64,000 nt of DNA from Chloroflexota bacterium (lineage in GTDB: Bacteria; Chloroflexota; Anaerolineae; Anaerolineales; UBA4823): contig JAKQIM010000048.1 in NCBI GenBank assembly GCA_029557965.1, positions 1 to 64,000 of the forward strand, read 5' to 3'. Shown here in pieces: positions 1 through 64,000 of this stretch. The translations under genes and the position numbers were made by a program. Under the pieces are notes generated by a model. That model saw only the letters and a list, made by a program, of their open reading frames with translations, was not told the origin of the DNA and did no database searches. The number at the start of each line of letters is the position of its first letter. Positions within the stretch are counted from its first letter, which is position 1.

Positions 1-2742
1 TACCACCGCATCCAGCGCTTCATCGACCGGCGTTTCTATCGCGAGCAGGTAGATTTCCGCCAGGCCTTCACCAGCTTCTCCAAGCAGGTGCGCACGATCA
101 TCGACCTGCCCGAGCTGCTGGATGTGCTGGTGGAGCGCACCACGGGGCTGCTGCACATTGCCCACGGGGCCGTCTTCTTATATACACCGCAAGACCACAA
201 GCTGATCCTGGCAGAGCAACGCAACATCGAGCTGCCCACTGGCACCGACCTGGAGTTGGACTGGTCGGATGAACAGGTGTTGAACAAAGGCAGCGTGGTC
301 AGCCGCATGCGCCACCCCACCTTCCCCATGCTGGTGCCGTTGATGGCCCCGCAGAAGATGGATTCGCTGGCGAATAAGGGTGCATCCCCCAGCGCCGCGG
401 CCCCGGCCCTATTAGGGGTATTGGCGTTGGGCCCCCAGCATTCAGGGCTGAGTTACTCGCGCGAGAACCGCGACCTGCTGCTTGGCCTGGCTGACCAGGC
501 CGGCACCGCCATTTACGTTGCCATGCTGATGCAAGAAAAAGAGGCCGAAGTCTTGCGCCGCGAAGAAGCCGAGCATAACCTCGATCTTCACCGCAGCTCT
601 CCCTTGGGCCAGGCCGAAGCCCGCGCCCAGGTGCTCACTGCCAACCCGGCGGGCGCTATTGCCGCCCTGCACGACCTGGCCCAGGCCGCCGGGGGCGATG
701 CAGATGCCGCCCAAATGCTGGCGAACCTGCCCAACGCCCTCAATAATCTGGGCCAGTCTGCCCTGGCCTCCCTGGCCGAAAGCTATCATTACCTCTACAG
801 CAGCCAATATACCACCGAACTGCTGCCGGTCGGCTTGCGCAATCTCATCGCACGCCTCATCGACCCCGAAGCCAGCCGCTGGGAAAACGCCGAACAGGCC
901 CTATCCATCTACCAGCGCTGCCACATGGCACTTGAAGCCAACTCGATCCCCCAGATCTTGGAACTGCCCGATGACCCGGTGCCCGCCCCGCCCTGCCTGA
1001 GCAGCCTGGCGCAGGCCCTGCTGGGTTTCCAATCTGTGGTCGCCCTCCTGCACGCTTACGAACGCGTTGATTCGCCCCAAGACCGCCTGGCTTACCTGGC
1101 CTCGGCCGTTGAACGCCTGCGCCACGTAGAACGCAGCGCCCGCGCCGAGTTGGGCAGCGCTGACCGCGCCATTGCCCAGAGCATCGCCGAGAGCTGGCTG
1201 GCAATTGTTACCGGCACCATCAGCGAGCTGCAAGCCCGCTCTCGCCTGGTATTTCAACTGCTCACCCGCCACACCTGGCAGGTTGATGTGGTCTCGCTGG
1301 CGCTCAATGTACGCAACGAGGGGCGCGGCGCAGCCCTCAATGTGCGCGTATCCCTGGCCCCTGACCCTGCCTACACCTTGCTAGACAGCAGCGCCACCGT
1401 TGAACGCCTGGCCTATGGCGAAGAAACCCAGGTCACCCTGCGCATCCGCCCGCATCTAGAGGCCGGCAAAGACCATTTCCGTGCCCGCTTTGTCATCCTC
1501 TATACCGACCCGCGCGGCCCCGACCAGGTGGAGAACTATGCCGATATGATCCACCTCCTGGCGGCCGAAAGCGATTACCAGTTCATTTCCAACCCCTATG
1601 TTGTGGGCACCCCTTTGCAGACCGGCTCGCCGCTCTTCTTTGGCCGGGAAGATATCATTGCCTTCATCACAGAAAATCTCGCCGCCCTGCACCGCAACAA
1701 CCTGGTGCTGATCGGCCAGCGCCGCACCGGCAAAACCTCTTTGCTCAAGCAGATGCCGGCCCACCTGGGCGATGAATACTTGCCCGTTTACCTGGATGGG
1801 CAAGCCCTGGGGCTTGATCCTGGCCTGCCCAACTTCTTCCTCAGCCTGGCAACCGAGATCAGCTTTGCCCTCGAAGACCGCGGCTTCGAGATCGAGCCGC
1901 CTGCCCTGCAAGATTTCACTGCCAGCCCCGCGGGAACCTTTGAGCATGCCTTCTTAGACCGTGTACGCCAGGCCATTGGCGAGCGCCACTTGCTGCTCAT
2001 GCTGGATGAATTCGAAGAGTTAGAAACAGCCGTGCGCCGCGGCGACCTGGAGCCTTCTATATTTGGCTTCTTGCGCCACATCATCCAGCACACACCCAAC
2101 CTGAGCGTCATCTTCTGCGGCACCCACCGCCTGGAAGAACTGGCTGCCGATTATTGGAATGTGCTTTTCAATATCAGCATCTACCGTCACATTGCCTTCT
2201 TAGATCAAACCGAAGGCCTGCGCCTGGTGCAAGAGCCGGTGGCCGCTTACGGCATGCACTACGACGACCTGGCCCTGGATAAGATCTGGCGCATCACCGC
2301 CGGGCACCCCTATTTTCTGCAACTCTTGTGCCACAGCCTCGTAAACCATCATAACAAGGTCCAGCGCAGCTACATGACCATTGCCGATGTCAACACCGCC
2401 CTGGATGAGATCCTGGCTTCTGGCGAGGCGCATTTTGTATACTTATGGGCTGAATCATCTCCCCTCGAGCGGGTAACGCTCACCGCCATGACACGCCTGA
2501 TGCCCCTGACCGGCCAGATCACCCCAGCCCAGATTGCTGATTATCTCGAAGAGCGCGGGGTGAGTTTCGAACGCCAGAATATTGCCGAGGGCCTGCACCG
2601 CCTGGCCCTGCGTGATATACTGACCGCCAACACCTCAGATGACAGCATGGGTGAAACCTACCGCTGGAAGCTGGGCCTCTTGGGTTTGTGGGTCGAGAAA
2701 TATAAATCCATGAGCCGCGTCATTGACGAGATGAGAAAATAA
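1..2742 (+). CDS. GAF-domain STAND ATPase sensor, 5' end outside window
   Basis: The reading frame is open from the first base, so the start lies upstream; 913 residues are visible. The opening stretch (RRFYREQVDFRQAF and following) is the linker and start of a GAF domain, roughly residues 10-150, of the kind that follows a membrane sensor. A long helical region follows, then a CARDB-like beta-sandwich at about 405-500. The C-terminal half is a STAND-type AAA ATPase: Walker A GQRRTGKT at 572-579 and Walker B LLLMLDE at 664-670, followed by helical sensor segments. It probably converts a GAF-detected signal into an ATP-dependent conformational change. The stop is one base before the next ATG, so the two genes are almost certainly cotranscribed. 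Its NPYV...FFGRE entry motif recurs at the start of the next protein. The signal sensed is unknown. Confidence 0.8.
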   Translation, partial: YHRIQRFIDRRFYREQVDFRQAFTSFSKQVRTIIDLPELLDVLVERTTGLLHIAHGAVFLYTPQDHKLILAEQRNIELPTGTDLELDWSDEQVLNKGSVVSRMRHPTFPMLVPLMAPQKMDSLANKGASPSAAAPALLGVLALGPQHSGLSYSRENRDLLLGLADQAGTAIYVAMLMQEKEAEVLRREEAEHNLDLHRSSPLGQAEARAQVLTANPAGAIAALHDLAQAAGGDADAAQMLANLPNALNNLGQSALASLAESYHYLYSSQYTTELLPVGLRNLIARLIDPEASRWENAEQALSIYQRCHMALEANSIPQILELPDDPVPAPPCLSSLAQALLGFQSVVALLHAYERVDSPQDRLAYLASAVERLRHVERSARAELGSADRAIAQSIAESWLAIVTGTISELQARSRLVFQLLTRHTWQVDVVSLALNVRNEGRGAALNVRVSLAPDPAYTLLDSSATVERLAYGEETQVTLRIRPHLEAGKDHFRARFVILYTDPRGPDQVENYADMIHLLAAESDYQFISNPYVVGTPLQTGSPLFFGREDIIAFITENLAALHRNNLVLIGQRRTGKTSLLKQMPAHLGDEYLPVYLDGQALGLDPGLPNFFLSLATEISFALEDRGFEIEPPALQDFTASPAGTFEHAFLDRVRQAIGERHLLLMLDEFEELETAVRRGDLEPSIFGFLRHIIQHTPNLSVIFCGTHRLEELAADYWNVLFNISIYRHIAFLDQTEGLRLVQEPVAAYGMHYDDLALDKIWRITAGHPYFLQLLCHSLVNHHNKVQRSYMTIADVNTALDEILASGEAHFVYLWAESSPLERVTLTAMTRLMPLTGQITPAQIADYLEERGVSFERQNIAEGLHRLALRDILTANTSDDSMGETYRWKLGLLGLWVEKYKSMSRVIDEMRK

Positions 2743-2743
2743 C

Positions 2744-4708
2744 ATGTCTAACCCTTATGTCTCACGCGGGCCGGTGCGCGACCCGGCCATGTTCTTCGGG
2801 AGAGAAAACGAACTCCGTGAAATTGCCGCCTTTTTGCGCGGCAACCAATCTGTCTCGATCGTTGGGCCGCGCAAGATCGGCAAGACTTCGCTCCTCTTCC
2901 ACTTGATGCGTCCACCCACCTTCACCAGCCTGGGGCTGGACGAGAACTTTTTGTTCGTTTACCTGGATTGCGAGGTTTTGGGCGATGGAAGCCACGAAGA
3001 GATCTTTGGCCAGTTTGCGGTCGAGATCGCCGAAGCCCTGCACGAGCGCGGGCAAGCTCCAGAGCCCGCCCTGGACGAAGCCGCCGACAAGCCGGGCCGC
3101 CTGGCATTTGAGCGCGCCATTCGCCGCCTGAACCAGCGCGGCCTGCGGATCATCCTCTTATTGGATGAATTTGAACGCCTCAGCACCAACCAAAACCTGG
3201 ATGTCAATTTTTTCAATGCGCTGCGCTCTGCCGCCGGGCGTTACCAACTGGCCTATCTCACCGCTTCGGCCCGCCCCCTCATTCAATTGACCTACTCGGG
3301 CAGATCTCAAGAGATCCTTTCCAGCCCCTTCTTCAACATCTTTGCCCCACTTTACCTGGGGCTGCTCTCAGAAGCCGATGCCCGCCAGTTGATCCGCCAG
3401 CCCAGCCAGGCTGCCGGGATAACCTTTAGCCCTGAGCTGGAGGATTTTATTTACTGCCTGGTTGGCGGCCAGCCATTGGCCCTGCAGGTAGCGTGCTTCT
3501 ACAGCATGGATCATCCCAACGACCCCGATGCTGTTGAACAAGCTGCCTGCCAAGAGTTGGCCGCCCACTTCCAATACTATTGGCATAACCTGACCCCCGC
3601 CGAGCAGGCTATCCTGCGCCAGGTTGACGAGATTGCAGGACGCGCCGCTTCAGATACCACCCTGCGCGGCCTGCTGCGCGATCTGACACAGAAATCGCTC
3701 CTGATCGCCGATGCCAACACCTACCGCTACCCCGGCCGGGCCTGGGCGGCTTTCGTGGCGGCCCAACAGCCCACCAGCCCCACCGGCGAACGCCTGTCTT
3801 CTACCACCATGCTCATCGCCGGCACCCAGGTGGGGCCTTATGAAGTGCTGGAGCCGATCGGGCGAGGCGGCATGTCAGAGGTCTACAAAGGCCGCCACAC
3901 CCGCCTGGACCGCAGCGTAGCCATCAAGATCCTGCCGGCCAGCCTGGCGGCTGAAGCCGATTTCCGCACCCGCTTCGAGCGCGAAGCACGGGCAGTGGCA
4001 TCTTTGCGCCATCCCAATATCGTTCAAGTTTTCGATTTCGGTGATATCAGCGGCACCTACTACATGGTGATGGAATACATTGCCGGGAAAGACCTCTCTA
4101 CCATCATTCGCGAGAGCGGGCGCATGCCCATTGAGCAAATTGCCCTGGTGATGTTGGAGGTCAGCTCAGCCCTGGATTACGCCCACGACCTGGGCCTGGT
4201 ACACCGCGATGTCAAACCGTCCAACATCTTGCTCCAGCCCCTGGCAGAGCGCGCCGCCCACAGCGGCGACCGCACCGAAACCTGGATCAAGGCCGAACAA
4301 AAACTCAAACCCGGCCTGCCATACCATGCCATCCTGACCGATTTTGGCATTGCCAAGATGCTGGGCGGCGACACTGCCGCCACCAAAACCGGCTTGATGA
4401 TGGGCACCCTCAACTACATGGCCCCCGAGCAAATCCGCTCAGCCGGTGAAGTGGATGGCCGCGCCGACACTTACGCCCTGGGCGTGGTGGCCTACCAATT
4501 GCTCACCGGTCAACTGCCCTTCGTAGCAGATAATCCCGGAGCGATGATGTTGGCCCATCTCCAACTGCCGGCTCCCGATCCACGTGAGCTGGCCCCCGAA
4601 ACCCCATCCAAGATCGCCCGCGCCATCTTACGCGCCCTGGCCAAAGACCCCCAAGAACGTTTCGATACCAGCAGTGCCTTTGCCGCCGAATTCAACCTTG
4701 CGAGCTGA
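2744..4708 (+). CDS. STAND ATPase fused to a Ser/Thr protein kinase
   Basis: This 654-residue cytoplasmic protein joins two modules. Residues 1-350 are an AAA/STAND ATPase with an FFGRE entry motif, Walker A GPRKIGKT at 41-48 and Walker B ILLLDE at 137-142. Residues 363-650 are a Hanks-type kinase: glycine loop IGRGGMSEVY, catalytic Lys395 in AIKIL, HRDVKPSN starting at 487 and DFG at 533-535, so it should be active. About 30 extra polar residues lie between the HRD loop and DFG, which is unusual for bacterial kinases. No membrane segment is visible. The gene starts one base after the stop of the GAF-STAND gene, suggesting the two ATPases work as a pair, perhaps by co-oligomerising to control the kinase; that role is inferred. 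Confidence 0.85.
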   Translation: MSNPYVSRGPVRDPAMFFGRENELREIAAFLRGNQSVSIVGPRKIGKTSLLFHLMRPPTFTSLGLDENFLFVYLDCEVLGDGSHEEIFGQFAVEIAEALHERGQAPEPALDEAADKPGRLAFERAIRRLNQRGLRIILLLDEFERLSTNQNLDVNFFNALRSAAGRYQLAYLTASARPLIQLTYSGRSQEILSSPFFNIFAPLYLGLLSEADARQLIRQPSQAAGITFSPELEDFIYCLVGGQPLALQVACFYSMDHPNDPDAVEQAACQELAAHFQYYWHNLTPAEQAILRQVDEIAGRAASDTTLRGLLRDLTQKSLLIADANTYRYPGRAWAAFVAAQQPTSPTGERLSSTTMLIAGTQVGPYEVLEPIGRGGMSEVYKGRHTRLDRSVAIKILPASLAAEADFRTRFEREARAVASLRHPNIVQVFDFGDISGTYYMVMEYIAGKDLSTIIRESGRMPIEQIALVMLEVSSALDYAHDLGLVHRDVKPSNILLQPLAERAAHSGDRTETWIKAEQKLKPGLPYHAILTDFGIAKMLGGDTAATKTGLMMGTLNYMAPEQIRSAGEVDGRADTYALGVVAYQLLTGQLPFVADNPGAMMLAHLQLPAPDPRELAPETPSKIARAILRALAKDPQERFDTSSAFAAEFNLAS

Positions 4709-4742
4709 ACCAGCCCGCCGAAGAACCTGGAGCAACCATCCT

Positions 4743-6146
4743 ATGCACCTCTCACCAAAGACTTTCCCCCCTCGCTTGATCCTTGCCGCCTGCCTGGCCC
4801 TATCCCTGGCCCTGTTTGGCGCCGTCGGTGCGGCCCTGGCGTACGAGTTTTCTGAAGACGGTTACATCGCGGCCGGCAAAGTCATTGACGACGACGTTTT
4901 CGTTTCAGCAGATTCCGTCACCGTAGATGGCACCATCAATGGCATCTTGTTTGCCAACGGCAGCAACATCACCATCAATGGCACAATCAACGGCGACCTG
5001 TTTGCCAACGGCAACTCCGTCACCATCAACGGCCCGGTGAATGGGAACCTGGTGATCAGCGGGGCAACCCTCAAGCTTGCCAGCGCAGTAGAGGGCAGCG
5101 TTTTCTCAGGCGGCCAAACACTGATCATTGCCCCTGGCGCAAGCATTGGCCGCAACCTGTACTTCGGCGGCTTCAGCCTGGATGTTCAACCCGGCGCCAG
5201 CATAGCCAGAGACCTGGCAACCGGCTCTTACCAGGTGATGCTTGGCGGGCAGGTGGGTCGCAATATCGATGCCTCTGTCATCGCTTTTGAGCTATCTGGC
5301 AAAGTGGGAGGCAACCTGAACCTGGATGTTGAGCCCCCGGGCAAGGAAGACGATGTTTCTATCTTCGAATACTTCAATTTCCCTGGCATGCCTGAGACCT
5401 TTTTGCCTGCCGGCCTGCGGGTTGCCTCGCAGGCGAAAATTGACGGTGAGCTGAAATACGTCAGCCCGGTTGACCAGGCTGCCGCTATCCAGGCTGTGCC
5501 GGGCGGCGGGATCGTTTATACCTACCGCCCTGCCCAAGGTACTGAAAAAGCCGACAAGCCCCCCGTCTCAGTCCAGATCGGCAACTGGTTTTTGTCCCGC
5601 ATCCGCGAGCTGGTGACACTAAGCGCCATCGGTGCGCTGGTGGTCGTCCTGATGCCGAAGCTTCTGCCCCAGGGCGTCCAGCAATTGCGCAGCCAGCCCT
5701 GGGCATCTTTAGGCAAAGGCCTGCTGGTGTTGATCGTGGGCCTGGTGGGGATATTCGTTGCCTTCCTGGTAGTGCTCACCGTGGGCATCCTCCTGGGCAT
5801 CGTCACCCTGGGCGGGCTCAAAGACACGGTCTTTGGATTCGGGTTCTCTAGTATTGGATTGTTCTCGGCTGTTTTCTGGCTGATGATCAATTACGGCAGT
5901 AAACTGGTGGTAGCCTCGCTCTTAGGGAATTGGCTCTTCAAGCGTATGGGCCCCGCCTTCAGCGGGCATGCTTTCTGGCCGTTGTTGGCCGGGATTGTGA
6001 GTTATGTGATCTTACGCGGCATTCCCATATTGGGGATTTTGTTTGGCGCCGCGGCCACCCTCTTGGGGTTGGGGGCCGCCTGGTTGGCTTTGCTTGCTTG
6101 GCGCAAAGGAGCTGCGCCGCAGGTCATCCCCAGCACAGCTTCATAA
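4743..6146 (+). CDS. Bactofilin-like polymer-forming protein with C-terminal membrane domain
   Basis: I use the ATG at 4743, because it begins a clear signal or anchor segment (MHLSPKTF then a run of Ala/Leu); the frame is open further upstream but overlaps the kinase gene. The 467-residue product has an N-terminal hydrophobic segment, then about 170 residues of short repeats such as GTINGILFANGSNITI and GPVNGNLVISG, typical of the beta-helix of bactofilin/polymer-forming proteins. The last 160 residues form about four or five hydrophobic helices. It probably assembles outside or at the membrane and helps organise the envelope. It follows the kinase gene by 34 bases and could be a downstream partner or substrate; that link is only positional. 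Confidence 0.75.
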   Translation: MHLSPKTFPPRLILAACLALSLALFGAVGAALAYEFSEDGYIAAGKVIDDDVFVSADSVTVDGTINGILFANGSNITINGTINGDLFANGNSVTINGPVNGNLVISGATLKLASAVEGSVFSGGQTLIIAPGASIGRNLYFGGFSLDVQPGASIARDLATGSYQVMLGGQVGRNIDASVIAFELSGKVGGNLNLDVEPPGKEDDVSIFEYFNFPGMPETFLPAGLRVASQAKIDGELKYVSPVDQAAAIQAVPGGGIVYTYRPAQGTEKADKPPVSVQIGNWFLSRIRELVTLSAIGALVVVLMPKLLPQGVQQLRSQPWASLGKGLLVLIVGLVGIFVAFLVVLTVGILLGIVTLGGLKDTVFGFGFSSIGLFSAVFWLMINYGSKLVVASLLGNWLFKRMGPAFSGHAFWPLLAGIVSYVILRGIPILGILFGAAATLLGLGAAWLALLAWRKGAAPQVIPSTAS

Positions 6147-6176
6147 CAAACGACCCTATCTGTGGGTTAAAAGCGT

Positions 6177-6216
6177 CCATCGCCCAGCGTCTTTCCCCTC
6201 AGGCGCTGGGCGATGG
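6177..6216 (+). terminator. Hairpin after the bactofilin-like gene
   Basis: A perfect 13-bp inverted repeat, CCATCGCCCAGCG at 6177-6189 and its complement at 6204-6216, is separated by a 14-base loop. It lies 30 bases after the stop codon at 6146. There is only a short ATTT after it, so it may act as a weak intrinsic terminator or protect the transcript end. Confidence 0.5.
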
Positions 6217-6422
6217 ATTTCCTACCTTCCCCCTCTTGTCACTGCGACACGCTTTTGCCCCCCTTCGAATTGCCGCCCTTGCACATCGCAGAAACCGAGA
6301 AGAACTGCAGCCAGCATTCCCCCTCAGGAAAAAGACTGACCGCCCGGTTGGCTTGGTGACCAGGTAGACCCATCGCTTGATAACCTGGTATGATAGATTA
6401 TATACAACTATCCACACCGCAT

Positions 6423-6441
6423 CGTCACCGCAAGCGTCACC
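6423..6441 (+). promoter_or_regulatory. CGTCACC direct repeat pair 1
   Basis: Two exact heptamers CGTCACC (6423-6429 and 6435-6441) are 12 bases apart start to start. The same pair recurs 133 bases downstream. It lies about 17 bases beyond a possible promoter (TTGATA/TATACA at 6377-6406), so a protein bound here could block that promoter. Confidence 0.45.
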
Positions 6442-6555
6442 GTAAACCACCTGTTTCAGCAAGGAGTCGCCCCCTTGACCACGATAACCACCAGGCTCAA
6501 AACCATCACTTGCTGATCTGACACTACAAATTATATTCATTCCCCTATACCATAT

Positions 6556-6574
6556 CGTCACCGTAAACGTCACC
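6556..6574 (+). promoter_or_regulatory. CGTCACC direct repeat pair 2, next to the SARP promoter
   Basis: Two exact CGTCACC heptamers (6556-6562, 6568-6574) with a 12-base period end five bases before the -35 box of the SARP gene. SARP and OmpR-type winged-helix proteins are known to bind direct heptamer repeats next to -35 boxes, so this is a candidate self-activation site for the protein encoded at 6626. The target assignment is inference. Confidence 0.5.
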
Positions 6575-6579
6575 ACAGA

Positions 6580-6608
6580 TTGCCAGTTTGGGCGAGTTGG
6601 CGTAAAAT
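6580..6608 (+). promoter_or_regulatory. Promoter of the SARP-like regulator
   Basis: TTGCCA (6580-6585), a 17-base spacer and TAAAAT (6603-6608) form a near-consensus sigma-70-type promoter. Transcription would begin near 6615, leaving only about 11 bases before the ATG at 6626 and no clear Shine-Dalgarno sequence, so the message may be nearly leaderless. Confidence 0.55.
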
Positions 6609-6625
6609 ATAAACTCGGTGACCTT

Positions 6626-9600
6626 ATGCCCACATTAGAAATCAACTTATTCGGCACGCCTTCCCTGCGCCTGGATGGACAACCGGTTCACGCCCGCACC
6701 GCCAAGGCTATTCCGCTCTTGGCTTACCTGCTGATGAACCCCGGGTGCCACATGCGTTCTACCCTTGCCACCCTGCTGTGGAGCGATGCAGAGCGTCCAC
6801 GCGCCTTTGCCTCCTTGCGCACCACCACCTGGAGGCTAAAAGATGCCGGGCTTGGCCCCTGGTTGGATGTGCAACACGAACAGGTTGGCTTCCGAGAAGG
6901 GCCTCCGGTGCACCTGGATGTGCGCCAGTTTCTCGGTTACCTGGATGAATGCCGCCGACACGGTCACCCACCCCAGGCCGTGTGCACCGATTGCCTGCCC
7001 CTTCTCAGCGCTGCCGCCGAGCTGTACCGCGGCAATTTTATGCAGGGATTAAGCCTGCGGGGGGCGGTTGTGTTTGACGATTGGCAGACTTCCCAGGCCG
7101 AGCTGCTGCGCAACCAGGCTTCTGGCGTGCTAGAACGCCTGGTCAGCGGCTATCAGAAACAAAATGACCTGACCCAGGCCATCCATTATGCCCGGCAGTG
7201 GTTGACGATTGACCACACGAACGAAGAGACTCACCGCCAGCTCATGACTCTGTACGCCAGCACGGGGCAGCGGCAGTCTGCCATGAACCAATACCAGGAA
7301 TGTGTTCGCCTGCTCAAAGCCGGCGGGTTGAGCCCCCAGGCAGAGACCACTTCCATTTACCAACAAATCTTAGGCGGGCCATGGCGTTCCGCCGCCAGCG
7401 CTGATTCTGCCCCCAGGCTAAAAAGCCCCATCATCTTGTGCGCCGATGTCGAAAATTCGGCTGCTCTATGGGACCAGTACAGCCAAGAGATGACCAAAAT
7501 TTACGAAAAAGTGTCTGCCAGCATCAAAGACTTTGCCCAACAATACGGCGGCCGCGTGCTGAGTTTGATGGATGATTACTTCATCATGTTTTTCGAAAGC
7601 GGGTCACCTTTGCCGGCTGCCATCGCTTTACAAAAGAATGCCCGGCACCCAATCGAGAAAAAAGTGGCCCCGCTGAAGGTGCGCGTGGCAATCCATGCCG
7701 CCGACAGCTTCAAGCCCAGCATTGATAGCAATGCCGGCAGCATCCACTTTGCCAAGCGCCTGCTCTCAGCCGGCCGGGGCGGGCATGTTTTGCTCAGCGC
7801 CCAGGCATCAGAGGCGCTCGACCTGCCCATCAACGCCAGGCTGTACGATCATGGATTTAACACCCTCAAAGACCTCGGTGAGCCGATCCATATCTTTAGT
7901 CTTCAGCACCCCGATCTGCTGGGAGAGCAGCGTCTTTCCTTGCAATCCCTGGCCACTTACTATCATAACCTGCCCACTTACGCCACCCCATTCATCGGCC
8001 GCGAGGAAGAGTTGGCCGACCTGGCACAATTGCTCTCGCAAGAAAACTGCCGCCTGCTGACCCTCACCGGCCCCGGGGGCATTGGCAAGACGCGCCTGGC
8101 AGTCCAAAGCGCGGCCCAATTGATCGAACGCTTTCCCGATGGGGTTGCCTTTATCTCCCTATCCACCACCCCAACCTCCAACCAGATCCTATCTACCCTG
8201 GCTGAGGTACTGCGCTTTAATTTCTACCAGCCCGAAGACCCCGCCCGCCAACTGCAAGACTTCCTGCGCTCCAGGCATATGCTGCTCATCATGGATAATT
8301 TCGAGCACCTGGTAGACGGCTCGGCGTTACTTTCAGACCTGCTCAACCATGCCCCCAGGCTCAAGATCCTGGTCACGTCGCGCGAGTGCCTGCACTTGCC
8401 CGAAGAATGCCTGTACGACGTACGGGCCATGGGCATACCACCCGCCTCCGGCGCCTCTGAACTGGAAAACTACAGCGCCGTCAAACTCTTCTTGCAAAAT
8501 GCCCGCCGTGTTCATCCAAGCTTTCATCCGAGCGAAACCGATTGGCACAGCATTGCCGAGATCTGCCAACGCGTTGAGGGCCTGCCCATGGCATTAGAAT
8601 TGGCCTCGGGCTGGGTGCGCACCCTCACCTGTGCTGAGATTTCAGACCAGATCAAACGACAGAGTTTCGAATTCCTGGATGGAAACAGATCTGATCGTCC
8701 GGCCCGCCGCCGCAGCCTAAGAGCCGCCTTTGATTATTCGTGGAACTTGCTGTCAGAAGAGGGCCGCCGTACCCTGCGCAGGTTGTCTGTCTTTCGCGGC
8801 GGATTCAGCCTGGAGGCCGCCCAGGCCGTGGCCGCCACCACCCCGGCTCAGTTAGCGGGCATGGTCGACCGCTCGCTGCTGCGGTATACCAGTGGGCGCT
8901 ACGAGATCAACGAAGCCCTGCGGCACTTTGCCCATCAAAAACTGGAAGAAGCCCCCGAAGACTACACATCCACCGAACGCCTGCACTGTGAATACTATTC
9001 CTACCGCTTCATCGAACAAGCCAACAAGCTGCTCTCCCGATCGCATATGCAAGCCATGCAAGAGATCTTCGTGGACACCGAAAACTTGCGTACCGCCAAA
9101 GATTGCGCCTTAGAACACAAATGCTGGGATCTCATCGGGATGGGGATCAACGCATCCTTTGTGTTCCTTGAACTCTCTGGCCGCGCAAAAGAAGGATATG
9201 AAAGTTTCAAACGCATGCTGGACGTTGCGCTCGTGGAATCTGATGCAATGGAAAGCAAATGGTTCCCCTGGCTGGTCATGGCCACGGGCTGGTTCGCCTT
9301 CCAAATCGGCCAACATGCAGAAGGGCTGGAGGATCTGAACAAGAGCCTCGAAATCCTCAGAGCGCGGGGGGATGAAGAAGGCACCGCTTACAACCTGGCC
9401 TTGCTGGCCAGCTACTACCTGAGCCTGAGTTCTTTCGAAGATGCCGGCCGCTGCCTGCAGGAGAGCCTGGCCATCTACAGCCGCATCAGCCTGCCCAACG
9501 AACGCCTATCGCATGCCCGTCAGCATTTCACCCTCTACACTGCCGGCAAATATTATCTCCAGACCCAGCAATATGCCCTGGCCGAACAGCATGCCCAGGT

Positions 9601-10366
9601 CGCACTGTCCAGCAGTGAGCAGATGGGCGCCCGCTGGGGTGAGGGCCGGATTTTGAATCTCCTTGCCCAGATCGCCATGTTCCAGCATAAGCTGCCGGAG
9701 GCAGAGAACATCTGGCGCCAGGCACAGCAGATCGCCAATGAAATGGGGGACCGGCGCAGCATGGCCTCCATTTACAGCGGCTTAGGGCAAGTTTACGAAT
9801 GGCAAGGCCAGATCGAGAAAGCCATTGAAACAGAACTGCTTGTGCTTCAAATTTACCGCCAGCTAGGCGATGACCGCTTATCGGCCATCGCCATGAACAA
9901 CCTGGCTTATTTTCACCTGCTGCTAAAAGAGCCAGATTACCCCCAGGCAACGCAATTCTACCGCGACAGCCTGGATTTATTCCGGCTGATACAAGATCAA
10001 CACGGCCTGCTTTTCACCAATTACGACCTGGGGCAGGCGTATATCAAGATGGGCAACTTATACCAGGCGCTTACCTGCTGCCAGCAAGCCCTGAGCCTGG
10101 CACAAGGGCTGGGTGCGCCCAACTTAATGCTCTATGCGCTGCACGGTTTTGCCAGCCTGGCAGCCCAGCGCGGCGAAACCGAACGCGCCCTGGAATTGTG
10201 CGGGCTGCTGCTCACTCATCCCCAGACTCAAGACGATACCCGCCAGCGCACCCAGAGCCTGTTGGAAGAGCTGAACGCCGCCGCCAACCCAAACCTGGCC
10301 CAGGCTGCATTCCAGCGCGGGCAAGCCCTCCAACTGGAACCCACCGTCGCCGAATTTTTGGGCTAG
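6626..10366 (+). CDS. AfsR/SARP-like regulator: OmpR HTH, BTAD, cyclase-like, NB-ARC, TPR
   Basis: This 1246-residue regulator begins MPTLEINLFGTPSLRLDG, the usual start of a SARP winged helix (1-95), followed by a bacterial transcriptional activation (BTAD) domain to about 245. Residues 265-430 resemble a class III nucleotidyl cyclase: ILCADVENSAALW and GGRVLSLMDDYF keep candidate metal-binding aspartates, so weak activity cannot be excluded. An NB-ARC ATPase follows, with Walker A GPGGIGKT at 482-489, then TPR-like helical repeats from about 830 to the end. The design is that of ATP-driven transcription activators such as AfsR or MalT, with an inserted cyclase-like sensor. It stands alone behind its own promoter; its targets are unknown, but the CGTCACC repeats upstream are a plausible site. 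Confidence 0.85.
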   Translation: MPTLEINLFGTPSLRLDGQPVHARTAKAIPLLAYLLMNPGCHMRSTLATLLWSDAERPRAFASLRTTTWRLKDAGLGPWLDVQHEQVGFREGPPVHLDVRQFLGYLDECRRHGHPPQAVCTDCLPLLSAAAELYRGNFMQGLSLRGAVVFDDWQTSQAELLRNQASGVLERLVSGYQKQNDLTQAIHYARQWLTIDHTNEETHRQLMTLYASTGQRQSAMNQYQECVRLLKAGGLSPQAETTSIYQQILGGPWRSAASADSAPRLKSPIILCADVENSAALWDQYSQEMTKIYEKVSASIKDFAQQYGGRVLSLMDDYFIMFFESGSPLPAAIALQKNARHPIEKKVAPLKVRVAIHAADSFKPSIDSNAGSIHFAKRLLSAGRGGHVLLSAQASEALDLPINARLYDHGFNTLKDLGEPIHIFSLQHPDLLGEQRLSLQSLATYYHNLPTYATPFIGREEELADLAQLLSQENCRLLTLTGPGGIGKTRLAVQSAAQLIERFPDGVAFISLSTTPTSNQILSTLAEVLRFNFYQPEDPARQLQDFLRSRHMLLIMDNFEHLVDGSALLSDLLNHAPRLKILVTSRECLHLPEECLYDVRAMGIPPASGASELENYSAVKLFLQNARRVHPSFHPSETDWHSIAEICQRVEGLPMALELASGWVRTLTCAEISDQIKRQSFEFLDGNRSDRPARRRSLRAAFDYSWNLLSEEGRRTLRRLSVFRGGFSLEAAQAVAATTPAQLAGMVDRSLLRYTSGRYEINEALRHFAHQKLEEAPEDYTSTERLHCEYYSYRFIEQANKLLSRSHMQAMQEIFVDTENLRTAKDCALEHKCWDLIGMGINASFVFLELSGRAKEGYESFKRMLDVALVESDAMESKWFPWLVMATGWFAFQIGQHAEGLEDLNKSLEILRARGDEEGTAYNLALLASYYLSLSSFEDAGRCLQESLAIYSRISLPNERLSHARQHFTLYTAGKYYLQTQQYALAEQHAQVALSSSEQMGARWGEGRILNLLAQIAMFQHKLPEAENIWRQAQQIANEMGDRRSMASIYSGLGQVYEWQGQIEKAIETELLVLQIYRQLGDDRLSAIAMNNLAYFHLLLKEPDYPQATQFYRDSLDLFRLIQDQHGLLFTNYDLGQAYIKMGNLYQALTCCQQALSLAQGLGAPNLMLYALHGFASLAAQRGETERALELCGLLLTHPQTQDDTRQRTQSLLEELNAAANPNLAQAAFQRGQALQLEPTVAEFLG

Positions 10367-10383
10367 CGGGGCAATCACCCCCC

Positions 10384-10412
10384 TTGACAAGCCGTATTAT
10401 CCCATATAAAAT
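10384..10412 (+). promoter_or_regulatory. Consensus promoter of the TetR operon
   Basis: TTGACA (10384-10389), exactly 17 bases, then TAAAAT (10407-10412). It drives the TetR gene, epimerase and probably the small membrane protein. Transcription should start near 10419, inside the palindrome at 10416-10429. Confidence 0.8.
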
Positions 10413-10415
10413 AAG

Positions 10416-10429
10416 ACCGACCGGTCGGT
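10416..10429 (+). promoter_or_regulatory. TetR-type operator palindrome
   Basis: ACCGACCGGTCGGT is a perfect 14-base palindrome three bases after the -10 box, covering the expected transcription start. It has the form of operators bound by many AcrR/TetR-family repressors, which commonly repress their own gene. Binding here would block the promoter at 10384-10412. Confidence 0.75.
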
Positions 10430-10454
10430 TTTGTCGCCGTACGGGAGCCCCAGC

Positions 10455-11057
10455 ATGCAGCAGCGCAGCGAAGAAACCCACGCCCATATCCTTGAAGCCG
10501 CAAACCGCCTCTTTTCTACCAACGGTTACGATGCCACCGGCGTGGCCGAGATCTGCCGGGCGGCGGGCGTTAGCAAAGGCGCCTTTTATCACCACTTCCC
10601 CTCCAAGCAAGCCCTCTTCTTAGAATTGATGGACGATTGGTTGGCCGGCCTGGATGCAGGCTTCCAGCTCGCCCGTCAAGAAACCACCAGCATCCCCCAG
10701 GCCATCATCCAGATGGCAGACATGGTCGGCAGCGTCTTTCAAAATTCTGATATCAGCCCGGCCATCTTCCTCGAATTTTGGACCCAGGCCCAGCGCGACC
10801 CAACCATCTGGCAGGCTGCCATTGCCCCTTACCGCCGTTACCAGGAATATTTTGCCCGTTCTTTCGAGGAAGGCATCGCCGAAGGCTCTCTGCAGGCCGT
10901 GGATCCTCATCTCGCCGCCCGCACCATCGTCTCGCTGGCTTTTGGCCTCTTGATGCAGGCCCTTTTTGACCCCCAGGGCGCCGATTGGCAGAAAGAAACC
11001 CGTCAAAGCGTGGAGCTTTTACTGAAAGGTCTTTCCCGCAGTCCCACAGGTCTATGA
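10455..11057 (+). CDS. TetR/AcrR family transcriptional repressor
   Basis: A TTG at 10431 opens the same frame but sits at the transcription start, so I use the ATG at 10455, which has GGGAG seven bases upstream; the product is 200 residues. The N-terminal helix-turn-helix is clear: ILEAANRLFSTNGYDATGV, then AGVSKGAFYHHFPSKQALF. The C-terminal half is the variable ligand-binding helical domain (family length about 190-210). A perfect palindrome over its own promoter indicates autorepression. The epimerase 27 bases downstream is probably in the same operon, so the inducer may be a substrate or product of that enzyme; this last point is inference. Confidence 0.9.
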   Translation: MQQRSEETHAHILEAANRLFSTNGYDATGVAEICRAAGVSKGAFYHHFPSKQALFLELMDDWLAGLDAGFQLARQETTSIPQAIIQMADMVGSVFQNSDISPAIFLEFWTQAQRDPTIWQAAIAPYRRYQEYFARSFEEGIAEGSLQAVDPHLAARTIVSLAFGLLMQALFDPQGADWQKETRQSVELLLKGLSRSPTGL

Positions 11058-11084
11058 TCAGGTATTTCAGGAGGCAGCACACCC

Positions 11085-12080
11085 ATGTCTACCCATCTCA
11101 TCACCGGCGCCACCGGCCATATTGGCAACGTCTTGGCACGTGAATTGATCGCCCGCGGGAAAAGCGTGCGCGCCATGCTCTTACCCGGCGAAGATGCGAC
11201 CCCAATCAACGACCTGCCGGTAGAGCTTGTGGAAGGCGACGTGCTCGATTTTGGCTCTTTGCAGTCTGCCTTCGAGGGCGTGGATATGGTTTACCACCTG
11301 GCCGGGCTGATCTCGATCCTGCCGGGCAAAGACCCCATGGTGCAAACCGTCAACGTGCTGGGCACACGCAACGTCATCCGGGCCGCCCGGCAGGCCGGCG
11401 TCAGGCGGCTGGTTTACACCAGTTCTATCCATGCCTTGCAGCGCGTTCCACACGGCATCTTGATCGACGAAAACATCCCCTTTGACACCCAGCATGCCAT
11501 CAGCGCCTATGACCACTCCAAAGCCCAGGCCTCGCTCGAGGTATTGAAGGCCGTCCAAGAGGGCCTGGATGCGGTCATCGCCTGCCCAACCGGGGTCATT
11601 GGCCCTTATGACTTCCGCCGCTCAGAGATGGGCGGCCTGATTGCCGATTGTTTGAAGAACCGGCTGATGTTCTATGTAGAAGGGGCTTACGACTTTGTGG
11701 ATGTGCGCGACGTGGCTGCCGGCCTGGTCCTGGTTGGCGAGCAGGGGCACACCGGCCAATCTTACATCCTATCCGGTGAGCGCATCACCGTACACGAGAT
11801 CTTCAAGAGCGTACAGAAGATCGTCGGACACCAGCAGGTAGCCATCAAGATTCCCCTTGGCCTGGCCCGCCTGGTGGCTTCAATCACCCCCCTGCTCTAC
11901 CGCCTGACACACATTAAACCCCGCTTCACCCCCTATTCTCTGGCGACCCTGGCCAGCAATTCGGTCATCAGCCACGCCAAGGCTGTGGCCGAGCTGGGCT
12001 ATGCGCCTCGCCCGCTGCGCGAGTCGATCGCCGACACCATCCGCTGGTTCAAGCAGCAGCGCCGCCTGGATGCCGCTTAA
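11085..12080 (+). CDS. NAD-dependent epimerase/dehydratase family protein
   Basis: A 331-residue extended short-chain dehydrogenase. The NAD(P)-binding GATGHIG motif is at residues 8-14, and a Y-x3-K catalytic pair appears in SAYDHSKA, preceded by YTSS with the active-site serine. Family members act on nucleotide sugars, dihydroflavonol-like carbonyls or 3-beta-hydroxysteroid-like substrates; the substrate cannot be read from sequence. An AGGAGG-type ribosome site precedes the ATG. It lies in the TetR operon and is probably induced when the repressor releases. Confidence 0.85.
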   Translation: MSTHLITGATGHIGNVLARELIARGKSVRAMLLPGEDATPINDLPVELVEGDVLDFGSLQSAFEGVDMVYHLAGLISILPGKDPMVQTVNVLGTRNVIRAARQAGVRRLVYTSSIHALQRVPHGILIDENIPFDTQHAISAYDHSKAQASLEVLKAVQEGLDAVIACPTGVIGPYDFRRSEMGGLIADCLKNRLMFYVEGAYDFVDVRDVAAGLVLVGEQGHTGQSYILSGERITVHEIFKSVQKIVGHQQVAIKIPLGLARLVASITPLLYRLTHIKPRFTPYSLATLASNSVISHAKAVAELGYAPRPLRESIADTIRWFKQQRRLDAA

Positions 12081-12115
12081 ACGGTCCTCACCATCCAGTA
12101 AACCTTGAGGCCCCC

Positions 12116-12520
12116 ATGCCTATCCACCTCCCTTTCGATGTCGTAACCCCCGGGCTTAGCTTTGTTATCATCGGCGGCAGCATCCTGGTCTTGATCATCT
12201 TGACCATCCTGATCGCCCTGGTCGAAGGCGTGGCCCTGACCCTGCTGGGCTGGGACAGCTTCAAACGCGCTTACCTGGTCGCCTTGCTGATGAACTTCAT
12301 CTCCACCTGCGTAGGCGCGGTCTTGCTGTTCATCCTGCCGCAAGAACAAAATCTCTGGTGGGTGCTCATCTCCTTCGCCTTATCCCTATTGATCGAAGGG
12401 CTGGTGCTGGTGCGCTTCAAACGCCGCTCCGCACGCCAAAACTGGACTGCCGCATTGGTGGCCAACCTGGCCAGTTACCTCATCCTGATCGCCCCAATCT
12501 ATTTCTTCGGCGCCGGTTAA
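12116..12520 (+). CDS. Small four-helix membrane protein of unknown function
   Basis: This 134-residue protein is almost all hydrophobic, with about four membrane helices (residues 15-40, 53-75, 82-100 and 112-132) and short basic loops such as RFKRRSARQNW. I do not recognise a family. It begins 35 bases after the epimerase stop with a weak ribosome site, and probably belongs to the TetR-controlled operon. No signal peptide or catalytic motif is visible. Confidence 0.6.
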   Translation: MPIHLPFDVVTPGLSFVIIGGSILVLIILTILIALVEGVALTLLGWDSFKRAYLVALLMNFISTCVGAVLLFILPQEQNLWWVLISFALSLLIEGLVLVRFKRRSARQNWTAALVANLASYLILIAPIYFFGAG

Positions 12521-12657
12521 ATTTTCCCCGCCAGGTTTGCACGCAGCCCTGCCCTTGGGCTGGCCGCAGCATCCTGATCGGATTGCAGATATTGACCTTT
12601 AAAATCGGTCGATATTCGAGTAGAATCTAGCTATCCGAACCCTGGAGAACGACTACC

Positions 12658-13188
12658 ATGACCTTAAAACACACTTCCCCCCATTCCACCAAGCTGTTAA
12701 AGTCCCTGCGCTGCCAGGGCCAGAGCAATGATTGTGGCGCCTATACCACCGCCACCGTACTCAAGGCCCTGCGCGGTATTGATCTGGAACCAGATCAACT
12801 GGCGCGCGAAATGGAGAAACCTGTCCGCCGCGGCCTGCTGCCGATGGTGCGCAAGATTCCCAATTCGGCTACCCTGCCCTGGGGCATGGTGGATGTCTTT
12901 AAGCAGCACGGTCTGAACGCCCACTGGCGCTTCTTCTCAAATACCGATTATTTGAAGCAGCAGCTCGACCGCGGCAACGTGCTCATGCCCATCATTGGCA
13001 ATTGGAAGCCCCTGTGGGCACACGTGATGACCCTGGTGGATGTGGATGAAGAAAAAGGGTGGGGCTTTGCCAACACCCAATACGAAGTGCAAGACCCCTT
13101 CTGGGTTGCTGATGCCACCTTCGTCTCTCAGTGGAAGGCCATGGGCAACTTGTTGGTAGAGGTTGAGGTAGAGGCCGCGGTTGGTTGA
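12658..13188 (+). CDS. C39-like papain-fold peptidase or isopeptidase
   Basis: A 176-residue protein with the Q-x3-DCG signature (Gln22, Cys26) of C39-type cysteine peptidases, followed by a predicted helix, an AHVMTL strand with His122, and Asn139 in GFANTQ as the likely third residue. C39 domains usually cleave Gly-Gly leader peptides, but small stand-alone versions have unknown substrates. No signal peptide is visible, so it is probably cytoplasmic. The next gene starts inside its last codons. Nothing nearby looks like a bacteriocin precursor or peptide exporter, so a housekeeping or signalling role is as likely. Confidence 0.65.
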   Translation: MTLKHTSPHSTKLLKSLRCQGQSNDCGAYTTATVLKALRGIDLEPDQLAREMEKPVRRGLLPMVRKIPNSATLPWGMVDVFKQHGLNAHWRFFSNTDYLKQQLDRGNVLMPIIGNWKPLWAHVMTLVDVDEEKGWGFANTQYEVQDPFWVADATFVSQWKAMGNLLVEVEVEAAVG

Positions 13189-13393
13189 GTGGTGCCCCAA
13201 ATGCCGGGCCATGCTGGCCCCCGGCCTGGACCGCTGCCCACAATGTGGCAAAAAACTGCGCCGCAAGAAGAATCCGGATGATTGGTCGCTGAGCGACATC
13301 TTCTGGATCAGCGCCACCGTGATTGGTTACGTGCTGATCCCCATCCTCATTGCCGCTGCCATCGGCATCCTGTGCTTGTTCCTGATACGCTAA
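13181..13393 (+). CDS. Zinc-ribbon membrane protein, 70 residues
   Basis: The N-terminus carries CPKC and CPQC (a four-cysteine zinc ribbon within the first 25 residues), a basic KKLRRKKN segment, then one hydrophobic helix (about 46-69). It starts at TTG 13181, eight bases before the end of the preceding gene, with GAGG upstream; the next in-frame ATG would lose the first cysteine pair. Such small ribbon-plus-helix proteins are common in Chloroflexota and Actinobacteria but have no fixed function. Confidence 0.7.
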   Translation: MVEWCPKCRAMLAPGLDRCPQCGKKLRRKKNPDDWSLSDIFWISATVIGYVLIPILIAAAIGILCLFLIR

Positions 13394-13400
13394 CCCCCCT

Positions 13401-14789
13401 GTGTCCCCCCTTCGTTTACCCGCCTCTCGCAAACTGCTTTTTGCCTCCCTGGCCCTGGCCTTGTTAGGGCTGGCGCTTTTTGCGTTTGGCTTTCGCAAGC
13501 AAGTGACCCTGGTGGTGGATGGGCAGAACCAGGCTCTAGGCACCTATGCCCTGACGGTTGGCGGCCTGCTGAGCCTGGAAAAGATTGCCCTGGCCCCCAA
13601 CGATACGCTCACACCACCGGCCGAAAGCTGGATCAAGAACGGTGACACCATCACCCTTGAACATGCCGTGCCGGTGCAGATCCTGGCCGATGGACAGGTC
13701 AGCAACTTCTACAGCACCGAACGCCTGCCCCTGCGCCTGCTGGCCCAGGCGGGCATTGTGCTGAGTGCTGGCGACGAGTTGTTTGTCTCTGGCCGGTTGG
13801 CGGACCCCGCCGAAATACTGCCCCGCCAGCCTGTTATCCCGCTCCAGGTGCGCCGCGGCGTCACCATCACCCTGCACCAAGGTGGCAAGGTGCTCGAATT
13901 CACCTCCACTGCCCCCAGCCTAGGCCAGGCCCTGTGGCAGGCCGGCATCACCCTGCTGGCTGCCGACCGCCTGGACCCGCCGGCTTCTACCCCCCTCACC
14001 ACCGACCTGGAAGCCGAGCTGCAGCGCGCCCGCCCCATCACCATCACCACCGCCATCTCGCCCACGCAGACGGTCAGCATCACAACGCTCACTGCCGCCG
14101 CCACGGTTGGCGAGGCCCTGGCAGAAGCCGGCCTGCCCATCCAGGGCCTGGATTACAGCCTGCCCCCGGCCGAATCGCCCCTGCCTGCCGACGGCCTGGT
14201 GCGCCTGGTGCGCGTGCGCGAAGAAGTGCTGGTCGAGCAGTCGCCCCTGGCCTTTGAAACCCTGACCCAGCCCGCCCCTGAAGTAGACCTGGATACGCAA
14301 ACCGTCGTCCAAACGGGCGAATACGGCCTGACGGCCCAGCGGGTGCGCATCCGTTATGAAGATGGGGTAGAAGTCTCGCGCCTGGTCGAGGGGCAGTGGG
14401 TTGCCCGCCAGCCCCAGGCCCGCATCATCGGCTACGGCACCAAAGTGGTCGAGCGCACCATCAGCACCCCCGATGGGCCCATTTGCTACTGGCGCGCCCT
14501 CACCATGTGGGCCACATCCTATCACCCATCCACAACCGGCAGCACCACCGCCTCAGGCCTGCCGCTTGAAAAAGGCGTCGCAGCCATCGACCGGCGCTAT
14601 ATCCCCTTTTACACCCGCATGTACATCCCCGGTTACGGTGAAGCCGTGGCAGCCGACGTGGGCGGCGGCGTGGTAGGGCGCATGATCGACCTGGGTTACA
14701 GCGACGACGATTATGAAGCCTGGCACCAATATGTCACGGTCTATTTCCTCTGTCCGGCCCCCGCGAGTATTGTATGGATCATTCCCTAA
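13401..14789 (+). CDS. yabE: YabE/RpfB-like wall protein: DUF348 repeats, G5, 3D domain
   Basis: A 462-residue exported protein starting at GTG 13401. Residues 8-29 form a signal or anchor helix. Three DUF348-type repeats follow (VTLVVDGQNQALGTY, VTITLHQGGKVLEFT and a third), then a G5-like segment near EVLVEQSPLAFET. The last 110 residues are a 3D domain with its aspartates in AAIDRRYIPFYTRMYIPG, AVAADVGG and GRMIDLGYSDDD. 3D domains are double-psi beta-barrels that cut peptidoglycan glycan strands. In Bacillus, yabE lies just upstream of rnmV-ksgA; here the stop overlaps the rsmA start by 16 bases, so the neighbourhood is kept apart from rnmV. Function in wall turnover is inferred from these domains. 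Confidence 0.8.
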   Translation: MSPLRLPASRKLLFASLALALLGLALFAFGFRKQVTLVVDGQNQALGTYALTVGGLLSLEKIALAPNDTLTPPAESWIKNGDTITLEHAVPVQILADGQVSNFYSTERLPLRLLAQAGIVLSAGDELFVSGRLADPAEILPRQPVIPLQVRRGVTITLHQGGKVLEFTSTAPSLGQALWQAGITLLAADRLDPPASTPLTTDLEAELQRARPITITTAISPTQTVSITTLTAAATVGEALAEAGLPIQGLDYSLPPAESPLPADGLVRLVRVREEVLVEQSPLAFETLTQPAPEVDLDTQTVVQTGEYGLTAQRVRIRYEDGVEVSRLVEGQWVARQPQARIIGYGTKVVERTISTPDGPICYWRALTMWATSYHPSTTGSTTASGLPLEKGVAAIDRRYIPFYTRMYIPGYGEAVAADVGGGVVGRMIDLGYSDDDYEAWHQYVTVYFLCPAPASIVWIIP

Positions 14790-15691
14790 AGCCCTCCCGC
14801 ACCAACCCACCCGGCCCGCCCCTGCCGCCTGGCGGCCCGCTCGACGTGCCCGGCCTGCTGCGCCGCCACCACTTGCGCCCCGATAAGGGCCTGGGGCAGA
14901 ATTTCTTGCTGGATGAAACCGCCCTGCGCCGCATTGTGATGGCAGCCGAGATCTTGCCTCAGCACGATATTCTCGAGATCGGCCCCGGCCTGGGCAGCCT
15001 CACCCGTCACCTGGCAGCCGCTGCCAGGCAGGTGGTGGCTGTGGAATTGGATTCGGACCTCTTTGGCCCCCTGGAGGAAGTGTTGGGCGGCATGCCCAAC
15101 GTGCACCTGGTGCAGGGCGATATCCTTGCCCTCAACCCGGTGGAGCTGATGCCGGCGCCCGGTTACCTGGTTGTCGCCAACATCCCCTACTACATCACTT
15201 CAGCTTTACTGCGCCATCTGTTGGAAACCGAACGCCCCCCTCTGCGCATGGTGCTCACCGTCCAGCGCGAGGTAGCCCAGCGCATCTGCGCCCTGCCAGG
15301 CGACCTGAGCCTGTTGGCGTTGAGCGTGCAGGTGTACGGCCGGCCCAGCATCGCCGCCCACATCCCTGCCGGGGCCTTCTACCCCCCGCCCAAGGTTGAT
15401 TCAGCCGTGGTGCGCATCGACCTGTTCGATACGCCTGCTATTCCTGTTGCCCTGCTCGAAGATTTCTTCCAGCTCATCAAAGCCGGTTTCAGCCAAAAGC
15501 GCAAGACGCTGCGCAATTCCATTTCCGGTGGCCTGAAATGGTCACCCGCTCGCGCTGCCGAGCTGCTCTCTGCTGCCGGCATCGACCCCCAACGCCGCGC
15601 CGAAACGCTCTCCTTGTCTGAGTGGGGGCAATTGACCCAGGCTTACCAGCTTAACCCCAACGATACAGCATCCAGCCTGCCGCCAGCCTGA
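14774..15691 (+). CDS. rsmA: 16S rRNA dimethyladenosine transferase
   Basis: A 305-residue RsmA/KsgA. It dimethylates two adjacent adenosines in helix 45 of 16S rRNA using S-adenosylmethionine, late in 30S assembly. LGQNFLLDE, motif I EIGPGLGSL and motif IV NIPYY are all present, and the C-terminal small domain is complete. The first 30 residues (proline-rich) are an extra N-terminal tail relative to E. coli. It overlaps the preceding gene, and its last 41 bases overlap the end of the convergent MFS gene, so the two share a 3' region. Confidence 0.95.
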   Translation: MDHSLKPSRTNPPGPPLPPGGPLDVPGLLRRHHLRPDKGLGQNFLLDETALRRIVMAAEILPQHDILEIGPGLGSLTRHLAAAARQVVAVELDSDLFGPLEEVLGGMPNVHLVQGDILALNPVELMPAPGYLVVANIPYYITSALLRHLLETERPPLRMVLTVQREVAQRICALPGDLSLLALSVQVYGRPSIAAHIPAGAFYPPPKVDSAVVRIDLFDTPAIPVALLEDFFQLIKAGFSQKRKTLRNSISGGLKWSPARAAELLSAAGIDPQRRAETLSLSEWGQLTQAYQLNPNDTASSLPPA

Positions 15692-17012
15692 CCACCACCG
15701 CCACCAACATCGTTTCTCTCAGCCCGATCCATTCTCCGACCGCCGGCCCCAGCATCGAGCCCGCCAGGATGCCCAGGTTCAAGGCCAGGTTGTGCAGCGC
15801 CATGTACGCCGGGCGGTCATTGGCTGGCACGCGCTGCATCAGCCGGTTGATCAACCCGCCCGACAGGAAAGCATAGACCCCGCCGCCGATCAGGCAGGCG
15901 GCGTAATACCAGATGGCGCTGCGCCCCATCCACAGCATCAGCGGATATTGCGCAAACAGCAGGGCGCCTGCCACCATCAGCTTGCGGTGGCCCCAGCGGG
16001 CGCTGGCCCGGCTTAGATATAGAGAGCAGATCACCATCACCCCGTGGAAGATGGCTGTACCCAGGCTGATCATCCCATCGCTCAATTTCAACTCGTTGAC
16101 ATAGAACAACGGGAAGATAGGCTGGGGAAAGTATTGGAAGGTATAAAATCCAAAATAGGCCAGCATGAAGGGCCCAAACGGCCCCCGGAGCACGTCCAGG
16201 CGCAGCCAGCCCCCTTTGCCCTGGGCTGCGGCGGCCCGATTGGGCCGCAACAGGGCTAAGAACCCTCGCCACAGCCTGTTCAAACGGCTCAACCAGCCTT
16301 GCCGGGCAGGGGGTTGCGTTTCGTCAGGCTGAGCGCCCGCCGCCGGGCTAATGATGGCATTACCCGCTGCAGCCGCGGCAGCCTCTTGGCTGGCGGCGGC
16401 CCTGGCTTTGAGCCGCCCCAGGTGGTAGCTGCTCATCAGGGCCCCCGCCGCTCCAATGGCAAATACGATCTGGTAATTGAGCGGGAAGATGACCTTATCC
16501 AAGATTTGCCCGCATGCCAGGGTGGTTGCCGTCACGCTGACCGCCACCAGTGCATTGCGCCGCCCCACGGCATGGGCGCGCCATTCCTCCGGCAGCACCT
16601 CCGCCAGGGTTGAATTGAAGGCGATCGACAGCAGAGTCCCAGGGGCCGACATCAACAGGGTGATCCACACGATGCCCTGCACCTGCCCTCCGGCGCTGGC
16701 GAACATCCAGGGCAAGGCAATCAAGACCACAAACCCCAGGCGCTGTACGATTGAAGCGATGAAGGTGGTGCGCAAGAGTGCGTGCCGCTCCAACCACTGC
16801 CCGGCAGGCAAGGTGAGCAGCAAGCTCACCAAAGCCGGCCCTGCGCTCAGCAAGCCGATCTGGAAGCCGGTGGCATCCAGGCGCGCCGCATATACCGACA
16901 GGAAAGAAAGCGTACTGCCGGCTACCATGCCGTACCAAAAGACATCCGCGTAAAGCTGGCGCAGATTCCAACGCAGTTCAGAGCTGGGGGCTGGCAAAAT
17001 ATGGGTAGGCAT
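15651..17012 (-). CDS. MFS transporter, 12-helix type
   Basis: A 453-residue polytopic protein with about 12 hydrophobic segments and a large polar loop at the centre (about residues 205-275, including a poly-Ala stretch), typical of major facilitator carriers. No substrate-specific motif stands out. It starts with ATG at 17012 and its 3' end overlaps rsmA by 41 bases. It lies downstream of the Roadblock-V4R operon behind a hairpin, so it is probably a separate transcript. Likely roles are drug or small-molecule efflux. Confidence 0.8.
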   Translation of the reverse strand: MPTHILPAPSSELRWNLRQLYADVFWYGMVAGSTLSFLSVYAARLDATGFQIGLLSAGPALVSLLLTLPAGQWLERHALLRTTFIASIVQRLGFVVLIALPWMFASAGGQVQGIVWITLLMSAPGTLLSIAFNSTLAEVLPEEWRAHAVGRRNALVAVSVTATTLACGQILDKVIFPLNYQIVFAIGAAGALMSSYHLGRLKARAAASQEAAAAAAGNAIISPAAGAQPDETQPPARQGWLSRLNRLWRGFLALLRPNRAAAAQGKGGWLRLDVLRGPFGPFMLAYFGFYTFQYFPQPIFPLFYVNELKLSDGMISLGTAIFHGVMVICSLYLSRASARWGHRKLMVAGALLFAQYPLMLWMGRSAIWYYAACLIGGGVYAFLSGGLINRLMQRVPANDRPAYMALHNLALNLGILAGSMLGPAVGEWIGLRETMLVAVVVRLAAGWMLYRWG

Positions 17013-17032
17013 AAGGGTCTTTTGGGCTACTT

Positions 17033-17080
17033 GAAAACGAGTGTGAGGCGGCGCCGAGGCACTGCATCACACTCGTTTTC
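17033..17080 (-). terminator. Hairpin after the Roadblock-V4R-regulator operon
   Basis: A perfect 14-bp inverted repeat (GAAAACGAGTGTGA at 17033-17046 and its complement at 17067-17080) with a 20-base loop sits between the response regulator stop (17103) and the MFS start (17012). Both arms end in A/T runs, so it can end transcription of the minus-strand operon. Confidence 0.6.
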
Positions 17081-17102
17081 ACACAATCATCTACAGGGTG
17101 GC

Positions 17103-17948
17103 CTATTGCAGCAGTTTGGCCTTTAACCCTGCCAGGTTTTTGAACGGTCCATCGCTGGCAGTCACCTGCCGGACGTCCAGTTTAAGCCGCCCCTCTTTCA
17201 GATGGCGGCGCTCTCGATCCTTGAGCGGGTAGAAATAATCCAGCGATTGCTCCAGGCGAGTTTGAATGCGCTCATGCAGGGCAGCCAGGTTCTGCAGCGA
17301 AGTGACCAGCACAAAGTCATCCGGCGTCAGGTGCCCGATGAAATCACTCGTGCCGCCTACCTCGCGCACGGCATTATGCACCATCAAGTTCACCGCCCGC
17401 AGCACATCATCAGCCGCCACGAAACCGTAAGTTTCGCGGAATTTTTCCAGGTTGCGCAGCGAGACCAGGATGATGGCCCACTCGTTGTTCTTCAAGCAGT
17501 CTTGCAGGCGCTCTTCTACCAACACCCCTTCTGGCAGGTTGGTGACCGGGTTGGTCAGGGTACCCTGGGTCGAGCGGCGCAGCGCATTGCGCACGCGCAA
17601 GCGCAGTTCTTGCACATCGAACGGCTTGGTGATGTAGTCGTCCGCGCCAAGCTCCAGGCCCTGCAAACGGTCAGAGCGAGCCCTCTTTTCGGTCAAAAAG
17701 ATGATCGGGATCTCTTTGGTCTTGCGGTTATTGCGCAAGCGGTAAGCCACCTCAAAGCCATCAATATCTGGCAGGCGGATATCCAAGATCACCAGGTCGG
17801 GCGGCGAGGCCTGGCACGACCGCACCGCATCTTCACCCCAGTTGACCGTGCGCACTTCATAACCCTGGACGTTAAAATAGGCGTTGACCATTTCAGCCAC
17901 GTCCAGGTCGTCTTCGACGATTAGAATAACCGGTTTTGGCTCTGCCAC
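17103..17948 (-). CDS. Response regulator with degenerate GGDEF output domain
   Basis: I choose the GTG at 17948 (VAEPKPVILIVEDD), eight bases after the V4R gene ends; the upstream extension overlaps that gene. The 281-residue product has a receiver domain (acidic VEDD, phospho-acceptor Asp in DLVILDIRLPD, Lys in YITKPF) and a C-terminal GGDEF-fold domain. The signature loop reads HLTPDDF rather than a GGDEF loop, so cyclic di-GMP synthesis is not expected; the domain more likely binds a nucleotide or a partner. It is last in an operon with V4R and Roadblock proteins. Confidence 0.8.
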   Translation of the reverse strand: MAEPKPVILIVEDDLDVAEMVNAYFNVQGYEVRTVNWGEDAVRSCQASPPDLVILDIRLPDIDGFEVAYRLRNNRKTKEIPIIFLTEKRARSDRLQGLELGADDYITKPFDVQELRLRVRNALRRSTQGTLTNPVTNLPEGVLVEERLQDCLKNNEWAIILVSLRNLEKFRETYGFVAADDVLRAVNLMVHNAVREVGGTSDFIGHLTPDDFVLVTSLQNLAALHERIQTRLEQSLDYFYPLKDRERRHLKEGRLKLDVRQVTASDGPFKNLAGLKAKLLQ

Positions 17949-17956
17949 AGTGATAC

Positions 17957-18592
17957 CTAACTGATCGGGGTCTTCTGGATCGTGTATTCGCAGACTCCCT
18001 CGCCCATCGCAATACACTTTGACTCATTCACGCGGAACTCGCTGCCACCCGAAACCCACTTCAGGCCTTCTTGCAGCAGCCCAGCGCCGATGAAGCACAC
18101 CGGTTTGTCCATTCCCTGACGGCTCCAACACTGCGGGCAGCGGTGAATCGTGTAGATGAACTCGTTCTCTTTTTCTTCGACGGTGGAGTACTGATCGCTG
18201 ATCTGGCTGAAGATCTTCGCCATGGCCGGGATACCAATGCGCAGCTTGGTCTGCATCGGCAGCACCTTGAACGCCAGGTCGCTGGCGCCCGCCAACGCGC
18301 CAAAATTGCGCAAAGCATCCGCAAAGGCTGCCCGCCCAGCACGCAGCGCCAGGCCGCGCCCACCGCGCGGGCCGTACATCTCCTCCAAAGCCATCTGGAT
18401 CGCCGTAAAATCGGCAAAATCAAACTCTTTTGCCAGGTTATCGGGAGGGTAGTTATCGATCAGGTTAGGCAGGTGGGCCAGGTTAAGAATAGCATTCAAG
18501 CCATTCTTACCCATCACGTCCTCAAGCGCCTTGATCGTGATCAGGACGATCTTATTTGCGTAGTAGTAGCCGCTCTTTGGGATTGGTTCCAT
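17957..18592 (-). CDS. V4R (4-vinyl reductase-like) sensor domain protein
   Basis: A 211-residue protein whose C-terminal 150 residues match the V4R fold: conserved tail GGSEFRVNESKCIAMGEGVC and earlier HRCPQCWSR. V4R domains occur in XylR/PoxR-type activators and in bacteriochlorophyll BchJ, and bind small hydrophobic ligands. Here the domain stands alone, with three or four cysteines (CPQCW, CFIGAG, KCIA) that may hold a metal. It lies between a Roadblock gene and a response regulator on the same strand, so it probably senses a ligand for that small pathway; ligand unknown. Confidence 0.7.
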   Translation of the reverse strand: MEPIPKSGYYYANKIVLITIKALEDVMGKNGLNAILNLAHLPNLIDNYPPDNLAKEFDFADFTAIQMALEEMYGPRGGRGLALRAGRAAFADALRNFGALAGASDLAFKVLPMQTKLRIGIPAMAKIFSQISDQYSTVEEKENEFIYTIHRCPQCWSRQGMDKPVCFIGAGLLQEGLKWVSGGSEFRVNESKCIAMGEGVCEYTIQKTPIS

Positions 18593-18606
18593 AATTCTCC
18601 ACCAGT

Positions 18607-18978
18607 CTAAATGAGTTTGGAGAGCGCTTCGGTAGCTCGGCGCATGTCCAGGAAAATCAGCCCCAGCTTGGCTTGCTCACGAGCCAGGGCGGTCAAGACC
18701 GCCTCTTCACCGACCGACATGAGCACGACATAGCCGTTTACCCCTTTGATATAAACCTGTTCCAGCGAGCCACGCCCCAATTCAGACGCAATTCGTTCGC
18801 CCAGGGAAAGCATGGCTGCTGACATCGCCGCGACGCGGTCTTCTTCAACCCCTTGCGGCAGCGCAGAAGCAATTGTCAAACCATCAACACTGACAACTGC
18901 TGAAGCCTCAATATCCGGTGAAGAAGCCTGCAAGTCTCGCAACCGGTCAACCATCATTTGGGAGCGTGATTTGGTCAA
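18607..18978 (-). CDS. Roadblock/LC7 domain protein (MglB-like)
   Basis: A 123-residue protein with the Roadblock/LC7 pattern: IEASAVVSVDGLTIAS, AAMSAAMLSLGERIASEL, and QVYIKGVNGYVVLM. These dimers usually act as GTPase-activating or scaffold partners of small Ras-like GTPases (MglB with MglA), or as scaffolds. No MglA-type GTPase is in this operon. The TTG start at 18978 has GAGGAG upstream; an ATG five bases earlier is out of frame. It is the first gene of a three-gene minus-strand operon with V4R and a response regulator. Confidence 0.85.
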   Translation of the reverse strand: MTKSRSQMMVDRLRDLQASSPDIEASAVVSVDGLTIASALPQGVEEDRVAAMSAAMLSLGERIASELGRGSLEQVYIKGVNGYVVLMSVGEEAVLTALAREQAKLGLIFLDMRRATEALSKLI

Positions 18979-19081
18979 GGCATTACTCCTCGTTGTAAAA
19001 TTCGGGCCATTGGAAAAAATTCCGCAAGCCCTTCCAGTGGTGCAAGGACCAGCTCTTCAAAGTAGAGTGCTGTGCTGTACT

Positions 19082-19110
19082 ATTGTAGAATAGGGTATGA
19101 AAAGTGTCAA
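19082..19110 (-). promoter_or_regulatory. Promoter of the Roadblock operon
   Basis: On the minus strand, TTGACA (19110-19105), exactly 17 bases, then TACAAT (19087-19082). This is a near-consensus promoter giving a leader of about 95 bases to the TTG at 18978. Its -35 box lies about ten bases from the extended -10 of the plus-strand ubiD promoter, so the two probably compete. Confidence 0.75.
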
Positions 19111-19119
19111 GCGAAAACG

Positions 19120-19128
19120 TGCTATAAT
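19120..19128 (+). promoter_or_regulatory. Extended -10 promoter of the UbiD gene
   Basis: TGCTATAAT is an extended -10 box; no good -35 is needed for this type. The start near 19135 leaves a leader of about 23 bases before the ATG at 19158, whose ribosome site is weak (AAAGGG). Confidence 0.6.
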
Positions 19129-19157
19129 CTGCCCGGTTTTATTGCAAAAGGGTCTAA

Positions 19158-20627
19158 ATGACATTTCAGAATCTGCGCGATTTTATAAAATTACTCGAGG
19201 AACGCCGCCAGCTCGTTCGCATTACACAGCCTGTTTCGGCCGAGCTTGAGATCACTGAGATCACTGACCGGGTGATCAAAGGCCCACCCGAGCTGAATAA
19301 GGCCCTGCTCTTCGAGCACGTGACCGGCTCAGAGATCCCGCTGCTGATCAACGCCTTTGGTTCGGCTCAGCGCATGGCATGGGCCCTGGGCGTGCAAGAC
19401 CTGGACGAGCTGAACCAGCGCCTGGGCAAGCTGTTGGACATGCGTTTGCCCTCTGGACTGGCTGAAACCCTCGGCCGCGGGCAAGATTTCTTCGGCGTCT
19501 TCAAATCCATTGGCTTGAGGCCGCACAAGGTGCGCCGCGCCCCGGTGCAGGCTGTCATCCACACCACTGACGCCTCCCTCGAGCAACTGCCCATCCTCAA
19601 ATCCTGGCCGCAAGATGGCGGACGCTTCATTACATTACCCCAGGTCATCACCCGCGACCCCCAGACCGGCACCCGCAATGTGGGTATGTACCGCCTGCAG
19701 GTGGTGGACGAGCGCCGTTTGCTGGTGCATTGGCAGCGTCATAAAGGCGGCGCCGAGCACCAACGCACCGCCCAGCGCCTGTCCAAAGAAGCCATTCCTG
19801 CCGCCATCGTCTTGGGGGGCGATCCAGCCAGCATCTGGTGTGCCTCGGCCCCCCTGCCGCCCAACATCGATGAATATCTGCTTGCCGGTTACCTGCGCGG
19901 CGCACCCATCTCCTTCGTGGACTGCATCACCCAACCTCTTGAAGTGCCCGCTCAGGCCGAGATCGTCATTGAAGGCTATGTGGACCCCAGCGAGCACCTG
20001 CCCGAAGGCCCCTTTGGCGACCACACCGGCTATTACACCCCGGTGGAGCTTTTCCCGGTCTTCCATGTCACCGCCATCACCCACCGCAAAGACCCCATCT
20101 ATCCCGCCACCATTGTCGGTATCCCGCCGATGGAGGATGTCTGGATGGGCAAAGCCACCGAGCGCCTTTTCTTACCCCTCCTGCGCATCTTCTTGCCCGA
20201 GGTGGTAGATTTCAACCTGCCTGCCGAGGGGGGCTTCCACAACCTGGCCCTGGTCTCGATCAAAAAGCGCTTCCCGGGCCATGCCCGCAAGGTCATCTTT
20301 GGCCTGTGGGGGCTGGCGCTCATGTCGCTCACCAAGGCCGTCGTCATCTTTGACGAGTGGGTGGATGTGCAGAACCTCTCTCAGGCGGCCTGGCAGGCCC
20401 TGGGCAACGTAGATTGGTCGCGCGACGTGGTCATCGCCGATGGCCCCGTAGACCACCTGGATCATGCCTCGTACCAACATTCCTTCGGCGGCAAGATCGG
20501 CATCGACGCCACCGCCAAGCTGCCCCAAGAAGGTTACACGCGCGGCTGGCCCGAGGCTGCCCGCATGGACCCGGCTGTCCAATCCCGCATCGACACCCTC
20601 TGGAAGCGGCTCGGAATTGAAAAGTAA
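19158..20627 (+). CDS. UbiD-family prenylated-FMN decarboxylase
   Basis: A 489-residue UbiD-type decarboxylase. Residues near FITLPQVITRDPQTGTRNVG and the EGPFGDHTGYY segment (with the catalytic glutamate) are the prenylated-FMN active site. Such enzymes remove the carboxyl group from aromatic or polyprenylated intermediates in ubiquinone or futalosine-menaquinone synthesis (UbiD, MqnL). A UbiX partner is not in the window. Four genes downstream on the same strand lies a UbiA-type prenyltransferase, so quinone biosynthesis is the best guess. Other UbiD substrates, including aromatic acids, are possible. Confidence 0.85.
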   Translation: MTFQNLRDFIKLLEERRQLVRITQPVSAELEITEITDRVIKGPPELNKALLFEHVTGSEIPLLINAFGSAQRMAWALGVQDLDELNQRLGKLLDMRLPSGLAETLGRGQDFFGVFKSIGLRPHKVRRAPVQAVIHTTDASLEQLPILKSWPQDGGRFITLPQVITRDPQTGTRNVGMYRLQVVDERRLLVHWQRHKGGAEHQRTAQRLSKEAIPAAIVLGGDPASIWCASAPLPPNIDEYLLAGYLRGAPISFVDCITQPLEVPAQAEIVIEGYVDPSEHLPEGPFGDHTGYYTPVELFPVFHVTAITHRKDPIYPATIVGIPPMEDVWMGKATERLFLPLLRIFLPEVVDFNLPAEGGFHNLALVSIKKRFPGHARKVIFGLWGLALMSLTKAVVIFDEWVDVQNLSQAAWQALGNVDWSRDVVIADGPVDHLDHASYQHSFGGKIGIDATAKLPQEGYTRGWPEAARMDPAVQSRIDTLWKRLGIEK

Positions 20628-20652
20628 GCTCGCATTAGGAGATATATATTTT

Positions 20653-21603
20653 ATGAGACGGTATCCATTTTTTGTGTTCCTTACCATCCTGGCGCTGATC
20701 CTCACCGCCTGCACCCAGGCTTCACCGGCTGAGGCGGTCACCCTGCGCTTTGCCGTTTTGCCCATCATGGATGCCCTGCCCATGTTCGTGGCCCAGCAAG
20801 AAGGGCTCTTCGAACAGCAAGGCGTCCAGGTGGCATTCATCTCTGCTGCATCCGCCGCCGAACGCGACCAGCTCATCATTGCCGGGCAGGCCGATGGCAT
20901 GATCAACGACCCCGTCGCCACCGCCCTTTACAACAAAGACACGCTTCAGGTGCAGATCGTGCGTTATGCCATCACTGCCACGCCAGAATACGGTGCATTC
21001 TACATCCTGGCCTCTGGGCAGAGCGGCATCACCACGGTGGATGGCCTGCAGGGTGTACAGATTGGCATCTCGCAAGGTACGGTCATTGAATACCTCACCG
21101 ACCGCTTCTTGCAGGCCGAGGGCCTTGACCCTGAGGCAATTGAAACCATCGCCATCCCCAAGATGCCAGATCGCATGAGCCTGCTTGGCTCTGGCGAGCT
21201 CTCGGCCGCCTTGCTGCCCGACCCGCTCGCTTTCCTCGCCGCCCAACAGGGCGCGCAGATCATTCTGGATGGCTCCAGCCACCCCGAATATGCTTACAGC
21301 ACCATCGCCTTTCGCAAAGAGATCATCGACGCCCACCCCGAGGCCATCCGCGCCTTCCTGGCAGCCGTCGAAAAAGCCACCCAGATGATCAACGCCGACC
21401 CCACCCGCTGGAGCAGTTTGCTCAGCGAGCAAAAGTTGGTTCCCGCGCCCATCATGGGCAGCTACCAGGTTCCGCCCTACCCCGCTGCCGGGGTTCCCAG
21501 CCAGGCACAGTGGGCCGATGTGTTAGCCTGGATGCAAGCCAAGGGCTTGCTGGCCGTTGACCTGCCCTATTCCGATTCGGTCAACCCGGCCTTCTTGCCG
21601 TAA
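20653..21603 (+). CDS. NMT1/THI5-type ABC substrate-binding lipoprotein
   Basis: I use the ATG at 20653 (AGGAG 11 bases upstream). It gives a lipoprotein signal ending LILTAC, lipidated at Cys20. The 316-residue mature part has the SBP fold: LRFAVLPIMDALPMFVAQQEGLF at the start, GQADGMINDPV, and a VDGLQGVQIGISQGTV segment, as in NMT1/THI5-like binding proteins of nitrate/sulfonate/pyrimidine importers. ATPase and permease genes follow directly. Its ligand is unknown; the location between UbiD and UbiA genes makes an aromatic or quinone-precursor ligand possible but unproved. Confidence 0.85.
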   Translation: MRRYPFFVFLTILALILTACTQASPAEAVTLRFAVLPIMDALPMFVAQQEGLFEQQGVQVAFISAASAAERDQLIIAGQADGMINDPVATALYNKDTLQVQIVRYAITATPEYGAFYILASGQSGITTVDGLQGVQIGISQGTVIEYLTDRFLQAEGLDPEAIETIAIPKMPDRMSLLGSGELSAALLPDPLAFLAAQQGAQIILDGSSHPEYAYSTIAFRKEIIDAHPEAIRAFLAAVEKATQMINADPTRWSSLLSEQKLVPAPIMGSYQVPPYPAAGVPSQAQWADVLAWMQAKGLLAVDLPYSDSVNPAFLP

Positions 21604-21608
21604 GCGGT

Positions 21609-22370
21609 ATGCTCCAGCTCGATTCGGTCACCTACGCCTATCCTGGCAGCCCCCCCATCTTCCAGGATTACTCCTGGCAGGTTGGGCGCGGCCAGGCCTG
21701 GACTGTGCTGGGACCATCGGGCTGCGGCAAGACCACCCTGCTCTACCTGCTGGCTGGCCTGCGCTTCCCGACCTGTGGGCATGTGCGGGTGGATGGGCAG
21801 TCCCTGGCCCGGCCGCGCCCTCGCACCGGGCTCATCTTGCAAGATTACGGCCTCTTGCCCTGGGCCACGGTGCGCCAAAATGCCGCCCTGGGCCTGCGCG
21901 TGCGCAACTTCTACGGGCCAGATGGCAAACACGCCCCACCCAATTACATCCCTGAAAAAGATGTCCAACCCTGGCTGGAGCGCCTGGGCCTTTCAGACCA
22001 GGCTGAGAAATATCCCCACCAGCTCTCCGGCGGTCAGCGGCAGCGCACCGCCATCGCCCGCACCCTGGCCCTCAAGCCCGATCTCTTGCTCATGGACGAG
22101 CCCTTCTCATCCATCGACGCCCCCACGCGCGAGGGTCTGCAAGCGCTGACGCTAGAACTTTACAGCGAACAAAACCTGACCCTGGTGTTGATCACGCACG
22201 CCATCGAAGAGGCTGCTTATATCGGGCAGCGCATCCTGCTGCTCAGCCGCATCCCCAATACCCAGGCCCAGGTGATCGAAAACCCCTCTGCGGGCAGCCC
22301 TGGTTACCGCTACAGCGCCGATTACACCGCCTTGTGCCGCGAGCTGCGCCAGCGCATGGAGGCGGCATGA
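21609..22370 (+). CDS. ABC transporter ATP-binding protein, NitT/TauT type
   Basis: A 253-residue importer ATPase with Walker A GPSGCGKTT at 35-43, Q-loop LQDYGLLPW, signature LSGGQRQR and Walker B LLLMDEP. The profile fits the nitrate/sulfonate/taurine class (SsuB, TauB). It starts six bases after the binding-protein stop and overlaps the permease start as ATGA (22367-22370), showing translational coupling. Confidence 0.9.
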   Translation: MLQLDSVTYAYPGSPPIFQDYSWQVGRGQAWTVLGPSGCGKTTLLYLLAGLRFPTCGHVRVDGQSLARPRPRTGLILQDYGLLPWATVRQNAALGLRVRNFYGPDGKHAPPNYIPEKDVQPWLERLGLSDQAEKYPHQLSGGQRQRTAIARTLALKPDLLLMDEPFSSIDAPTREGLQALTLELYSEQNLTLVLITHAIEEAAYIGQRILLLSRIPNTQAQVIENPSAGSPGYRYSADYTALCRELRQRMEAA

Positions 22371-23107
22371 GACGCCGCGACCTGCTGTATGCCGTGCTGG
22401 CCCTGCTGGTGCTGTGGCAGCTTGCCGCCTGGGCCATCAATAAGCCCATCCTGCCCTCGCCGCTCTTGGTTGGCATAGCCTTCGTGAAAGAATTGAACGG
22501 CGACCTGCCCCTGCATTTTCTGGTCAGCCTGTGGCGCGTGGCCGCCAGCACTTTGCTGGCGGTGGCCCTGGCGGCCCCTGCCGGGCTCATCTTGGGCCAA
22601 TCCCCCAGGCTGAACCGCCTACTCTCGCCCCTGGTTTACTTGCTCTACCCCATTCCCAAGGTTGTCTTCGTGCCGGTGGTCCTGCTGCTCTTTGGCATTG
22701 GCGACCTGCCCAAGATCGTCATCATCTTCATTATTCTCTTCTTCCAGGTGCTGGTCTTGGTGCGTGACCAGGCCGCCGCCCTGCGCCCCGAGCTGATCCA
22801 GAGCGTGCGCTCGCTGGGAGCAGGCCGCCGGGCCCTCTTCCGCTTCGTCTACCTGCCCGCCAGCCTGCCCGCCGTGCTCACAGCCCTGCGCCAATCGGTG
22901 GGCACTGCGGTAGCCGTCCTTTACGTGGCAGAATTATTCGCCACCCAAAAGGGCCTGGGTTATTACATCTACTATAACGGCTCTACCCTCTTTGATTACC
23001 CCGCCATGTATGCCGGCATTGTGGCCATGAGCCTGCTGGGCCTTGGCCTGTACTTTACGGTTGATTGGCTGGAGCGCCGCCTCTGCCCCTGGCAAGCCGC
23101 TGCCTGA
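22367..23107 (+). CDS. ABC transporter permease, NitT/TauT type
   Basis: A 246-residue membrane protein starting at the ATG that overlaps the previous stop. It shows about six hydrophobic helices and the EAA loop (QSVRSLGAGRRALFRFVYLP) that docks on the ATPase. It completes a one-permease importer with the preceding two genes. Substrate unknown. Confidence 0.85.
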   Translation: MRRRDLLYAVLALLVLWQLAAWAINKPILPSPLLVGIAFVKELNGDLPLHFLVSLWRVAASTLLAVALAAPAGLILGQSPRLNRLLSPLVYLLYPIPKVVFVPVVLLLFGIGDLPKIVIIFIILFFQVLVLVRDQAAALRPELIQSVRSLGAGRRALFRFVYLPASLPAVLTALRQSVGTAVAVLYVAELFATQKGLGYYIYYNGSTLFDYPAMYAGIVAMSLLGLGLYFTVDWLERRLCPWQAAA

Positions 23108-23130
23108 CCCCCCTCATCGTAGGTACAACT

Positions 23131-23532
23131 TCAGTCGTTGCTTTCTTTCTCTTCCTCCCACCCTTCCATCCCCGCCGGGTCATAATCGCCCCACTTGCCG
23201 CTGAAGGAGGATGCAAAACTGATCGCGCTGTCGCGCTGCGCCTGGCGCGCCGCCCGTTCAGCCTCTGCCCGCCGCTTCTCAGCCGCCTCGGCACCCACCT
23301 CTTGGGCAGGGCTGACCGCCAGGATGCGCACCGCCCGGATATCATGCATGGCGTAGGGCACCTGGCTGCCTGCCGCATGCCCCAGCAGTGCCTGTGCCAG
23401 CGGGGTGCTCACCCCCAGCAGCCCGGCGGCAAAATCCGCCGCCTGGTCTGGCACAATGTCGAATGCCATCTTCTCATTCCCCTCGGCGCCCAGCAGCTCA
23501 ATCTCTACATGACAGCCCACATTCGCCTTCAT
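23131..23532 (-). CDS. GreA/GreB C-terminal-domain protein
   Basis: The ATG at 23532, with GGAGG eight bases upstream, gives 133 residues. The N-terminal 70 residues match the FKBP-like C-terminal domain of GreA/GreB (IELLGAEGNEKMAFDIV, GVSTPLAQALLGHAAGSQV), which docks on RNA polymerase; the coiled coil that stimulates transcript cleavage is missing. The tail is highly charged (EKRRAEAERAARQAQRD). It may modulate polymerase without cleavage, as Rnk and other Gre-like proteins do. It is divergent from the UbiA gene, with only 37 bases between starts. Confidence 0.7.
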   Translation of the reverse strand: MKANVGCHVEIELLGAEGNEKMAFDIVPDQAADFAAGLLGVSTPLAQALLGHAAGSQVPYAMHDIRAVRILAVSPAQEVGAEAAEKRRAEAERAARQAQRDSAISFASSFSGKWGDYDPAGMEGWEEEKESND

Positions 23533-23569
23533 TGCATCTACCTCCACTTTTCCATTATAATCCTTCCCC

Positions 23570-24430
23570 ATGAAAGCCCTGCGCGATTTCTTTGAATTGA
23601 TCAAGTTCGAACACACCATCTTTGCCCTGCCCTTTGCCTACCTGGGCATGCTGTTGGCGGCTGGCGGCTGGCCCACCTGGCCCCAGTTCATCTGGATCAC
23701 CCTGGCTATGGCGGCCGCCCGCACCCTGGCCATGGGCTTCAACCGCCTGGCCGACCGCGCCATCGATGCCCGCAACCCGCGCACCGCCGGGCGACCACTG
23801 GTCACCGGCGCCATTTCAACCCGCACCGCCTGGGCAGGGGTGCTCGCCGCCGCCCTTCTGCTGGCTTTCTCTGCCTGGATGCTCGGCCCCTTGCCCTTTC
23901 GCCTCTTGCCCGGCGCGCTGCTCTTCTTGCTGGGCTACTCCTTCACCAAGCGCTTCACCTGGCTCTCGCACTTCATCCTGGGCTTTACCGATGGCCTGGC
24001 TCCGGCTGGGGCCTGGGCCGCGGTGCGCGGCAGCCTCTTCACCCCCGCCGACCTGCCCGCCTGGCTGCTCACCGCCACCGTCACCCTGTGGATCGGCGGC
24101 TTTGACCTGATCTACGCCTGCCAGGACATTGAGCCCGACCGCCGCGACCGTCTCTATTCCATCCCGGCCCGCTTTGGGCCAGCCTTTGCCTTGCGCCTGT
24201 CTGCCGTCTGCCACGTTGCCACCGCCTTGCTGCTCGCCGCCCTGGGCTGGGCCATGCACCTGGCCTGGCCTTACTGGTTAGGCGTGCTCATCACCGCGGC
24301 CCTGCTCACCTGGGAGCACGCCCTGGTCAAGCCCCATGACCTTACCAAGATCAACCTGGCCTTCTTCAACATCAATAGCTACATCAGCATCGCCCTCTTT
24401 GTGGCCGTTTTAGCTGCCCTGTATTTATAA
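23570..24430 (+). CDS. UbiA-family prenyltransferase (MqnP/UbiA-like)
   Basis: A 286-residue enzyme with about eight membrane helices. The first aspartate motif is NRLADRAIDARNPRTAGRP and the second DLIYACQDIEPDRRD; these bind the polyprenyl diphosphate through magnesium. It transfers a polyprenyl chain to an aromatic acid. With the UbiD gene upstream it most likely serves menaquinone synthesis through the futalosine branch or another prenylquinone. The ATG has a weak ribosome site and lies 37 bases from the divergent GreA-like start. Confidence 0.85.
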   Translation: MKALRDFFELIKFEHTIFALPFAYLGMLLAAGGWPTWPQFIWITLAMAAARTLAMGFNRLADRAIDARNPRTAGRPLVTGAISTRTAWAGVLAAALLLAFSAWMLGPLPFRLLPGALLFLLGYSFTKRFTWLSHFILGFTDGLAPAGAWAAVRGSLFTPADLPAWLLTATVTLWIGGFDLIYACQDIEPDRRDRLYSIPARFGPAFALRLSAVCHVATALLLAALGWAMHLAWPYWLGVLITAALLTWEHALVKPHDLTKINLAFFNINSYISIALFVAVLAALYL

Positions 24431-24563
24431 ACAGCAATCTATCAGCCGCATGGTCTACCTGCGCTGTTTCTCCTGGCGGGCGGAGCTTCCCCCAGTTCTT
24501 AATAAGACTATTATTATCTCTAATCGCATATTAACCAAAACATGGTAAAATCCTAATCGTTAG

Positions 24564-24577
24564 TGTGATATTTCACA
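24564..24577 (+). promoter_or_regulatory. Inverted repeat TGTGA-N4-TCACA ahead of the SDR gene
   Basis: TGTGA at 24564 and TCACA at 24573 form an inverted repeat with a four-base spacer, 69 bases before the SDR start and just downstream of a possible -10 (TAAAAT, 24546-24551). The arms resemble CRP/Rex half-sites but the spacing is too short for either, so the binding protein is unknown. Confidence 0.35.
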
Positions 24578-24645
24578 ATTTAACACCTCTCACCGGTTGA
24601 ATGGCGAGGGGTGAACAGAGAAAGCTCTTGTAAAGGAGACTTACC

Positions 24646-25410
24646 ATGCGTTTACAAAATAAAGTTGCGGTCATCACCGGTGCGGCGTCTGGCATGGGAC
24701 TTGCCATCGCCGAATTATTCGCCCGCGAAGGCGCTCAGGTTGTAGCGGCGGATTGGAATGCAGAACGGTTGAAAATCGCGGTCGAAAAGATCCAAAAAGA
24801 TGGCGGCGCCATTATTGGTGTCGAGGGGAATATTGCCGACCAGGCGGCTGCTGAAGGCCTGGTTGACAAGGCCATCGAGACCTATGGACGGATCGATATC
24901 CTGGTCAACAATGCCGGCGTGATGGATTACATGCACGGCGTGGGCGATATGCCCGACGAAATCTGGCGGCGTGTTTTGGGCATCAACTTAGATGGCCCCA
25001 TGTTCACCAGCCGCCGGGCTATCCCGCACATGCTCAAACAAGGCGGCGGCTCGATCATCAACGTGGCCTCCACAGCCGGCATCAGCGGTGGCGCAGCCGG
25101 TGCAGCCTACACCGTCTCAAAACATGGGCTGGTGGGGCTGACCAAGAACACCGCCTGGATGTATGCCCAGCAGAACATTCGCTGCAATGCCATCGCCGCC
25201 GGCGGCACCAAGACCAACATCGGCGAGACCATGCCCCCCGAGAAGATCTCTCCTGCTGGTTCAGCCCGCGCCCACGCCTTTGCCACCCTCATTCCTGGCT
25301 TCTTGGAAGCGGGTGACATTGCCAACCTGGCCCTCTTCCTGGCCTCAGACGAATCGACCATGATCAATGGCGCCATCATTCCCGCCGACGCCGGCTGGAA
25401 AGCCGTGTAA
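24646..25410 (+). CDS. Short-chain dehydrogenase/reductase
   Basis: A 254-residue classical SDR: NAD(P)-binding TGAASGMG at 11-18, NNAG, catalytic Ser in NVASTAGISGG and Tyr-x3-Lys in AYTVSKHG. Acidic residues after the glycine motif (AADWN) favour NAD. It reduces or oxidises a carbonyl/alcohol; substrate not readable. GGAGA precedes the ATG. The gene stands alone between its own leader and a strong hairpin. Confidence 0.9.
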   Translation: MRLQNKVAVITGAASGMGLAIAELFAREGAQVVAADWNAERLKIAVEKIQKDGGAIIGVEGNIADQAAAEGLVDKAIETYGRIDILVNNAGVMDYMHGVGDMPDEIWRRVLGINLDGPMFTSRRAIPHMLKQGGGSIINVASTAGISGGAAGAAYTVSKHGLVGLTKNTAWMYAQQNIRCNAIAAGGTKTNIGETMPPEKISPAGSARAHAFATLIPGFLEAGDIANLALFLASDESTMINGAIIPADAGWKAV

Positions 25411-25421
25411 GCGAAACATGC

Positions 25422-25460
25422 GGGGTGTGAACAGGTAGTTTCACTACCTGTTCACACCCC
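25422..25460 (+). terminator. Perfect 18-bp hairpin after the SDR gene
   Basis: Positions 25422-25439 and 25443-25460 are exact complements around a TTC loop, an unusually long perfect stem. It starts 12 bases after the SDR stop. There is no T-run after it, so it may also stabilise the 3' end or bind a protein. Confidence 0.7.
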
Positions 25461-25683
25461 AAACCCCTTAATTGCCGTATAATTGAATACAAACTTGGTG
25501 CTGGCAGTCAACGCCACTCAAAATTACTGGCAGATGGGCGACGAGATTGGATTTGTTAAGTGCTTCCCTGACCTAGATAGCCTCCTATGCCCACCGGTGA
25601 ACGGCCAGGCAGCACCCTGGTGGGTGCTGTTCTTCAGCAGGTAAGGCAAGCCGCCATCAACTGGCTGTGAGCAAAGCAATGAT

Positions 25684-26085
25684 ATGACCCTTAAACAAGC
25701 CATCCGCGATCGTGTCCGAGTCTTCAACAAGCATGTTACCAATAAGCTCCTGATCCACATTGCAGGGAAAAGCTTTGGCCATTTTGCCATCTTGGGCCAC
25801 ACCGGGCGCAAGACTGGCAAGCGCTACCAGATCCCCATCATCGCCGAGCCAAGCGGGCAGGGGTTTGTCATTGCGCTGACCTATGGCAAAAAGGTAGATT
25901 GGTGCGCCAATGTACTGGCCCATGGGGGCTGCACATTACGATGGAAGAACCAGGAATATACCCTGACCCAGCCGGAATTCATTGATCCAGAGATCGCACT
26001 GCAAGCCTTTCCACCGTTCATCAGGCGGGCGCTGCGCGTCGCCAAGACCGAGGATTTCTTGAGGCTACAGAAACTTCTATCCTGA
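25684..26085 (+). CDS. Nitroreductase family deazaflavin-dependent oxidoreductase
   Basis: A 133-residue split-barrel protein. LGHTGRKTGKRYQIPII is the flavin-binding signature of the DDN/nitroreductase family that uses F420 (or FMN), and the FVIALTYGKKVDWCANVLAHGGC segment completes the pattern. It would reduce quinones or nitro compounds. The gene is behind a 270-base gap that holds the SDR hairpin, a TATAAT at 25478-25483 about 200 bases away, and a small hairpin (CAGCACCC, 25610-25629). No partner genes are adjacent. Confidence 0.8.
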   Translation: MTLKQAIRDRVRVFNKHVTNKLLIHIAGKSFGHFAILGHTGRKTGKRYQIPIIAEPSGQGFVIALTYGKKVDWCANVLAHGGCTLRWKNQEYTLTQPEFIDPEIALQAFPPFIRRALRVAKTEDFLRLQKLLS

Positions 26086-26144
26086 CGGGTAGAAAATTGC
26101 CAGGTATTTCCCAAAAATCATAACGCCATTGATAGGATGGAACA

Positions 26145-26744
26145 ATGTCTACGCTCATCACACGCGCCCACGACCGCCTGCTCGTTGCCCGCCACATCCT
26201 GACCCAGCTTGAGCTCATCCAACAATGGAACGCCTTCGGTAAACCCGTGCTGGTGGGTGCTGCCGCCTACGGCCTGCTGGTGGCCCCCGATATCGACCTC
26301 GAGATATACTGTGACGAGCTGCACATCGAAGACGGCTTTGAGGTGCTGCGCGCCTGTGCCCTCAACCCGCACGTGCACAGTGCCCGCTTTTCAAACCAAC
26401 TTCACGGCCCCGATATGGGCCTTTATTGGCAATTACGCTACCTGGATGAGGACGGGCTGAACTGGAAGATCGATATGTGGTCTGTACACAGCGACCACCC
26501 CGGGCCCACTTCTGCCGCCCTGGTCGAGCCGCTGCGGCGCGCCCTGACCCCCGAAACCCGCCAGGCCATCCTGGAGATCAAAGAACAAGCCCTGCTGGAT
26601 ACCACCCTGCACTGCCCATCCATCCACATCTACCGCGCCGTGCTCGATGACGGTGTGCGCAGCCTGGAGCAGTTCAAAACCTGGCTCACCCGCCACCCCC
26701 CAGATGGGCTGACGGATTGGAAGCCAGGCCCGCCAAACAGATAA
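26145..26744 (+). CDS. Nucleotidyltransferase-fold protein
   Basis: A 199-residue protein whose VLVGAAAYGLLVAPDIDLEIYCDE stretch resembles the G-G/S...DxD strand-loop-strand of nucleotidyltransferases; the DxD aspartates would bind metal. The classic GS is replaced by GA, so activity is uncertain. The rest is not recognised. It lies 13 bases before the HXXEE gene, so the two may be cotranscribed. Confidence 0.5.
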   Translation: MSTLITRAHDRLLVARHILTQLELIQQWNAFGKPVLVGAAAYGLLVAPDIDLEIYCDELHIEDGFEVLRACALNPHVHSARFSNQLHGPDMGLYWQLRYLDEDGLNWKIDMWSVHSDHPGPTSAALVEPLRRALTPETRQAILEIKEQALLDTTLHCPSIHIYRAVLDDGVRSLEQFKTWLTRHPPDGLTDWKPGPPNR

Positions 26745-26756
26745 AGGAAATACGGC

Positions 26757-27311
26757 ATGCCCTTTGATACCACCACCCTCATCTGGCTTTTCCCAATCGC
26801 CTTCATCCTGCATGATTTCGAGGAGATCATCTTCTTCGAACCCTGGTTGAAGAAGAATGCCACCACCATCATGGGCCGCCTGCACAACCGGGTCCCCGCC
26901 TTTTTTGAAAAGCAGCTCCAGGCCATTGTCACCAAATCCACCCCTCAATTTGCCCTGCCCATCAGCCTCATCTTCACCCTCACCAGCCTTGCCTCCTTCC
27001 TGGCCGCGCAGTACGCCCAGTATTCCATCTTCCTGGCCGCCGTCAGCCTGTTTTTCTTGCACGGCTTCATGCACCTCGGCCAGGCCATCTTCATGCGCAG
27101 GTATATCCCTGCCGTCATTACCTCGCTCCTCATCGTCATCCCCTATGGATTTCTGGTTCTTGGGCGCTTCCTGTCTGACGGCCTGGTGGATTACCCCGCC
27201 CTGTTGATCTACGCCCTCATCGGCTTGCTTGCCATGATCCCCTTCATCCTGGTCATGCACCGGCTAGGCGAGGGCATCTACCACAGATTGCTCAATTTCC
27301 TGGTGCGCTGA
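26757..27311 (+). CDS. HXXEE domain membrane protein
   Basis: A 184-residue polytopic protein with the family hallmark HDFEE at residues 19-23, then four to five membrane helices and a further HGFMHLGQA. HXXEE proteins are of unknown function; the His and Glu residues may bind metal. AAAGGA precedes the ATG. It forms a short run with the upstream nucleotidyltransferase-like gene and the ComB-like gene six bases downstream. Confidence 0.75.
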   Translation: MPFDTTTLIWLFPIAFILHDFEEIIFFEPWLKKNATTIMGRLHNRVPAFFEKQLQAIVTKSTPQFALPISLIFTLTSLASFLAAQYAQYSIFLAAVSLFFLHGFMHLGQAIFMRRYIPAVITSLLIVIPYGFLVLGRFLSDGLVDYPALLIYALIGLLAMIPFILVMHRLGEGIYHRLLNFLVR

Positions 27312-27317
27312 ACGGCC

Positions 27318-28007
27318 ATGGAATTCGAGCGCGCCTCCTTAGCTACCTGCGGAACCGCCTCCGGGATCGTCGTTGCCATCGACGTGTTGCGCGCTTTCTC
27401 CACCGCGGCCTACGCCTTTGGGGCCGGTGCGCAGAGCATCCTGCTCACCGGCAGCGTGGAAGAAGCCCTGGCCCTCAAACAGCGCTTCCCGCATGCCCTG
27501 CTGATGGGCGAAGTGAACGGCCTGCCCATCCCCGGCTTCGACTTTGGCAACTCGCCCACCCTCATTGCCCGGCAAGATCTGCACGCACGGCAGCTCATCC
27601 AGCGCACCAGCGCCGGCACCCAAGGCATTGTGCGCAGCCAGAACGCCGGCCTCCTCCTCGCCAGCAGCCTGTGCTGTGCCGGTGCCACTGCCAAATGGAT
27701 CAGGTGGCACGCCGCCCAACATGCCTGCCTGACCTTCGTCATCACCGGCCAAAGGCCGCCCGCCTGGGGTGATGAGGACGCTGCCTGCGCCGACTATATC
27801 GAGGCCTTGCTCAAGGGCCAGCAGCCTGATACGGCCGCCATCATCCAACGCGTGCGCAGCTCTCCTGCCGGGCAGGTATTCATGAATGAAGACGAGCCTG
27901 ATTTCCCGGCCTCTGATCTAGAGCACTGCCTCGCCATCGACCGCTTTGACTTTGCCATGCAGGTCGAAAAAAGAGACGGGCTGATGGTCATGAAACCCGT
28001 ACTGTGA
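27318..28007 (+). CDS. 2-phosphosulfolactate phosphatase (ComB) family protein
   Basis: A 229-residue protein with the ComB start (IVVAIDVLRAFSTAAYAF) and GEVNGLPIPGFDFGNSP, RTSAGTQGI motifs. ComB removes phosphate from 2-phosphosulfolactate in coenzyme M synthesis. No other sulfolactate or coenzyme M gene is in the window, so the role here may be different, as in many non-methanogens. It starts six bases after the HXXEE gene. Confidence 0.75.
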   Translation: MEFERASLATCGTASGIVVAIDVLRAFSTAAYAFGAGAQSILLTGSVEEALALKQRFPHALLMGEVNGLPIPGFDFGNSPTLIARQDLHARQLIQRTSAGTQGIVRSQNAGLLLASSLCCAGATAKWIRWHAAQHACLTFVITGQRPPAWGDEDAACADYIEALLKGQQPDTAAIIQRVRSSPAGQVFMNEDEPDFPASDLEHCLAIDRFDFAMQVEKRDGLMVMKPVL

Positions 28008-28060
28008 TCACCCTATCTATACCGCCATCTGCCTCATTACAGAATAGTTTTAAAAGCGGC

Positions 28061-28066
28061 TATAAT
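28061..28066 (+). promoter_or_regulatory. -10 box for the 28084 gene
   Basis: TATAAT lies 17 bases before the ATG of the small protein; transcription would begin near 28073 and leave about 11 bases containing AGGAA. The -35 is poor (TACAGA-like). Confidence 0.4.
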
Positions 28067-28083
28067 GATGCTCAGGAAATGCT

Positions 28084-28497
28084 ATGTTCAATAAACTAAA
28101 ATCCCAAATCGTAGTCCATGTTACCCCCGAGGCCTTCACCTTCTCGATGCAGGAGAACTCGGTCAGCCTGCCCACCCGCCTCTACGTATCCCTGGGCGAT
28201 AAACCCAAGATCATCGCCATTGGACAGCCCCCCACGGGCCGCCAGAAACATGAAGAAGTGGCCCTGTTCAGCGATCAACCGGACTCCCCGGCGGAAGACG
28301 GCAAGTTTGAATACCTGAAGCGTTTCATCGAATACGGCATCCGGCAGGTCATGCCGCGCGCATCTCTGCCGGTGATGCTGCCCCGCGTGCTGATCCAGGG
28401 CATCGAGACGTTAGAGCCGGTCTTGCATGGCTATCAAAAGGACCTGCTGAAAATGGCCACCATCCTGGCCGATGTGGACAGCGTATCCTTCGGCTGA
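28084..28497 (+). CDS. Small protein of unknown function, faintly MreB-like
   Basis: A 137-residue soluble protein I do not recognise. The phrase LPTRLYVSLGDKPKIIAIG faintly recalls the start of MreB-type actin folds, but the nucleotide-binding loops are absent. It has a likely -10 box just upstream and precedes an alpha/beta hydrolase by 17 bases. Function unassigned. Confidence 0.45.
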   Translation: MFNKLKSQIVVHVTPEAFTFSMQENSVSLPTRLYVSLGDKPKIIAIGQPPTGRQKHEEVALFSDQPDSPAEDGKFEYLKRFIEYGIRQVMPRASLPVMLPRVLIQGIETLEPVLHGYQKDLLKMATILADVDSVSFG

Positions 28498-28514
28498 TCA
28501 AAGGAAAAACCACC

Positions 28515-29381
28515 ATGCAAGCCAGGCGCATCCGAACCAACCACATCGCATTGCAGGTCCAGGACTACCCTCACCCCGGCGAGGCCATCATCTTCCTGCA
28601 TTTCAGCGGCACCAACTTGATGATGTGGCAGCGCGCCCTGCCCTATTTCAGGGAGTGCTACCGTCTGCTCCTGGTTGACCTGCGCGGGCACGGCAAGTCT
28701 GACCGGCCGCCGGCCGGCTACCAAATCGACGAGATGGCGCGGGACGTGCTGGGTGTCATGCAGTCTCTCGGCCTCGAGCAGGCCCACATCGTGGGCAGCT
28801 CGCTGGGCGCCGAAGTGGGCCTCAGCCTGGCTGCCAATTACCCCGAAAAAGTACGCTCCCTGGTCTGCGAAGGCGCCCTGTGCAGCGAATACGGCCCCTA
28901 CAGCGCCTGGGAGGGCACACAGGAAGAATTCGAGGCCCACGTGGCTCGCGAGCTGGCGCAGATGCAGACCGCCCCAGAGCCAACCTTCCCCTCCATCGAG
29001 TCCCTGGTCGAGAATCGCCGCCAGGTCTTCGAAAAGTACGGCTGGTGGAATGAGTATATCGAGGCCGCCGTGCGCTACGGCGCTTACCAGGCAGCAGACG
29101 GTCAATACACCAAAGGCTTTGCAAAGCAAGCCATGCTGAGCTACATGCAAAGCTATTTTCACTGCCGCTTCGAGGATTACTACCCCAAAGTGCAGTGCCC
29201 TCTATTGATCTTGCTCGGCGAGCTAGAAAACCCGCGTGAGATGGCTGCCATAGAGAGCCTGTGCGCCTTAGCCGCCCAAGGCCAGATCACCGTGCTCCCC
29301 GGCTGGGAACATCCCTACGGCTGGCTGCTCGACCCACAGCCGGCCTGCCAGGCAGTGTTGAAATTTTTTAGGGAACGTTAA
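28515..29381 (+). CDS. Alpha/beta hydrolase
   Basis: A 288-residue alpha/beta hydrolase: oxyanion HFSGTN, nucleophile elbow GSSLGAE (Ser), strand LVDLRGHGKS; the likely His lies in the WEHPYGWLLD tail. It cleaves esters or related bonds; substrate unknown. AAAGGA precedes the ATG. The stop is one base before the next GTG. Confidence 0.85.
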   Translation: MQARRIRTNHIALQVQDYPHPGEAIIFLHFSGTNLMMWQRALPYFRECYRLLLVDLRGHGKSDRPPAGYQIDEMARDVLGVMQSLGLEQAHIVGSSLGAEVGLSLAANYPEKVRSLVCEGALCSEYGPYSAWEGTQEEFEAHVARELAQMQTAPEPTFPSIESLVENRRQVFEKYGWWNEYIEAAVRYGAYQAADGQYTKGFAKQAMLSYMQSYFHCRFEDYYPKVQCPLLILLGELENPREMAAIESLCALAAQGQITVLPGWEHPYGWLLDPQPACQAVLKFFRER

Positions 29382-29382
29382 T

Positions 29383-29910
29383 GTGCAAAAGCTAAAGAAG
29401 TTTCTCCGCAATGTATGGAGAGGCGTCGATGTCGCGATGGCATTGATTTCGCCCATGATGATCATTGTGTTCATTATATGCGTACTCGAGCTGTTTTATC
29501 GCGGCGGAGAACATTTTCGTTTGGTTGACCAGTTGGAACAGATCGGTCAGGTTACCACCGCCACCATTCAACATCTAGACATACACGGTAAGACGGCGTT
29601 AATTCAATTTAGCAATCACGAGGGCAAACCAGAACACGGCTACCTGGAGTTAAAGTACTACGCCAGGCGGGTAGTAGCAGGATTGACCGTTGGCAGTGAA
29701 GTACGCATCCGCTATCTGCCAGAACCGTATGGAAATCGCCCCGTCCTGGAGGAGCATTTCCGCCAATTACGTTTTCACTGGACATTTACGGGTGAATATG
29801 GCGTCCTAGCCTTGATCTGTTGGGCCTGGATGGTCATCCATCCAGAGTTTCTTTATATCGGATACACCAGGGATTTTTCCAGTATCTTTAAGATGGAACT
29901 GCATCAATGA
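29383..29910 (+). CDS. Membrane protein with DUF3592-like extracellular domain
   Basis: The GTG at 29383 follows the hydrolase stop by one base. The 175-residue protein has an N-terminal helix (about 15-38), a beta-rich middle (residues 50-110, VTTATIQHLDIHGKTALIQF...) resembling DUF3592, and a C-terminal helix. Base composition is lower in GC than the flanking genes. It overlaps the next gene by ATGA, so the two are coupled. Confidence 0.6.
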   Translation: MQKLKKFLRNVWRGVDVAMALISPMMIIVFIICVLELFYRGGEHFRLVDQLEQIGQVTTATIQHLDIHGKTALIQFSNHEGKPEHGYLELKYYARRVVAGLTVGSEVRIRYLPEPYGNRPVLEEHFRQLRFHWTFTGEYGVLALICWAWMVIHPEFLYIGYTRDFSSIFKMELHQ

Positions 29911-30782
29911 CGGTATCCACCTTCATTGCATTTCTCTACGGCATGTTTTTAGAAGTAGCCTGGCTCTGGGATCAGGCTCAGGGGAAAAAATTTTTTCCTT
30001 GGCAGCGCACCCCTGAAGGTTGGCAGCGCATCCCCATGCGCAAGCTGCAATGGGCGGTTGTGGTCCTGGGCCTAGGAGCAGCGGCATTGATCGGCATCCT
30101 GGAATTCCTGGGGGTGAGCGGCGCATCGGCCGATATCAGCCAGCCCATCCCCTTTATGCTCTATACCGCCATTGGGCTGTTTGTATTTGGCGCAGGGGTT
30201 ATCTGGGATGGGCTGCTGCCGCGCGTAAACGAGATTACCATATTGGGAGTGCAGTTGATCGTCATGCTGGGGCTGGTGATCAGCGGCGGCAGACCCAATC
30301 CCTGGGCAACAACTTTTGTATTGATCGTTCCAGCCGGGGTGATGCTGTACCTGGTAGCGCGCAAGCAACCGCCAGGGATGGCGACCAAGGCAATCATTTA
30401 TTTGTGGTACACGTTTTCTCTGATCTTGATGTTATACCAGAGCGGCTTTGGAGAAATGATATCTCGAAACACCTTCAGCCTGCCAGAAGCATTTGTATTG
30501 GGTACCACGTTCATCTTTTTTCTACTCCACGCCCTGTTCGCCATCCGCTTTTTCATCATCGTTTCATCCCTGATCTTGCCGCGCAACCGCAGGTTCCTGC
30601 CCATCATGATATCTCGCCTATTCAGCGATGAGCAAATCCCAATCAGGCGTTTTATCCTCTTGTTGGCGATCGTATCGGGGGTGATCGCCCTGAATGCCTG
30701 GATAGGATTGATAGACACTTATTTGTTCGTGAGCTTGAGTGTGATGATCGGAACACAAGTTCTTTTCCAGGCAAAGCAGTAA
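29907..30782 (+). CDS. Polytopic membrane protein, unknown function
   Basis: A 291-residue protein of about eight hydrophobic helices with no recognised motif. Its ATG overlaps the previous stop (29907-29910). The lower GC of this pair, relative to neighbours, may mean later acquisition. It probably forms a complex with its partner. Confidence 0.6.
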   Translation: MTVSTFIAFLYGMFLEVAWLWDQAQGKKFFPWQRTPEGWQRIPMRKLQWAVVVLGLGAAALIGILEFLGVSGASADISQPIPFMLYTAIGLFVFGAGVIWDGLLPRVNEITILGVQLIVMLGLVISGGRPNPWATTFVLIVPAGVMLYLVARKQPPGMATKAIIYLWYTFSLILMLYQSGFGEMISRNTFSLPEAFVLGTTFIFFLLHALFAIRFFIIVSSLILPRNRRFLPIMISRLFSDEQIPIRRFILLLAIVSGVIALNAWIGLIDTYLFVSLSVMIGTQVLFQAKQ

Positions 30783-30857
30783 TACCTGCAAGGGGCCAGG
30801 CCTCTCACAACCCCTTACTGAATCCAGGTACAATTGGCCTATAAAAAAGGAACAATT

Positions 30858-31388
30858 TTGAAAAACCATACCGCCCTACTCATCATCGATGTTCAACTCG
30901 GCATGTTCGAAGAAAGCGACCCGGTCTACAATGGTGAAGCTTTGATCAACACCCTTCAGGATCTCATCGGCCGGGCGCGTGCCGCCGGCATCCCGGTCAT
31001 CTTCGTCCAGCATGATGGACAGGGCGACCAGCCCCTGCGCCCCGACCTGCCCGGCTGGCCCATCCACCCTGCCATCCAACCTGGCCCCGCCGAGTTGGTC
31101 GTCCACAAGCACGATCCCGACTCGTTCCAAGAAACCAGCCTGCAGCAAGAATTGGATGCCTTGGGCATCAAAAACCTGGTTGTTGCCGGCATCCAGACCG
31201 AATTTTGCGTCGACACCACCTGCCGCCGCGCTTACAGCCTGGGCTATAAGGTGACCCTGGTGCAAGATGCACACACCACCTGGCACAATGAACACCTCCA
31301 GGCGTCCCAGATCATCGCCCACCACAACCTGACCCTGGGCAACTGGTTCGTCTCGCTCAAGCCGGCCAACGGAATCCAATTTGAATAA
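30858..31388 (+). CDS. Cysteine hydrolase of the isochorismatase family
   Basis: I choose the TTG at 30858 with AAAGGA six bases upstream; 176 residues. Catalytic residues are visible: Asp in LLIIDVQ, Lys in VVHKHDPDSF, Cys in GIQTEFCVDTT. Members hydrolyse isochorismate, nicotinamide or carbamoyl compounds; nicotinamidase-like versions carry extra metal ligands that I do not see, so specificity is open. Confidence 0.85.
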   Translation: MKNHTALLIIDVQLGMFEESDPVYNGEALINTLQDLIGRARAAGIPVIFVQHDGQGDQPLRPDLPGWPIHPAIQPGPAELVVHKHDPDSFQETSLQQELDALGIKNLVVAGIQTEFCVDTTCRRAYSLGYKVTLVQDAHTTWHNEHLQASQIIAHHNLTLGNWFVSLKPANGIQFE

Positions 31389-31389
31389 G

Positions 31390-32220
31390 ATGACTTCTTC
31401 CTACCAACCCCAATCTGTGGCCCAATACTTCAATGAATTTGGCTCGGGCGAATGGGAGCGCCTGGTGCGCAGCCCTACCGATGAGGTCAGCTTACACATC
31501 CACACCCATTACCTGGGCAAACACATCACCCCCGGCATGCAGGTGCTGGAGGTGGGCGCCGGGGCAGGGCGTTTCACCCAGGTGCTGGCAGGGCTGGGCG
31601 CCCGCATCCTGGTGGGCGACATTTCACCCGTCCAGCTCGACCTGAACCGCAAATTTGCCGCCGAATACGGCTTTGATAAAGCCGTCGTGGCCTGGCAGCA
31701 GCTTGACATCTGCGACCTCTCCTGCTTTGCGCCCGCCGCCTTCGATGCGGTGGTGGCTTACGGCGGCCCATTCAGCTATGTGCTGGACCAGAAGGATGTT
31801 GCCCTGGCGGAATGCCTGCGGGTGCTCAAGCCCGGCGGACTGCTTTTGTTGAGTGTTATGTCGCTGTGGGGCAGTGCCGCCCGCTTCTTGGAGGGCACCC
31901 TGCAGGTGCCGCCCGAATTCAACCAGCAGATCACTGCCACTGGCGACCTCACCGCTGCCACCCTCCCCGGGCGGCACGGCAATTTCATGCACCTGTTCCG
32001 CGCTCGCGAGCTGCGCACCTGGCTGGAAAATGCCGGCCTGGAGGTACTCGACCTCTCGGCAGCCAACTGCATCTCGCTGACCTGGAACGAAAAACTCTCC
32101 ACCATCCGCCAGGACCCTGAAAAATGGAACGAACTCTTGCGCATGGAATTGGATGCCGGCGCCGACGAGGGCTGCTGGGGCCTGGGCACCCATATGATCG
32201 CTGTAGCCCGCAATGGATGA
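31390..32220 (+). CDS. Class I SAM-dependent methyltransferase
   Basis: A 276-residue methyltransferase: motif I LEVGAGAGRF, acidic VGDIS, then PAAFDAVVAYGGP and KPGGLLLLSVMS. The ATG at 31390 is just past the previous stop; a TTG at 31381 (better spaced from GGAA) is an alternative. The next gene starts inside its last codons. Substrate unknown. Confidence 0.8.
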   Translation: MTSSYQPQSVAQYFNEFGSGEWERLVRSPTDEVSLHIHTHYLGKHITPGMQVLEVGAGAGRFTQVLAGLGARILVGDISPVQLDLNRKFAAEYGFDKAVVAWQQLDICDLSCFAPAAFDAVVAYGGPFSYVLDQKDVALAECLRVLKPGGLLLLSVMSLWGSAARFLEGTLQVPPEFNQQITATGDLTAATLPGRHGNFMHLFRARELRTWLENAGLEVLDLSAANCISLTWNEKLSTIRQDPEKWNELLRMELDAGADEGCWGLGTHMIAVARNG

Positions 32221-32764
32221 AGCCATGAAAGCAGAACGCTTAGCCAGACAGATCGTCTACGAAAGCCCCTGGGTCAACCTGTACCTGGATACGGTGCGCT
32301 TCCCCAACGGCCACGTGATCGAGCAATACCACATGCTCGATTTCACCCGCGCTGCGGTAGCCGCCATTGTAGAGGATGATGCCGGGAACGTCATCTTTGT
32401 GCGCGTCCACCGCTATACCACCGGCCTCACCGAGTGGGAGCTGCCCGCCGGCGGCATGGAAGACGGCGAATCGGTCTTCGAAGCCGCCCGCCGAGAAGTG
32501 CGCGAAGAGACCGGCTACGACTCGCAGGATCACCGCCTGCTCTACTCGTATTACCCGATGCCGGGCAGCGCTAACAAATTCTTTCACATCGTGCACTGCA
32601 AAGCCCTCGGGCAGCCTCAGGAAGATATTGATGCCAACGAGGTCAGCGGCAGGCGCTGGCTGACCAAAGACGAAGCCCGCCAGATGATCAAAGATCATGC
32701 CACTTCCGATGGCTACACCCTCACAGCTCTGCTGTTGTGGCTGCAAGAAACGCCTGGCGGTTGA
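32213..32764 (+). CDS. NUDIX hydrolase, ADP-ribose pyrophosphatase-like
   Basis: A 183-residue NUDIX protein. The Nudix box reads GGMEDGESVFEAARREVREE followed by TGY, with all key glutamates. The leading DTVRFPNGHVIEQYHMLDF and size fit ADP-ribose pyrophosphatases. It overlaps the methyltransferase stop by eight bases, suggesting coupling. Confidence 0.9.
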   Translation: MDEAMKAERLARQIVYESPWVNLYLDTVRFPNGHVIEQYHMLDFTRAAVAAIVEDDAGNVIFVRVHRYTTGLTEWELPAGGMEDGESVFEAARREVREETGYDSQDHRLLYSYYPMPGSANKFFHIVHCKALGQPQEDIDANEVSGRRWLTKDEARQMIKDHATSDGYTLTALLLWLQETPGG

Positions 32765-32783
32765 ATCCGCCGCGATTGCCAGT

Positions 32784-32816
32784 GTAGGACACCGGGCCAC
32801 AAAAGGGCTGTCCTAC
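32784..32816 (+). terminator. Hairpin after the NUDIX gene
   Basis: GTAGGACA (32784-32791) pairs exactly with TGTCCTAC (32809-32816) around a 17-base loop, 20 bases after the stop; no T-run follows. A second, imperfect hairpin (AGGAGC...GCTCCT, 32905-32944) lies in the same 263-base gap, which holds no gene. Confidence 0.45.
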
Positions 32817-33027
32817 CTGTAGGGGCAAAGCAATGCATCAAGTGCCACCTGTGTGATCCGTGTCACGCTTCGCCCTTCTTAATTAACGGCCTACCCGCCT
32901 ACATAGGAGCGCTTTTAGCCTGCGCAGGCAGGCTTAGTGCTCCTGTTGCTGCGAATTCATTCGCCGGGTAGAATCACTGCATCACAGTACGAATTTCTGA
33001 TGACCGCATATCGAAAGGATATCTTTC

Positions 33028-34344
33028 TTGGCAACACGCACCTGGGAAATCAACTTAGAGGGTAAGCCCCACACCATCCGCATCCTTCACGGAACTATAT
33101 CCGGCAAACAAGAACTATGGGTAGACGATCAGTTGATGGTCACCAAACGGAGCTTGATCAATTATGGCTTTTATCACGTTTTTTCCATTGAAGGCCACTT
33201 CTGTGAGGTAGGGATTACCACCAACGGCCTCACTTTTTTTGATTATTACCTGCTGGTGGACCAACAATTGATCGAGCATCCAAAGACTGGGCGGCAAAGC
33301 CGCCGCATTATACGATCTGCTCTTGCAGAGAACACCTATTGGCAAGCCCTGGAAAAAGAATTGGGCTTAAGTTATTTTCCCAAGTCTGGTGAGATAGGGC
33401 GCTGGCAGCGGCGTTTAGTGGGCAGGTTAAATGGATATCTTATTGCCGTGCAATATGTAGAAATGTCCCAAGCGAGACAGGGGATGATTTGCGTCCATGT
33501 ACGCTGTGCGCCACTGGCAAATTTCAAAGCCACCGAGCGAGAAATCCGCCAATCAGAAATCCTTAAACCACTGCTCAGGGCACTTCTCGCTAAAAATGGC
33601 TTGATTCTTAACATTCAGATAAATGGGATCGAGATCATCCTCCCCTACCGACCGACCAAGGAAACCGCCATCGAAACCGCCACCAAGATTCGCATGATCC
33701 TTTCCGAGGTCAGCAGATTCATTCGTCCCACGCCAGAGCATATCTGCGAAGGCCCAGACTGCAAGATGAAATTCGGCCAACCTCTCCAACTCGTCTTGGT
33801 AAACGGCGTTCCACAATTCTTATGCCCCGGTTGCATCACCGAAATCCCAGCCACCCTCAAGCGAGTGCAAGCGGAATACGACCGGGCCCCCTCGGGCTTG
33901 CTCAAAGGAACCCTGGTTGGGTTGCTCGTCGTCATTCTGACTGGCTTTCTCAGCACATTGGTGTGGAGATTTTCTGGGCAAATAGCCACGTTGATCTTGA
34001 TCATGTTGCCGGCAATCTTGGTGATCGTCATGAAAAAAGTGGGTGCTAAAAGATCTCATATCCTTTTCTTGGTAGCGGGCTTCTTGGGAGTGCTGGGCAT
34101 CATCTTCGGGATATTCCTGAATACCTTACAGCATCTGATTGAAAAACATGCCGCTGTTTTTTCCCTGGCAGATTTTCTGACTGCCTGGCGGTTGACCTTC
34201 CAACCCCCGCGTTCATGGATAGGAAGCGTGGTGGTGAGTTTACTGTATTTTGCCACTTTTTGGTTTTCATTCTGGATGGGCCAAAGGCGGTACAATTCTA
34301 TGATCAAGAACCCACGCATAGAAGTTATGAAGGATGTCCTTTAA
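33028..34344 (+). CDS. Membrane protein with FAIM-like N-terminal domain
   Basis: A 438-residue protein starting at TTG 33028 (AAAGGA upstream). Residues 1-90 look like a beta-sandwich of the FAIM1 type: WEINLEGKPHTIRILHGTIS, then GKQELWVDDQLMV. A charged middle follows (90-235), a four-cysteine CEGPDCK...CPGC cluster (236-270) likely to bind zinc, and four hydrophobic helices at the C-terminus (about 290-425). FAIM1 is best known as an animal anti-apoptotic protein; the match here is from motif reading only and should be treated as tentative. GC is lower than the surroundings. Confidence 0.45.
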   Translation: MATRTWEINLEGKPHTIRILHGTISGKQELWVDDQLMVTKRSLINYGFYHVFSIEGHFCEVGITTNGLTFFDYYLLVDQQLIEHPKTGRQSRRIIRSALAENTYWQALEKELGLSYFPKSGEIGRWQRRLVGRLNGYLIAVQYVEMSQARQGMICVHVRCAPLANFKATEREIRQSEILKPLLRALLAKNGLILNIQINGIEIILPYRPTKETAIETATKIRMILSEVSRFIRPTPEHICEGPDCKMKFGQPLQLVLVNGVPQFLCPGCITEIPATLKRVQAEYDRAPSGLLKGTLVGLLVVILTGFLSTLVWRFSGQIATLILIMLPAILVIVMKKVGAKRSHILFLVAGFLGVLGIIFGIFLNTLQHLIEKHAAVFSLADFLTAWRLTFQPPRSWIGSVVVSLLYFATFWFSFWMGQRRYNSMIKNPRIEVMKDVL

Positions 34345-34375
34345 ACTGACACCCCTGGTGTAAGGAGTGTTCGCC

Positions 34376-35281
34376 ATGTCCAATCAGGATGTAGAAAAAA
34401 AGCCCTCTGAAACAGCCTTATTTACTGCCCTGCGGCGCGCCCTGGCCCACCTGGAATACCAGGACGAAAAATTGGGGCCGGATCGAATGGCGATCCATTT
34501 TTTGCCGCCTCATTTCCGTTTTTTTCTCAAGTTCACGAAGATCCAGGCCAACACCTGGCAGAAGTTGGCCGCGGCTTTTCCAGGCATGAACGAATACGTC
34601 ATCGCCCGCACCGCCCACTTTGACCAGCTCTTCGTACAGGGCCTTCAAGACAGAATGCCGCAAATCGTCCTCTTGGGCGCAGGGTATGACTCGCGTGCCT
34701 ACCGTTTTTCAGGCTTGAACCAGGCATCTCAGGTTTTTGAGCTGGATATTGCCCCCACCCAGGATCGAAAAAAGCAGTGTCTCAAAGCCGCGCACATCCC
34801 CATTCCACCCCAAGTCAAACTCGTGCCGGTCGATTTCAACCGAGAGTCGATCGGCACAGCTTTGAAGAACGCTGGCTACCAGAACGACCAGAAAACCTTG
34901 TTTCTCTGGGAAGGGGTCAGCTACTACCTTGACCCGGCCGCGGTGGATGCCACCCTGGCCTTCGCCAGCCAGGCCGCCCCAGGCAGCCGCATGGCCTTTG
35001 ACTACGTCGTAACAATCACCGAAGCGAACCAGGATCTTCTCTATGGTGCCCAGGCCTTTGTGCGGTCAATGCACCAACAGCATGCCAACGAGGGCATCAC
35101 TTTCTCCCTCGATGAGGGGCAGATCGAGGCTTTCCTGGCGCAGCGCGGCTTGCAGTTGGTGGAGCACCTGGATCATACAGCCATCGCCAGCGCTTATTTG
35201 CTCGACCAGAACGGAACACCGCTCGGCCGCCTGGCCGGTTATTTTCGCTTTGTGACGGCTTCTCCAATGGTCTCACCCTGA
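34376..35281 (+). CDS. TIGR00027/LCM-type SAM methyltransferase
   Basis: The ATG at 34376 has AAGGAG eight bases upstream. The 301-residue protein has VLLGAGYDSRAYRF (motif I), FELDIAPTQDRKK (acidic loop) and LFLWEGVSYYLDP, typical of the leucine-carboxyl-methyltransferase-like family that includes TIGR00027 and polyketide-type O-methyltransferases. Substrate unknown. Confidence 0.85.
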   Translation: MSNQDVEKKPSETALFTALRRALAHLEYQDEKLGPDRMAIHFLPPHFRFFLKFTKIQANTWQKLAAAFPGMNEYVIARTAHFDQLFVQGLQDRMPQIVLLGAGYDSRAYRFSGLNQASQVFELDIAPTQDRKKQCLKAAHIPIPPQVKLVPVDFNRESIGTALKNAGYQNDQKTLFLWEGVSYYLDPAAVDATLAFASQAAPGSRMAFDYVVTITEANQDLLYGAQAFVRSMHQQHANEGITFSLDEGQIEAFLAQRGLQLVEHLDHTAIASAYLLDQNGTPLGRLAGYFRFVTASPMVSP

Positions 35282-35337
35282 CCGTTTGGCCTGGGTGATA
35301 AGCCCTTAAAAGAATTGGATACTTGAATAGTGAGAAT

Positions 35338-36105
35338 ATGAACACCACCTTTGATATCATCGATGTCAACCTCGACAACCTCAAGCAAAGCGGCTTTTTC
35401 TGCTACATGAGCAAACCCAAAACGCCCGGCTACCAGCAAAAACGGGCCTGGATGGAAGCGCGCCTGGCCGAGGGACTGAAGCTGAAGATCCTTCACGAGC
35501 ACGGCGGGCGCAATACAGCTTTCATCGAATACGTCCCCGGAGAATACACCTGGCGGGCCGTACACGCGCCGGGCTACCTGGTCATCCACTGCCTGTGGGT
35601 GGTGGGCAAGGGCAAAGGCAAGGGGTACGGCAAACAGCTTTTGCAGGTTTGCCTGGAGGATGCCCGCGCCCAGGGCAAGCAGGGGGTAGCCATCGTCACC
35701 ACCGACTCCACCTGGCTGCCAAAAAAAGAGTTCTTCCTGGCGCATGGGTTTGTAGAAGTTGACCAGGCCCCGCCCTGCTTCCAACTGCTGGTCTATCGTT
35801 TCGGCGATGCACCGGCTCCATCCTTCCCCACAGACTGGGAAAGCCGCCTGGCAGCTTTTGGCCCCGGCCTGACGGTGGTGCGCACCCCCCAATGCCCATA
35901 TATTGAAGATGCAGCAGCAGGAATATTGAACTTAGCCGCCGAGAAGGGTATCCCGGCTCGCCAGGTTGAGCTGTCTAGCGCACAAGAAGCACAGGCACAG
36001 GCCCCTTGCGCCTACGGCACCTTCGGTGTGGTCCTGGATGGGAAGCTCATGTCTTACACCTACCTATTGAAAGAAGATTTTGATAAGCGGCTGGCTACGT
36101 TCTAA
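35338..36105 (+). CDS. GNAT acetyltransferase with YoaP-like C-terminus
   Basis: A 255-residue protein. The GNAT part has the acetyl-CoA loop VVGKGKGKGYGKQLLQ; the last 90 residues match the YoaP domain (VRTPQCPYIEDAAAGILNLA then YGTFGVVLDGKLMSYTYLLKEDF). Acceptor substrate unknown. I prefer ATG 35338; a TTG at 35323 would add five residues. A RidA-like remnant starts immediately after its stop. Confidence 0.75.
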   Translation: MNTTFDIIDVNLDNLKQSGFFCYMSKPKTPGYQQKRAWMEARLAEGLKLKILHEHGGRNTAFIEYVPGEYTWRAVHAPGYLVIHCLWVVGKGKGKGYGKQLLQVCLEDARAQGKQGVAIVTTDSTWLPKKEFFLAHGFVEVDQAPPCFQLLVYRFGDAPAPSFPTDWESRLAAFGPGLTVVRTPQCPYIEDAAAGILNLAAEKGIPARQVELSSAQEAQAQAPCAYGTFGVVLDGKLMSYTYLLKEDFDKRLATF

Positions 36106-36254
36106 ACGATCAAACTACAAAAAAGGAGTTCGAAGAAAGGTTCAAGGGCGCTTACCCGGCCCGCAAGACCATCGCCACCGAGTTTGCTCACGTTGGCGGC
36201 CCGGATGGCTTGCAGGTGCAGATCGATGGCATCGCCTATCTGGGGAAGAAATAG
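36105..36254 (+). pseudogene. C-terminal remnant of a RidA/YjgF-like gene
   Basis: In frame 3, immediately after the acetyltransferase stop, the DNA reads KEFEERFKGAYPARKTIAT then EFAHVGGPDGLQ, VQIDGIAYLGKK and a TAG at 36252. This matches the C-terminal third of RidA proteins (YPARxTV... and V-x-I-D-x-I-A), including the Pro-Ala-Arg loop that holds the active-site arginine. There is no start codon and the front two thirds are missing, so it is a decayed gene. It probably marks a deletion in this accessory region. Confidence 0.6.
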
Positions 36255-36296
36255 ATATCTGCTCATCAGGAACTAAACCCATAACCTCGCCGTTAA

Positions 36297-36305
36297 TGCT
36301 ATAAT
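36297..36305 (+). promoter_or_regulatory. Extended -10 promoter of the L,D-transpeptidase gene
   Basis: TGCTATAAT, identical to the ubiD promoter's -10 (19120-19128), lies 27 bases before the ATG at 36332; transcription would begin near 36312 with GGAG before the start. Confidence 0.6.
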
Positions 36306-36331
36306 TTACATCCTAATTTCGGAGTGAACGC

Positions 36332-37507
36332 ATGAAACGGCTTGCCCTCATTTTTGTTCTATTGGTGACCAACTTCCTGCCCGGCCTGGCCCTGCCTGCC
36401 GAGGCCGCCGCGCCATCTGCTGCTGAACCAGATGCGCCCGGCGTGCTGTGCATGCCCGGCATTTACATGGTCGATCCGCAGGACTGCCTGCCCATTGGCC
36501 CATCGGCTTACCGCACCGATATGGCCCGCATGGGCATTACCTTCCCCCTGCGCCCCATGGAAGGCCAGCCCATTGACCCGACCCTGGCTAACCTGCCCTA
36601 TCTCTATGCCATTCTAAAAGAAGACGCCACGCCGGTCTACGCCACGCTGGATGACGCCGTCAACGAGACTTCTCCCGTCTACTATATCCCAGCCGGCGGG
36701 TTGAAATACATCTCTTACTACACCTACGAATCAACCAGTAACGGCATCTTTTACCAACTGCGCGCCGGCGGCTGGCTGCGCGTTTCCAGCAAGGTCGGCG
36801 TTTCACGCAGCTTCCCCGGCGGCCTGACGTTTACCCGCACCCCGGTGCGCCCCTTCGGCTGGGTCTTGCCTTTGGTGCCCTATTTCGAGACCAAGCAAAC
36901 CCCCGGCTACGCCGCAGAAGATTACACCGGTCACCAATTGGCAACCTATAACCTGGTGCAGATCTATGCCACCCAGGTGGTCGACGGCATTGAATGGTAC
37001 ATGGTGGCTCCGGATGAGTGGGTGGACCAGCGTTTTATCGGGCGCGTGATCCCCAACACTACCCCGCCCGAAGGTGTGACCAATGGGCGCTGGATCGAGG
37101 TCAACCTCTTCGAACAGAGCCTGGCCGTTTACGACGGGGGGCAGATGGTGTTTGCTACCCTCATCGCCACCGGCATGGATCCCTTCTACACCCGGCCTGG
37201 GCTCTTCCCCATCTACGAGAAGCTTGAAACCACGCCCATGTCTGGCGCCTTTGAGGCCGACCGCTCGGATTATTATTACCTGGAAGACGTGCCTTATACC
37301 ATGTATTACGATAAGGCGCGCGCCCTGCACGGCGCCTACTGGCGCACCATGTTTGGCTTCCCCCAGTCTCACGGCTGTATCAACCTCTCTCCCGGCGATT
37401 CGCACTGGCTCTTTGATTGGGCCCAGGAAGGCGATTGGGTCTATGTATGGGACCCCTCTGGGAACACTCCCACCGACCCGTCCTACTACGGGGACGGCGG
37501 CGCATAG
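36332..37507 (+). CDS. L,D-transpeptidase, YkuD type
   Basis: A 391-residue exported protein with a signal peptide (1-25, ending AEA). Residues about 240-380 are a YkuD catalytic domain: VNLFEQSLAVYDGGQMVFAT, HGAYWRTMFGFPQSHGCINLS with the catalytic cysteine in SHGC and the pocket histidine. It makes 3-3 crosslinks or anchors proteins in peptidoglycan outside the membrane. The N-terminal 220 residues probably serve as a wall-binding or spacer region. Confidence 0.9.
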   Translation: MKRLALIFVLLVTNFLPGLALPAEAAAPSAAEPDAPGVLCMPGIYMVDPQDCLPIGPSAYRTDMARMGITFPLRPMEGQPIDPTLANLPYLYAILKEDATPVYATLDDAVNETSPVYYIPAGGLKYISYYTYESTSNGIFYQLRAGGWLRVSSKVGVSRSFPGGLTFTRTPVRPFGWVLPLVPYFETKQTPGYAAEDYTGHQLATYNLVQIYATQVVDGIEWYMVAPDEWVDQRFIGRVIPNTTPPEGVTNGRWIEVNLFEQSLAVYDGGQMVFATLIATGMDPFYTRPGLFPIYEKLETTPMSGAFEADRSDYYYLEDVPYTMYYDKARALHGAYWRTMFGFPQSHGCINLSPGDSHWLFDWAQEGDWVYVWDPSGNTPTDPSYYGDGGA

Positions 37508-37515
37508 GAATTCTT

Positions 37516-38958
37516 ATGTCACGCAACCGCATTCTGATCCTTGCCATCTTACCCCTCATCCTGGCCAGCCTGGCCTGCCAGGCCATCCTCGGGCCCGCCA
37601 ACGGGCCGAGCATTGGTCCCACCCTGCTGCCCACCGCCACCCAATACACCCCGCCGGCCCCCACGGCAGGCGCTGCACCCACGGCAGGGGGGGCGCTCAA
37701 CCCAGCCCCCACCCGCACCCCGGCCTCGCTTGATCCCGTGGGCATGGCCTCTGCCACCCCCGAGATCGAGCTGCAAGTCACCGTCAACCCCATCCCCACC
37801 CCCTTGTCGCTGGACCTGCAACTGGATGTATTCGAGGATGTCTGGAACGTGGTCAACGACGGTTATGTCTATGCCGATTTCAACGGCGTAGATTGGGATG
37901 CTGCCCACGATGAATACCGCCAGCGCATTCAGGCCGGGCTCTCGAACGACGAATTCTATACCACGGTCAACGAGATGATCGCCCTGCTGGGCGATGACCA
38001 CTCGTATTTTCTCGATCCCCAGGCCGTCATCGAAGAAGATGCCGAGTACAAGGGCAACCTGGACTACGTGGGCATCGGCGTCTTGATCACTGCTGCGCCT
38101 GAGCGCAGCCGGGCTGTCATCATCCTGGTATTCCCCGGCAGCCCGGCCGAGGCCGCCGGCCTGCAAAGCCGCGACAGCATCATCTCGGTCGGCGGCGAAT
38201 CCATCCTGGATGAAGAAGGCTACCTGCGCGACATCGTCCGCGGCCCAGAGGGCACCATTGCCAACGTGCTGGTGCAAACCCCAGGCCAGGCGCCGCGCGA
38301 GATCCAGATTCCTCGCCACCGCATCACCGGCGGCTACCCCGTACCGCACACGGTGCTCACCAGCCCCAACGGCCAGCGCATCGGCTACATCTTGCTGCCA
38401 TCTTTCGCCGATACCACAGTAGATGAACAGTTTGGCGCCGCCATTGAAGCCATGACCAGCGAGGCCCCCTTGGACGGGCTGGTGGTCGATAACCGCATGA
38501 ACGGCGGCGGTGCGGATACCGTGCTGCGCCCCACCCTGGGCTATTTCTTGGCCGGTGTGGTGGGCAATTTCACCAGCCGCTATGAAGAGCGCGCCCTGCG
38601 CGTGGAAAAGCTGACCGATGTCAGCGGCTCGTCCACCCTTCCCCTGGTGGTGCTCATCGGACCCGATACGGTCAGCTACGGCGAGGTCTTTGCCGGCGTG
38701 CTGAGCGACAGCGGGCGCGCCTACCTGATCGGCGAGACTACCGGCGGCAACGTTGAAACCCTGTGGGGCTACGATTTTGACGACGGCTCACGCCTGTGGA
38801 TCGCCTCTGAGACCTTCCGCCCCATCAATCACCCTGAACAAGATTGGGAACAAACCGGCATCATCCCCAACCTGGAAATCCCCGTCATCTGGGATGAATA
38901 TACCGTTGATACTGACCCCGCCGTCCTGGCGGCCCTGGATTTCTTCGACAGGAAATAA
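37516..38958 (+). CDS. S41 peptidase lipoprotein (CtpA/tricorn-like)
   Basis: The ATG at 37516 gives a lipoprotein signal ending SLAC, lipid on Cys21. A Pro/Thr-rich linker follows, then a PDZ domain (about 180-260, VGIGVLITAAPERSRAVII) and the S41 protease. The nucleophile Ser is in DTVSYGEVFAG. In Ctp proteases a Lys lies in GxxTxGKG; here the sequence is GETTGGNVE, so that lysine is absent and another base would be needed, as in tricorn/IRBP-type relatives. It sits between the L,D-transpeptidase and the haem lipoprotein genes. Confidence 0.85.
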   Translation: MSRNRILILAILPLILASLACQAILGPANGPSIGPTLLPTATQYTPPAPTAGAAPTAGGALNPAPTRTPASLDPVGMASATPEIELQVTVNPIPTPLSLDLQLDVFEDVWNVVNDGYVYADFNGVDWDAAHDEYRQRIQAGLSNDEFYTTVNEMIALLGDDHSYFLDPQAVIEEDAEYKGNLDYVGIGVLITAAPERSRAVIILVFPGSPAEAAGLQSRDSIISVGGESILDEEGYLRDIVRGPEGTIANVLVQTPGQAPREIQIPRHRITGGYPVPHTVLTSPNGQRIGYILLPSFADTTVDEQFGAAIEAMTSEAPLDGLVVDNRMNGGGADTVLRPTLGYFLAGVVGNFTSRYEERALRVEKLTDVSGSSTLPLVVLIGPDTVSYGEVFAGVLSDSGRAYLIGETTGGNVETLWGYDFDDGSRLWIASETFRPINHPEQDWEQTGIIPNLEIPVIWDEYTVDTDPAVLAALDFFDRK

Positions 38959-38959
38959 G

Positions 38960-39424
38960 ATGAACGCCAATCACCCCACAAAGCTGTTTTTACTTCTCGC
39001 CGCGATCCTGTTAACGGCATGCGGTGTGCAAAGCCCGGCTGCCACCGCCCCAACCGCCACCGCCCCACCCCCCACACAACCAGCCACGCAAGCGCCCACG
39101 CAGCCAGCCAGTCCCGCCACCGCTGCCCCCGTGGCAGAGGCCGCGGAGGTCAGCTTCACCGGCGATGTCTTACCCATCTTCGAGGCCTCCTGCACCCGCT
39201 GTCATGGCAGCAGCCGCCAGAGCGATGGGTTGGCAGTACACACCTATGCTGATCTGATGGCCGGGTCTTCTGAGGGGGCAGTCATCACCCCCAATGATGC
39301 CGCCGCCAGCGTGTTGGTCCAAGTCATTGTCAACGGGCGAATGCCCAAGGGCGGGTCACCGCTTTCAGAAGCCGAGATCCAGATCATCAGCGACTGGATC
39401 AACGCCGGTGCGCCGGATAATTAG
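38960..39424 (+). CDS. Cytochrome c-like lipoprotein (PSCyt1-type)
   Basis: The ATG at 38960 gives a signal ending LLTAC with lipid on Cys21, then a Pro/Thr/Gln linker. CTRCH is a haem c attachment motif, and RMPKGGSPLS supplies a likely methionine ligand. It follows the S41 gene by one base. Electron carrier at the membrane surface; partner unknown. Confidence 0.8.
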   Translation: MNANHPTKLFLLLAAILLTACGVQSPAATAPTATAPPPTQPATQAPTQPASPATAAPVAEAAEVSFTGDVLPIFEASCTRCHGSSRQSDGLAVHTYADLMAGSSEGAVITPNDAAASVLVQVIVNGRMPKGGSPLSEAEIQIISDWINAGAPDN

Positions 39425-39440
39425 ACCTACAAGGAGCTCC

Positions 39441-41855
39441 ATGCCTGAAGCGCTCAAATCCCTTCATCTGCCTCCCCAAGAGATCCTTAAAGATTACCGC
39501 AGCGCTTACCGCAGCCGCCAGGCCAGTTACATTGGCCGCCGCGAGGTCTTGAGCGGCAAAGCCAAGTTTGGCATCTTTGGCGATGGCAAAGAACTGCCCC
39601 AATTGGCCATGGCGCGCGCCTTCCGGCCGGGCGATTTCCGCTCTGGTTATTACCGCGACCAGACCTTCATGTTCGCCACCGGCATGAGCACCATCCAAGA
39701 GTTCTTCGCCCAGCTCTACGCCCACACCGACGTGCAGGCTGAGCCGGCCAGCGCCGGGCGCATGATGAACGGCCATTTTGGCACGCGCAGCCTGGAGCCA
39801 GATGGCACCTGGAAAGACCTCACCGCCCAATACAATTCCTCTTCCGATGTCTCGCCCACCGCCTCGCAGATGCCGCGCCTGGTGGGGCTGGCCTATGCAT
39901 CCAAGCTCTACCGCCACCTGCCCGAACTGGCCCAATTCACCCAGTTCTCCAAAGAAGGCAGCGAGGTGGCCTTCAGCACCATCGGCAACGCTTCCAGCGC
40001 AGAGGGGCACTTCTGGGAATCGGTCAACGCCATCGGCGTGCTGCGCTGCCCGGCAGTGCTCACCATCTACGATGACGGCTACGGCATTTCGGTGGCCAAC
40101 GAGCACCAGATCGCCAAAGAGAACATCTCAGAGCTGGTGCAGGGCTTCCAGCGTCCAGACGGGGCCTGCTGTGATGGCTTCGACATTTACAGGATCCGCG
40201 GCTGGGATTATCCCGCCCTGCTGTCTGCTTACCAGCAGGCAGCCCAGGTGGCACGCGAAGAACACATGCCCTCCATCATCCACGTGGATGAGCTGACCCA
40301 ACCCCAGGGCCACTCGACCTCCGGCAGCCACGAACGCTACAAAACCAAAGAGCGCCTGGCCTGGGAGGCCGAGTTTGACTGCCTGAAGCAGTTCCGCCAG
40401 TGGATCATTGCCCAGGGCATCGCCACGCCCCAGCAGTTGGACGAGCTAGAAAAAGAAGACCTGGCTTTCGTCGAACAGGCCCGCAAGCAAGCCTGGGAGG
40501 CCTACACCGGACCCATCCTGCAAGAGCGCCGCCAGGCGGCTGCCCTGATCGAAGCCGTGGCGGCGGCATCGCCCCAGGCGGCTGAGATCACCCAAGTCAA
40601 AGAAAAGCTGCTGGGCCTGCCAACCCCTTACCGCCGCGATATCATGATCGCCATCCACCAGGTGCTGCTCGCCACGCGCCTCGAGGCCACCCCCGCCCAC
40701 GTATCATCGGCCGCCCGCACCGACCTGCTGCGTTGGCGGCAAGAGCAAGAGCCACCCAACCGCCAGCGCATCTCCTCGCACCTGTACAGCCAATCGGCCC
40801 TGAAGGTGCCCGAAGTCAAGCCGCTTTACAGCCCGGCCTCTCCCACACTGCAAGGGTTCGAGATCATCAACGCCTGCTTCGATGCTGCCCTGGCGCGTGA
40901 GCCGCGCCTGATTGCCTTTGGCGAGGATGTAGGCCGCCTGGGCGACGTCAACCAGGGCTTGCGCGGCCTGCAAGATAAATACGGCGAGCTGCGCGTGGCC
41001 GATACCGGCATTCGCGAGGCCACCATCCTGGGCCAGGCCATCGGCATGGCCCTGCGCGGCCTGCGCCCCCTGGCTGAGATCCAGTACCTGGATTATGTAC
41101 TCTATGCCCTTCAGCTCATGTCTGACGATTTGGCCACCCTGCAGTGGCGCACCGCCGGCGGGCAAAAAGCCCCCGTCATCGTGCGCACCCGCGGCCACCG
41201 CCTGGAGGGGGTGTGGCACTCCGGCTCGCCCATGGGGGGCATCCTCAACCTGGTGCGCGGCATGTACCTGCTGACCCCGCGCAACATGACCCAGGCGGCA
41301 GGATTCTACAACACCCTCTTACAGGCTGATGAGCCCGCCATTGTGATCGAGGTGCTCAACGGATACCGCCTTAGAGAACGCCTGCCCGATAATATCGGCG
41401 ACTTCACCCTGCCCCTCGGCCAGCCGGAGGTGCTGCGCCCCGGCACCGACCTGACCCTGGTGACATACGGCGCCTGCTGCCGCATTGCCCTCGAAGCCGC
41501 CGAACAGCTCGCCACCACCGGCATCCAGACTGAAGTCATGGATGCCCAATCCCTCTTGCCCTTCGACCTGCCCGGCATGGTCGGCGCATCGCTGCGCAAG
41601 ACCAGCCGCCTCTTGATCGTCGACGAGGACGTTCCCGGCGGCGCCAGCGCCTATATGCTCCAGCAGATCATCGAACAGCAAGGCGGCTACGCCTTCCTCG
41701 ACTCTCCCCCCCGCACCCTCACCGCCCAAGCCCATCGCCCTGCATACGGCTCTGACGGCGACTACTGGTCCAAGCCCAACGCCGAGACCATCTTCGATAC
41801 CGCCTATGCGATGATGCACGAAGCTATGCCAGAGAAATATCCGTTAATAACCTGA
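39441..41855 (+). CDS. Fused alpha-beta E1 subunit of a 2-oxoacid dehydrogenase
   Basis: The ATG at 39441 (AAGGAG upstream) gives 804 residues. Residues 1-450 are an E1 alpha half (YRDQ, TPP-binding GNASSAEGHFWESVNAIG and IYDDGYGIS), residues 465-804 an E1 beta half (IAFGEDVGRLGDVNQGL, RTRGHR). Alpha and beta genes are separate in most bacteria, so this is a fusion. It decarboxylates a 2-oxoacid (branched-chain or pyruvate-like) on thiamine diphosphate and passes the acyl group to the E2 lipoyl arm. E2 and E3 follow after an inserted GxxExxY gene. Confidence 0.9.
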   Translation: MPEALKSLHLPPQEILKDYRSAYRSRQASYIGRREVLSGKAKFGIFGDGKELPQLAMARAFRPGDFRSGYYRDQTFMFATGMSTIQEFFAQLYAHTDVQAEPASAGRMMNGHFGTRSLEPDGTWKDLTAQYNSSSDVSPTASQMPRLVGLAYASKLYRHLPELAQFTQFSKEGSEVAFSTIGNASSAEGHFWESVNAIGVLRCPAVLTIYDDGYGISVANEHQIAKENISELVQGFQRPDGACCDGFDIYRIRGWDYPALLSAYQQAAQVAREEHMPSIIHVDELTQPQGHSTSGSHERYKTKERLAWEAEFDCLKQFRQWIIAQGIATPQQLDELEKEDLAFVEQARKQAWEAYTGPILQERRQAAALIEAVAAASPQAAEITQVKEKLLGLPTPYRRDIMIAIHQVLLATRLEATPAHVSSAARTDLLRWRQEQEPPNRQRISSHLYSQSALKVPEVKPLYSPASPTLQGFEIINACFDAALAREPRLIAFGEDVGRLGDVNQGLRGLQDKYGELRVADTGIREATILGQAIGMALRGLRPLAEIQYLDYVLYALQLMSDDLATLQWRTAGGQKAPVIVRTRGHRLEGVWHSGSPMGGILNLVRGMYLLTPRNMTQAAGFYNTLLQADEPAIVIEVLNGYRLRERLPDNIGDFTLPLGQPEVLRPGTDLTLVTYGACCRIALEAAEQLATTGIQTEVMDAQSLLPFDLPGMVGASLRKTSRLLIVDEDVPGGASAYMLQQIIEQQGGYAFLDSPPRTLTAQAHRPAYGSDGDYWSKPNAETIFDTAYAMMHEAMPEKYPLIT

Positions 41856-41859
41856 TATT

Positions 41860-41881
41860 TTCACCGCAGAGACGCAGAGAA
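41860..41881 (+). repeat. Left inverted repeat flanking the GxxExxY gene
   Basis: TTCACCGCAGAGACGCAGAG-type repeat just after the E1 stop. Its near-perfect inverted copy is at 42296-42318. Such CCGCAGAGACGCAGAG sequences commonly border GxxExxY genes. Confidence 0.7.
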
Positions 41882-41890
41882 AAACAAATT

Positions 41891-42280
41891 ATGTTAAAGA
41901 GTGTCAATGAGATCACCGGAAGTATTATTGGGGCTGCGATCGAAGTGCATCGCTCATTAGGACCCGGACTGCTTGAGTCAGCCTATGAGGAATGCCTTTG
42001 TCACGAATTAGGCCTGCAAGGCTTGTCTTTTAAACGCCAGGTAAATCTTCCCGTCACCTACAAAGGTATTACCCTTGATTGTGGATATCGCCTTGACCTC
42101 CTTGTTCAAGGCCAGGTTGTGGTGGAGATCAAAGCCGTTGAGACTCTGCTGCCCATCCATGATGCGCAGCTATTATCCTATCTCCGTCTTGGAGGTTGGC
42201 AAGTTGGCCTGCTGATCAATTTCCACGTTCCCATACTCAAAGACGGCATCCACCGCCTGGTATCAAATCTAAAAGAATGA
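41891..42280 (+). CDS. GxxExxY protein, PD-(D/E)XK-like
   Basis: A 129-residue protein with the family hallmark GLLESAYEECL and a nuclease-type core YRLDLLVQGQVVVEIKAVETL (D...ExK). GxxExxY proteins are widely spread and of unknown function, and are often framed by short repeats, as here. It interrupts the E1-E2 operon on the same strand with lower GC than its neighbours, so it was probably inserted. No RNase or toxin-antitoxin partner is visible. Confidence 0.85.
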   Translation: MLKSVNEITGSIIGAAIEVHRSLGPGLLESAYEECLCHELGLQGLSFKRQVNLPVTYKGITLDCGYRLDLLVQGQVVVEIKAVETLLPIHDAQLLSYLRLGGWQVGLLINFHVPILKDGIHRLVSNLKE

Positions 42281-42295
42281 TCTTATGATTTGCTC

Positions 42296-42318
42296 TTCTC
42301 TGCGGTCTCTGCGGTGAA
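42296..42318 (-). repeat. Right inverted repeat flanking the GxxExxY gene
   Basis: Reverse complement of 42296-42318 reads as the left repeat with one extra base (GAGACC in place of GAGAC). The two repeats frame the 390-base gene, which supports movement or copying of the unit. Confidence 0.7.
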
Positions 42319-42349
42319 CAAACCATGATCGAGAAAAAGGAGTACAGCG

Positions 42350-43648
42350 ATGGCAGTACAAATCACCATGCCCCCTCTCGGCGAAGCCGTGACCGAAGCC
42401 ACCGTCACCAAGTGGCTCAAAGCGGTTGGCGATCCGGTTTCGGAATACGAGGCCTTGTTAGAAGTCAATACCGACAAGGTTGATTCTGAAATCCCCAGCC
42501 CGGTGACGGGCGTGCTGCTGGCGGCCCTGGCCCAACCGGAGGAAGTGGTCAAGGTTGGCGCCCTGCTTGGCTGGGTAGGCCAGCCCGGCGAAGCCATCCC
42601 CGGCCAGGATGCGCCCCCCGCTGTTCCCCAAGCCGGGGCAGATTTCCGCGCTGCTGCCCCCGCCCCCAGCCCGGCGGCGGCCCCCGTCGAGATGCCGTTG
42701 CAATCGGCAGCCATCCCCCCAGAAGAGCCCGCATCTCGCGACCTGGGCTTTCTCTCTCCTGTCGTCCGGCGGATGGCGGCCGAACAGAATGTAGACCTGC
42801 GCCAGGTGCGCGGCACCGGCCTGGGCGGGCGCATCACCAAGCAAGATGTCCTCGCCTATCTAGAAACACGCCCGGCCGCCCCCAGCACAGCCCCACAGGC
42901 CAGCCGGCCCGCTGCGCCTGCGCCCGCCCCAGCACCCGCGCCCGTTGATGCCTCGCTTTCGACCCTCATCCCCATGACCTCGGTGCGCCGCGCCATTGCC
43001 GACCACATGGTGATGAGCAAGCACACCTCGCCGCACGTCACCACCATCATGGAAGCCGATATGAGCCGCGTGGTGGCCCACCGCGCCGCCAACAAAGACG
43101 CCTTCGCCCGCGACGGTGTCAACCTGACCTACACCGCCTACTTTATCGCCGCCATCGTCGCCGGCATCAAAGCCTATCCTGCCGTCAACTCCTCTTGGAG
43201 CGAGGCCGGCATCCTGGTGCATAAGCAGATCAACATCGGCATGGCTACCTCGCTCGGCGAAGAAGGTCTGATCGTCCCGGTCATCAAGAATGCCGACGGG
43301 CTCTCGCTGCTCGGCCTGGCCCGCAGCATCAACGACCTGGCCAGCCGCGCCCGCACCCGCAAGCTCCAACCCGGCGAGGTCAAGGGCGGCACCATTTCCA
43401 TTACCAATCACGGCATCTCGGGCTCTCTCTTCGCCACTCCCGTCATCAACCAGCCCCAGTGCGGCATCTTGGGGGTAGGTGCGCTGCAAAAACGCCCTGT
43501 CGTCATCAGCGACCCAACCCTGGGCGATGCCATCGCCATCCGTCCCATGATCTATCTCTCGTTCACCTTCGACCACCGCATCCTCGACGGCGCTACCGCC
43601 GACTGGTTCCTGGCAAAGGTGGTAGAATACCTGCAAAACTATGCCTGA
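42350..43648 (+). CDS. Dihydrolipoamide acyltransferase E2
   Basis: A 432-residue E2. The lipoyl domain (1-80) has Lys43 in EVNTDKVDSE, the swinging-arm site. After a Pro/Ala linker is the peripheral-subunit-binding domain (about 138-175, SPVVRRMAAEQNVDLRQVRG). The catalytic domain ends with His409 and Asp413 in DHRILDG. It transfers the acyl group from E1 to CoA. GGAG precedes the ATG. Confidence 0.95.
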   Translation: MAVQITMPPLGEAVTEATVTKWLKAVGDPVSEYEALLEVNTDKVDSEIPSPVTGVLLAALAQPEEVVKVGALLGWVGQPGEAIPGQDAPPAVPQAGADFRAAAPAPSPAAAPVEMPLQSAAIPPEEPASRDLGFLSPVVRRMAAEQNVDLRQVRGTGLGGRITKQDVLAYLETRPAAPSTAPQASRPAAPAPAPAPAPVDASLSTLIPMTSVRRAIADHMVMSKHTSPHVTTIMEADMSRVVAHRAANKDAFARDGVNLTYTAYFIAAIVAGIKAYPAVNSSWSEAGILVHKQINIGMATSLGEEGLIVPVIKNADGLSLLGLARSINDLASRARTRKLQPGEVKGGTISITNHGISGSLFATPVINQPQCGILGVGALQKRPVVISDPTLGDAIAIRPMIYLSFTFDHRILDGATADWFLAKVVEYLQNYA

Positions 43649-43661
43649 CAAAGGAGAATCC

Positions 43662-45059
43662 ATGAGCAATTACGACGTCATCGTCATCGGCGCCGGCCCT
43701 GCCGGTTATGTTTGTGCCATCCGTGCTGCCCAACTGGGCCAAAAAGTGGCTATTGTAGATAAGCAGTGGCTGGGTGGGGTCTGCCTGAACGTGGGCTGTG
43801 TGCCCTCCAAATCGCTGCTCAAGAACGCTGAGGTGGCCCATACCTTACGCGAGCGCGGCAAAGATTTCGGCTTTTCATTCGAGAACCTGAAACTGGATTT
43901 TGGCGCCGCCGTCAAGCGCAGCCGCCAGGTTTCAGACCGCCTGACCAAGGGCGTGGGCTTCTTGATGCGCAAGAACAACATCGACGTGCACATGGGCGCA
44001 GCCAGGCTGACTGCACCCGATAAGGTGGCTGTAACCGACAAAGATGGCAAGGTAACTGAACTGCAAGCCAAGAACATCATCGTCGCCACCGGTGCGCGCA
44101 CCAGCATTCCCCGCGGCTGGACGGTGGACGGGCAGAAAGTGCTCACCTACCTCGAAGCCATCCTGCAAGAAAAGCAGCCCGCCTCCGTGATCGTCATCGG
44201 CTCGGGCGCTATCGGCGTCGAATTCTCCACAGTGTGGAATTCTTACGGCGTAGATGTGACCATCGTCGAGATGCTGCCTCACCTGGTGCCGCTGGAAGAT
44301 GAGGAAGTCAGCGTCGAATTAGAAAAAGCCTTCAAGAAGCGCGGCATCAAAGCCCTCACCAACCACCGCGTCGAATCCATCGAAACCACCGAGGCCGGCG
44401 TCAGGGTCAAGGTATCGAGCGAAGGGGTCGAAAAAGTCATCGAGGCCGAGCAGGCCCTGGTGGCGATCGGTTTTTCGCCCAACAGCCGCGACCTGGGCCT
44501 GGAAGAAGCGGGCGTAAAGATCAGCGAGCGCGGCTTCATCGAGATCGACGAGCGCATGGCAACCAACGTGCCCGGCATTTGGGCCATTGGCGATGTCACC
44601 GGCAAGCTCATGCTGGCCCACTCTGGCTCTGCGCAGGGCATTGTCTGCGCTGAACACATTGGCGGAGTTGAGACAGTGGCGCTCAACTATGAGATGATGC
44701 CCCACTGCACCTACTGCCAGCCGCAGATTGCCTCCTTTGGCCTCACCGAGGCCAAAGCCAAAGAGCGCGGTTACGATGTCAAGGTCGGTCGCTTCAACTT
44801 CCAGGCCAACGGCAAGGCCCTCGGCCTGGGCGATTACGCCGGCTGGGCCAAGATCGTCACCGATGCCAGGTACGGTGAGATCCTGGGCGCTCACCTCATC
44901 GGCCCTGAGGTCACCGAGCTGCTGCCTGAGCTGACCCTGGCACAGATGATGGAGCTGACCGTCACAGAGATCGCCCGCAACGTGCATGCCCACCCCACCT
45001 TGAGCGAGGTGCTGATGGAAGCCGCTCACGGCGCCGCCGGACACACCATTCACAGCTAG
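43662..45059 (+). CDS. lpdA: Dihydrolipoamide dehydrogenase E3
   Basis: The ATG at 43662 with AAAGGAGAA gives 465 residues. FAD-binding VIVIGAGPAG, redox cysteines Cys41 and Cys46 (GGVCLNVGCVPSK), NAD-binding VIVIGSGAIG and the C-terminal HAHPTLSE (His444) are all present. It reoxidises the lipoyl arm with NAD. It ends the E1-GxxExxY-E2-E3 cluster before a strong terminator. Confidence 0.95.
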   Translation: MSNYDVIVIGAGPAGYVCAIRAAQLGQKVAIVDKQWLGGVCLNVGCVPSKSLLKNAEVAHTLRERGKDFGFSFENLKLDFGAAVKRSRQVSDRLTKGVGFLMRKNNIDVHMGAARLTAPDKVAVTDKDGKVTELQAKNIIVATGARTSIPRGWTVDGQKVLTYLEAILQEKQPASVIVIGSGAIGVEFSTVWNSYGVDVTIVEMLPHLVPLEDEEVSVELEKAFKKRGIKALTNHRVESIETTEAGVRVKVSSEGVEKVIEAEQALVAIGFSPNSRDLGLEEAGVKISERGFIEIDERMATNVPGIWAIGDVTGKLMLAHSGSAQGIVCAEHIGGVETVALNYEMMPHCTYCQPQIASFGLTEAKAKERGYDVKVGRFNFQANGKALGLGDYAGWAKIVTDARYGEILGAHLIGPEVTELLPELTLAQMMELTVTEIARNVHAHPTLSEVLMEAAHGAAGHTIHS

Positions 45060-45065
45060 CATTCA

Positions 45066-45102
45066 GGCTGGGAGGATGAAAAACATCCTCCCAGCCTTTT
45101 TT
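45066..45102 (+). terminator. Rho-independent terminator after lpdA
   Basis: A perfect 13-bp stem (45066-45078 with 45084-45096), an AAAAA loop and six Ts (45097-45102). It ends the oxoacid dehydrogenase operon. Confidence 0.95.
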
Positions 45103-45227
45103 GGGGAAAGCAGCCCGCCGTAATATCCCTATCTTAATCATCTTTGCCTGGTCGCCGCAGGCGCTTACAGGTACCCGGCAGCCTATGCCTCACCGGCAGC
45201 CTCCTACCCAACACCCGAATATCAATC

Positions 45228-47459
45228 ATGAACACAAAGCCAACTCCTCCCCCTGTTATCAGCAGGCTCAATCCATCTGTGATCCAGGCCATCTCATCTG
45301 CCATGAGAGAAAAATCGCTGGCGGCTGGCAAGGTGGTATTTCGCCAGGATGACCCCGGCGATACGTTCTATGTTGTCAGGTCTGGCAAGCTTGCTCTTTA
45401 CCAACGCCAGGTCGACGGACAGGAGACCCTGGCAGAGGTCTTGGGCCCGGGGGCATGCACCGGCGAAACATCCCTGCTCATCAGCCAGCCGCGCCATGCC
45501 ACCCTGGTTGTCGAACAAGACAGCCAGGTCCTGTGCCTGTCTAAGGCAGAATTTGACCACCTGGCAGAAGACAACCCGCCCTTGTTCAGCGAGTTGACCA
45601 CCGCCCTGCTGCCCGGTTTTCAAGAAACGATCGCCACCCAGGCCATCACCCGTCTCTTCGGCGCGCTCGACCAGGATACCCTGCAAGACCTGTATGATAA
45701 GCTGGAATGGCGCCGCCTCGATTGCGGGCAGGTGCTCTGCCGCCAGGGGGAACCCGGCAATGAGATGTATATCGTCATCCAGGGCCGCCTGCGATTCTCG
45801 GTAGAAGAGGCGGGCAGCCAGCGCGACCTGGGAGAGGTGGGAGCCGGCGAAAGTATTGGCGAATTTGCCCTGCTGACCGAAAGCGGCGCGCCCGAAAGCA
45901 CCCGCAGCGCCACCGTCTATGCTACCCGCCTGACGGATGTGATCGTCATCGCGCGCACCATTTTCGAAAATCTGCTCTGCCGGTCGCCCCAGGCTGTGCT
46001 CAAGCTTGCCCACCAGATCATCCAGCGTGAGCTGTCCATCTCAAAAACATCCACCCTCCAGGCCAGCAGCCAGGTGATCGCCGTGCTCCCCGCCCAGGTG
46101 GGTCGAAACCTGGCAGAGTTTACTCACCAGTTGGCAGATACCTTTAACAGCATGGGGTCTACCCTTTTATTGGACCCCATGCGCTTTGAAGATCGTTACG
46201 GAAAGCCCGGCGCGGCCCACATCCCCCTGGACCACCCCACCGGCCTGCTGGTCAACATCTGGATGGACGAACATGTGCGCCAGCATCAATTCACCATCTA
46301 TGATACCGGGCTGGCCCTGGAAACCTCGGGGCATTTATCTCCTTGGGCTCAGCGCTGTATCGAAAACGCCGATGTCATCTTGTTGGTTGGTGAGGGCAGT
46401 GCCCCGTCAAATACGGCGCCACTGGAAAAAGCGCTGGTCTCTGCCCAGACGCGCGCCCGCCTGGAGCTGGTTTTGCTCCATCCGGCCGGCTGCGCCGCGC
46501 CATCTGGCACCGCCGCCTGGCTCGAATCGCATCGCTCAGATGATTTCCCGATTGCTGCCCACCACCAGGTGCGCCTGGGCAACCCGGCTGATTTTCGCCG
46601 CCTGTGCCGCCGGGTAGGCGGGCGCCCGGTGGGCTTAGCGCTCAGCGGCGGCGGGGCGCGCGGGTATGCTCACATCGGCGCGATCCGGGCCTTGGAAGAG
46701 GCCAATATCGAAGTCGATTGGGTCGGCGGCGCCAGCATGGGTTCCATCATTGCCGCGGGCCTGGCCCTGGATTGGGACGCCGGGCGACTGCGCCAACTGG
46801 CAGCCGAATTTTCTGACCCCAAAAAACTGCTCGATTACACCTTCCCTTATGCTTCCATCACCGCTACCCGGCGCATCACCGCCCTGCTGCAGAAAATATG
46901 CGGCGATACCCGCATCGAAGATACCTGGCGGCCTTACTTCTGCGTTTCTTCGAACCTCACCCGCGGCCTGGAACAGCTCCACACCCGCGGCTTGCTGTGG
47001 AAAGCCGTGCGCGCCAGCATGGCCTTCCCGGCGGTCTTTGCACCCGTCTTAGAGGACGGCTGTGTGTTGATCGACGGCGGGGCCGCCAACAACCTGCCCA
47101 TCGACCGGCTGCGCGAGCTCTGCCCTGGCGGCACGGTGATCGGTGTTGACCTGGTAACCGGCAGTCCAACCAACGGGGAATATAATTTTGGGCCGTCGCT
47201 CTCAGGCTGGCAGGCCCTTGGGGCACGCCTGAATCCGTTCTCCAAAAAGGTCAAGGCGCCCAGCCTGATCGATATCGTAGCCGGGATCGTATACAGCAAC
47301 ATCCGCTACCGGCTGAATGAGACCTGGCGCTGCGCCGACCTGCTGATCCAGATCCCGGTCGAAGCCTATGGCTTGTTGGAGTTTGACAAGTACGACCCGA
47401 TCATCGAGTTGGGATACCAGGCCACAAAAAAGCAATTACAAGAATTTAAACTCCCTTGA
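45228..47459 (+). CDS. Patatin-like phospholipase with two cNMP-binding domains (NTE family)
   Basis: The ATG at 45228 gives 743 residues. Two cyclic-nucleotide-binding domains (about 15-140 and 155-280, FRQDDPGDTFYVV and CRQGEPGNEMYIVI) precede a 150-residue linker and a patatin domain. The oxyanion loop is SGGGARG (from 473), the catalytic Ser503 is in GGASMGS and Asp616 in DGG. It is a serine lipase or lysophospholipase, possibly switched by cyclic nucleotides. No signal peptide is seen. It follows the lpdA terminator, so it has its own transcript. Confidence 0.9.
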   Translation: MNTKPTPPPVISRLNPSVIQAISSAMREKSLAAGKVVFRQDDPGDTFYVVRSGKLALYQRQVDGQETLAEVLGPGACTGETSLLISQPRHATLVVEQDSQVLCLSKAEFDHLAEDNPPLFSELTTALLPGFQETIATQAITRLFGALDQDTLQDLYDKLEWRRLDCGQVLCRQGEPGNEMYIVIQGRLRFSVEEAGSQRDLGEVGAGESIGEFALLTESGAPESTRSATVYATRLTDVIVIARTIFENLLCRSPQAVLKLAHQIIQRELSISKTSTLQASSQVIAVLPAQVGRNLAEFTHQLADTFNSMGSTLLLDPMRFEDRYGKPGAAHIPLDHPTGLLVNIWMDEHVRQHQFTIYDTGLALETSGHLSPWAQRCIENADVILLVGEGSAPSNTAPLEKALVSAQTRARLELVLLHPAGCAAPSGTAAWLESHRSDDFPIAAHHQVRLGNPADFRRLCRRVGGRPVGLALSGGGARGYAHIGAIRALEEANIEVDWVGGASMGSIIAAGLALDWDAGRLRQLAAEFSDPKKLLDYTFPYASITATRRITALLQKICGDTRIEDTWRPYFCVSSNLTRGLEQLHTRGLLWKAVRASMAFPAVFAPVLEDGCVLIDGGAANNLPIDRLRELCPGGTVIGVDLVTGSPTNGEYNFGPSLSGWQALGARLNPFSKKVKAPSLIDIVAGIVYSNIRYRLNETWRCADLLIQIPVEAYGLLEFDKYDPIIELGYQATKKQLQEFKLP

Positions 47460-47484
47460 AGGATTCTGCCGTGGGGCGCGTCTA
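47457..47484 (+). promoter_or_regulatory. Possible ECF-type promoter ahead of the sigma factor gene
   Basis: TGAAGG (47457-47462), 16 bases, CGTCTA (47479-47484) resembles the TGAAAC-N16-CGTC pattern of Bacillus-type ECF sigma factors. It overlaps the patatin stop. It would fit self-activation of the sigma gene 67 bases downstream. A 9-bp inverted repeat (CTGCCGTGG, 47466-47521) surrounds it. Confidence 0.3.
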
Positions 47485-47550
47485 ATCAAGTGATATGCCC
47501 AACCAGACCACACCACGGCAGTCAGGGAATACTCGGAACACCGGTTGGCT

Positions 47551-48162
47551 ATGAGCCATGCAGACGGTGCGCAGAGCGCACAAACAACCCAAGCCGCCCA
47601 GCATCTTGAGCGCCTGGTGCAGGAGCACTATGCCTACATCCGGCGGCTGGCGCTTTCGATCCTCAACGACCCCGATGAGGCCGAAGATGCCGCCCAAGAG
47701 ACCTTCATCGCCGCGCACCGCGCCTGGGATAGCTTCCGCGGCCAGGCCTCCTCCCGCACCTGGCTGACGAGCATTGCCGTCAACGCCTGCCGCGGCCGCC
47801 TGCGCAAGCGCAAGGTGCGCCAGGGCCTGCAGAACACACTCATCGCCCTGCACCTTCTACGCAGCCGCCCGGCTTCTCCAGAGCAGTCTGCCATCCAAAA
47901 TGAGGCCAGCCGCCTGCTGTGGCAGGCTGTGGACGCCCTGGACGAGAAGCACCGCCTGCCGCTCATCTTGCGCTACGTTCACGAGCTCAGCGTGCCGCAG
48001 ATTGCAGCGGCCCTGCGCATCAGCCCCGGCACCGTCCACTCTCGCCTGCATTATGCCCGTCTCAAGCTGCTGCAATCGCCAGGTCGTGGCAATTGGGCGC
48101 CTGGGGAAGAACCTCCCCAGCCACTTCTTCGAGAGGAGGAGACCCATGGAACATCCAGTTGA
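47551..48162 (+). CDS. ECF-type RNA polymerase sigma factor
   Basis: A 203-residue sigma factor. Region 2 reads IRRLALSILNDPDEAEDAAQETF and region 4 LPLILRYVHELSVPQIAAALRISPGTVHSRLHYAR, split by a short linker: the ECF plan. The ATG at 47551 lacks a clear ribosome site; a TTG two codons earlier is also in frame. The downstream anti-sigma-like gene overlaps it by 17 bases, so it is probably held inactive at the membrane. Confidence 0.9.
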   Translation: MSHADGAQSAQTTQAAQHLERLVQEHYAYIRRLALSILNDPDEAEDAAQETFIAAHRAWDSFRGQASSRTWLTSIAVNACRGRLRKRKVRQGLQNTLIALHLLRSRPASPEQSAIQNEASRLLWQAVDALDEKHRLPLILRYVHELSVPQIAAALRISPGTVHSRLHYARLKLLQSPGRGNWAPGEEPPQPLLREEETHGTSS

Positions 48163-50746
48163 ACCTCAAACCCTCACCCATGACGAAGCCCATTACGCCC
48201 TGCATGCCGCCGCCGACGGCCTGTTGACCCCTGCCGACCAGCAAGCCCTGGGCCAACACCTGGCCTCTTGCGAGGCCTGCCGGGCTTACGCCGCCGAGCT
48301 GGGTCAGTTCGAAACCGGTCTGCGCGCCGCGCTGCAAGAGCGTTGGCCTTCGCCCTCAGCCGAGGCCGTTCAACAGGGTTCTGGCAAGGTCTTCACCGCC
48401 CTCGAAAGACTCAATCCACAGAGGACCTCGCGTATGAAACACTTCATGTCCGGCTCAGCCCGCACCCTGGGTTGGGCCACCCTTGCCATCTTGTTCATCG
48501 TCGCTTTGGGATGGGGCATTCGCGCTCTGCTGCCCGGGCCCCTGCCGGCTGCACCAGCCACCCCCACCACTGCCCCCATCATCCAGGCCAGCCAGAGCAC
48601 CACCCCCACTGCTCCTGCCGAGGAAGCAGTCAACGGGAATTCCCCTGCACCTACCGCAACTCTCGCTGAGACCGCCGCGCCCACCCCTATACTCAACCTG
48701 CCGGCCTCCTCAACCGGCGCCTTCCCCAATGTTGCCTTTTCATTTACTATACCCTACCCCACCACTCCGGATTCGGTCAACATCTACCGCCACCAGCTTG
48801 GTGAAGCCATCACCAGCGAGAACGCTCGCCAGGTGGCGGCCCAGTTCGGCTTGCAGGGCGGCGTATATGCCATGCCCAGCGAAGCCTCTTGGTTAAATAT
48901 CTTCGAAGCCACCGATGGCTTCCGCCTGCTGCGCTTTTTGAGCTTCCCCGGCCAGTTCGTCTATGAGAACCGTTCCGGCCATTTCTACAGTTTCAGCGAG
49001 CCCCTGCCTTACGAAGAACAGGTGCGCATCGCCACCGAGTTTCTCAACCAGTACGGCCTGCTGGATCTGCCCTACCGCGCCGGCCCATCTCCCGTCCAGC
49101 CCAACACCGTGGTCTTCACCCCTCTGCTGGATGAGCGGCCCGTGATCTACGGCATCGGCAAGGACCCCGGCAACATGGCCTGGATGTCGGTCAGCATCGA
49201 CAAAGGCCAGGTCAGCCGTGCCATGATCAGCCGCCAATCCTTCAACGCGGTGGGCCAGTTCCCCATCATCACTGCCGAACAGGCCTGGGCCAGGTTGGGC
49301 GATCAAGATGCCATCCAGCATGCCCGTTACGCCGTTCTCGAAGCCGACCGGCCCATCACCTACCGCCAGTGGTCTCGCACCTATTCCGCCGGTGAGCCGG
49401 TGGATCTTTACGGCACTGTTCAGGTGCGCCAACCCACTACCCCCGGCGACCCCACCCTCATCACGCTCAACGAATACCTGGTTGCCAACGGCGAGGGGCT
49501 CGCTGCCAATGATCCCTGGACAAGCGTCCACGGCTGGGGGCAGTTCAATCCGAATGAAGATGGCAACCTGGTCTTCAACCTGGAGGGTTGGGAAATCTCT
49601 ACCCAAGAAAGTGAATATCTCACCGGCACCATCCAGCGCCAGGGCGACCAGGCTTTCCTGGCCGCCGGCGATGGCCGTACCCTGGCCTTGCCCGACCTGC
49701 CGGCTGAGGTACCTGCCGGGGTCACGGTCGAGTTAACCGGGTATATTTTGCCTGGTGATCCAGCCACCATGAATTGGGGTTATATCAGCACCGGCGAGTA
49801 TATTACCGCCTATTACATGTCCATGTCCTGCGGCGGCTGGGGCGGTGGTGGCGGCGGCTCTGAAAATGCCAATTTCGGCGGCGGCATGCTGTCAGTGCCC
49901 AATGTAGACCCTTCGATCCTGCCCACCCCCACGCCAGCGCCCGCTTTAGGGCCCTACGCCGTTGATGAGCGTCTGGATGGGCTGACCGGCACGGTGCAGG
50001 TCACCATCCACCGCTATCTCGATGGCTCTACCAGCCTGGAATTGGGGCTTTACGCCGAATCGACCGATAAGGCTTCCGGAGGCGTCTTCTTCTTCCTAGA
50101 AGGCGAGGCCTTGACAGGCATGGAGCAGTACCACAACCTGCCAATACGCGTCTGGGGCAGTGTCACCAGTCTCAAAAACGATACCCCCATCCTCAACGTC
50201 GAGCGCTATGAACTGCTTGATCCTGATCTGCGCATCCAGGAATGGACCGGAACCGAACAGATCGTGACCCTCGAAGACCGGGAGGTGGTCTTGCTCACCA
50301 CCAGCGACGGTCAATCTTTCGTGACCAACAGTTCACTCATCTGGGATGCTGCCGCCAGCCTGATCGGCATGCCCGGCGACCTGATCGAGATCGAGGGCTA
50401 TGTCATCCCCGGTCAACAATTCGGTGGTTACCCTGTCATCAAAGAGCTGAGCGGTGGAACGCCTCCAGACGGTGTCATCACCAGCAACCAGCCAAACGAA
50501 TATGACCACGCTTCTGACCTGGGTGCTTTCCCCGCTGGGGCGCTGAGCGGCCAGGTGACCATTGACAGCATCGAGCTGGCTTATGCCTCGACAACGCTCC
50601 AGCACTGCACCGCCGGGCAAGATACCGACCCCAGCACAGCCGCTTACCTGGTGGTCCAGCCCATCTGGGTCTTCACCGGGCACTTCGAGGATGGGCGCAT
50701 CTTCACCGTCCAGGTACAGGCACTTCCAAACGAATACATCCCCTAA
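48146..50746 (+). CDS. Very large zinc-finger anti-sigma-like membrane protein
   Basis: The true start is the ATG at 48146, with GAGGAGGAGA just upstream; 866 residues. Residues 1-60 carry an HC2 zinc motif (His38, Cys42, Cys45 in HLASCEAC), typical of anti-sigma factors. A membrane helix follows at about 107-127. The outside part of more than 700 residues has a Pro/Thr-rich linker and beta-rich sequence with no recognised family. It probably senses a surface condition and releases the sigma factor. Most anti-sigmas are far shorter. The stop codon lies inside the 46-base palindrome. Confidence 0.75.
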   Translation: MEHPVEPQTLTHDEAHYALHAAADGLLTPADQQALGQHLASCEACRAYAAELGQFETGLRAALQERWPSPSAEAVQQGSGKVFTALERLNPQRTSRMKHFMSGSARTLGWATLAILFIVALGWGIRALLPGPLPAAPATPTTAPIIQASQSTTPTAPAEEAVNGNSPAPTATLAETAAPTPILNLPASSTGAFPNVAFSFTIPYPTTPDSVNIYRHQLGEAITSENARQVAAQFGLQGGVYAMPSEASWLNIFEATDGFRLLRFLSFPGQFVYENRSGHFYSFSEPLPYEEQVRIATEFLNQYGLLDLPYRAGPSPVQPNTVVFTPLLDERPVIYGIGKDPGNMAWMSVSIDKGQVSRAMISRQSFNAVGQFPIITAEQAWARLGDQDAIQHARYAVLEADRPITYRQWSRTYSAGEPVDLYGTVQVRQPTTPGDPTLITLNEYLVANGEGLAANDPWTSVHGWGQFNPNEDGNLVFNLEGWEISTQESEYLTGTIQRQGDQAFLAAGDGRTLALPDLPAEVPAGVTVELTGYILPGDPATMNWGYISTGEYITAYYMSMSCGGWGGGGGGSENANFGGGMLSVPNVDPSILPTPTPAPALGPYAVDERLDGLTGTVQVTIHRYLDGSTSLELGLYAESTDKASGGVFFFLEGEALTGMEQYHNLPIRVWGSVTSLKNDTPILNVERYELLDPDLRIQEWTGTEQIVTLEDREVVLLTTSDGQSFVTNSSLIWDAAASLIGMPGDLIEIEGYVIPGQQFGGYPVIKELSGGTPPDGVITSNQPNEYDHASDLGAFPAGALSGQVTIDSIELAYASTTLQHCTAGQDTDPSTAAYLVVQPIWVFTGHFEDGRIFTVQVQALPNEYIP

Positions 50747-50783
50747 AAATAATGTGGGGCGCCCCACATTATTTTTAGGGGAT
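50738..50783. terminator. 46-base perfect palindrome, bidirectional terminator
   Basis: Positions 50738-50783 read the same on both strands (centre GGGGCGCCCC). It contains the TAA stop of the plus-strand anti-sigma-like gene (50744-50746) and the TAA stop of the minus-strand kinase gene (50777-50775). As RNA either strand folds into a 20-bp-plus stem that would end transcription from both sides. Confidence 0.85.
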
Positions 50784-53700
50784 ATACCTCGTCGCCCCGG
50801 CCTGGGTCGCAAACCACACCACCCCCTGCGCGTCCACATAGATCGCCCGGATCTCGGCCTCGATCAATCCATCTTTGACGCCGTACTGCTGCCAGTTCGT
50901 GCCGCCTGTTCCGGAGGCGCCATCCCAGCGGTAAACCCCGCTATCGCCAGTGCCCACCCACAGGCCGCCATCAGGCGCAAACGCCAGCGCCGTGAACCAG
51001 TTGTTCTCATCGGGCAAGGTGTAACGCGACCACTGTTCCTGCTCGAACTTGAACAGGGCATCGCCGTTCGCCGCTACCCAGATCGCGCCGTTGGTATCTT
51101 CGGCAATGGCAGAAACACCGTCCCACTCGGCCGCGAAGGATTTTCCGCCCCCATAATGCGCCCACTGCCCATCAGGGCTCCGCCGGCTTAAGCCAGGGTT
51201 GTAACCTTCTTCATCTACCGTAGAAACCCACACCGAGCCGTCAGAGGCGGCGAACACCAAGAAGACGGCGTTTTGCGACAGGCCGTTTGTGCGATCGTAC
51301 ACCTGCACCACCTGGTCATTCTCGATCTGTGCCAGGCCACCCAGCGTGCCCACCCAGGCCGTGCCATCGGGTGTCACTGCCAGCCCATAGATTTCGTTGG
51401 ACGGCAGGCCATTGGCCGTCGTCCAGCTCGTTACCACGCGATCTGCCCCCAGGCGGTGCAGCCCTTCTCCATATTCCAGGCACCAGGTATTGCCCTGTAC
51501 ATCCACAACCAGGGGCACGTAATCACGCGGCAGGTCACCCGGCTGAGACCAGGTCTCATTTCCCGGGTCAAAACGGTCCGTCTCGGGAACGCTCCTGCCC
51601 ACAAACCACAGGCTCCCGTCTGTCGCCGGCAAGATGCGTTCATACCCATGCCACACCTGCGGCAGGCCCGGCACTTGCCAGGTGTTGAAAGTATCCGTCA
51701 ACTGAGTGTCATCCGAGTCGTAAACAATCAACCCCTGATCACTGCCAAAATACAAGACGCCGTCATCGTCCTGGCCTATGCCGGTGACATACCGCACCCC
51801 CAGCTCTTCGTTTGAGAACATGGTCCAATCGGCATTATCGGGGTTAAAACGGTAAATGCCATCATAGGTGGCAAACCAATACCAACCCCGCTCATCACGC
51901 TGCATACCATCGGCATATTCAATGCCCTGGCCCTGCATCTGGGGCACGGGCTCAAAGGCGCTATCCACAAAGCGCACCACCCCGCCCCTGGTCGCCACCC
52001 AGGCTTGCCCAGGGCCATCCACCAACAGTGCAATGACCTCGTTATCAGGCAAGCCATCTTCCACAAAATAGGTTTCCCAGGTGCCTGCATCCGGATCATA
52101 ATGCCCCAGCCCGTGCATGGTGCCCACCCACAGTTCGCCATCTTCCCACGAGCGGATCACATACACGTTCCAAGATAGCTGCCCCGGCCCTTCTCCCGAT
52201 GGAAATGGCGCAAATGGCTGCCAGCCGTTGCCCCCCAGTTGGTTCAACCCACCCCCGGTTTGGCCGCTGTAGGCGGTACCAGCGAGCAATCCCAACGGGG
52301 TTGATTCAATCGCCATCACAACCGGGCTGTCCAGCCCGTCTGACATATCGTAGACGATCAGTTCATCTTCTGTTCGCTGAGCCAGCCCATTATTCGTCGC
52401 CGCCCAAATGTGGTAATCATCTGGGTGCAGCAGAAGGTCATTAATATACGTACCCGGCAGGCCATCTGCCGCCGTATAATGCCCAACAAGATTCCCGCCT
52501 GAGCGTTCCCTAACCGTCAGTCCATGCCAATCGCCGCTGTAGACCTGGTCATCATCCACCACGATCGTGGCAGCCCAATTCCATGCCCCCCACGAGCGCC
52601 AGGCGGAGGGCTCGCCGGTGGAGACCTGAGCCGCCGGCGTGGAACCAGCAAGCACGCGCGCCCTGAAGATCAAGAAACGCCGCACCATGATCAACCCCAC
52701 AACCAGGGCCGCCAGCACCATCAATAGCCCAACCCCGCCCAACACCCAAAACAGCTTGCTCTTGGGCTTGCGCATGGGACGGGCCGCACGGGCTGGCTTT
52801 TCTACAGGGGGTGCGGTTGGCCCAGATGCTTTTGCGGGCGAGGTCAACACCGTGCCCGGCAGCGCCGTGCGCCCTTCTGCCGGTAGGCCTGAAGGGGCCT
52901 CATCCCCCACAACCGTTGAGGCTTGCGCATCGCCCGGCCCCAACGGCCCCCCGATGACCGTTTCTGCCGCCGACTGCGCCAGCACCTGTGGGCCGCGCAC
53001 CGTCTCAGCCTCGCCCAGGGCCTGCTTCCAGGCCGCCAGGAAATCGGTCATCGAAGCAAAACGGTCTTCCGGGTTCTTTGCCAGCGCTTTCAAGATCACC
53101 CGCTCCACCGCCGGTGAGATACCCGGGTACACCACCGAAGGCAGGGGCAGGGGCTCATTGATATGTTTTAGAATCACTGCCAGGGGGGTCTCAGCCTCAT
53201 ACGGCACACGCCCGGTTACCATCTCATACAAAATGACCCCCAGCGAATAAATATCTGTGCGCGCATCCACCTTCTGCCCCTGGGCCTGCTCAGGGCTCAT
53301 ATAGGCGGGCGTGCCCACCAGCGCACCTGTGCTGGTGAAATGCTTGTCGCTCTCCAAGAGCTTGGCAATGCCAAAATCGGCCAGGAATAAATTACCGCGC
53401 CGGTCTAGCAGCGCATTGGAAGGCTTCAAATCGCGGTGGATCACCCCCCGCGCGTGGGCATAATCCAGCGCGTCCGCGAGCTGCGAGAAAAGCCGGTCAA
53501 TCTCCCTCAACGCCATGTGCCCGGCCCCCAGGCGGTCTTTGAGTGTTCCGGCATCCAGGTAGCGCATCACCAGGTAAGGCACTTCATCGGCCTCACCGTG
53601 ATCGTAAACCGGCAGAATATGAGGATGCTCCAACCCGGCGATGGTCAGTGCTTCTTGATGGAAACGGGCTGAGAACTCACTCGATTCAGCCAATTGGCGC

Positions 53701-53837
53701 GGCAGCACCTTGAGTGCCACATCTCGATTCATGGCGGCGTGGTAGGCCCGGTAAACCGTTGCCATCCCCCCTTGCCCAATTTGCCCAATGATGCGATAGG
53801 GCCCCAACATTTGACCTGCTTGCAAACCGGTCATCAT
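50775..53837 (-). CDS. Ser/Thr kinase with membrane helix and propeller sensor
   Basis: A 1020-residue protein. The Hanks kinase domain spans about 12-275: glycine loop IGQGGMATVY, Lys43 in ALKVL, HRDLKPSN starting at 134, DFG at 154-156. A Pro/Thr/Ala linker leads to a membrane helix (about 365-388). The outer 620 residues contain two-component-regulator-propeller-like repeats (WVGTLGGLAQIENDQVVQVY, WVGTGDSGVYRWDG), a beta propeller. It looks like a receptor kinase. Its own promoter is at 53892-53864 (minus) with GAGGAGG before the start. ATG 53834 is an equal alternative. Confidence 0.9.
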   Translation of the reverse strand: MMTGLQAGQMLGPYRIIGQIGQGGMATVYRAYHAAMNRDVALKVLPRQLAESSEFSARFHQEALTIAGLEHPHILPVYDHGEADEVPYLVMRYLDAGTLKDRLGAGHMALREIDRLFSQLADALDYAHARGVIHRDLKPSNALLDRRGNLFLADFGIAKLLESDKHFTSTGALVGTPAYMSPEQAQGQKVDARTDIYSLGVILYEMVTGRVPYEAETPLAVILKHINEPLPLPSVVYPGISPAVERVILKALAKNPEDRFASMTDFLAAWKQALGEAETVRGPQVLAQSAAETVIGGPLGPGDAQASTVVGDEAPSGLPAEGRTALPGTVLTSPAKASGPTAPPVEKPARAARPMRKPKSKLFWVLGGVGLLMVLAALVVGLIMVRRFLIFRARVLAGSTPAAQVSTGEPSAWRSWGAWNWAATIVVDDDQVYSGDWHGLTVRERSGGNLVGHYTAADGLPGTYINDLLLHPDDYHIWAATNNGLAQRTEDELIVYDMSDGLDSPVVMAIESTPLGLLAGTAYSGQTGGGLNQLGGNGWQPFAPFPSGEGPGQLSWNVYVIRSWEDGELWVGTMHGLGHYDPDAGTWETYFVEDGLPDNEVIALLVDGPGQAWVATRGGVVRFVDSAFEPVPQMQGQGIEYADGMQRDERGWYWFATYDGIYRFNPDNADWTMFSNEELGVRYVTGIGQDDDGVLYFGSDQGLIVYDSDDTQLTDTFNTWQVPGLPQVWHGYERILPATDGSLWFVGRSVPETDRFDPGNETWSQPGDLPRDYVPLVVDVQGNTWCLEYGEGLHRLGADRVVTSWTTANGLPSNEIYGLAVTPDGTAWVGTLGGLAQIENDQVVQVYDRTNGLSQNAVFLVFAASDGSVWVSTVDEEGYNPGLSRRSPDGQWAHYGGGKSFAAEWDGVSAIAEDTNGAIWVAANGDALFKFEQEQWSRYTLPDENNWFTALAFAPDGGLWVGTGDSGVYRWDGASGTGGTNWQQYGVKDGLIEAEIRAIYVDAQGVVWFATQAGATRYIP

Positions 53838-53863
53838 GCCTCCTCAATGTACGCTGCTCTTCC

Positions 53864-53892
53864 AGTATACATAATATTCTCCCCCAAAGCAA
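53864..53892 (-). promoter_or_regulatory. Promoter of the propeller kinase gene
   Basis: On the minus strand TTGCTT (53892-53887), 17 bases, then TATACT (53869-53864); the start near 53857 leaves a 20-base leader with GAGGAGG. Confidence 0.6.
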
Positions 53893-53918
53893 CTAGGACC
53901 AGGCTCGTCTTCGTACTG

Positions 53919-54623
53919 CTACACCCTACCCCTCCAATATACTCTGAACTTCCACCGGATCGTTGTTTTGTTTTCCCGTTTCAAATGCGCGATCGCTTTC
54001 CTTCCAAAAATAAATCCGTATGTGCTCACAATATGCTCGAGCGTCCCATACTCCTGGTCCGAGAAGATATCCTGGTACGCAAAATGGAATTCATCGATAA
54101 AAATATGGTCCACCGTTTCATCCACCTTCTCGGGATCATCGATCACGTCATACAAGTCGCCCCCGTACCAACCGGGTGAGATGCCCACATAAACCACCGG
54201 GCCCTTTGCCACACGCAAGCCTTCACGGATAAAATCACGATACTGTTCCGGGGGGTAAAGGGCCAGCGTGATGCCGGTCACCAGGTCCACCGAGTCGTCC
54301 GCCAGCGGCAAAGCCAGAGCGTCTCCGCTCACAAAGGTTACCCGCTCCATGCCCTCGCTGCCTGCTTTTTCCCGCGCCACTTGCAACATGGCTGCCTCGT
54401 GCTCGATGCCAATCATCTTGCGCGCCAACCGCGCCAGCGCCAGGCTGGAGCTCCCTGTCCCAGCCCCCACATCCGCAATGCATTTGCCTGCCAGGTCGAT
54501 AATCCCCGGCAGCTGCTCGTAAATCGTCGGGTGATAGGGCGTGTTCGAAAATGCCTCATACACCTCCGGGTAATCCCGGTAAAGGATATCCCAACGGTTC
54601 TCGATCGACTCAGGTCGCGTCAT
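53919..54623 (-). CDS. Class I SAM-dependent methyltransferase
   Basis: A 234-residue methyltransferase: IADVGAGTGSSSLALA (motif I), acidic GIEHE, VTFVSGDALALPLADDSVD. The start overlaps the end of the glycosyltransferase gene by 14 bases, so the two form an operon. Substrate may be a sugar or lipid made by that pathway; this is positional inference. Confidence 0.85.
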   Translation of the reverse strand: MTRPESIENRWDILYRDYPEVYEAFSNTPYHPTIYEQLPGIIDLAGKCIADVGAGTGSSSLALARLARKMIGIEHEAAMLQVAREKAGSEGMERVTFVSGDALALPLADDSVDLVTGITLALYPPEQYRDFIREGLRVAKGPVVYVGISPGWYGGDLYDVIDDPEKVDETVDHIFIDEFHFAYQDIFSDQEYGTLEHIVSTYGFIFGRKAIAHLKRENKTTIRWKFRVYWRGRV

Positions 54624-55800
54624 AACGCATCCTTGAAAAATAGAACCTCTCCGCCTCCCTCATCACCGCCCCATGCTCCGCCTTCTCTCGCACCAGACGC
54701 AGGTTTTCATCCTTCGCTTTGGCACGCAGGGGCTCATCCCCCAATGCCTGCAAGATCGCCTGCGACAGGGCTTGCGGATCGCCCGGATCTACCAACAGGC
54801 CGTTCACACCTGGTTGGATCCACTCGCGCAAAGATTCAATCTCCCCGGCAATCGGGAAGCACCCGCAAGCCAGCGCCTCCAGCATAGTATTGGGCGTCCC
54901 ATCGTGCGTGGTGATCGAGAGCACCACCTGGGCCTGCTGGAACTGTTCTGCCATCTGTGGGCGGGTGAGCTTGGGCAGCAGGTCTACCGCCGCCCCGATC
55001 CCCAGCTTGTTCACCCACTGCTCCGCCAGCCCCACCCCTGCCATCGCCGGGCAGGTAAAGCGCACCTCCGGCCTTTCCTTCAGCACCAGCGGAATGGCCT
55101 GGAAGAAGGTATCGTTGCGCACGTATGCCCGCACTCCCCTGGGCTGGATCACAATGGGCGCCTCGAGCGCCTGCGCCGCCGGGTAGAACACCTCCATCTG
55201 GATGCCCCCGCCCCCCGGCAGCACGATCCCCGGCTTCTCGGCTGCGAAGCCCCACTTCCGCGCCAGGGCCTGGTCGCGCTGGCAGTCGGTGTGCAGGGCG
55301 TGCGCCCGCATCAGCGCTCGCCTGGTCAACCTGCCCATCCAGGGATTGGCGGTGGCATGCAGGGTAAAATCATTTCCCCACACCGACACCAACAGGGGCA
55401 TATCTGCCAATTCTTCCATCGCCATGGCCGCCAGCATCCCCTCGTAAGGGATGCGCATGGCGTGCACCAGGTCTGGTCGAACCGCTTCGATCACGGCCCT
55501 GAGCTTCCTGGCGGCCCGCGGCAAGGTCAGCGGTCCCAGCCACTGCCGCACCATCGTTCTTGCCCCCACCGGCAAGAGCTTAGCCAGCCTGCCCATCACC
55601 CCGCCGCCTGCCTTAGCCTCCCCCTCACCTTCCTTGGCCTCGCTGAATGCCGCCGGGATCACCGCCAGCGAGGTCAAGCCATCCACTGCCTGGCAGGGGA
55701 ACGATGAAGCCAGGTGCACCTCATGCCCTGCCCGGATGAAATACCTGATCCAATTCAAGGCGATCGCCGACCGCCCATCTGCCACGAATAAAATTCTCAT
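54610..55800 (-). CDS. GT4-type glycosyltransferase
   Basis: I use the ATG at 55800 (MRILFVADGRSAIALNW), matching the GT-B N-terminal fold; 396 residues. The C-terminal sugar-nucleotide loop reads ALACGCFPIAGEIESLREWI with the usual E-x7-E spacing, and VNGLLVDPGDP follows. It adds a sugar to an unknown acceptor in envelope or exopolysaccharide synthesis. The message starts very close to the ATG (promoter -10 at 55813-55808), so it may be leaderless. Confidence 0.85.
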   Translation of the reverse strand: MRILFVADGRSAIALNWIRYFIRAGHEVHLASSFPCQAVDGLTSLAVIPAAFSEAKEGEGEAKAGGGVMGRLAKLLPVGARTMVRQWLGPLTLPRAARKLRAVIEAVRPDLVHAMRIPYEGMLAAMAMEELADMPLLVSVWGNDFTLHATANPWMGRLTRRALMRAHALHTDCQRDQALARKWGFAAEKPGIVLPGGGGIQMEVFYPAAQALEAPIVIQPRGVRAYVRNDTFFQAIPLVLKERPEVRFTCPAMAGVGLAEQWVNKLGIGAAVDLLPKLTRPQMAEQFQQAQVVLSITTHDGTPNTMLEALACGCFPIAGEIESLREWIQPGVNGLLVDPGDPQALSQAILQALGDEPLRAKAKDENLRLVREKAEHGAVMREAERFYFSRMRYDAT

Positions 55801-55807
55801 ACCCTGC

Positions 55808-55836
55808 ATCGTACCACATTCGCCAAACCTTGACAA
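55808..55836 (-). promoter_or_regulatory. Promoter of the glycosyltransferase operon, shares -35
   Basis: Minus strand TTGTCA (55836-55831), 17 bases, TACGAT (55813-55808); transcription would start near 55801, one base from the ATG. Its -35 box overlaps the -35 of the divergent MFS promoter. Confidence 0.55.
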
Positions 55837-55858
55837 ATCACCTACCTGCCAGTACAAT
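55830..55858 (+). promoter_or_regulatory. Promoter of the MFS carrier gene
   Basis: TTGACA (55830-55835), 17 bases, TACAAT (55853-55858), a near-consensus promoter. The start is near 55865, giving a 119-base leader with two hairpins before the ATG at 55984. Confidence 0.75.
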
Positions 55859-55872
55859 GCCTTTTCCGTTCA

Positions 55873-55960
55873 CCCCGGCCATCATTGGCTGGGGATTTTG
55901 TTTAAGAGAGGTTTGGGGAGCAATCACCACCCGCCAGGGTGATCATTGCTCCCCAAACCT
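55873..55960 (+). promoter_or_regulatory. Two tandem hairpins in the MFS leader
   Basis: Hairpin 1: CCCCGGCCA (55873-55881) with TGGCTGGGG (55886-55894), followed by ATTTTG. Hairpin 2: AGGTTTGGGGAGCA (55909-55922) with its complement (55947-55960), plus an inner ATCACC/GGTGAT stem beyond a CAT bulge, followed by TTTTATAT. Both resemble terminators placed between a strong promoter and the MFS start, so the leader may be an attenuator or riboswitch. Confidence 0.5.
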
Positions 55961-55983
55961 TTTATATTACCTAGAGGCATACC

Positions 55984-57279
55984 ATGTTCAAAACCAACTT
56001 CATCATCGTCTGGGCGGGGCAGGTCATCTCCGTCTTCGGCTCCAACCTGAGCGGGTTCGCCCTGGGCGTCTGGCTCTACCAGCGCACCGGCTCCGCCAGC
56101 AATTTCGCCCTCGTGGCTCTCTGCACCGTGCTGCCGCAGGTCCTGCTTTCTCCCCTGGCTGGCGTGTGGATCGACCGTCACAACCGCCGCTGGACGATGG
56201 CCCTGGCTGATACCGGCGCCGCCCTGTGCACACTCTGCCTGGCGGTGTTATTCTTCTCCGGCCACATTCAAGTCTGGCACATTTTCCTGGCCACTGCCAT
56301 CTCTTCCGCCTTCAGCAGCCTGCAAGTGCCAGCCTACACCGCCCTGGTCGCCTCCACCACCGCCCACGGCCAATTAGGCCGCGTCAACGGCCTGCTCCAG
56401 CTTGGGCGCGGCCTGGCCGATATCCTGGCCCCTGGGATCGCCGGGGTATTGGTGGTTACCATCGGGGTGCCGGGCGTCTTGCTGGTCGATCTGCTCACCT
56501 TTTGTGCCGCCGTCTTGACCCTGATCTTTGTGCGTTTCCCCGGCCTGGAAGAAGCCCGCCCTCCATCGCAGGATGAGTCATCCGTCAAGACCTCCTGGTG
56601 GTCCGAATTGCAAGTCGGCTGGCGCATGCTAGCGGCCCAGCCTGCTCTTTCCACCCTGCTGCGTTACCAGGTTTTATTCACCTTCTTATGGAGCTTGTTC
56701 GGCGTGCTGGTGACGCCCATGGTACTGGGATTTGCTACGCCAGATGAATTGGGTGCCGCCCTCACTGTCGCCGGGATCGGGCTGCTCTCCGGCAGCCTGC
56801 TCATGACCGCCTGGGGCGGACCGAAACGCCGGGTATGGGGCTTGCTGTTCTTCGAGCTGCTCAGCGCCCTCGCCTTCTGCCTGATGGGCCTGCGTCCCAG
56901 CCTGGCCCTCGTTGCCGGGGCAGCCTTCCTGGCGCATTTTACCCTGGCTTTCGTTTCCAGTTTGGCCGAGGCCATCTGGCAGGGCCAGGTGCCGCATGCC
57001 CTCCAAGGGCGGATATTCGCCTTCAAACAGACCGCCCTCAAGCTGGGCACCTTCTGCGCTTACCTGGCAGCAAGCCTGCTGGCCGACCGTTTCCTGGAGC
57101 CGCTGCTGCGCTCCGACGGCCTCCTGGCGCGCAGCCTGGGACCCCGGTTCGGCACCGGCCCCGGGCGCGGCCTGGCCTTCCTGTTCTTCCTGATCGGCCT
57201 GCTCAAAGCCGCCTCGGTGCTCTGGATCTATGCCGCCCCCGGCCTGCGCCGCCTGGATAGCGACCTATCGCGTCAATAA
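55984..57279 (+). CDS. MFS transporter, MFS_3/enterobactin-exporter-like
   Basis: A 431-residue carrier with about 12 helices. The N-terminal VWLYQRTGSASNFALVALC region and VWIDRHNRRWTM (motif A) are typical of drug or siderophore exporters of the MFS_3 group. Substrate not readable. AGAGG precedes the ATG. Unusual: a terminator-like hairpin sits 23 bases before the start. It converges with the DUF4173 gene; only 43 bases separate them. Confidence 0.8.
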   Translation: MFKTNFIIVWAGQVISVFGSNLSGFALGVWLYQRTGSASNFALVALCTVLPQVLLSPLAGVWIDRHNRRWTMALADTGAALCTLCLAVLFFSGHIQVWHIFLATAISSAFSSLQVPAYTALVASTTAHGQLGRVNGLLQLGRGLADILAPGIAGVLVVTIGVPGVLLVDLLTFCAAVLTLIFVRFPGLEEARPPSQDESSVKTSWWSELQVGWRMLAAQPALSTLLRYQVLFTFLWSLFGVLVTPMVLGFATPDELGAALTVAGIGLLSGSLLMTAWGGPKRRVWGLLFFELLSALAFCLMGLRPSLALVAGAAFLAHFTLAFVSSLAEAIWQGQVPHALQGRIFAFKQTALKLGTFCAYLAASLLADRFLEPLLRSDGLLARSLGPRFGTGPGRGLAFLFFLIGLLKAASVLWIYAAPGLRRLDSDLSRQ

Positions 57280-57322
57280 TCTTGATCGGTTATGGCCGGC
57301 AAGATCAGCTTGACCTGCATAC

Positions 57323-59017
57323 TCAGTCTCCCATCCAGTAGTAGTCGTCGCTAAAGCAGGGCTGCAGCACCCCGTTCACGCTCACTATCGCCTCTGCCCG
57401 ATCGGTATAAAACAGCGGGTAAGCGGTCAGCTCACCTTGCAGCTTCTCCAACAGTTGGGCGGCCCAGTACTGCCCCAGGTGGAATTCAGGCCATGAAGCC
57501 GCCGGTTGGTAAACCGAGCGCGTCGCCTGGCAGGCCAGCGCCGCGCCCAACTGGTGGTGCACCGCCGCATCCAGGCGCTCATTCTCAAAGGCCCCCACCA
57601 ACACCGGGATCGCTTCAGGCGAAAGGGTTGCCAGGTAGGCGGCGTCCAGCGCCTGGCCTTGACCTGCACGTCCTACGTTGGCTTTTACGATGAAGCCATC
57701 CACCGACAGAATATTCAGCGTGGCCCCAAAGCCCAGCGCCGCCGCCAGGCAAGCCAGCGCGAAGTAACGCGTTTTCCCAAGCAGCTCCAACGCGATCAAA
57801 ACCACCAGCAGTCCACCCAGCCAGATCATGAAGATGTGGGTATACAGGCGCAGGCGAGTGAAGCCGTACACAGCCTCGTAAAGCCGCAAGCGCATAAAAG
57901 CCGAGACCAGCATGATCGCCACCAGCAGCGCCAGCCCCGCCCCCAGCCCGGTGAAGATGCGCTGGTGGGTTGCCCCTGTGCGCCGCGTCACCTTGCTCAT
58001 GCCGATGAACAACAGCAAGCTGCCAAACGCCACGATCACCAGCTCGTTGAAGCCGCGCCGGGCATATTCGGCATAGGTGTAGCCGGCCACGTTGATATTG
58101 GCCTGCCCCCCAAAGAAATACCGAAACTGCACCAGCACAAAAGCCAGGAAAAGCAAGTTCACACTGCCCAGCACCACCGAGGCCTCGGTGAACGGCAGGA
58201 TGGGGAAGCGCTGCTGCGCATCCGTACTGATCCGCTCCTGGCGGCTTTCGGCGATGGCATACAGATAGATTCCCGCCAACACATACCCCAAGACGATCAC
58301 ATAGAACATTCGGAAGATATATTCCGGCAGATTCTCGATCCTGAACAACGCCCACAGGTCATCCAGGCTCTGCGCAAAAGCCGCGTCAGCCTGCGCCAAC
58401 AATGCGCCAAAGACCAGCAAAAGCGGTGCCGCCAGCAGCAGGCCACGCAGCCACCCTGCCGCCACCGAGAACTTGTTTGCTTTGCTTTGCACCGTTGAGC
58501 GGCTGAGTACGCTGAGTTTTTCTTCATCGCTGGTCTCTTTATTCCCCAGCTTCCCCGCGCTCTCCGCGTCTGCGTGGCGAATCCCTTGTTTATCCATTGG
58601 CGTCACCAAGGCCTGTTTCCCGACCACCATCCCCAGCCCTGCCACCGTCTTCACCCACAGGATCGCCTGGTTGACCACGTGATCGATGAAGGTATAGCGC
58701 AGCCACCCGCCCCCTGCCAGGGTTGCCGCCAAAACCGCCATCATCCCAAGGCTCATACCGTAGTTAACGAACTGCGTCACAGGCTCGCTGCGCAGCATAC
58801 TCATTGCCGCAAAAAAGATCACCGGCAGCAGAACCGCCAGGCTGCCCCAGGCCGGCTTCGCCCCCTCACCCCAGGCCAGGCCAAAGCCTACAACCAACAA
58901 TACCAGCACCATCAATGCATAAGATACCCCCACCGACCGCTCCCAGAACAGCAGGTCAAAGATCCAGGCTGCCAGTAGGGCCAGCAGGACCAGACGCCAC
59001 AGATGTTTGATCTTCAT
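57323..59017 (-). CDS. DUF4173 polytopic membrane protein
   Basis: A 564-residue protein with about ten hydrophobic helices and the DUF4173 core (YTYAEYARRGFNELVIVAF). Function unknown. A hydrophilic insert of about 30 residues (GIRHADAESAGKLGNKE...VQSK, between two helices, near residues 145-180) is encoded by a repeat element (58489-58585) read in frame. The C-terminal domain faces outside or inside and ends with a Tyr/Asp-rich tail. Confidence 0.75.
   Translation of the reverse strand: MKIKHLWRLVLLALLAAWIFDLLFWERSVGVSYALMVLVLLVVGFGLAWGEGAKPAWGSLAVLLPVIFFAAMSMLRSEPVTQFVNYGMSLGMMAVLAATLAGGGWLRYTFIDHVVNQAILWVKTVAGLGMVVGKQALVTPMDKQGIRHADAESAGKLGNKETSDEEKLSVLSRSTVQSKANKFSVAAGWLRGLLLAAPLLLVFGALLAQADAAFAQSLDDLWALFRIENLPEYIFRMFYVIVLGYVLAGIYLYAIAESRQERISTDAQQRFPILPFTEASVVLGSVNLLFLAFVLVQFRYFFGGQANINVAGYTYAEYARRGFNELVIVAFGSLLLFIGMSKVTRRTGATHQRIFTGLGAGLALLVAIMLVSAFMRLRLYEAVYGFTRLRLYTHIFMIWLGGLLVVLIALELLGKTRYFALACLAAALGFGATLNILSVDGFIVKANVGRAGQGQALDAAYLATLSPEAIPVLVGAFENERLDAAVHHQLGAALACQATRSVYQPAASWPEFHLGQYWAAQLLEKLQGELTAYPLFYTDRAEAIVSVNGVLQPCFSDDYYWMGD
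58489..58585 (-). repeat. GxxExxY-type repeat element read in frame inside DUF4173
   Basis: On the minus strand it starts GATTCGCCACGCAGACGCGG (from 58583) and ends with CTCAGCGTACTCAGC and CGGTGCAAA. These are signature phrases of short repeats that frame GxxExxY genes. The unit keeps the reading frame, adding roughly 32 codons. Confidence 0.55.
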
Positions 59018-59123
59018 AATTCACCTCACTACTTCCCATTCTATCCACCTGAGGCCCGCGCAGCCACCGCCTGAGTCACCGGTATTAAGCACTCAAGTGC
59101 CGGCCTTTTTTGCACTTATGTGC

Positions 59124-59152
59124 TTGACGTTCTCCCAAATATTGTTTATCCT
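59124..59152 (+). promoter_or_regulatory. Possible promoter of the 59289 gene
   Basis: TTGACG (59124-59129), 17 bases, TATCCT (59147-59152). The start near 59160 gives a 130-base leader that contains the hairpin and repeat at 59172-59252. Confidence 0.4.
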
Positions 59153-59171
59153 AAGCCCAGATATGTCTATC

Positions 59172-59252
59172 AAAAACTCTGTGGTCTCTCGGCTGAAGTA
59201 CAGCCGCCGGCTGTATTTCAGCCGCTGTGTCTCCGTGGTTTTCTCTTCTCGA
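59172..59252 (+). repeat. GxxExxY-type repeat with an embedded 16-bp hairpin
   Basis: Phrases AAACTCTGTGGTCTCT (59174-59189) and CTGTGTCTCCGTGGTTTTCT belong to the same repeat type. Between them a 16-bp stem (59190-59205 with 59209-59224, one G-U pair, GCC loop) is formed around CGGCTGAAG...CTTCAGCCG-like arms. It sits in the 271-base gap between the divergent DUF4173 and 59289 genes; no gene is seen there. Confidence 0.6.
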
Positions 59253-59288
59253 AGCACCCAAAGCATAGACACCCAAGGAACTACTCCC

Positions 59289-60608
59289 ATGAAATATCTC
59301 CCCGAAATCCAATCCGCCCAATCTGACCCCCAGGGGTTAGAAACGCTCTACCAGGTTGCCCGCCAGGCGAATGAAGAGGCCGAATTCCGCGCCGATCTGC
59401 TCAACCTGCAAACCCAGCTCCCTGATGACCTGCTGTTGGCCGCCTGGTACCATCGCTTCCAGAGCAATCCGCTCCCGATCAGCACCACAGCCCCCGCTCG
59501 CCGCATCCGCTGGGACCTGGCCGTCTTGTTTGGCCTGGCCACCGGCCTGGTCCTGTGGGCCATCTCTGATCCAGACTGGATGTACCTGCGTCATATTCCG
59601 TATTGGGGCCTGTTCTGGGCACCCATTGCAACCATCTTTGCCCTGCTCTTCCTCGCCTTCGTCCCTCGCGAGCACTTGCGCCGCAACTTGTGGCTGATCT
59701 TGGGGCTGGTCATTGTCTCGGCTTACGGAACGCTCATGGCTGACACACACATCTTCTGGACCACGAACCAGCACCTTGACCTGATGGCTATTCACTTGCC
59801 CCTGTTGTGTTGGATCGCCCTGGGCCTGGCCTTGCTGGGCTGGCGTTCCCAGCCCTCCAGCCGCTTTGCCTTTCTCACCAAGTCGCTGGAGGTCATTGTG
59901 ACCGCCGGGCTGTACCTGATCTTTGGCGTTGCCTTCGGCGCTCTCACCATTGGCCTCTTTGAAGCCCTGGATATCATCCTGCCAGACCGCATCCTGCGCC
60001 TGATTGGCCTGGGCGGCTTTGGTTTGCTGCCTATCCTGGCTATTGCCACCATGTACGACCCGCACCTGCCGCCCGCCGAACAAGACTTCAGCCAGGGCCT
60101 CAGCCGCTTCATCACCACCATGATGCGCCTGCTCCTGCCGTTGACCCTCCTGGTCCTGGTCATTTACGTCTGCGTCATCCCCTTCAACTTCATGGCCCCC
60201 TTTACAGACCGGGATGTGCTGATCGTCTACAACATCATGGAATTTGGCATCGTTGGGCTTTTGCTGGGCGCCACACCCATGCGCACCACCGAACTCTCTC
60301 CTCGCCTGCAAAACCTGCTGCACAAGGGCATCCTGGCGGTAGCAGCGCTGGCCGCGTTGGTGGGCCTGTACGCCCTGGCAGCCGTCGTCTACCGCACCGG
60401 CCTGGGCGGCCTGACCCCCAACCGCACCGTCATCATCGGCTGGAACGTGGTCAACATCAGCATCCTGGGGGCAGTCGTTGTCACCCTGCTGCGCGGCGGC
60501 CTGCCAGGCTGGGCCGAGCGCCTGCACAAGGTCTTCAGCCGGGCTATCCTGGCTTATGTCATCTGGACCCTGTTCGTACTCATCGTCACCCCCATCCTGT
60601 TCCGGTGA
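59289..60608 (+). CDS. Polytopic membrane protein of unknown function
   Basis: The ATG at 59289 (AAGGAA upstream) gives 439 residues with about ten helices after a 75-residue soluble N-terminus. I recognise no family with confidence, though overall size and position beside DUF4173 are compatible with DUF4153-like proteins. The stop overlaps the response regulator start (GTGA), so they are coupled. Confidence 0.6.
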   Translation: MKYLPEIQSAQSDPQGLETLYQVARQANEEAEFRADLLNLQTQLPDDLLLAAWYHRFQSNPLPISTTAPARRIRWDLAVLFGLATGLVLWAISDPDWMYLRHIPYWGLFWAPIATIFALLFLAFVPREHLRRNLWLILGLVIVSAYGTLMADTHIFWTTNQHLDLMAIHLPLLCWIALGLALLGWRSQPSSRFAFLTKSLEVIVTAGLYLIFGVAFGALTIGLFEALDIILPDRILRLIGLGGFGLLPILAIATMYDPHLPPAEQDFSQGLSRFITTMMRLLLPLTLLVLVIYVCVIPFNFMAPFTDRDVLIVYNIMEFGIVGLLLGATPMRTTELSPRLQNLLHKGILAVAALAALVGLYALAAVVYRTGLGGLTPNRTVIIGWNVVNISILGAVVVTLLRGGLPGWAERLHKVFSRAILAYVIWTLFVLIVTPILFR

Positions 60609-61339
60609 ATATGCTCAATATCCTGATCGTTGAAGACCATCCCAAGCTCCGCCCGGCTCTCAAATCGGGCCTGGAGGCCACCGGCGCCCTGCGCGTGGTG
60701 CACGACTGCCCCAGCGGTGAAGAGGCGCTCGAGTTCTGCCTGGAATACCAGCCCACCCCATCTGGCCCTGAGCCATTTGCCATCCTGATGGATGTGCAGT
60801 TGGCCGGCGCCATGCACGGCATCCAGGCTGCCGTGGCCATCCGGCGTGAATTTCCCCGCCTGCCGGTGGTCTTCTACTCCATCCAGGATGACGATGCCTA
60901 TTACCGAGACTTCCGCCGCTCGGGCATCTTGAGCCATTACGCCTACGTGCGCAAATCCAATTACCTCCTGCCGCACATGATCCTGCCCCTCTTGCAAGAT
61001 GCCGTCTCGGGGCGCAGCTTCATCGACCCCGAGATCGAGGCCCGCGTCCAAGAAGTGCGCCAGAAAGACGAACACGATCCCCTGGCCCTGCTTGAGCCCC
61101 ATGAGCGCCAGGTGGCAGCCTTGCTGGGGCAGGGTCTCACCAATGAGCAGATCGCCGCCCGCATGGGCTTCCGCGACAAGCGCACCATCAGCCGTGTCAA
61201 CGGCCAGATCTACGCCGTCTGGGGTCTCAACCAATCCAACACCGATGAAAAAGTGGCTCGCACCCGCGCCGCCCTCATTGTCCAGGCCGGGCATATGCTC
61301 GCCTGGGATGATGAGGGTATGATGCGCCCCTTTGAGTGA
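60605..61339 (+). CDS. LuxR/NarL-type response regulator
   Basis: A 244-residue regulator. The receiver part begins NILIVEDHPKLR and has a candidate phospho-Asp in FAILMDVQLAG; the usual Lys is in YVRKSNY. The C-terminal helix-turn-helix is EPHERQVAALLGQGLTNEQIAARMG, matching LuxR but with unusual KRTISRVNGQI in the recognition helix. GTG 60605 overlaps the previous stop; ATG 60611 is also possible. The sensor kinase beginning at 62555 may be its partner. Confidence 0.8.
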   Translation: MNMLNILIVEDHPKLRPALKSGLEATGALRVVHDCPSGEEALEFCLEYQPTPSGPEPFAILMDVQLAGAMHGIQAAVAIRREFPRLPVVFYSIQDDDAYYRDFRRSGILSHYAYVRKSNYLLPHMILPLLQDAVSGRSFIDPEIEARVQEVRQKDEHDPLALLEPHERQVAALLGQGLTNEQIAARMGFRDKRTISRVNGQIYAVWGLNQSNTDEKVARTRAALIVQAGHMLAWDDEGMMRPFE

Positions 61340-61358
61340 ACAGGTGAGGAGTTTCTAA

Positions 61359-62558
61359 ATGTTTGAGACCGTCTGGAACGTCTACATGACTGCCAACCGC
61401 GTGTTTGCAGAACGCGGCCTGCTTATCTCTATTTTGTTAATACCTCTGGCTGCGATGCTGGCTGGGCGCGCCTGGTCGCCGCCCACCATCCCCCAGCGCC
61501 TGGGCCTGCCAGCCGCCCTGCTGACCCTTGGCTTCTGTGCGGCAGATATGGCCCTGCTGGCGGCCTTGCCGCGCCTGGGGCTTTCTTACGGCAAGATCGA
61601 GCTGCCTTTCTTAGCCATCACCCTCTTGCGCACCGGCCTGACCCTGGCTGTGGGACTCCTGCTCGGGAGACTGCTCGGCGGCTGGGTCTCTCAGCACCCG
61701 GGCATTCTTAACACCAGCCTGGCCTCCCTGCTTGTGATAAACCTGGCTATCTTCGCCGCCGAAGTACAGGGCATGATTTTCGAGCCGTTCCGCCTGGGGG
61801 TCAGCACGGTTCCCATCACCGCACCGGGATTTTTACCAGACCGGCCCCTGCGCATCTTACAGCTATCAGACCTGCACGTTGAACGTCTCACCCGCCGCGA
61901 GCAAACCGTTTTAGATCAAGCCGCCGCCCTCCAACCCGACCTGATCGTGTTGACCGGCGACTATGTCAACGTTGATTATGCTTCTGATCCCACCACCTGG
62001 CAGGAAACCCGCGGCCTGCTCAGCCAATTACATGCCCCCCTGGGTGTATATGCCATCACCGGCACCCCTGGTGTCGACACCAAAGACGGCGTACAGGCCA
62101 TGTTCAGCGGACTGGATATCGTCTTGCTGCAAGACCAGCTTTTCCACCTTGAGATTGAAGGTCAATCGATCTACATTCTGGGCATCAACACCACACGCCA
62201 GCGCACCCGCGATGCCGCCGCCCTGCAGGAACTCATGGCACAGGTGCCCGCCGGTGCCTACAGCCTGCTGCTTTACCACACCCCTGACCTGATCGAGACT
62301 GCCGCCGAACAAGGCATTGATCTCTACCTGGCTGGGCACACCCACGGCGGGCAGATCCGCCTGCCCTTTTACGGGGCGCTGGTCACCCTCTCGGCCTACG
62401 GCAAGCAGTACGAAATGGGCCAATATCAAGTTGGGCCCACCACCTTGTACATCAGCCGCGGCATCGGCATGGAGGGACTGGGACTGCCGCGCGTGCGCTT
62501 CCTTTGCCCGCCAGAGCTCGTCTTACTCGAGCTGGGGCCGCAGGAGGACGCCCGATGA
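61359..62558 (+). CDS. Metallophosphoesterase with membrane helices, GNHD motif missing
   Basis: A 399-residue YkuE-like protein with about four N-terminal helices. Metal ligands: Asp171 and His173 in LSDLHVE, Asp201 in LTGDYVN, His307 in YHTPD, His327 and His329 in AGHTHGG. The usual GNHD is replaced by GTPG at 235-238, removing the Asn ligand and the catalytic His. Activity may be lost or altered. It overlaps the next gene by ATGA and lies 19 bases after the response regulator. Confidence 0.75.
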   Translation: MFETVWNVYMTANRVFAERGLLISILLIPLAAMLAGRAWSPPTIPQRLGLPAALLTLGFCAADMALLAALPRLGLSYGKIELPFLAITLLRTGLTLAVGLLLGRLLGGWVSQHPGILNTSLASLLVINLAIFAAEVQGMIFEPFRLGVSTVPITAPGFLPDRPLRILQLSDLHVERLTRREQTVLDQAAALQPDLIVLTGDYVNVDYASDPTTWQETRGLLSQLHAPLGVYAITGTPGVDTKDGVQAMFSGLDIVLLQDQLFHLEIEGQSIYILGINTTRQRTRDAAALQELMAQVPAGAYSLLLYHTPDLIETAAEQGIDLYLAGHTHGGQIRLPFYGALVTLSAYGKQYEMGQYQVGPTTLYISRGIGMEGLGLPRVRFLCPPELVLLELGPQEDAR

Positions 62559-64000
62559 TCATCAACCTGTACCTGTATTGGGCTCTCATCAGCCTTTCTC
62601 TCTTCAACACCATCCTCATGTTCTGGTTGGGCCTCACCGTGCTGCTCAATGCCGAGCGGCGCACCCTGGGCCTGTGGTTGGCAGGCGGAGGACTGTTGAT
62701 GGGCGGGCTGTTCTTTCTCAGTCACACCGCAGTCATCGGCCTGGGATTGTACGGCAATTGGTCAGGAGTCTATTTTTGGCTCGCTGTGGCCTGGATTCCC
62801 CTCGTCAGCCTGCCCTATGCCTGGTACGTGGTCATGCTGTGGTATGCCGCCTACTGGGAAGACCCGCATACAGCCATTCGCCGCCGCCAGCGCCCAGGAT
62901 TGATTGCCGCCACCCTGCTGGCCTTGCTCACCATTGGCCTGCTCCTGGTCGCCAACCCCCTGCCGCCCTTCAGCGCCACCTTCCTGGCAGCCCCCTTAGC
63001 CCAGGTTGGCATGCCCCAGATGGTCAGCCTGGGAGGCATCCCGGCCTTTGTGCTGGTCTATCCGCTCTACCTGCTAACCTGCATGGGCCTTTCACTGGAT
63101 GCCCTGCTGCGCCCCGGTGAGCCGAACCGCCTGATGGGCCACCTGGCCCGCCGCCGTGCCCGCCCCTGGCTGGTCATCGCTACCCTGGCCTTGCTCCTGG
63201 TCAGCCTGCTGGTGGGCTGGGCCCTGTTCTGGGTCATCCAGACTGCTCGCAGTGGAATTTACAACCGCGCCGCCATGATCTTGGGAGAATTCGACCTGGT
63301 CATCCAGGCCATCATCGCCGTAGCGATCGTTCTGGTAGGGCAAGCCATCGTCTCTTACGAGGTCTTCACCGGTAAAACCCTGCCGCGCTACGGCCTGCGC
63401 CGCTACTGGCAGCGGGCTAACATCCTGGCTGTGGGCTACGGCCTGGTGGTGGGCTGGGCATTGGTTTTCTCACTGCACCCCACTTATACCGTACTCTTGA
63501 GCACCCTCATCATGACTTTATTCTATGCCCTGCTCAGTTGGCGTTCTTATGCCGAGCGCGAGCGGTATATCGAAAACCTGCGGCCCTTTGTGGCCAGCCA
63601 GCGCCTTTACGATCAGCTTCTTGTGACTGGCACAGAAGCCTCTACCTCCCCCAACGCCGCAGCCCCCTTCAATGCCCTCTGCACCGACCTGCTTAACACG
63701 CGCCTGGCCTACCTCATCCCGCTGGGCCCATTGGGCCCCCTGGCAGGCCCGGGGCTGGTTTATCCGGTTCAGAACACATCTGCCACCCTACCAGATATCA
63801 CCAACCTGGTCTCTCTGTTTCAAGCTCCCACGGCCCCCTACCTGCCGCTTGACCCGGCGGCTTACCAGGGCGCAATTCTAGCCGTCCCGTTATGGAGCGA
63901 ACGCGGTCTGATTGGCGCTCTCTTGCTGGGTGAGAAACGCACCGGCAGCCTATACACCCAAGAAGAGATCGAGCTGGCCCAATCGGTGGGCGAACGCCTG
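62555..64000 (+). CDS. Membrane sensor protein with GAF domain, 3' end outside window
   Basis: At least 482 residues, continuing past the window. The N-terminus has about eight hydrophobic helices (7TM-like sensor), then a linker (RERYIENLRPFVASQRLYDQLL) and a GAF-like domain beginning near residue 370 (NALCTDLLNTRLAYLIPLG, AVPLWSERGLIGALLLGEK). Histidine-kinase domains probably follow. The start ATG overlaps the phosphoesterase stop. With the upstream response regulator this may form a two-component pair. It resembles the architecture implied by the protein at the window start. Confidence 0.7.
   Translation, partial: MIINLYLYWALISLSLFNTILMFWLGLTVLLNAERRTLGLWLAGGGLLMGGLFFLSHTAVIGLGLYGNWSGVYFWLAVAWIPLVSLPYAWYVVMLWYAAYWEDPHTAIRRRQRPGLIAATLLALLTIGLLLVANPLPPFSATFLAAPLAQVGMPQMVSLGGIPAFVLVYPLYLLTCMGLSLDALLRPGEPNRLMGHLARRRARPWLVIATLALLLVSLLVGWALFWVIQTARSGIYNRAAMILGEFDLVIQAIIAVAIVLVGQAIVSYEVFTGKTLPRYGLRRYWQRANILAVGYGLVVGWALVFSLHPTYTVLLSTLIMTLFYALLSWRSYAERERYIENLRPFVASQRLYDQLLVTGTEASTSPNAAAPFNALCTDLLNTRLAYLIPLGPLGPLAGPGLVYPVQNTSATLPDITNLVSLFQAPTAPYLPLDPAAYQGAILAVPLWSERGLIGALLLGEKRTGSLYTQEEIELAQSVGERL

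Follow-up and report, generated by a model that had tools for sequence, protein, structure and literature searches.

Ahead of the gene for a SARP-type regulator of a Chloroflexota bacterium there are two tandem pairs of the heptamer CGTCACC, and these repeated words are very probably landing sites of the regulator itself. Autoregulation of the regulator gene is likely, because the box letters of related genes covary with the recognition helix of the adjacent gene product, which supports self-recognition. We consider it probable that the gene's own product binds the heptamers through its SARP domain, as two tandem operators, with positive autoregulation as the likeliest role of the proximal pair. 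The features discussed below lie in the window, by which we mean the whole analysed stretch of 64,000 nucleotides:

6175-6218, + strand: strong hairpin without a T run, 3' of the upstream gene (-37.8 kcal/mol)
6423-6441, + strand: distal tandem box CGTCACC-N5-CGTCACC (exact match, period 12)
6556-6574, + strand: proximal tandem box CGTCACC-N5-CGTCACC (exact match, period 12)
6580-6585, + strand: -35-like hexamer TTGCCA (consensus scan; scores 10/12 together with the -10-like hexamer, which alone is no proof of function)
6603-6608, + strand: -10-like hexamer TAAAAT (consensus scan, spacer 17)
6616-6623, + strand: CGGTGACC, a near-inverted copy of the box ahead of the ATG (inverted repeat search; the inverted repeat extends to 6628)
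6626-10366, + strand: SARP-type regulator gene, P0001, 1246 aa (ORF and Pfam matches)
6794-6862, + strand: helix of the winged-helix domain with the recognition-helix residues (residues 57-79; model and covariation); T66, T67, W69 and R70 on it are the equivalents of AfsR 88, 89, 91 and 92 (helix motif matching)
6992-7372, + strand: BTAD domain (PF03704, 6.3e-18)
7415-7906, + strand: class III cyclase-like domain with diverged motifs (alignment and fold)
8003-8620, + strand: NB-ARC/STAND ATPase domain (PF00931, 3e-11)
9644-10201, + strand: TPR region (PF13424 and TPR_MalT matches)

The regulator and its known relatives

On its BTAD, NB-ARC and TPR matches and its modelled fold the 1246-residue gene product is a SARP-type regulator, as the initial annotation had proposed. 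The BTAD domain is found directly behind the winged helix, at residues 123-249 (PF03704, 66 bits against a cut-off of 22.1). In the model of residues 1-250 (pLDDT 95) the N-terminal part is an OmpR-type winged helix, and the six best PDB fold matches are AfsR (8K60, 8HVR) and EmbR (2FEZ, 2FF4). As a sequence route to the SARPs of the PDB, phmmer gave TPR chains only, and it was the fold that supplied the link. Residues ~264-427 are modelled as a class III cyclase domain (pLDDT 83), with Ma1120 of Mycobacterium avium as the best match. A Pfam search of this stretch gave no match, and the link comes from alignment and fold. Cyclase activity of the regulator is doubtful, because the motifs, judged by eye, are diverged compared with a paralogue of the same assembly, and the domain is possibly a sensor derived from a decayed cyclase.

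Behind the SARP domain the protein has a STAND/NB-ARC ATPase and TPRs like the large, AfsR-like SARPs, and the combination of SARP domain, cyclase fold and NB-ARC is that of the PimR class (SARP-LAL). A LuxR-type domain is absent among the 14 Pfam matches. The AfsR equivalog model NCBIfam NF053617 scored 86.5 bits against a cut-off of 1430, so the regulator was not filed as AfsR.

AfsR of Streptomyces coelicolor, as it is described, likewise has a winged helix and BTAD fold followed by a STAND ATPase and TPRs, and both proteins have T and R at two base-contacting helix positions (PMC10936776, PMC10972967). A cyclase-like domain, which our regulator has, does not figure in that description of AfsR. 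The PimR/SARP-LAL architecture, in the account of PMC3367932, resembles the regulator in its SARP domain, its cyclase- and LAL-like half and the lack of a LuxR helix-turn-helix. EmbR of Mycobacterium tuberculosis (2FEZ, 2FF4) shares the winged helix and BTAD fold, and is described with a C-terminal FHA domain (PMC10936776) in place of the cyclase-like, ATPase and TPR parts.

Heptamer pairs and promoter of the regulator gene

CGTCACC is found exactly at 6423-6429, 6435-6441, 6556-6562 and 6568-6574, which gives two pairs of period 12 with starts 133 bases apart, and so the initial annotation was accurate on the coordinates. The pairs sit in a 479-base gap (6147-6625) between the end of the upstream gene at 6146 and the ATG of the regulator at 6626. 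The two inner copies, at 6435 and 6556, share a longer CGTCACCGTAAAC. Dinucleotide-preserving shuffling of the gap produced any exact period-12 pair of 7-mers in 60 out of 3,000 shuffles, a single heptamer forming two period-12 pairs in 0 out of 3,000, and two such pairs with any period of 8-30 allowed in 1 out of 3,000. The single heptamer has 20 matches in the window against 6 expected by shuffling. It is the pairing and not the heptamer itself that is unusual, because 16 of these 20 matches fall outside the gap.

The hairpin at 6175-6218 was equalled by 0 of 200 shuffles. A terminator scan found none, and no Rfam elements were found in 6100-6700. On the same strand as the regulator, positions 88-6146 code for a GAF+STAND protein, a STAND+protein kinase protein and a bactofilin-like protein. 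The frames of the latter two overlap by more than 100 bases as predicted, and therefore one start is probably wrong.

The proximal pair ends at 6574, with five bases to the -35-like hexamer and 28 to the -10-like one, which agrees with the initial annotation of TTGCCA-17-TAAAAT as the promoter behind this pair. GGTGA within CGGTGACC may act as a ribosome-binding site. It is well known that SARPs bind heptamers with spacers of 4-15 bases over the -35 (PMC10972967), and at the level of sequence the window has two such heptameric direct repeats, each with a spacer of 5. The proximal pair is placed just upstream of an intact -35-like hexamer, whereas classical SARP sites are described as overlapping the -35 (PMC10972967, PMC10936776), usually with 8 bp between the 3' repeat and the -10. 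An exception has been reported for PimR (PMC3367932).

The box of AfsR in the afsS promoter is similar to that of the window in having direct repeats that start with CGT. In the cited descriptions (PMC10936776, PMC10972967) it has a period of 11, covers the -35 at 8 bp from the -10 and belongs to a target gene, while the window has a period of 12, an intact -35-like hexamer downstream of the box, a position before the regulator's own gene and a second pair. The PimR site, as reported, consists of three CGGCAAG heptamers and a weaker second site and is, as in the window, not over the -35 (PMC3367932). Its spacers measure 4 (and 3) bases against 5 in the window, and 55 bases separate it from the -35 downstream of it, where the window has five. 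PimR has the closest known architecture; it acts on pimM and reportedly does not regulate itself (PMC3367932), which counts against our best explanation.

In the mechanism we propose, each pair would take two SARP protomers side by side, one per heptamer, as described for AfsR (PMC10936776). From the proximal pair, at about -59 to -41 from the inferred start, the protein would contact the polymerase upstream of the -35, similar to what has been proposed for PimR (PMC3367932). This contact would be gated by the cyclase-like, ATPase and TPR part, and upon a trigger RNA polymerase would be aided at the regulator's own promoter. The distal pair probably adds occupancy, and a cooperative role is a guess; the distance of 133 bp is no whole number of turns. 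The initial annotation had also suggested that the distal pair controls a second start. This part of its autoregulation reading was dropped: no promoter-like site follows the distal pair, and the other one in the scan, 6365-6394, precedes it. Binding at the gene's own promoter region, the other part, is the best reading, as across relatives the box letters follow each gene's own recognition helix.

It is rather unlikely that the regulator bound to its own boxes represses itself, with the near-inverted copy at the start codon possibly a further operator. Such negative feedback is conceivable because the promoter hexamers are near consensus: with 10/12 the promoter may need no help. The inverted near-copy of the box at 6616-6628 and the promoter-like site ahead of the distal pair would also fit with it. 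The boxes, on the other hand, leave the -35 and -10 uncovered, and positive autoregulation is favoured because the published SARPs are activators in the accounts cited (PMC10972967, PMC10936776, PMC3367932).

Boxes and recognition helices of SARP-type genes

Six proteins of the own assembly (G000) have BTAD matches, of which four are N-terminal SARP genes. All four carry their own pair, namely CGTCAC (window), CGTTTC, CGTTCC and CGTCAA. In the other two BTAD proteins (contigs C48 and C49; L216, L217) the SARP-like part is not N-terminal but preceded by a long TPR stretch.

Exact CGTCACC-N5-CGTCACC, for which the initial annotation had suggested a genome search before other genes, occurs five times in the own assembly (56% complete): two are the pairs described here, and the other three are inside open frames of 456-809 codons. 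Six pairs with one mismatch are all inside open frames of at least 275 codons. For the tandem CGTCAC core, two of six matches are the ones here and four are in open frames of 456-809 codons. A relative of 34% identity (L038, genome G003) has its boxes placed likewise ahead of the -35 and -10: three CGTCAC at steps of 11 and 12 are followed by five bases and TTGCTT-17-TAAAAT, and in the window CGTCAC is followed by six bases and TTGCCA-17-TAAAAT. In the G003 genome (4.5 Mb, 97% complete) tandem CGTCAC is found only at the promoter of this relative (2 out of 2 overlapping matches). The best-scoring full-length relative (37%, genome G005) has no exact pair upstream, and the single tandem CGTCAC match of its genome is inside a 530-codon frame. 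The reversed control pattern gave 2 matches in G000, 2 in G003 and 1 in G005. For CGTCAC it is the location and not the count that is evidence, because the reversed control is as frequent in G003 and G005. The cyclase motifs of L038 have diverged further than those of the window's regulator, and a SARP-less paralogue (L013) in the own assembly retains the usual ones.

We collected 227 upstream regions of SARP-type genes, among the matches listed, from genomes of the same class and other genomes. One search provided 137 matches that were used, among those listed and with some near contig ends left out, and 80 of the 411 found in a second search for relatives were kept. Chloroflexota MAGs made up most of the second source of upstream regions, next to some from Rubrobacter and other Actinomycetota. 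After removal of near-identical regions, regions with fewer than 120 bases upstream and runs of N, 192 remained, and 177 after clustering of the DNA-binding domain at 90% and removal of gappy rows. Out of these 177, 82 have an exact CG pair, 66 of them with CGT.

Exact 6-mer direct repeats within 250 bases upstream have a period of 11 in 70 and of 12 in 68 of the 192 regions. Period 23 (11 plus 12) is next with 28, and the remaining periods from 7 to 40 give 4-21. In a control region 450-700 bases upstream (117 cases) period 11 is found in 6 and period 12 in 16, and periods divisible by three are elevated, as coding DNA would be expected to show. The first set of 91 upstream regions had period 11 in 30 and period 12 in 31, against 4-5 in shuffles. 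CG-anchored exact 6/6 pairs at period 11 or 12 were detected in 91 of the 192 regions (73 with CGT), compared with 2-9 (0-4 with CGT) at seven control period sets. The CG anchor was chosen after earlier data, so the unanchored period spectra are the unbiased test. In this count, which is limited to exact repeats, the other 101 regions have no pair, that of the G005 relative among them, and this speaks against our best explanation.

The box cores are mostly CGTNNC, with CGTTAC (22), CGTTGC (9), CGTTTC (6), CGTCCC (6), CGTCAC (5) and others. Among the 82 non-redundant cases 52 have two copies, 23 have three and 7 have four, and steps of 11 and 12 are mixed. The distance from box to -10 across the box-bearing genes is broad, with a small group at 27-29 bases, and a fixed distance was rejected as a family rule. 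A remote second cluster was also rejected as a general feature: the 400 bases before the 66 box-bearing genes contain 13 extra forward copies against 7.5 expected, and two of these 13 are the window's own second pair.

For the 66 non-redundant CGT cases we compared the box letters with the AfsR-equivalent residues of the adjacent gene, the AfsR numbering being transferred by eye from the helix motif without aligning AfsR. At residue 88 (T66 in the window) R goes with T at box position 4 in 34 of 45 cases, and Q, T or N go with C in 15 of 17. For residue 91 (window W69), position 5 is A in 22 of 30 cases with S, T in 11 of 17 with W and G in 6 of 7 with V. Residue 89 is matched to position 6, with T and C in 35 of 39 and A and A in 7 of 11. 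Out of 98 columns, residue 88 is the top one for position 4 and residue 89 for position 6, and position 5 has residue 47 in first and residue 91 in second place; none of these ranks was reached in any of 1,000 permutations. Gene pairs with 40-50% domain identity, which are non-independent, have the same letters at positions 4-5 in 97 of 235 cases if residues 88 and 91 are both shared, in 33 of 422 if one is and in 3 of 180 if neither is. Overall relatedness does not explain the match of helix and box, because agreement at this identity tracks the shared residues 88 and 91.

When positions 4-6 were predicted by leave-one-out from genes below 60% identity only, the six contacts that the AfsR paper lists for the helix (PMC10936776) gave the correct answer in 36% of cases. 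The remainder of the domain gave it in 18%, and shuffled labels averaged 10%. Neither 500 shuffles nor 500 random column sets contained one equally good as the helix contacts. In a scan of six-column windows the 12 best start at columns 62-67, 69 and 20-24, which correspond to the recognition helix and to the beginning of helix 1, two regions that contact DNA in AfsR. Columns 24 and 25 joined the interface set after the data had been seen, and the six-contact test is limited to the contacts of the AfsR paper. The window's own box agrees in part. The C at position 4 is what T66 would predict and the C at position 6 what T67 would predict, but W69 alone predicts T and not A at position 5. W at 91 is combined with R at 92 in just one further case, the G003 relative, whose box also has A at position 5.

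We are inclined to believe, with slightly less assurance than for the operators themselves, that Chloroflexota SARPs obey a recognition code. Two or more boxes CGT-xyz, at steps of 11 or 12 bp, would precede each regulator gene. The AfsR-equivalent residues 88, 91 and 89/92, together with the beginning of helix 1, would set x, y and z, and the operator, and then the regulon, would be predictable from the protein. Covariation approaches reportedly already exist for other families, e.g. MerR. In the open-licence literature we found no description of SARP operators in Chloroflexota and, in the parts of it that our sources cover, none of a SARP recognition code.

It is improbable that the gene is the target of another regulator and not of its own product, with the boxes read for instance by a paralogue or by a response regulator of the OmpR/PhoB type. 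Response regulators also use direct heptamer repeats, one box is reported to be contested by AfsR and PhoP (PMC10972967), and in some large genomes CGTTAC pairs are found at several promoters. Against this, changes in the letters go along with changes in the DNA-contacting residues of the adjacent product, windows elsewhere in the domain are poorer predictors, and the four SARP genes of the assembly have four different boxes.

Neighbouring genes and box pairs elsewhere

In 51 of the 66 box-bearing genes the longest upstream ORF is on the opposite strand; 11 are co-directional, 2 are without one and 2 are too short. The boxes of many relatives may thus serve the divergent gene too, and it is reported that PimR acts on the divergent pimM and not on itself (PMC3367932). 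We nevertheless give very little credence to the explanation that the boxes bind the regulator mainly for control of a neighbouring or divergent gene in this family, autoregulation being incidental. In the window the gene upstream of the regulator runs in its direction and stops at 6146, short of the hairpin, which leaves the boxes without a competing divergent gene. Chance repeats without function are least credible of all, as the over-represented heptamer and the three exact pairs inside ORFs, which would fit with them, stand against the absence of two pairs from 3,000 shuffles, the 11/12 peak over 192 upstream regions and the G003 relative with boxes at the same place.

CGTTAC pairs outnumber the reversed pattern by 23 to 6 in genome G360 and by 16 to 4 in G335, but fall short of it in G401 (7 to 12) and G039 (2 to 8). 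Part of the CGTTAC pairs away from SARP genes are chance, because the reversed pattern outnumbers them in G401 and G039. A small conserved CGTTAC regulon is possible. CGTTGC pairs away from SARP genes are mostly in long ORFs, and here the reversed control is identical to the pattern and uninformative. Altogether 60 CGTTAC/CGTTGC loci were classified, 5 of which were without the pattern within 40 bases of the expected place.

Tandem CGTTAC, reversed to the gene, was observed 34-55 bases before a GAF/SpoIIE-phosphatase/HATPase gene at L323 (G039), L324 (G170), L325 (G161) and L326 (G267). In three of these genomes, G039, G161 and G267, the contig also carries a SARP gene whose box is the same. 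In four genomes a small membrane-protein-like ORF of 151-164 aa is divergent to a CGTTAC-type SARP gene across the box (L313:983-1456, L314:1569-2021, L315:902-1381 and L317:1567-2058), with DUF6789 found weakly in one of the four.

The published SARPs, in the accounts cited here, have been studied as activators of Streptomyces antibiotic clusters, and Chloroflexota genomes hold many SARPs whose targets have not been identified. Should every such gene have an operator of its own, with letters that follow the helix, targets would be predictable from sequence in uncultured bacteria. If the code is true, winged-helix specificity would also become directly testable in vitro by swapping a few residues and letters.

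Follow-up and report, generated by a model that had tools for sequence, protein, structure and literature searches.

Attenuators that control resistance genes normally depend on either a peptide that stalls the ribosome or an RNA that binds a ligand. In streptococci, the mef(E)/mel element (mef(A)/msr(D)) has a 327-nt leader with the peptide MTASMRLR, an anti-attenuator fold, and one terminator (PMC4335068). The erm(K) leader of Bacillus, in the form in which PMC4335068 cites it, is 354 nt long and has two adjacent Rho-independent terminators and a stalling leader peptide. Conditional intrinsic termination is also found upstream of the ABC-F resistance genes vmlR and msrD (PMC9226507; PMC10314930), and the rimP leader of several species of Gammaproteobacteria carries a second terminator, arranged in tandem with the first and lying upstream of it (PMC2965389).

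Here we describe an MFS transporter gene, from uncultured Chloroflexota, whose leader consists almost wholly of two intrinsic-terminator hairpins. The gene lies in a 64-kb stretch of DNA, which we call the window; its genome is an incomplete bin (56% complete), and the closest named homologs are Anaerolineaceae/Chloroflexi records. The features of the locus are as follows:

54610–55800, minus strand: glycosyltransferase (Pfam glycosyl transferases group 1); its ATG at 55800 is the predicted transcript start, so that the message is possibly leaderless
55808–55836, minus strand: predicted glycosyltransferase promoter; −35 TTGTCA (55836–55831), 17 nt, −10 TACGAT (55813–55808); 9 of 12 consensus matches
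55830–55858, plus strand: MFS promoter; −35 TTGACA (55830–55835), 17-nt spacer, −10 TACAAT (55853–55858); 11 of 12 sigma-70-type consensus matches
55865–55983, plus strand: predicted MFS leader, 119 nt, from a predicted start site (~55865); fold z −8
55873–55903, plus strand: terminator hairpin T1 with T-rich run; stem-loop 55873–55894, 9 pairs, −17.8 kcal/mol
55908–55969, plus strand: terminator hairpin T2 with T-rich run; arms of 24 nt, about −39 kcal/mol; 22 nt upstream of the ATG
55973–55977, plus strand: Shine–Dalgarno-like AGAGG, 6 nt upstream of the MFS ATG
55984–57279, plus strand: MFS transporter, 431 aa (Pfam MFS_1), with Mef macrolide-efflux models as next-best NCBIfam matches (below cut-offs)

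The top NCBIfam match of the MFS protein is TIGR00900 (H+ antiporter), and its score against the MefA model is 97.8 bits, below the curated cut-off of 675. Judged by sequence, it is a relative of the Mef macrolide-efflux pumps and not a member of that group. As in mef(E)/mel, the gene for a Mef-type MFS pump is preceded by an intrinsic terminator and, ahead of that, by a consensus promoter; attenuation is reported there (PMC4335068) and predicted here. Unlike mef(E)/mel, the window leader is only 119 nt long, no peptide or alternative fold was found in it, and two or three terminators are present across the related leaders described below. The locus resembles the resistance gene erm(K) in having two adjacent terminators in its leader and differs from it in that erm(K), as cited, has a leader peptide and encodes a methylase rather than a pump. 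With vmlR and msrD it shares intrinsic termination upstream of the gene, which is conditional there and predicted from sequence here; msrD relies on ribosome stalling at a leader ORF (PMC10314930), whereas no such ORF was found in this leader. Tandem terminators are shared with the rimP leader; there, in contrast to the leader described here, a potential antiterminator is clear and a motif is conserved, and the gene that follows is of a different kind.

The preliminary description of this DNA had assigned the MFS message a 119-base leader holding two hairpins, each followed by a T-rich run. We obtained the same length and the same two hairpins, with the second ending 22 nt rather than 23 nt before the ATG. 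The T1 stem-loop is followed by the T-rich run ATTTTGTTT. Hairpin 2 (about 55908–55961) has 24-nt arms that are 92% complementary and a 4-nt loop, the inverted repeat spanning 55909–55960, ranks among the longest close inverted repeats of the window, and is followed by an interrupted U-run, TTTTATATT. Folding of positions 55850–56010 gave −68.7 kcal/mol, compared with −37.5 ± 3.9 kcal/mol for shuffled sequences (z −8; none of 200 shuffles was as low). Elsewhere in the window, a long palindrome at 50735–50786 (28-nt arms, 96% complementary, overlapping), situated between convergent genes at 47774–50746 (plus strand) and 50775–53837 (minus strand), is probably a bidirectional terminator; other long near-perfect hairpins occur at 6176–6217, 17032–17081, and 25422–25460.

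Had the structure been peculiar to this locus, the preliminary description would have been undermined; instead, five further leaders share the same plan, giving six in all (the window, L146, L144/L063, L143/L064, L149, and L148). This is a small set that includes two close relatives, and all of its starts and terminators are predicted. The encoded MFS proteins are 61% (L146), about 56% (L144/L063 and L143/L064), 46% (L149), and 45% (L148) identical to that of the window. Each of the five other leaders has a promoter with 10 to 11 of 12 consensus matches at the matching place, that of L148 (TTGACC-17-TATAAA) having been read by eye because the scan demanded a final T. In all six, T1 starts 1 to 13 nt past the predicted start and is followed by one or two further terminators, the last of which ends 22 to 36 nt before the ATG, for a total leader length of 99 to 166 nt. 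In L143 and L144, the initial, looser search setting called the middle hairpin, whereas the stricter setting did not. An intrinsic terminator is thus predicted between promoter and start codon in every member, the arrangement by which attenuators are recognized.

The upstream neighbor is divergent in all six cases: a glycosyltransferase in the window, a long gene on the minus strand, resembling a glycoside hydrolase, in L063 and L064, a VIT/ferritin-like gene in L149, a hydrolase-like gene in L146 (both names judged from sequence), and the SRP RNA in L148. Because the neighbors diverge, we ruled out that the hairpins are 3′ terminators of a preceding gene.

The stems persist while their sequences change. 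A comparison of L063 with L064 shows compensatory changes, on both sides, at three pairs of the last stem and no broken pair; with only two sequences the shuffle control for this test is weak (60/500). Pairing in this stem is 98%, compared with 30 to 56% in slid controls. Stem sequences mostly differ among the members and are unalignable outside L063/L064, and strong stems are nonetheless present. The primary sequence of the leader is not conserved, since a DNA search of 201 genomes of the order returned only the window itself and short chance-like matches. Viral contigs yielded no relative, and plasmids yielded matches below 60% identity only. We also rejected a genome-wide repeat or mobile element as the source of hairpin 2; no other copy of its arm occurs at fewer than two mismatches in the window's genome.

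We placed these leaders among their homologs in a tree of 117 MFS proteins, where a subclade of 11 genes with moderate support (SH-aLRT 83–87) comprises the six tandem leaders, four single-terminator genes, and one gene (L152) lacking a terminator. Ten of these 11 genes therefore have a terminator no more than 40 nt from the ATG, compared with about 1 of 106 elsewhere in the tree (Fisher's test, p about 1e-12, which is not a true probability because the rows are related). In the four single-terminator genes, the terminator lies 22 to 32 nt before the start and behind a small gene. Outside the subclade, the tandem arrangement was seen only in L207, where the second hairpin was judged by eye. 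One small upstream gene, an 89-aa regulator-like gene in L065 (2606–2872) that immediately precedes a sister MFS gene, from which a terminator separates it, has a weak, below-cut-off match to RHH_4 (ribbon-helix-helix), and C-termini like that of its product (..DYDASASHRMIE) are also encoded upstream of L041, L042, and L147. In L043, whose MFS protein is another homolog, a very long hairpin (CACCACGGAGGCACAGAGG... arms) about 80 to 150 nt ahead of the MFS start has the look of a dispersed repeat, not of a terminator.

Intrinsic terminators appear from their distribution to be in use in the window's genome, which was sampled in stretches (400 kb): they were predicted at 38 of 126 convergent gene ends (30%) and at 2 of 126 mid-gene controls (1.6%). 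Against a background of 631 genes (about 860 kb, crude simple calling), a promoter–terminator–ATG order was found in five, and two terminators behind a promoter were found for the window gene only. The window's genome also has a near-perfect palindrome (GGTGAAGC..GCACGGCTTCACC) between two divergent genes in L172 (about 17780–17810), which reads as a hairpin in either direction. In L166, the rho gene of the genome (2160–3437) has a promoter with 12 of 12 consensus matches, and its leader contains a hairpin with T residues behind it.

The preliminary description had also proposed that TTGACAA serves as the −35 element of both divergent promoters. The element is indeed present on both strands, with the minus-strand −35 overlapping that of the MFS promoter; on the minus side the promoter is weak, with 9/12 matches, and a shared divergent promoter was not seen in the relatives' leaders, making it specific to the window locus. 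The sharing is partly built in because TTGACAA is nearly self-complementary and always gives TTGTCA on the opposite strand. Our scan returned 3 promoter-like sites in 4 kb, compared with 1.1 ± 0.9 in shuffled sequence. A leaderless glycosyltransferase message is plausible, as the predicted start falls at the ATG at 55800. A 12-nt near-repeat, TCSCCAAACCTT, occurs at 55820–55831 in the divergent promoter region and again at 55950–55961, within the 3′ arm of hairpin 2; this may be chance.

We consider it probable that this is the transcription-attenuation leader of a Mef-like efflux MFS, with conditional readthrough set via RNA polymerase or hairpin formation. RNA polymerase would initiate at the strong promoter and at once transcribe two intrinsic terminators, so that the default outcome would be that transcription stops and the pump would be produced only from transcripts that pass both. 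Readthrough would be the only evident route to the MFS gene because there is no promoter-sized space after the last terminator, and since the promoter and two to three terminators are kept despite sequence change, it is probable that production of the pump requires something to let polymerase pass these stops. The promoter, the tandem terminators, their conservation, and the lack of the usual sensors are read from the sequence; that termination occurs here and is conditional we infer. Neither an alternative RNA fold nor a leader peptide nor a recognizable aptamer seems to be the switch; readthrough is more likely raised by some factor or condition that acts on RNA polymerase or affects how the hairpins form. 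The trigger might be exposure to a compound that the pump exports. Tentatively, and as an unlikely extreme of this reading, the termination step itself could be the sensor, with any agent that disturbs elongation or hairpins raising readthrough and turning on the pump without an aptamer, leader peptide, or antiterminator; our literature search returned nothing on the sensing of RNA polymerase inhibitors by tandem terminators. Because the leader shares the logic of known attenuators and lacks their sensors, we set it as a variant of transcription attenuation and not as a Mef-type leader or a riboswitch.

An unregulated leader, in which the terminators merely hold a costly membrane pump at low expression, is possible and in our view unlikely. 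Such an expression-lowering leader would look identical, and no sensor was found in the one described here. There is precedent in the clostridial transporter genes whose expression ratios are set by internal terminators (PMC9045158), and in the sister MFS genes a single terminator separates the pump gene from a small regulator-like gene. However, a weak promoter would suffice for low expression, and it would be costly to keep for that end a near-consensus promoter together with two or three strong terminators in all members.

Conditional attenuation could take the specific form of a trans-acting antiterminator that loads near the promoter and takes polymerase past the terminators, such as a LoaP-kind NusG paralog, a cold-shock protein, or another RNA-binding protein. 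This is doubtful as a particular mechanism. It would fit bare terminators placed behind a promoter, and short NusG-like genes lie next to, or replace, the usual NusG in three of the six genomes (G583, G680, and G687); against it, no such gene was found in G657, G667, or the window's genome at its 56% completeness, no LoaP/RfaH-type recognition element was seen in the leader, and no conserved loop or hairpin sequence is available as a protein target.

It is improbable that this leader works by ribosome-mediated attenuation of the kind described for mef(E)/mel, msrD, erm(K), and vmlR, where a ribosome that a drug has stalled on a short ORF in the leader releases the transcript from the terminators. 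The protein resembles the Mef pumps, of which mef(E) is so controlled (PMC4335068), and L146 contains ATG GGC TGG TAG within its last terminator arm. Yet no convincing uORF with a Shine–Dalgarno sequence was found before or between the terminators, only 1 to 13 nt precede T1, and we rejected a conserved uORF at the shared GGCTGG segment, where the reading frames are not conserved. A search for an antiterminator gave a similar result: in five of six leaders, pairing of upstream RNA with the left arm of the last terminator was no better than in shuffled sequences, the exception being a borderline pairing in L144 (equaled by 6% of shuffles).

It is very improbable that the inverted repeats are DNA operators of a repressor or chance palindromes. 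The recurrence of the 12-nt motif in the promoter region and hairpin 2 would suit an operator, but a T-rich run follows each hairpin on the MFS strand, pairing is kept while the arms differ between relatives, and the spacing to the ATG remains within 22 to 36 nt. Least of all do we credit a metabolite-binding riboswitch: position and terminator form are typical of expression platforms, but Rfam searches of the leaders at gathering and relaxed thresholds returned nothing credible, no aptamer was found in the scant RNA ahead of T1, and neither a conserved unpaired core nor a mutually exclusive fold was found across the leaders. Of the "attenuator or riboswitch" originally suggested, the attenuator is thus strengthened by the five further tandem leaders and their rarity elsewhere, while the riboswitch is not borne out; the preliminary description had itself recognized no known riboswitch class.

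These leaders add a conserved predicted attenuator for the Chloroflexota, where our literature search returned none. They also make it possible to test in a defined way whether the termination of transcription can by itself sense a drug or stress. A leader made only of stacked terminators, with pairing preserved as the sequence changes, suggests that there may be a simpler way to an inducible pump.
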